The notes under the pieces were generated by a model, which saw only the letters and a list, made by a program, of their open reading frames with translations, was not told the origin of the DNA and ran no database searches. The translations under genes were made by a program, and so were the position numbers. A stretch of 16,686 nucleotides of DNA from Lachnospiraceae bacterium (GTDB taxonomy: Bacteria; Bacillota_A; Clostridia; Lachnospirales; Lachnospiraceae), in NCBI GenBank assembly GCA_017516285.1, contig JAFXDD010000021.1:1-16686 (forward strand), in the 5' to 3' direction. Shown piece by piece: positions 1-16,686 of the stretch. Each line of letters starts with the position of its first letter. Position 1 is the stretch's first letter.

Positions 1-45
1 AACCGTTATTACTGTTTAAGGTTTTGTTCTCTGAATTTCTTCCAG

Positions 46-67
46 ACAGGATTTCCTTGTATCCTGT
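46..67. other. Hairpin of unknown role near left edge
   Basis: ACAGGAT (46-52) and ATCCTGT (61-67) form a perfect 7-bp stem with an 8-nt loop. Read on the plus strand it is followed by TTATT, too few T residues for a convincing terminator. It may end a plus-strand gene lying outside the window or lie in the trailer of the tRNA transcript. Nothing else in 1-116 could be assigned. Confidence 0.3.
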
Positions 68-116
68 TTATTAGGAATCTTTCAGGGTTGCATTGCTGTT
101 TATTTGTCAAGGTACT

Positions 117-151
117 TGAGTTCTCACTCAGCGCATCTCACATAAGATGCG
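117..151 (-). other. Two tandem hairpins 3' of the tRNA-Ser(GGA) gene
   Basis: Directly after the tRNA 3' end on the minus strand are CGCATCT/AGATGCG (132-138 with 145-151, 7 bp, 6-nt loop) and then TGAGT/ACTCA (117-121 with 126-130, 5 bp, 4-nt loop). They could stop transcription or mark the 3' processing site of the tRNA precursor. There is no T-run after either stem, so a standard intrinsic terminator is not supported. Confidence 0.35.
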
Positions 152-153
152 AC

Positions 154-242
154 CGCAGAAGGAGGGATTTGAACCCTCGCGCCGCTATTAACGACCTGCA
201 CCCTTTCCAGGGGTGTCCCTTCAGCCTCTTGGGTACTTCTGC
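154..242 (-). tRNA. tRNA-Ser(GGA)
   Basis: Read on the minus strand this is an 89-nt class II tRNA. The acceptor arms GCAGAAG (5') and CTTCTGC (3') pair over 7 bp and are followed by discriminator G, as expected for serine. The anticodon stem CACCC/GGGTG encloses the loop CTGGAAA, giving anticodon GGA (reads UCC and UCU). A long variable arm follows the anticodon stem, and the T arm carries GGTTCAAATCC. The terminal CCA is not encoded, so it must be added after transcription. It lies 81 nt downstream of the other serine tRNA and probably shares its transcript; I see no convincing promoter of its own in the gap. Confidence 0.95.
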
Positions 243-323
243 AAACTGGAAGAAATACTTTAATCAGCATCCATTCTTCTCTATATAGGATTGCATCTAT
301 ACTCCGAGGAGCCAGCACTCCAG

Positions 324-409
324 CGGAGAGGGTGGGATTCGAACCCACGCGCCCTTCCGGACAAACGGTTTTCAAGACCGCCTCGTTGTGACCACTTCGA
401 TACCTCTCC
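324..409 (-). tRNA. tRNA-Ser(TGA)
   Basis: Minus-strand class II tRNA of 86 nt. Acceptor arms GGAGAGG and CCTCTCC pair over 7 bp, with discriminator G (324). The anticodon loop CTTGAAA, between CGGT and ACCG arms, gives anticodon TGA (reads UCA, and UCG/UCU by wobble). A long variable arm typical of serine tRNAs follows, and the T arm holds GGTTCGAATCC. CCA is not encoded. It is the first gene of the tRNA unit: a near-consensus promoter lies 31 nt upstream of its 5' end and a 7-bp leader hairpin immediately precedes it. Confidence 0.96.
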
Positions 410-413
410 GTAA

Positions 414-431
414 CCGCTGACTTATCAGCGG
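414..431 (-). other. Leader hairpin before tRNA-Ser(TGA)
   Basis: CCGCTGA (414-420) and TCAGCGG (425-431) form a perfect 7-bp stem with a 4-nt loop ending 4 nt before the mature tRNA 5' end. A stem in this place could help present the precursor to RNase P or keep the leader from misfolding with the tRNA. Role inferred only from position. Confidence 0.5.
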
Positions 432-439
432 CAATTAGT

Positions 440-468
440 ATCATATCAAAAGTCATTCCAATTGTCAA
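440..468 (-). promoter_or_regulatory. Promoter of the tRNA-Ser pair
   Basis: On the minus strand TTGACA (463-468) and TATGAT (440-445) are separated by exactly 17 bp. The stretch just upstream (about 470-500) is a series of A-tracts on the transcribed side, the usual make-up of an UP element at strong stable-RNA promoters. There is no hairpin terminator between the tex stop codon (504) and this promoter, so tex transcripts may also run into the tRNAs. Confidence 0.85.
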
Positions 469-503
469 CAACTTTTTTCAACTAATTTTTATTTTTTTTA
501 CAG

Positions 504-2672
504 TTAATTTTTATTTATCTTCATGGTAAGTGCAATGCGCTTTTTGTTGACATCCACACTCATAACCTGAACTTCCACTATATCACCCAGTTTTACCACA
601 TCCAATGGGTGCTTAATGTACTTTTCAGACATTTGAGAAATATGCACCAGACCATCCTGATGTACGCCTATATCCACAAAAACTCCGAAATCAATCACAT
701 TTCGCACTGTTCCCTTTAAAATCATACCCGGGGTTAAGTCCTTCATATCCAGCACATCGCTGCGAAGAATCGGTGCAGGCATCTCGTCACGCGGGTCGCG
801 GGCAGGCTTTACCAGTTCCTGAATCATGTCCGTAAGCGTCAATTCGCCCACGCCAATCTCTTCTGCCAGCTTCTTTTTATTCATCTTAGAAGTCAGTACA
901 GATACTGTTTTGCCAAGTCCGGTGCCATTTGCAAGCGCAGCTTTGTCCAAATTCAACTTACCCAAAAGCTTTTCACACGCTTCATAAGACTCCGGATGCA
1001 CACTGGTCGTGTCAAGCGGATTATCCCCACCTGTAATACGCATAAAACCGGCACACTGCTCATATGCCTTTGGTCCCAGCTTAGACACCTTTAGCAGCTG
1101 TTTTCGATTGGTGAAGCGACCGTTTGTTTCACGATACTCTACGATATTTTTGGCAAGTGTTTTGCTGATGCCGGAAATATATGCTAAAAGCGGTGCTGAA
1201 GCAGTGTTTAGGTCTACGCCCACTTTATTTACGCAGTCCTCTACAACACCGGTTAACGTATCGTTTAGTTTCTTTTGATTCATATCATGCTGATATTGAC
1301 CCACACCGATAGACTTTGGATCTATCTTTACCAGCTCTGCCAAAGGATCCTGCAAACGTCTGGCTATGCTGGCAGCACTTCTCTGAGCTACGTCAAAATC
1401 CGGAAATTCCTCTGTAGCCAGCTTGCTGGCACTGTAAACAGAAGCCCCTGCTTCATTTACAATTACATATTGTACCGGCTCCTTAATTTCCTTTAACAAA
1501 GAAACAATGACCTGTTCTGACTCTCTGGAGGCAGTACCATTTCCTACACTGATTATATCAATATGGTACTTGGCAATTAATTTCTTTAACTCACGCTTAG
1601 CCTCTTCCACCTTATTCTGAGGTTCCGTAGGGAAAATAACCTTGGTATCCAGTACCTTGCCGGTAGCATCTACAACTGCCAGCTTACAGCCGGTACGGAA
1701 GGCAGGGTCCCAGCCCAGCACCACCTTGCCGGCAACAGGTGGCTGCATAAGAAGCATTTCCAAATTCTTGCCAAATACATTGATAGCACCATCCTCTGCC
1801 TTTTCTGTCAGTTCATTACGCACCTCACGTTCGATGGCTGGAGCAATTAGTCTGTCATATGCATCCTGCACCACTTCCTTTAAAATCGGCGTGGTATATG
1901 GATTATCCGTAATAATAACCTGATTTTCCAGATAACCGATAATACGCTCTACCGGTGCAACTACCTTAACAGTCAGGATTTTTTCTTTTTCACCACGGTT
2001 CAGAGCCAGAATACGATGCCCCGCAGCCTTCACCAGCTTTTCTTCGAAATCATAGTAATTCTCATAAACACTCTTAACCTCTGCATCCTTAGCAGTACTC
2101 TTTATAGTACCTTCCTGCATAGTGAAATCACGAATATAAATGCGATAATCCGCTTCGTCAGAAATCTGCTCTGCAATAATATCCTCTGCTCCCTGTAAAG
2201 CCTCGTCCGCAGTAGCAACTTCCTTTCCTTCTATATCAGAGATATATTTGGAAGCCTCCACCAGCACATCCTCCGTGGCAGTCTGCTCTAATATATAAGT
2301 TGCAAGAGGTTGCAAGCCCTTTTCCTTTGCCACGCTGGCACGTGTCTTTCTCTTTGGCCTGTAAGGACGATATAAATCCTCCACCAAAACCAATGTTTCC
2401 GCAGCCAAGATTTTCTCCTTCAACTCCTCTGTCAAAGCCCCCTGCTCTTCAATGCTGCTCAGCACCTGCTCCTTTTTCTCCTCCAGATTACGCAAATACT
2501 GCAAGCGTTCGTGCAGATTACGCAGCTGTTCATCATTCAGAGCCCCTGTAGCCTCCTTACGATATCTGGAAATAAAAGGAATGGTGTTCCCTTCATCAAT
2601 CAGCTGCACAGCAGCCTCTACCTGAGATTTTTTAATTTCAAGCTCCTGTGCTATTTTTAAGCAAATGTCCAT
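504..2672 (-). CDS. tex: Tex family S1 RNA-binding protein
   Basis: A 722-residue protein with the full Tex layout. The N-terminal helical region opens with the family signature around DEGNTIPFISRYRKEATGAL (residues 26-45). A YqgF-like RNase H fold follows (about 316-445, with GWDPAFRTGCKLAVVD), then tandem helix-hairpin-helix repeats (about 486-560, with LLAYISGISKTLAKNIVEYR), and a C-terminal S1 domain (about 646-720, with GVFVDIG and GLVHISQMS). Tex proteins bind nucleic acid and affect transcription and RNA turnover; the exact role here is unknown. The open frame extends 27 codons further upstream (to 2753), but I chose the ATG at 2672: it has GAGGA 7 nt ahead, the protein then starts as Tex homologues do, and the predicted promoter overlaps the longer N-terminus. 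Divergent from the DUF975 gene. Ends in TAA. Confidence 0.96.
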   Translation of the reverse strand: MDICLKIAQELEIKKSQVEAAVQLIDEGNTIPFISRYRKEATGALNDEQLRNLHERLQYLRNLEEKKEQVLSSIEEQGALTEELKEKILAAETLVLVEDLYRPYRPKRKTRASVAKEKGLQPLATYILEQTATEDVLVEASKYISDIEGKEVATADEALQGAEDIIAEQISDEADYRIYIRDFTMQEGTIKSTAKDAEVKSVYENYYDFEEKLVKAAGHRILALNRGEKEKILTVKVVAPVERIIGYLENQVIITDNPYTTPILKEVVQDAYDRLIAPAIEREVRNELTEKAEDGAINVFGKNLEMLLMQPPVAGKVVLGWDPAFRTGCKLAVVDATGKVLDTKVIFPTEPQNKVEEAKRELKKLIAKYHIDIISVGNGTASRESEQVIVSLLKEIKEPVQYVIVNEAGASVYSASKLATEEFPDFDVAQRSAASIARRLQDPLAELVKIDPKSIGVGQYQHDMNQKKLNDTLTGVVEDCVNKVGVDLNTASAPLLAYISGISKTLAKNIVEYRETNGRFTNRKQLLKVSKLGPKAYEQCAGFMRITGGDNPLDTTSVHPESYEACEKLLGKLNLDKAALANGTGLGKTVSVLTSKMNKKKLAEEIGVGELTLTDMIQELVKPARDPRDEMPAPILRSDVLDMKDLTPGMILKGTVRNVIDFGVFVDIGVHQDGLVHISQMSEKYIKHPLDVVKLGDIVEVQVMSVDVNKKRIALTMKINKN

Positions 2673-2679
2673 GTAATTG

Positions 2680-2684
2680 TCCTC
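2680..2684 (-). promoter_or_regulatory. Ribosome binding site that fixes the tex start
   Basis: GAGGA on the minus strand, 7 nt before the ATG at 2672. No comparable site precedes the in-frame ATG codons at 2705 or 2753, which supports the shorter Tex protein. Confidence 0.75.
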
Positions 2685-2720
2685 GCGGTCTGTAATTATT
2701 TGCATTTTTGCATATGCACT

Positions 2721-2749
2721 AGTATACAATTTTTCCGAGCATTTTTCAA
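2721..2749 (-). promoter_or_regulatory. tex promoter
   Basis: TTGAAA (2744-2749) and TATACT (2721-2726) on the minus strand with a 17-bp spacer. Transcription would begin near 2714, giving a leader of about 40 nt. Its -35 box lies 23 bp from the -35 box of the divergent DUF975 promoter, so the two polymerases would bind back to back. Confidence 0.75.
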
Positions 2750-2772
2750 ACAAAATTTTTAAACCAGCACGA

Positions 2773-2801
2773 TTGCATATAACACGTTAAAGTGCTATAC
2801 T
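2773..2801 (+). promoter_or_regulatory. Promoter of the DUF975 gene
   Basis: TTGCAT (2773-2778) and TATACT (2796-2801) with a 17-bp spacer; start expected near 2808, 30 nt before the ATG. A 13-bp direct repeat, AACAAAATTTTTA, lies once upstream of the -35 box (2749-2761) and once just after the expected start (2809-2821). Confidence 0.75.
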
Positions 2802-2837
2802 ATATATTAACAAAATTTTTATCACGGAGGAAAAATA

Positions 2838-3806
2838 ATGTACAAAACAACACGTCAGCTGAAGCAGGAAGCTAAGCAGGCGCTGGCCGGTAAATGGCCT
2901 TTAGCAATTGCTATGACCCTTGTTTCAGGCTTTATCGGAGTAAGCCTTAGTTACCCTACTCAAAACGGAATTATGGTAACTCTCTTTTCACTTATAAGCA
3001 CCGCACTCAGTGTTATTTTAAACGTCGGCCTCTTAAGCTTTTTGTTAAAGCTTTGCTGCGGCCAGAAGGACCAGGCTGCATTCAAAGACCTTTTTTATGG
3101 TTTTCAATGTCATCCGGGCAAAGCACTTTTACTATATCTGTTAATGATACTGTATCTGTTACCTGGAACACTTATTTACGCCATATTAGCAGTTGTCTTT
3201 TTGTTTACCATGCTTGCCGGCGCAGGTGCTGATATTGCTTCTATTATGTATGGTTCTTCCCTTTATTTTGATCCGACTGCATACATAGGCTTCTTGGGAG
3301 TATTCCTTTTGTTTACCTTGCTCTATATCATATATGCAGTTTACATCAGTACCACTTATGGTCAGGTTTACTATCTGTTACTGGATTATCCTGAATTGCC
3401 TGCCACAGAGATTTGGAAGCGTTCCAAGCAGTTAATGAAGGGCAACAGATGGCGCATGATTAAGCTGCAATTAAGCTTTGTTCCGATACTGCTGCTTTTC
3501 GCCATCGCTTTTGCATGCCTTAGCATAATACCGGCTTTGATTATTGTAGGTACCATTCTCTTCTTTGTTGCTACCTTATGGGTGGGTGTACACATGAATA
3601 CGGCGCTTACCGCTTTTTATCTGGACCTTGTTCAGATACAGGCTGCCAAAAATTATAAAGCTACTGCAAATCAGTACACCACTTATACAGCAACCGATAC
3701 TATCAGTGATACAAACCTGACACATGACTGTGAAGCCGCACATCCTGAGACACAGGATAGCAGCGAAAGAAATTATAGCGGAATTGACCCTGAAACATTT
3801 AAATAA
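2838..3806 (+). CDS. DUF975 family integral membrane protein
   Basis: 322 residues. It begins with the DUF975 signature of basic and small residues (TRQLKQEAKQALAGKWPLAI, residues 5-24) leading into the first membrane span, and has a mid-protein segment typical of the family: YYLLLDYPELPATEIWKRS followed by LMKGNRWRMIKLQLSF (about residues 179-214). Roughly six hydrophobic spans are visible (about 22-38, 45-70, 96-125, 147-170, 213-233, 235-258). The last 48 residues are a polar, Thr/Ser-rich tail with no match I recognise, probably cytoplasmic. The function of the family is unknown; a role in membrane or envelope upkeep is only a guess. Start chosen at the ATG with GGAGG 7 nt ahead (2826-2830). 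Monocistronic, with its own promoter and a shared terminator against prfB. Confidence 0.88.
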   Translation: MYKTTRQLKQEAKQALAGKWPLAIAMTLVSGFIGVSLSYPTQNGIMVTLFSLISTALSVILNVGLLSFLLKLCCGQKDQAAFKDLFYGFQCHPGKALLLYLLMILYLLPGTLIYAILAVVFLFTMLAGAGADIASIMYGSSLYFDPTAYIGFLGVFLLFTLLYIIYAVYISTTYGQVYYLLLDYPELPATEIWKRSKQLMKGNRWRMIKLQLSFVPILLLFAIAFACLSIIPALIIVGTILFFVATLWVGVHMNTALTAFYLDLVQIQAAKNYKATANQYTTYTATDTISDTNLTHDCEAAHPETQDSSERNYSGIDPETFK

Positions 3807-3815
3807 AGATTTATG

Positions 3816-3853
3816 TAAAAAGACCAGGAACATCATTGCTCCTGGTCTCCTTT
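3816..3853. terminator. Bidirectional terminator between the DUF975 gene and prfB
   Basis: A perfect 9-bp stem (AGACCAGGA 3821-3829 with TCCTGGTCT 3840-3848) and 10-nt loop. On the plus strand it is followed by CCTTTTAT; on the minus strand by TTTT. It therefore serves both convergent genes. The right half lies inside the last codons of prfB, and the prfB stop codon is in the loop. Confidence 0.85.
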
Positions 3854-4954
3854 TATATTCAGTGATTTTAAATATGCATTTATAAACGGGTCAATGGCTC
3901 CATCCAGTACGGCATCTACATTGCCGCTTTCCTCACTGGTACGGTGGTCCTTGACCATGGTATATGGCTGCAGGACATACGAACGAATCTGATTGCCCCA
4001 GCCTATTTCTTTGACCTCACCGCGGATGTCGGACAGCTTCTCGGCATTGCTTTCCTGCTTGAGCATATACAGCTTGGCCTTTAACATCTGCATAGCCTTG
4101 TCCTTATTCTGATGCTGGCTTCGTTCATTCTGGCACTGTACCACAATGCCTGTCGGTAAATGGGTAATACGAATAGCTGAAGAGGTCTTGTTGATATGCT
4201 GACCACCGGCACCGCTGCTTCGGTAGGTGTCAATACGCAAATCATCCAGATTAATTTCTACATCTACATCCTCTTCGATTTCCGGCATGACATCCAGTGA
4301 TACAAAAGAGGTCTGCCGCTTGCCCTGAGCGTTAAATGGTGAGATACGCACCAAGCGATGCACACCTTTCTCGCTCTTCAAATAACCGTAGGCATTTTCG
4401 CCATTTACCTGCCAGGTCACGGACTTAATGCCGGCCTCGTCACCATCCAGATAATCCAACACCTCAATACTAAAGCCCTTTCGCTCTGCCCAACGGGTAT
4501 ACATACGATACAGCATGCTGGCCCAGTCGCAGCTTTCGGTGCCGCCTGCACCGGCATTCAATTTCAAAATGGCATTATTCCTGTCATATTCGCCGGAAAG
4601 CAGGGTACTGATACGTACCTCCTCTAACTTACTGATAAAATCCTCCAGCTCTGCCTCTATCTCGGGAATGAGACTTTCATCCTCTTCCTCATAGCCCATC
4701 TCAATCAAAGTAAAAATATCATCCTTTTGATTGGATAGCCCCTGCATCAAGGACACTGTATCCTTTAAATTCTTTAATTCCTTCATGCGCTTGTTGGAGT
4801 AATCCGGGTCATCCCAGAAGCCCGGGGCTTCCATTTCCATCTCCAGCTCTTCAATACGCTTTTCCTTGCTCTCCAGGTCAAGGGAAGCTCTTACCTCTGC
4901 CAAAGGGGTCTCATAGGTCATAAGCTTCTGCTTCATCTGATCTAATTCTATCAT
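3833..4954 (-). CDS. prfB: Peptide chain release factor 2 (RF2)
   Basis: 373 residues. RF2 recognises UGA and UAA stop codons and triggers peptide release on the ribosome. The stop-recognition tripeptide SPF (205-207), specific to RF2, and the catalytic GGQ (250-252, in SSGAGGQHINKTSSAIR) are intact; the residue three before GAGGQ-type motif positions is Ser (SSGAGGQ). Many bacteria need a +1 programmed frameshift near codon 26 (CTTTGAC). Here the same place reads CTT GAC for Leu25-Asp26 in one continuous frame, so no frameshift is needed. It is the second gene of a secA-prfB operon, starting 16 nt after the secA stop, with GGAGG 4 nt before the ATG. It ends in TGA, the only such stop among the ten protein genes here. 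Confidence 0.97.
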   Translation of the reverse strand: MIELDQMKQKLMTYETPLAEVRASLDLESKEKRIEELEMEMEAPGFWDDPDYSNKRMKELKNLKDTVSLMQGLSNQKDDIFTLIEMGYEEEDESLIPEIEAELEDFISKLEEVRISTLLSGEYDRNNAILKLNAGAGGTESCDWASMLYRMYTRWAERKGFSIEVLDYLDGDEAGIKSVTWQVNGENAYGYLKSEKGVHRLVRISPFNAQGKRQTSFVSLDVMPEIEEDVDVEINLDDLRIDTYRSSGAGGQHINKTSSAIRITHLPTGIVVQCQNERSQHQNKDKAMQMLKAKLYMLKQESNAEKLSDIRGEVKEIGWGNQIRSYVLQPYTMVKDHRTSEESGNVDAVLDGAIDPFINAYLKSLNIKGDQEQ

Positions 4955-4970
4955 ACTTCCTCCAAAGAAG

Positions 4971-7535
4971 TTATTTTAAACGACCACAGCACTGCTTGTA
5001 CTTTCTGCCGGAACCACATGGACACGGATCGTTCGGATAAATACGTGCTTCCTTCTTTACCGGCTTACGTGCAGCTGTATCGTCCTTATTGGTGCCGGTT
5101 ACCTTGGCAACCTGCTCACGCTCTACCTTCTGTTCAATCTTTACTCGATACAAAATACGTACAGTATCTTCTTTAATATTGGCAGTCATGGCGTCAAACA
5201 TATCATAGCCTGCCATTTTGTATTCAACCAACGGGTCACGCTGACCATAGGAAGCAAGGCCTGCGCCCTGACGCAGCTGATCCATATCATCGATGTGATC
5301 CATCCACTTGCGGTCAATAACCTTTAACAGAATAACACGCTCAATTTCGCGCATGCTCTCAGCCTCCGGAAACTCTGCTTCCTTGGCTTCGTAAAGCTTC
5401 ACTGCCTCTTCCTTTAACTGTTGCTTTAAGTTATTCTTCTTGGTTTTGTGAATTCTATCCATGGTAATCGGCTCTAACGGCACGATTGGCAGCAGGATAG
5501 TATTGAGCTCCTGTAAATCCCACTCTGCAGGCTCTGCATCGTCACTGATAACCGTGTCTACACTGTTGTCCACAATATCCTGAACCATCTTGAGAATGGA
5601 ATCACGCATGCTTTCGCCATTCAGTACGCGAAGACGTTCATCATAAATAATCTCTCGCTGCTCATTCATAACACCATCGTATTCTAATAAATTCTTACGA
5701 ATACCATAGTTGTTGGTCTCAATCTTTTTCTGGGCACCCTCAATAGCCTTGGTAAGGGAGCTGTGCTCAATCTCCTGATTCTCAGGAATACCCAATGCAT
5801 TAAATACACCAATCAGTCTCTCAGAACCAAACAGACGCATCAGGTCATCCTCTAAGGAAATAAAGAACTGAGACTCACCCGGGTCACCCTGACGACCGGA
5901 ACGACCGCGCAGCTGATTATCAATACGTCTGGATTCATGACGCTCCGTACCTACGATACGTAAACCTCCCGCAGCCCTGGCCTCATCATCCAGCTTAATA
6001 TCGGTACCACGTCCTGCCATATTGGTGGCAATGGTAACTGCACCATGAATACCTGCATCTGCCACGATTTCAGCTTCCATTTCATGGAACTTGGCATTTA
6101 ATACCTTGTGCGGTATGCCTTCCTTACGAAGCAGCATACTCAGCTCTTCACTGGCTTCAATGGTAATGGTACCAACCAGTACAGGCTGTCCCTTAGCATG
6201 AGCTTCCTTGACAGACTGCACGATAGCATACAGCTTCTCCTTTCTGGTCTTGTATACGCTGTCCTGCTTGTCAATACGGGCAACCGGACGATTGGTAGGA
6301 ATCTCTACTACGTCCATGCCGTAAATATCACGGAATTCCTTTTCTTCGGTAAGGGCGGTACCTGTCATACCACTCTTTTTCTCAAATTTATTAAAGAAGT
6401 TCTGGAAGGTAATGGTGGCAAGGGTCTTGCTTTCACGCTTTACCTTTACCTTTTCCTTTGCTTCGATAGCCTGATGTAAGCCATCAGAATAACGACGACC
6501 CGGCATAATACGACCGGTAAACTCGTCTACAATCAAAACCTGGTCATCCTTTACTACATAATCCTGGTCACGGAACATCAGGTTATGAGCGCGCAGCGCC
6601 AGAATAATATTGTGCTGAATCTCTAAGTTTTCAGGGTCTGCATAATTTTCAATCTGGAAGAAACGCTCTACCTTGGCCATACCTTCTGCAGTAAGGTTGA
6701 TAATTTTGTCCTTTTCGTTTACTGAGAAATCGCCTGTCTCCTCCTGCTCAATGCCCATAATGGCATCCATCTTGGACAAGGCCTCCAGGTCCTTACCTCT
6801 CTTCATCTGGCGAGCCAAAATATCACATGCCTCGTACAGCTTGGTAGACTTGCCGCTTTGACCGGAAATAATAAGTGGAGTACGTGCTTCATCAATTAAT
6901 ACGGAGTCCACCTCATCGATGATGGCATAGTGGAGCTCACGAAGCACTAACTGCTCCTTATAAATAACCATGTTGTCACGCAGATAATCAAAGCCCAACT
7001 CATTATTGGTCACGTAAGTAATATCACAGGCATACTGTGCCCTTCTTTCCTCGGAATTCATGTGGTTTAATACCACACCAACTGTAAGACCCAGGAACTG
7101 ATGCACCTGTCCCATCCACTCTGCGTCACGATTTGCCAGATAATCATTAACAGTAACTACATGTACTCCTCTGCCCTCTAAAGCATTTAAATATGCCGGC
7201 AAAGTAGAAACCAGCGTCTTACCTTCACCGGTACGCATTTCTGCAATACGTCCCTGATGCAATATAATACCACCGATTAACTGCACACGGTAATGCTCCA
7301 TGTTAAGTACACGTCTGGCAGCCTCACGTACTGTGGCATAGGCCTCAGGCAATAAATCATCCAAAGTCTCCCCTGCTTTAAAACGTGACTTATACTCTGC
7401 AGTCTTTGCGCGCAGCTCCTCGTCGGAAAGCGCCATCATACCATCACGCAAGCTCTCAATCTTGTCCACTAAAGGTATAATACGCTTAATCTCCCTTTGA
7501 CTATGAGTGCCAAATAATTTATCTGTTATTTTCAT
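4971..7535 (-). CDS. secA: Preprotein translocase ATPase SecA
   Basis: 854 residues, usual for a Firmicutes SecA. This cytoplasmic motor drives unfolded secretory proteins through SecYEG using ATP. Visible: Walker A MRTGEGKT (100-107), DEVD box (207-210) followed by [15 protein letters not shown], the preprotein cross-linking domain after about residue 225, the second motor domain with GRGTDI and the arginine-rich [12 protein letters not shown] motif, and the C-terminal zinc-binding SEC-C tail with Cys838, Cys840, Cys849 and Cys850 ([14 protein letters not shown]). Start supported by MKITDKLFG, the common SecA opening, and AGGAGA about 10 nt upstream, a slightly long spacing. Has its own extended -10 promoter and is co-transcribed with prfB. 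Confidence 0.98.
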
Positions 7536-7580
7536 GTTAGGATAATCTCCTTTTCACCTTTTTGCATATAAATACATTTT

Positions 7581-7609
7581 ATTTTACCACGTTTTTCACA
7601 ATAGTTCAA
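7581..7609 (-). promoter_or_regulatory. secA-prfB promoter
   Basis: TTGAAC (7604-7609) and TAAAAT (7581-7586) on the minus strand, 17-bp spacer, with an extended -10 (TGG directly before TAAAAT). The -35 box lies inside an imperfect dyad, ATAGTT-N8-AACTAT (7601-7620). Start expected near 7574, leader about 40 nt. Confidence 0.78.
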
Positions 7610-7663
7610 CTTTTAACTATGAAGGAAAAGGAAACATTTTATTAATTTTTTGTTTCCAACATC

Positions 7664-7696
7664 AAAAACCGCCTGATGAGTATATCATCAAGCGGT
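7664..7696 (-). terminator. Terminator after the aminotransferase gene
   Basis: Minus strand: ACCGCtTGATGA, 5-nt loop, TCATCAgGCGGT (7668-7679 with 7685-7696), a 12-bp stem with one mismatch, then TTTT. It begins 17 nt after the stop codon and keeps the aminotransferase transcript apart from secA. Confidence 0.85.
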
Positions 7697-7713
7697 CTCT
7701 TGTTAATATGATA

Positions 7714-8931
7714 TTATTTCTGATGATATCCATCCAGGAATTCGCCCATACGTCTCATAGCATCACCAAGTTGTTCTGCCTCAGGAAGCATTACGATGCG
7801 GAAGTGGTCAGGCTGTGGCCAGTCAAATCCGCTGCCCGGAACCATAAGGATATTGGTAGCATGAAGCAAATCTCTTGCAAATACCTTATCACTTGTGATA
7901 TTGAACTTCTTGATATCCAGCTTAGGGAACAGGTAAAAGGCTGCACTGTTCTTCACATAAGAAATACCGTCAATCTGATCAAGCGCTCTGATAGTAGCCT
8001 CTCTCTGCTCATAAATACGACCGCCTGGTGCCACCATGGATGCCGGTGTCTCCATATCATCCAGTGCAGCTGGAATAACAATCTGTGCCAGAGTATTTGC
8101 ACAAAGTCTCAAGCTGGTCAACTGAATAATACCCTTGCGATATTCCTCTGTCAACTGTCTTGGACCACTGATAACCATCCAGCCCACGCGGAAACCGCAA
8201 AGACAGTGAGACTTAGATAAACCATTCATGGTAACGATAGGTAAATCCGGAGCCAAAGAAGCAATGGAAGTATGCTTCAAACCATCCATAACCAGTCTGT
8301 CATATATTTCATCAGAGAAAATAAGTAAACCATGCTCTCTTGCAATCTGTGCCACTTCTAAAAGCAGCTCATCCGGATACAATGCACCTGTCGGATTGTT
8401 CGGATTGATTAAAACAATTGCTTTAGTCTTTGCAGTAATCTTGGAACGGATATCGTTTAAGTCAGGATACCAGTTAGCCTGCTCGTCACACACATAAAAA
8501 ACAGGATTGCCGCTTGCAAGATATACGGAATTACCCCAAAGTGAATAGCTAGGACTAGGTACCAGCACCTCATCGCCAGGATTTAAAAGTGGCATTAAAG
8601 CGAAGGATACTACTTCACTCACACCATTACCAATAAAAACATCATCAGGAGTAATGCCCTGAATACCCTTGGTTTTCTCATATTCACAAATAGCCTCTCT
8701 AGCCTTTGGCATACCCTTAAAGTCACAGTAACCAAGTCCCTTTTCCTCCTGTCCTTTCAATGCATCCTCGATGCTCTTTGGCAGACGGAAACCAAAAGTA
8801 GCCGGATTACCGGTATTTAACTTCAAAACGTCAATACCTCTTGCCTGCATTTCCATTGCCTCAACAAATAAAGGACCTCTGATATCTGAATGAACATGAG
8901 TCATTCTGTCTGCAGTTCTAATCATCTCCAT
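7714..8931 (-). CDS. alaA: PLP-dependent aminotransferase, AlaA type (alanine/glutamate)
   Basis: 405 residues, fold-type I aminotransferase of class I/II. It resembles, along its whole length, the alanine aminotransferase AlaA of enterobacteria as I remember it: DIRGPLFVEA near the start, LKLNTGNPATFGF, GYCDFKG, IGNGVSE, and WPQPDHFRIVMLP near the end. PLP residues: catalytic Lys240 in NGLSK, the NPNNPTG loop (176-182), Asp207 and Tyr210 in SDEIYD, and carboxylate-binding Arg378. Expected reaction: pyruvate plus glutamate to alanine plus 2-oxoglutarate; related substrates cannot be excluded. Start at the first ATG, with AGGGAAG about 7 nt upstream; the ATG two codons later is too close to GGAG to be preferred. 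Monocistronic, with promoter and terminator of its own. Confidence 0.93.
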   Translation of the reverse strand: MEMIRTADRMTHVHSDIRGPLFVEAMEMQARGIDVLKLNTGNPATFGFRLPKSIEDALKGQEEKGLGYCDFKGMPKAREAICEYEKTKGIQGITPDDVFIGNGVSEVVSFALMPLLNPGDEVLVPSPSYSLWGNSVYLASGNPVFYVCDEQANWYPDLNDIRSKITAKTKAIVLINPNNPTGALYPDELLLEVAQIAREHGLLIFSDEIYDRLVMDGLKHTSIASLAPDLPIVTMNGLSKSHCLCGFRVGWMVISGPRQLTEEYRKGIIQLTSLRLCANTLAQIVIPAALDDMETPASMVAPGGRIYEQREATIRALDQIDGISYVKNSAAFYLFPKLDIKKFNITSDKVFARDLLHATNILMVPGSGFDWPQPDHFRIVMLPEAEQLGDAMRRMGEFLDGYHQK

Positions 8932-8979
8932 AACACTTCCCTACCTTTTTCTTTCTTAAATATGTATTCGTACAAAATA

Positions 8980-9006
8980 ATTATATCTGACCTTTCACGT
9001 CGTCAA
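8980..9006 (-). promoter_or_regulatory. Probable promoter of the aminotransferase gene
   Basis: Minus strand TTGACG (9001-9006) and a perfect TATAAT (8980-8985). The spacer is only 15 bp, shorter than the 17 bp of the other promoters here, so activity may be low or activator dependent. Leader about 40-50 nt. Confidence 0.5.
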
Positions 9007-9063
9007 ATATATATAATTATATATTTTTTCTTTGATTTTGTCTATATTATCTGAATATAAAAT

Positions 9064-9103
9064 AAAAAATGTTTGGTATTCGTTTCCTCACACCAAACAT
9101 TTT
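9064..9103 (-). terminator. Terminator after the first degV gene
   Basis: Minus strand: AAAATGTTTGGT, 14-nt loop, ACCAAACATTTTTT. The 12-bp stem (arms 9066-9077 and 9092-9103) runs into a T-tract. It starts about 28 nt after the degV stop codon. Confidence 0.88.
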
Positions 9104-9130
9104 CCATTACATATGATATTTCTTTAATTT

Positions 9131-9958
9131 TTAGTGTTCAAAACCGATTATCAAGCCGCCTGCTTCTGCATAAAAGCTGCATAACCCAAAAGTCTTGGCA
9201 ATAATAATCTTAGCATTTGGAAATTCTTCCAGAAGAGCCTGCTTTAACTTCTGAGCTGTACTCTCATTGTAACAGTGGTCAATAATAACCTGCTTGCCTT
9301 TGTAACCGGCCTTTTTCATATTGTTTACCAGACAGGCAATAGCCTTTTTTTCACCACGAACCTTGTCAGTAGGATTTAAAACCCCGCCTGTGGCATCACC
9401 AATCACGCGAATGCCCAACATACCTGCAATGGCAGCTACCGCAGGATTTACACGACCGTTATTTGCAAGATTCCTCATGCTTTCCAGACAAAACTGCAGA
9501 GATGTATTCTTTTTATATTCTATAAGCTCCTTACAGATAGACTCAAAATCCTTACCTGCCTTGACAAGTTCCTTCACCTTATTGATATGAAGCTTCATCT
9601 CCGGACCTGTAGAACGACTGTCAAAAACAAAAACCTTTCTGCCGGGATGCTCTTCTTCATATTGTTCCTTGGCTGTCATGGCTGCATTGTAGCTTCCTGA
9701 CAATTCACTGGTAATGGTAGAGCAATATATCTCTTCAGCATCTCCAAATGCCTCCAACCATTCACCTACACCCGGACATGCTGTACGAGAGCGCCCTTTA
9801 TAGCTTGACAAATCATCTACCATCTGACGCACATCCAGCTGAGCGTCATCTCTGTAATCCTTTACGTCCGTAGAAATGATTAAGGGTGCTGCCTGATAAT
9901 CTATACCTTCTAATTCATGCATATTTGCGGATGAATCTGCTACAATTTTAACCTTCAT
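9131..9958 (-). CDS. DegV family protein, divergent copy (putative fatty-acid binding)
   Basis: 275 residues, full length for DegV. DegV (FakB-like) proteins bind a fatty acid and, with a FakA kinase, pass acyl-phosphate to phospholipid synthesis. Family features seen: VADSSANM (6-13), a TACP version of the T-S-x-P loop (59-62), ELSGSYNAA in place of SGTY (85-93), and NGRV (168-171) with the following helical segment. At the C-terminus, where most members have G-S-H-T-G-P-G, this protein has CSFYAEAGG (260-268), so the ligand-binding His is absent. It may bind another ligand or bind without phosphate transfer. No fakA is in the window. Start has AGGAAGG about 8 nt upstream. Own promoter with a dyad just downstream of the start; terminator follows. 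Confidence 0.88.
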   Translation of the reverse strand: MKVKIVADSSANMHELEGIDYQAAPLIISTDVKDYRDDAQLDVRQMVDDLSSYKGRSRTACPGVGEWLEAFGDAEEIYCSTITSELSGSYNAAMTAKEQYEEEHPGRKVFVFDSRSTGPEMKLHINKVKELVKAGKDFESICKELIEYKKNTSLQFCLESMRNLANNGRVNPAVAAIAGMLGIRVIGDATGGVLNPTDKVRGEKKAIACLVNNMKKAGYKGKQVIIDHCYNESTAQKLKQALLEEFPNAKIIIAKTFGLCSFYAEAGGLIIGFEH

Positions 9959-10000
9959 AAATCTTACCTTCCTGTCTATTCACAAATCAAATCCATAAAA

Positions 10001-10017
10001 GTAGTTTTAAAAACCAC
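10001..10017 (-). promoter_or_regulatory. Putative operator, degV copy 1
   Basis: Minus strand GTGGTTTTTAAAACTAC, a 17-bp dyad with 8-bp arms and one mismatched pair. It lies about 8-24 nt after the expected start of transcription, where a bound repressor would block elongation. It matches the site at the second degV gene in 15 of 17 positions. Confidence 0.55.
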
Positions 10018-10031
10018 TTCATTAGGTTTTG

Positions 10032-10060
10032 AGTATACACCATATTCTGCCTTGCGTCAA
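10032..10060 (-). promoter_or_regulatory. Promoter of the first degV gene
   Basis: Minus strand TTGACG (10055-10060) and TATACT (10032-10037), 17-bp spacer. Start expected near 10025, leader about 67 nt holding the 17-bp dyad. It gives degV its own control although ddh upstream lacks a clear terminator. Confidence 0.8.
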
Positions 10061-10131
10061 TGATGAATTGGCAAGTTCATCCTTTTTTTCATAAATGTAA
10101 GCGCCTTTGTGCATGGCACATTTGAACTGCT

Positions 10132-11118
10132 TTACAATAACCGAGCGCGTAGTTGTTCACCGCTCATGGCACTTAAATATGCCGGTGGCACATCGAATAC
10201 GGTCTTGCACCCCTTCTGTCCCTCTGCTGCCATGCGATATGCTGCTCTTGCATATGCTACAATAACAGAAGACGTAAATTCCGGATTGGAATCCAGCTTC
10301 AGGCTGTACTCAATCAGGTGGTTGTTTTCTTCATTCCAGCCGGTCTTACCGCTGCGAATAACAAAGCCGCCATGCGGAATGCCGCTGTGATTTGTCAAAA
10401 GCTCTTCCTCACTGATAAAGTGAACGGTAGTGTCATAATCTGCAAAATAATTTGGCATCGTTTTAATCGTCTCTTCCACCAGAGCAGCATCAGCCCCCTC
10501 TTCCAGTACTACAAAGCACTCACGGGTATGCTTTTCTCTGGTAGTAAGCTCCGGATTTACACCACTTCTGACAGTCTCTAAGGCTGCCTCCACCGGAATG
10601 GTATACTGCTTGGCATTCTTGACTCCCGGAATACGACGAATCGCATCGGAATGCCCCTGACTAACGCCCTTGCCCCAGAAGGTATAATCCTTCCCCTGCG
10701 GAAGAATTGCTCCCGCATACATTCTGTTCAAAGAAAACATGCCCGGATCCCATCCCACGGAAATCATAGCTACATTGCCTGCTTCCTGTGCAGCTGCATC
10801 TACCTTTGCAAAATGCTCCGGTATCTTTGCATGGGTGTCAAAGCTGTCAACTACATGAAACAACTTCGCATATTTCGGTGTCTGAACCGGCAAATCAGTA
10901 GCACTTCCGCCACAAAGAATCATTACATCAATTTTGCCCTGCCACTGCTCCACATCATCAATGTGACAAACAGCTGCATCTTTTGTAAGAATATTTACAC
11001 TTTCAGGGCTTCTACGGGTAAATACTGCCACAAGCTCCATGTCCGGATTTTGTTTGATAGCACATTCTACCCCACGACCCAAATTTCCATATCCTAAAAT
11101 ACCAATCTTTATACTCAT
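10132..11118 (-). CDS. ddh: meso-diaminopimelate D-dehydrogenase
   Basis: 328 residues, close to the usual 320-330. Catalyses reversible NADPH-dependent amination of L-2-amino-6-oxopimelate (tetrahydrodipicolinate) to meso-diaminopimelate, a one-step bypass supplying peptidoglycan and lysine. Seen: N-terminal Rossmann motif GYGNLGRG (9-16), the NADP-side FTRRSP (33-38), CGGSATDLP (69-77), VDSFDTHAKIP (90-100), and the substrate-site segment SVGWDPGMFSLNRM (120-133), followed by GKGVSQGHSDAIRRIPGV, all characteristic of Ddh. Start has AGGAGG about 8 nt ahead of the ATG. It follows the ABC operon by 99 nt with no hairpin terminator between, so it may be partly co-transcribed with it. No canonical terminator follows; degV comes next. 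Confidence 0.96.
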   Translation of the reverse strand: MSIKIGILGYGNLGRGVECAIKQNPDMELVAVFTRRSPESVNILTKDAAVCHIDDVEQWQGKIDVMILCGGSATDLPVQTPKYAKLFHVVDSFDTHAKIPEHFAKVDAAAQEAGNVAMISVGWDPGMFSLNRMYAGAILPQGKDYTFWGKGVSQGHSDAIRRIPGVKNAKQYTIPVEAALETVRSGVNPELTTREKHTRECFVVLEEGADAALVEETIKTMPNYFADYDTTVHFISEEELLTNHSGIPHGGFVIRSGKTGWNEENNHLIEYSLKLDSNPEFTSSVIVAYARAAYRMAAEGQKGCKTVFDVPPAYLSAMSGEQLRARLL

Positions 11119-11170
11119 AATAATCTCCTCCTTGGCATTACACCAAACATTTATTTCCCCTACGATAGAC

Positions 11171-11176
11171 AGTATA
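11171..11176 (-). promoter_or_regulatory. Possible -10 box for ddh
   Basis: TATACT on the minus strand, 53 nt before the ddh ATG. The hexamer 17 bp upstream (TGGTAA) is a poor -35 box. CTACG/CGTAG arms (11160-11164 and 11186-11190) flank the -10 box. Weak or activator-dependent start is possible. Confidence 0.35.
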
Positions 11177-11217
11177 CAACAAAAACGTAGATTTTACCAC
11201 ATTAAATTGATAAATTT

Positions 11218-14200
11218 TTACTCCACACTCTTCAAAGCCTCCACCGGATTAATTTCGTTTAACGACCTGTCGGTAATCATATTTACTATCAGAGCAAAAG
11301 CCAGAGATAATCCACCCGCCATCAGGTAGCTGACCGGATGAAGTGATACAGCCAGGTATATAGACGGCAACGCAAGTATACTTGTCAGTGTCTGTGCAAA
11401 AGCATATCCCAAAGGCACTCCCAGCAAAATGCCGATACCGGTCAAAATCATGGTTTCTTTATTTACGTAAGAATGCACCTCATTGTCATAAAAGCCCAGC
11501 ACCTTAATAGTGGCAAGCTCTCTGATACGCTCAGAAATATTAGTGGTGGCCAGGGTAAACAATACCGCAAAGGCAAGACAAGCCGCCATAATAATTACAA
11601 TATAAACTACCATATTTATTAAGGTAAAAGCGGAAGAAAACTGCTCCTTCATTTCATCTGTGCTGACACAGGTCACAATGCCTTCCTGATTGCCCAAAGC
11701 ATTACAATAAAGAACCGGATCCGGGCAACGCTCTGAAATATGAATGAAAGCTCCGTTTGGCTTGAAATCGCCAAAATATTGTTCATAGGTAGCTCTTGTC
11801 ATATAAATATAATTTCCCAGATAGTTTTGTACAATATTGGAAATGGGCACCTCAGACCTATCCAGTTCCATGGTTTGAAGCTCCACTAAGTCCCCTCTTT
11901 CGATGTCAAGAATCAACGCCGCATTTTGTGTCAGGGCTATCTCGCCATCCTCTAGAACAAGCTCCTTTCCTTTTGTATTTCTCAGCTGCACATAAGACTG
12001 CAGTGCTTCCCCATCCGGTGCTACAATCAATTGCACAGTCTCCGTGCCTCCTTCCGCATTCTCCAGCTTTACAGATGATATTATGGCATTCAGATACGTA
12101 TCCACATTACCATCTTTATCCAGATATCCCAGAAGCTTTTCATTGTCTGCTGCCGTAGACACGGCCATGGCATCGTAATAAAAGGTTTTCTCATACTGGC
12201 GCGGCACTAAATCTGTTACAGAGTCCTTAACAGCAAATCCAAAGAGCAATAATGCCATGCACCCCATAATGCCTGAAACCGTCATAATCAGACGTTTCTT
12301 ATAACGAAATAAATTACGGGCTGTTACTTTATTAAGAAAAGACATATTATTCCAGACAAATGGTATCCTTTCCAGCAAAACACGGGAACCGGAACGGGGT
12401 GTTTTGGGCCTCATCAAAGTAACCGGAGTCTGTATCAATTCATTACGACATGCAAGCAAGGTTGCTGCCACAATACCACCTACAAAGAAAATCGGTCCGC
12501 TAAGACCAAACACCGGCTCGAACAAAAACTCATAACCGGGCAGCAAATACATAGTACTGAAAATATAAAATATAATTCCCGGCAGCACAACAAAGGCACC
12601 TATGGTTCCGAGAATACTGCCTGCAGCACTGGCACACAAAGCATACAATATATATTTGCGACGAATTTCACCATTATGAAAGCCCAAGGCCTTATACGTG
12701 CCGATAAGTCCTCTATCTTCCTCCACCATTCTGGTAATGGTAGTTAAACTAATTAAAACAGCCACCACAAAAAATACGATAGGAAATACCGTACCAATGG
12801 ATTCAATAGAATCGGCATCACTGGCGATATTGCTATAACCACCAAGGGAATTACGATTCTGGATATACCACTCTGCCATATCCATATCTTCCAGCTCTTT
12901 TCTGGCTTTTTCAAGCTCCTCCTCTGCCTCGGCTTTGCCGCCTTCATACTCAAGCCAGCCTTCCTCTAACTTGCTCTCCCCCTCTGCTTTGCCTTCTTCA
13001 TATTCCTGACGGCCTTCTTCCAGCTTACTTTCTCCCTCAGCCTTGCCGGACTCGTACTCTGCCCAACCGGCAATGAGGTCTGCACGACCGCTCTCCAGCG
13101 CCCGCCTGCCCTCTGCAATCTGTTTTCTGCCTGCTGTAAACTGCTCTTCTGCAGAAAGTTCTTGTGATTCTAATTCCAACTGTGCTGCATGCAATTGTGC
13201 TCTTCCACTGTTAATCTCTGCCTGTCCTGCTGCCAGCTGTACTTTTCCTGCTTCCAGCTGAGCCTCCTGGGCATCTAACTCTGCCCACTCCTCAGTATAC
13301 TTGTTGCCTGTGACGCTTTCCATTGCAGCCAAAGCTTCCCTTCTAAGCTTAAGCCCTGCTTCTCCCACTGCAATCTGGGCAGCGGCAGCATCCAACTCGC
13401 TTTGCCCTGTTTCCAGTTTAATATAATTGTCCTCAATCTGCCTGCGAGCCTCCGCAAAGGCCGCGTTCGCCTCTGCTTCCTGTGTATCTAAGGTCTGCTC
13501 CGCTTCCTCTAATTGCTTGAGACCGGCCTGAATATCACGCTCTCCCTGAAGCAGTTTCCTTCTTGCATCCTCCATTTGAGTCAGAAACTCCGTCTCCCCC
13601 TCCGACAGCTGTTTTTCAGCGTCCTTTAACTGCTCCTTAAGCTCTGCCTCGCCCTCTAACAGCTCCTGCTCTGCCTTTTGCAGCTCATCATATACTTCCT
13701 CTTTGGCCTTTTCCAATTCCTCGTAGGCCTCTTTACGAACAGCCTCTGTACGCGCTTTGGTACGCTGCTCTTTAATTTCAGACTCAATATAATCGCTGAA
13801 AGCCTCTATCTTTGCCTCATACTCTTGGGAGTAACAAAACAGCTCTCTGCTGCCCTCCAGCGTAATATAAACAGCCGTAAATATGTCACTGTTCACAGCC
13901 TCCGGCAGTATATATATGGTATCTTCCTCTGTAGAAGAAGATCGGAAAGACACAGTGCCCCCCGCATTATTTACATCTAATATATCAATAATAATCGCAG
14001 CCACCTGAAATTCGTGGAATTCAAAGGAAGCTTCCTCATCCTCTTTTAAATCCTCCCTTACCTGAAAGGTATCTCCTACCTTCAAACCGGAGGCCCCCGA
14101 AAACTTTTCTGTAATAGCCACCTCATGTGTTTGCTCCGGTAAATGCCCTTCCACAACAAAAGGCTGATTGATTCCCTCCGGCGTGTAAGTCTTTAAGGCC

Positions 14201-14517
14201 GCACTCATGTCGCTTCCATTTACAAGAACATGCACCGTTTCACTATACACTCCGGTTGCTTCCTCCACACCTTCAAGACCACTAAGAACCTCTAAATCCT
14301 CGTCCGTCAGACCCAATGTAGACATAATACACAAGTCAAACAACTGCTGACTATCAAAAAAATTATCTGCTGAATGCCTTAAATCCACACAGGCGGCTTT
14401 CAATCCTGAAAACATGGTGGTCCCCAAAACGGTGATAATCATGATGGCAAAAAAACGCTTTTTCCCCTTCCAGATAGAGCGCCATATATCCTTTTTGTAT
14501 GCACTATTTTTCTTCAT
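11218..14517 (-). CDS. FtsX/MacB-type ABC transporter permease with long coiled coil
   Basis: 1099 residues. Order of parts: basic N-terminus and first membrane span (about 21-41); an extracytoplasmic domain (about 45-240); a very long Glu/Gln/Ala/Gly-rich coiled coil (about 245-545); an FtsX-type unit with three or four spans (about 576-690); a short linker with a new span (741-764); a second extracytoplasmic domain (about 770-960); and a final FtsX unit (about 963-1085). Such proteins pair with a LolD/MacB-type ATPase and usually work by moving outside domains to release, sense or expel lipids, peptides or antibiotics instead of forming a channel. The coiled coil has Gly every seven residues in places (424, 431, 438) and a threefold 18-residue repeat. 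Follows the ATPase gene by 6 nt with only a weak SD (AAGAG), so translation is probably coupled. Substrate unknown. Confidence 0.93.
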   Translation of the reverse strand: MKKNSAYKKDIWRSIWKGKKRFFAIMIITVLGTTMFSGLKAACVDLRHSADNFFDSQQLFDLCIMSTLGLTDEDLEVLSGLEGVEEATGVYSETVHVLVNGSDMSAALKTYTPEGINQPFVVEGHLPEQTHEVAITEKFSGASGLKVGDTFQVREDLKEDEEASFEFHEFQVAAIIIDILDVNNAGGTVSFRSSSTEEDTIYILPEAVNSDIFTAVYITLEGSRELFCYSQEYEAKIEAFSDYIESEIKEQRTKARTEAVRKEAYEELEKAKEEVYDELQKAEQELLEGEAELKEQLKDAEKQLSEGETEFLTQMEDARRKLLQGERDIQAGLKQLEEAEQTLDTQEAEANAAFAEARRQIEDNYIKLETGQSELDAAAAQIAVGEAGLKLRREALAAMESVTGNKYTEEWAELDAQEAQLEAGKVQLAAGQAEINSGRAQLHAAQLELESQELSAEEQFTAGRKQIAEGRRALESGRADLIAGWAEYESGKAEGESKLEEGRQEYEEGKAEGESKLEEGWLEYEGGKAEAEEELEKARKELEDMDMAEWYIQNRNSLGGYSNIASDADSIESIGTVFPIVFFVVAVLISLTTITRMVEEDRGLIGTYKALGFHNGEIRRKYILYALCASAAGSILGTIGAFVVLPGIIFYIFSTMYLLPGYEFLFEPVFGLSGPIFFVGGIVAATLLACRNELIQTPVTLMRPKTPRSGSRVLLERIPFVWNNMSFLNKVTARNLFRYKKRLIMTVSGIMGCMALLLFGFAVKDSVTDLVPRQYEKTFYYDAMAVSTAADNEKLLGYLDKDGNVDTYLNAIISSVKLENAEGGTETVQLIVAPDGEALQSYVQLRNTKGKELVLEDGEIALTQNAALILDIERGDLVELQTMELDRSEVPISNIVQNYLGNYIYMTRATYEQYFGDFKPNGAFIHISERCPDPVLYCNALGNQEGIVTCVSTDEMKEQFSSAFTLINMVVYIVIIMAACLAFAVLFTLATTNISERIRELATIKVLGFYDNEVHSYVNKETMILTGIGILLGVPLGYAFAQTLTSILALPSIYLAVSLHPVSYLMAGGLSLAFALIVNMITDRSLNEINPVEALKSVE
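12898..13059 (-). repeat. Three 54-bp units encoding an 18-residue coiled-coil repeat
   Basis: Residues 487-504, 505-522 and 523-540 of the permease start with EYESGKAEGESKLEEG, EYEEGKAEGESKLEEG and EYEGGKAEAEEELEKA. The first two units share 15 of 18 residues, yet their DNA differs at many third codon positions (for example GAG/GAA, TAC/TAT, AAG/AAA, CTG/TTA), so it is an old duplication conserved as protein. Confidence 0.85.
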
Positions 14518-14523
14518 ATTCTC

Positions 14524-15225
14524 TTACCATTCTATTTCGGAAATCGGTGTCGGATTGGCATTGGTTTTCATTTCAATCACCTTACCGCTCTTAAAACGTA
14601 TCAGTCTGTCCGCCATAGGGGCCAGGGCTGAATTATGCGTAATCAACAATACTGTAATGCCATCCTTACGGCAGGTATCCTGCAACAACTGCAAAATCTG
14701 TTTGCCCGTATTGTAGTCCAACGCTCCGGTGGGCTCATCACACAAAAGCAGCTTAGGGTTTTTGGCCAAAGCTCTGGCAATCGACACACGCTGTTGCTCA
14801 CCGCCGGAAAGCTGTGCCGGGAAATTCCCTTTTCTTTCTGATAACCCCACCTTATCCAAAGTCTCAGAAGCATCCAGATATTCTTCACAAACCTGAGCTG
14901 CCAACTCCACATTTTCTAAAGCCGTCAGATTCGGCACCAGATTATAAAACTGAAAAACAAAACCAATGTCCGTACGTCGATACCCCACCAGCTGCTTATT
15001 ATTATATGCAGTAATATCCTGTCCATCCACAATAACCTGCCCGCTGGTGGCTCTATCCATGCCGCCTAAAATATTAAGGGCCGTGGTCTTGCCGGCACCG
15101 GAAGAACCAAGTATCACCGCAAGCTCCCCCTTTTCCACCAAAAAGCTGGCATCATTCAGAGCCCTTATAACCGTCTCACCGGCCACATATTCCTTTATTA
15201 TATGATTAAATTCTATATAAGCCAT
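14524..15225 (-). CDS. ABC transporter ATP-binding protein, LolD/MacB type
   Basis: 233 residues. Complete nucleotide-binding domain: Walker A GSSGAGKT (40-47), Q-loop [16 protein letters not shown] (Gln92), ABC signature [15 protein letters not shown] from 139, Walker [13 protein letters not shown] (159-170) and H-loop His197. The EPTGALD form and ENV after the Q-loop are typical of the LolD/MacB/FtsE branch that partners FtsX-type permeases, matching the next gene. Cytoplasmic; powers the permease. The frame is open to a TTG at 15243, but I chose the ATG at 15225 because GAGGAG ends 6 nt before it and MAYIEF is a normal opening for this family. First gene of the operon; divergent from the second degV. 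Confidence 0.95.
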
Positions 15226-15231
15226 ACCATT

Positions 15232-15237
15232 CTCCTC
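15232..15237 (-). promoter_or_regulatory. Ribosome binding site that fixes the ATPase start
   Basis: GAGGAG on the minus strand, 6 nt before the ATG at 15225. It would lie inside the coding region if the upstream TTG at 15243 were used, which argues for the ATG. Confidence 0.75.
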
Positions 15238-15269
15238 ACACAAACCACGCAGTACATGTTTATTATATT

Positions 15270-15299
15270 ATTATATCCCTTTTTCCCTTCTTTTGTAAA
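15270..15299 (-). promoter_or_regulatory. Promoter of the ABC transporter operon
   Basis: Minus strand TTTACA (15294-15299) and TATAAT (15270-15275), 18-bp spacer (TTACAA would give 17). A second TATAAT lies 8 bp further on (15262-15267). Start expected near 15263, leader about 38 nt. Confidence 0.65.
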
Positions 15300-15303
15300 T
15301 ATG

Positions 15304-15332
15304 TTGCATAATAAAACCATCTCTGATAATAT
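15304..15332 (+). promoter_or_regulatory. Possible second upstream promoter towards degV copy 2
   Basis: Plus strand TTGCAT (15304-15309) and TAATAT (15327-15332), 17-bp spacer. It could give a 156-nt leader for the second degV gene or a short RNA. It overlaps the back of the ABC promoter. Confidence 0.4.
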
Positions 15333-15366
15333 AACTTGTAGGGGTCTTTGCGAATGGTGCGTTTAA

Positions 15367-15380
15367 ACTGTTACAACAGT
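15367..15380. promoter_or_regulatory. 14-bp palindrome between divergent promoters
   Basis: ACTGTTACAACAGT: perfect 6-bp arms around a 2-bp centre, beside the 8-bp palindrome GTTTAAAC (15361-15368). It lies between the ABC and degV promoters, a natural place for a regulator of either. Binding protein unknown. Confidence 0.4.
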
Positions 15381-15416
15381 CCGGCCATAAACCGTAACTT
15401 TTCTTCGAAAATACTC

Positions 15417-15445
15417 TTTACAAAACGCACTTGTAGTCATATAAT
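15417..15445 (+). promoter_or_regulatory. Promoter of the second degV gene
   Basis: TTTACA (15417-15422) and a perfect TATAAT (15440-15445) with a 17-bp spacer; start expected near 15452, inside the 17-bp dyad that begins right after the -10 box. Confidence 0.82.
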
Positions 15446-15462
15446 GTAGTTATTAAAACTAC
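15446..15462 (+). promoter_or_regulatory. Putative operator, degV copy 2
   Basis: GTAGTTATTAAAACTAC, 17 bp, 8-bp arms with one mismatched pair, abutting the -10 box and covering the start of transcription. A further GTAGT half-site follows at 15468-15472. Its twin precedes the first degV gene. Confidence 0.6.
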
Positions 15463-15494
15463 ATAAAGTAGTAATCATTTGAATAGGAGTTTTT

Positions 15495-16379
15495 ATGGAA
15501 AATTTTATTCTCAGCAGCTGCTCTACAGCAGATTTATCTAAAGAGCATTTTGAACAACGTAATATTCACTATATTTGCTTTCATTACGAATTAGATGGTG
15601 TGTCCTACCAGGATGACCTTGGACAGTCCATGTCTTTTGAGGACTTTTATGTTGCCATGCAAAATGGTGCTGACACCAAGACTTCACAGGTAAACGCCGG
15701 CGAATTTGAAGAATATTTTGAACCCTTTTTACGAGATGGTAAAGATGTTTTACACGTATGCCTGTCTTCCGGTATTTCAGGTACATACAATTCTGCAAAT
15801 ATTGCCAGAGATACCCTCATGGAAAAATATCCTGACAGGAAAATTTACATCGTAGACTCTCTCGGAGCCTCCTCCGGTTTTGGATTATTAGTAGATAAGC
15901 TGGCAGATTTACGTGATGCCGGCAAGAATATCGACGAAGTATATGAATGGGCAATAGAAAATCGCTTAAAGGTTCAGACCTGGTTCTTCAGCACAGACCT
16001 AACCTTCTACGTTAAGGGCGGCAGAGTCAGCAAGACCTCCGGCTTTGTAGGCAACTTATTAAACATCTGCCCTCTGTTAAACATGGACGGTGAAGGCAAA
16101 TTAATTCCCCGCCAGAAAATCAGAACCAAACGTAAAGTAATCCAGGCCATTGTTGAGCAAATGGAGCAATACGCTGAAAATGGCTTTGACTACAACGACA
16201 AATGCTATATCAGCCACTCTGCATGCCCGGAAGATGCTAAAACCGTAGCCACTATGATTGAAGAACGCTTTCCGAAGCTAAATGGCAAAGTGTTAATCAA
16301 TGACATTGGTACCACCATCGGCAGCCATACCGGACCAGGTACCGTGGCGCTCTTCTTCTGGGGCGCAACGCGCGACTAA
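15495..16379 (+). CDS. DegV family protein, canonical copy (FakB-like fatty-acid binding)
   Basis: 294 residues, usual DegV length. Expected to carry a fatty acid for phosphorylation by a FakA-type kinase and entry into phospholipid synthesis; the kinase is not in the window. Seen: TSQVN (63-67), the loop SSGISGTYNSA (91-101), GGRVSKTSGFVGNLLNICPLL (basic Arg177 and following helix), and the C-terminal head-group motif GSHTGPGT (276-283) with His278, which the other copy lacks. Start has AGGAG 5 nt before the ATG. Promoter and dyad just upstream; divergent from the ABC operon. The stop codon TAA overlaps the first base pairs of the 267-bp palindrome, and no simple terminator with a T-run follows. 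Confidence 0.93.
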   Translation: MENFILSSCSTADLSKEHFEQRNIHYICFHYELDGVSYQDDLGQSMSFEDFYVAMQNGADTKTSQVNAGEFEEYFEPFLRDGKDVLHVCLSSGISGTYNSANIARDTLMEKYPDRKIYIVDSLGASSGFGLLVDKLADLRDAGKNIDEVYEWAIENRLKVQTWFFSTDLTFYVKGGRVSKTSGFVGNLLNICPLLNMDGEGKLIPRQKIRTKRKVIQAIVEQMEQYAENGFDYNDKCYISHSACPEDAKTVATMIEERFPKLNGKVLINDIGTTIGSHTGPGTVALFFWGATRD

Positions 16380-16644
16380 ATTCCGGTTTGTGGGGGCGAC
16401 GAATAATTGCTCCCTCTCGTCAAATCTATGTTTTGCTAAGGACAGCTATATAAGTTCTTTTAGAACCCGCTCTCGCTCAGTGAAAGGCTGCAGCGGTACT
16501 AAGTTCAGCTGCGGTGTAAACACCTTGCTTCACTAAGGACCGGCTCCTTTCAATGGTTCTATAAGTACTTATATAGCTGTCCTTAGCATTACACAGTAAA
16601 TACCATAGGGAGCAATTATTCTGTCCTACTACAAAACGGAATTT
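16378..16644. repeat. 267-bp imperfect palindromic element (MITE-like or structured RNA)
   Basis: The outer arms 16378-16467 and 16555-16644 (90 nt each) align as an inverted repeat with no gap. Perfect paired blocks are 16378-16385 with 16637-16644 (AAATTCCG), 16401-16415 with 16607-16621 (15 bp), 16434-16455 with 16567-16588 (22 bp) and 16461-16467 with 16555-16561 (TAGAACC). The centre pairs further: TGAAAGG (16481-16487) with 16546-16552, CGGT (16494-16497) with 16539-16542, and GGTG/CACC (16513-16516 with 16521-16524) at the tip. TAAGGAC or its complement occurs four times (16437, 16534, 16579, 16673). No transposase is encoded; an open frame through it (to 16536) is a by-product. The 16645-16686 remainder holds only a small TAGC/GCTA dyad. 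Confidence 0.85.
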
Positions 16645-16686
16645 GCCACCACACTACAAAAATAGCAAGCTAGTCCTTATTGAAAA

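What the first reader, a model, noticed from the sequence alone, without database searches (positions are those of the whole stretch)
16378..16644. Long near-symmetrical palindrome starting in the stop codon of degV
The sequence shows two 90-nt arms that pair in register with no gap, including perfect runs of 22, 15, 8 and 7 bp separated by mismatched internal loops, and a centre that folds on down to a GGTG/CACC tip. The pattern of conserved paired blocks with variable internal loops is far beyond chance and much larger than a terminator. Known analogues are MITEs and enterobacterial ERIC-type palindromes; a structured non-coding RNA is the other option. The arms differ by many substitutions, so either the pair has aged or pairing is kept only in the blocks that matter. 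The AAATTCCG end overlaps the degV TAA, so insertion may have supplied the stop codon. I have a vague impression of related repeats in other Lachnospiraceae but cannot confirm it.
Basis: partly seen in the sequence, partly recalled or inferred. Interest (0 to 1): 0.75.

Follow-up and report, generated by a model that had tools for sequence, protein, structure and literature searches.

The report
Mobile DNA palindrome family in Lachnospiraceae
The long hairpin after degV is one copy of a family of short, apparently mobile DNA palindromes scattered through many gut-bacterial genomes, with a conserved folded tip and arms that change in step so that they keep pairing.

Summary
The palindrome is real: arms 16378-16467 and 16555-16644 match at 70 of 90 positions, with perfect runs of 22, 15, 8 and 7; fold z-score -11.1. 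Its centre (16457-16562) is a conserved ~100-nt core. A covariance model of that core matches in 163 of 397 genomes of the family of the closest relative, and in 5 to 131 copies per genome in six genomes scored more deeply. No Rfam match. Copies lie in mostly unrelated gene contexts and come and go between sister species: of seven sites checked, four lack it in one sister and two look like gains. So it behaves as small mobile DNA. Outside the core, each lineage has its own long arms, which differ between copies yet stay largely Watson-Crick paired, sometimes with matching indels on both sides. The arms show no excess of G·U over A·C mismatches (88 vs 78), which points to DNA-level upkeep rather than an RNA. 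I read it as a non-autonomous REP/MITE-like element moved in trans by an unidentified enzyme that recognises the folded core. Y1 and IS110-type transposases do not track copy number. Insertion supplying the degV stop is not supported.

The parts
16378..16644 (+). whole palindromic element (outer limits set by the arms; exact mobile ends unknown because no second copy with these arms was found)
   Evidence: inverted repeat, fold
16378..16467 (+). left arm, copy-specific sequence
   Evidence: 70 of 90 positions pair with the right arm
16555..16644 (+). right arm
16457..16562 (+). conserved core, match to covariance model R1
   Evidence: 85.5 bits, E 6e-19 (the window copy is one of the 24 rows the model was built from)
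16469..16476 (+). GCTCTCGC motif, unpaired or tiny hairpin on the 5' side of the core
   Evidence: invariant and nearly invariant columns of A1
16490..16503 (+). GCAGCGGTACTAAG, 5' strand of the conserved inner stem with an AG bulge
   Evidence: invariant and nearly invariant columns, covarying pairs
16533..16544 (+). CTAAGGACCGGC, 3' strand of the conserved inner stem
16513..16524 (+). GGTGTAAACACC hairpin tip, variable part of the family
   Evidence: variable columns
15495..16379 (+). degV gene, ends at about its native length; the element follows its stop codon

Best explanation
This is one copy of a family of short (about 180-270 bp), non-coding, non-autonomous mobile DNA palindromes of the Lachnospiraceae group. 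Shown: a ~100-nt core with conserved single-stranded motifs and covarying stems is shared across many genomes; many copies per genome; presence/absence between sister species. Shown: arms are lineage- or copy-specific and stay largely Watson-Crick paired. Inferred: a transposase-like enzyme acting in trans recognises the folded core (and short subfamily-specific ends) and inserts the unit between genes, with no clear target duplication. Inferred: the arms are kept complementary by copying one arm from the other at DNA level (template switching within the hairpin, or synthesis of the second arm during a hairpin-intermediate transposition), not by selection for an RNA.
For: Family: 163 of 397 genomes; copies 131, 46, 45, 42, 15 and 5 in six genomes. 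Structure: 95.1% of cells paired, 24 of 26 pairs changed on both sides, covariation 0.563 vs 0.202 shuffled and at most 0.123 slid (alignment fitted to the model); the unfitted A1 shows 19 of 26 pairs with compensatory change. Contexts: in 83 loci the only gene group recurring in more than three loci is one that looks like ABC ATPases (9 loci, largest 40 groups printed; groups that are readings of the palindrome itself not counted). Mobility: of 7 sites in G092, four lack the element in one sister (10-27 nt between the flanks instead of 194); two more are full in G788 while more distant genomes have 16-41 nt and no core. Arms: G208 (9 copies, core 2.2% different) and G092 (8 copies, 2.3%) have arms changed at 6.4% and 14.5% of columns; G274 (16 copies, core 11%) has 761 compensated against 179 other arm differences (pairwise counts, not independent). 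Matching indels on both arms in 3 of 17 G274 copies. DNA level: G·U 88 vs A·C 78 in 97 copies.
Against: No mobilising enzyme found: Y1_Tnp in 12 of 20 high-copy vs 16 of 21 low/zero-copy genomes, Transposase_20 in 9 of 20 vs 12 of 21. Exact ends and target duplication not defined. One core pair (columns 51-167 of A2) is T·G in 29 of 77 rows and never A·C, and over all core pairs G·U exceeds A·C (58 vs 29, p 0.002; without two pairs 18 vs 29): one strand of the core may matter in folded form, RNA included. In G092 uncompensated arm changes outnumber compensated ones (62 vs 34). The G208 and G092 copies were chosen from the top-scoring rows, many with equal scores, so the closeness of their cores is partly selection by me. 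Four sites of G092 keep only remnants in G789, so part of the presence/absence is loss. None of the 57 degV relatives has a core beside degV (the one other match lies about 4 kb away in L026), but none is close enough to show this site just before insertion.
Confidence: 0.72

Rival explanations
1. Structured RNA element (3'-UTR stabiliser, processing site or small RNA) maintained by selection on the transcript.
For: Strong covariation of the core; a strand-specific T·G wobble at one core pair and an overall G·U excess in the core; in a family-wide set of 79 rows (4 of them duplicates) the gene on the 5' side reads into the element in 57, away in 16, unknown in 6 (crude ORF calls).
Against: Arms show no G·U over A·C excess (88 vs 78); inner stems nearly free of wobble (690 Watson-Crick, 5 G·U, 4 A·C, 54 transversion mismatches in the 48 of 95 copies that a strict pattern parsed); in G274 the orientation bias is absent (8 with, 14 against); no common gene; high, variable copy number.
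Confidence: 0.15
2. REP/REPIN element of a RAYT (Y1 transposase) system.
For: Palindromes between genes, many copies, often in inverted pairs (9 of 12 loci with two matches, one of the nine with a weak partial second match), no clear target duplication; compensatory changes are reported for REPINs (PMC3116915, passages).
Against: 8 of 20 high-copy genomes have no Y1_Tnp match and low-copy genomes have it at least as often. The conserved part is the apex, not the two ends, and the unit is several times longer than a REP.
Confidence: 0.08
3. Arms are host sequence: the core lands and fold-back synthesis duplicates the flank in inverted orientation, or it lands in the loop of an existing palindrome.
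For: Arms differ between copies yet pair; two of four empty sites have short AT-rich inverted repeats around the insertion point (read by eye); several relatives of degV have a hairpin with a T run where the window has the element (by eye).
Against: At the empty sites of L277, L281 and L282 I see neither arm sequence (by eye); arms of copies in one genome are recognisably related.
Confidence: 0.05

Closest known systems
REPIN (REP doublet) / RAYT systems
   Same: Short, extragenic, many copies, hairpin-forming, non-autonomous, paired changes in the stem (PMC3116915, passages).
   Different: REPINs have conserved ends and a variable middle with a Y1 transposase; here the apex is conserved, arms vary, and Y1 transposase is not associated with copy number.
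MITEs, ERIC/IRU and RU elements of enterobacteria
   Same: Roughly 100-270 bp palindromes between genes, present or absent between relatives (ERIC recalled; RU size and MITE likeness from the search listing of PMC2759123).
   Different: MITEs are defined by terminal inverted repeats of a known transposase and target duplication; neither is shown here. The core is conserved across lineages while the ends are not.
Quasipalindromes corrected by template switching
   Same: Arms made alike by copying from one another (abstract starts of PMC7202029 and PMC8604942 in the listings).
   Different: There a mutation process at single loci; here it would act on a whole dispersed family.
Palindromic candidate structured RNAs of human microbiomes (PMC8040213)
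   Same: 250 of 3161 candidates are palindromic; the authors say 20 may be REP or another class (passages).

Membership tests
REP/REPIN-RAYT | cognate Y1 transposase (RAYT) in the genome | tested here: not met
   PF01797 in 12 of 20 high-copy and 16 of 21 low/zero-copy genomes
REP/REPIN-RAYT | conserved REP at both ends, variable spacer | tested here: not met
   the part conserved across genomes is the apex
MITE | terminal inverted repeats | tested here: inconclusive
   inverted arms reach close to the limit of similarity between copies, but in G274 conserved unpaired bases (GGAC, TGTGTATCG) lie outside them
MITE | target-site duplication | tested here: inconclusive
   no clear duplication at four empty sites; TGT at both junctions of one
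MITE | ends shared with an autonomous transposon | not tested
   no search for arms flanking a transposase was made; only Y1 and IS110-type families were profiled
Rfam structured RNA | match to a curated family | tested here: not met
   none over the element at gathering (two tRNAs elsewhere); in five member loci at E<=1 only three below-threshold miRNA matches outside the element
intrinsic terminator | GC stem followed by a T run | tested here: not met
   no terminator-like site reported in 16380-16686 (that scan counts only loops of 3-8)
ERIC/IRU | ERIC consensus sequence | not tested
   considered from memory only
integron attC | R/L core boxes at the ends and an integrase | not tested
   considered from memory only

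The most novel reading that the evidence does not exclude
A new kind of mobile palindrome in which the folded apex is the recognised engine and both arms are rewritten together: each transposition passes through a single hairpin strand whose second arm is synthesised by copying the first from the core's 3' end. The family would then carry its own palindrome-correcting cycle, explaining closely similar cores with different, well-paired arms and matching indels.
Probability: 0.25. Interest if true: 0.8.

Novelty: new variant of a known kind. Interest (0 to 1): 0.6.

Why it matters
It adds a common repeat family to abundant gut bacteria for which I found no description (searches named in the report). 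The contrast of conserved core and co-changing arms gives a natural test bed for how bacteria create, correct and tolerate long palindromes, and the missing enzyme is a concrete target. The copies could also mislead RNA-structure surveys, since their covariation is strong without an RNA function being shown.

Tried and rejected
Fold-back duplication of flanking host DNA: attractive while arms looked unique; rejected at three empty sites where I see neither arm (by eye). RAYT partner: not supported by profile. IS110-type partner: not supported by profile. Partner gene beside copies: none stood out. 3'-UTR orientation rule: 57 vs 16 family-wide but 8 vs 14 in G274, so not general. Phage carriage: one exact core pattern in none of the IMG/VR contigs; blastn of the window element found nothing in phage or plasmid records. 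First empty-site attempt in the genus of G274 was too diverged for exact junctions. Literature: searches listed no description of this element; preprints are not held and most subscription papers are missing.

Rows dropped or repeated: A1 used 24 of the 26 cores (L081, same as L080, and the divergent L075 left out); L069, with an interrupted core, was also left out. One search has 79 rows, 4 of them duplicates (all in the majority class), and 21 distinct copies from two genomes (G057, G336). One search used 97 of 101 rows (the 4 duplicates skipped). One search parsed 48 of 95. One search used 16 of the 24 G274 copies of L067 and L210-L217 (second subfamily, an interrupted core and two divergent copies left out). 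Copies of G208 and G092 were picked from the top of the list.

Full report
WHAT IS THERE. The inverted repeat at 16378-16644 is as described: 70 of 90 positions of the arms match, in runs of 22, 15, 8, 7 and shorter, z -11.1 for the fold. It lies directly after degV. In the 27 of 57 degV relatives printed the protein ends within a few residues of the same FFWG motif or a variant, so the stop codon is at its native place. Several of those relatives have a hairpin with a T run after degV (by eye); the scan reports no terminator-like site after degV in the window.

A FAMILY, DEFINED BY ITS CENTRE. The closest degV among 57 relatives found in genome contigs is 79% identical, in a Tyzzerella sp. 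MAG (L055 = G001); no genome is held for the window itself. A DNA search with the element against 397 genomes of that family gave 33 with a match at E<=0.01. The best ones matched not the whole arms but the centre, around query 88-129. Of the 22 loci shown, 21 have a match to the core model built later; L070 does not, nor do L076, L082 and L085, so those weak matches look like chance. Twenty-four cores were aligned (A1): a GCTCTCGC-type motif, GCGGTACTAA and TTAGTNCCGG are nearly invariant, with 26 consensus pairs, 19 with compensatory change. The covariance model R1 matches in 163 of 397 genomes of the family at E<=0.01 (at most ten candidates scored per genome) and in 9 of 391 genomes of the class at E<=1e-5. 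Six of those nine were already in the family sample; whether the other three (G584, G625, G746) belong to the family is not told. Scoring up to 150 candidates per genome gives 131, 46, 45, 42, 15 and 5 copies in six genomes. Among 57 degV loci plus the window only the window and one site in L026, about 4 kb from its degV, have a core. Rfam has nothing for it.

STRUCTURE STATISTICS. On 85 model-aligned cores (77 distinct), 95.1% of cells pair, 24 of 26 pairs change on both sides, covariation 0.563 against 0.202 for shuffles and at most 0.123 for slid versions. This alignment is fitted to the model, so it leans towards the structure; A1, made by MAFFT without it, points the same way.

ARMS. Within one genome copies share subfamily arms (G057; G274; G208 and G092), but between genomes of different lineages the arms look unrelated while the core is not. 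In G274 arms of 36 nt are perfectly or nearly perfectly paired in several copies with different sequences. Counted over pairs of copies, which are not independent, compensated differences are 761 against 179 others in 16 copies of G274, 37 against 24 in 9 copies of G208, and 34 against 62 in 8 copies of G092; G092 goes the other way, mostly in its distal arms. Cores differ by 11% in G274, 2.2% in G208 and 2.3% in G092; the last two sets were picked from top-scoring, often equal-scoring rows, which favours similar cores. Three of 17 G274 copies have the same indel on both arms. At an orthologous site in four species the arms differ by paired changes (by eye). There the core is 93 of 94 identical in G406 and G405 (5' flank 52 and 49 of 54) and 81 of 94 in G403 (5' flank 42 of 54, 3' side 49 of 84), so somewhat better conserved than its flanks.

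DNA OR RNA. If one strand's RNA were selected, G·U should be tolerated and A·C not. In the arms of 97 copies: 4403 Watson-Crick, 88 G·U, 78 A·C (p 0.48), 288 transversion mismatches, 357 in loop-like stretches set aside. In the core: 1829, 58, 29 and 69; G·U exceeds A·C overall (p 0.002), but the excess comes from two pairs (29 and 11 cells); without them 18 against 29. I conclude that arm pairing is kept at DNA level, while one strand of the core may be read in folded form. That natural RNAs use more wobble pairs is from general knowledge; no control family was run.

MOBILITY. In 83 loci the only gene group recurring in more than three loci looks like ABC ATPases (9 loci, one of them the window's ORF 14524-15243; by resemblance, not searched); one further group is shared by L080, L081 and L094, and the rest printed look like duplicate loci or readings of the palindrome itself. 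For seven G092 sites with flanks searched in five congeners: G789 lacks the element at L277 and L279 (10 nt between flanks), G788 lacks it at L281 (25) and L282 (27); G788 has it at L278, L280 and L283. Outgroup loci at L280 (35-41 nt, three genomes) and L283 (16 nt, one genome) have no core, so these two look like gains. G789 keeps remnants at L278, L280, L281 and L283; at L283 the arms remain and the core is deleted, as palindrome decay would give. At L277 the outgroups have 139-191 nt without a core, so direction is unresolved there; G788 was not resolved at L277 and L279, nor G789 at L282. No clear target duplication.

MECHANISM. Best reading: non-autonomous mobile palindrome, recognised through its folded core, arms kept complementary by arm-to-arm copying. 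Template switching that homogenises inverted-repeat arms is documented (abstract starts of PMC7202029 and PMC8604942 as listed). REPINs show compensatory stem changes too, but with conserved ends and a RAYT (PMC3116915, passages). Y1-type and IS110-type transposases do not track copy number. The mobilising enzyme is the main gap.

NOVELTY. I found no description: Rfam and paper searches are negative; PMC8040213 lists palindromic candidates without naming this one in the passages seen, and PMC2267715 has no occurrence of 'lachnospir'. It is a new family and, by its layout (conserved apex, varying paired arms), a variant of the REP/MITE kind.

Noticed in passing
   Followed up: partly
   Followed up: no
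L091, L114, L087, L067, L065, L102, L109, L095: Copies often lie in inverted pairs (+ then -), about 60 to 1300 bp apart; L084, L121 and L136 have direct pairs.
   Followed up: no
   Followed up: no
L213:4191-4416: A 225-bp AT-rich insertion with internal repeats, absent in sister genomes, with no match to the core model.
   Followed up: partly
window 9131-9958 (-): A second degV-like gene (275 aa) about 6 kb from the one beside the element (family by resemblance, not searched).
   Followed up: no
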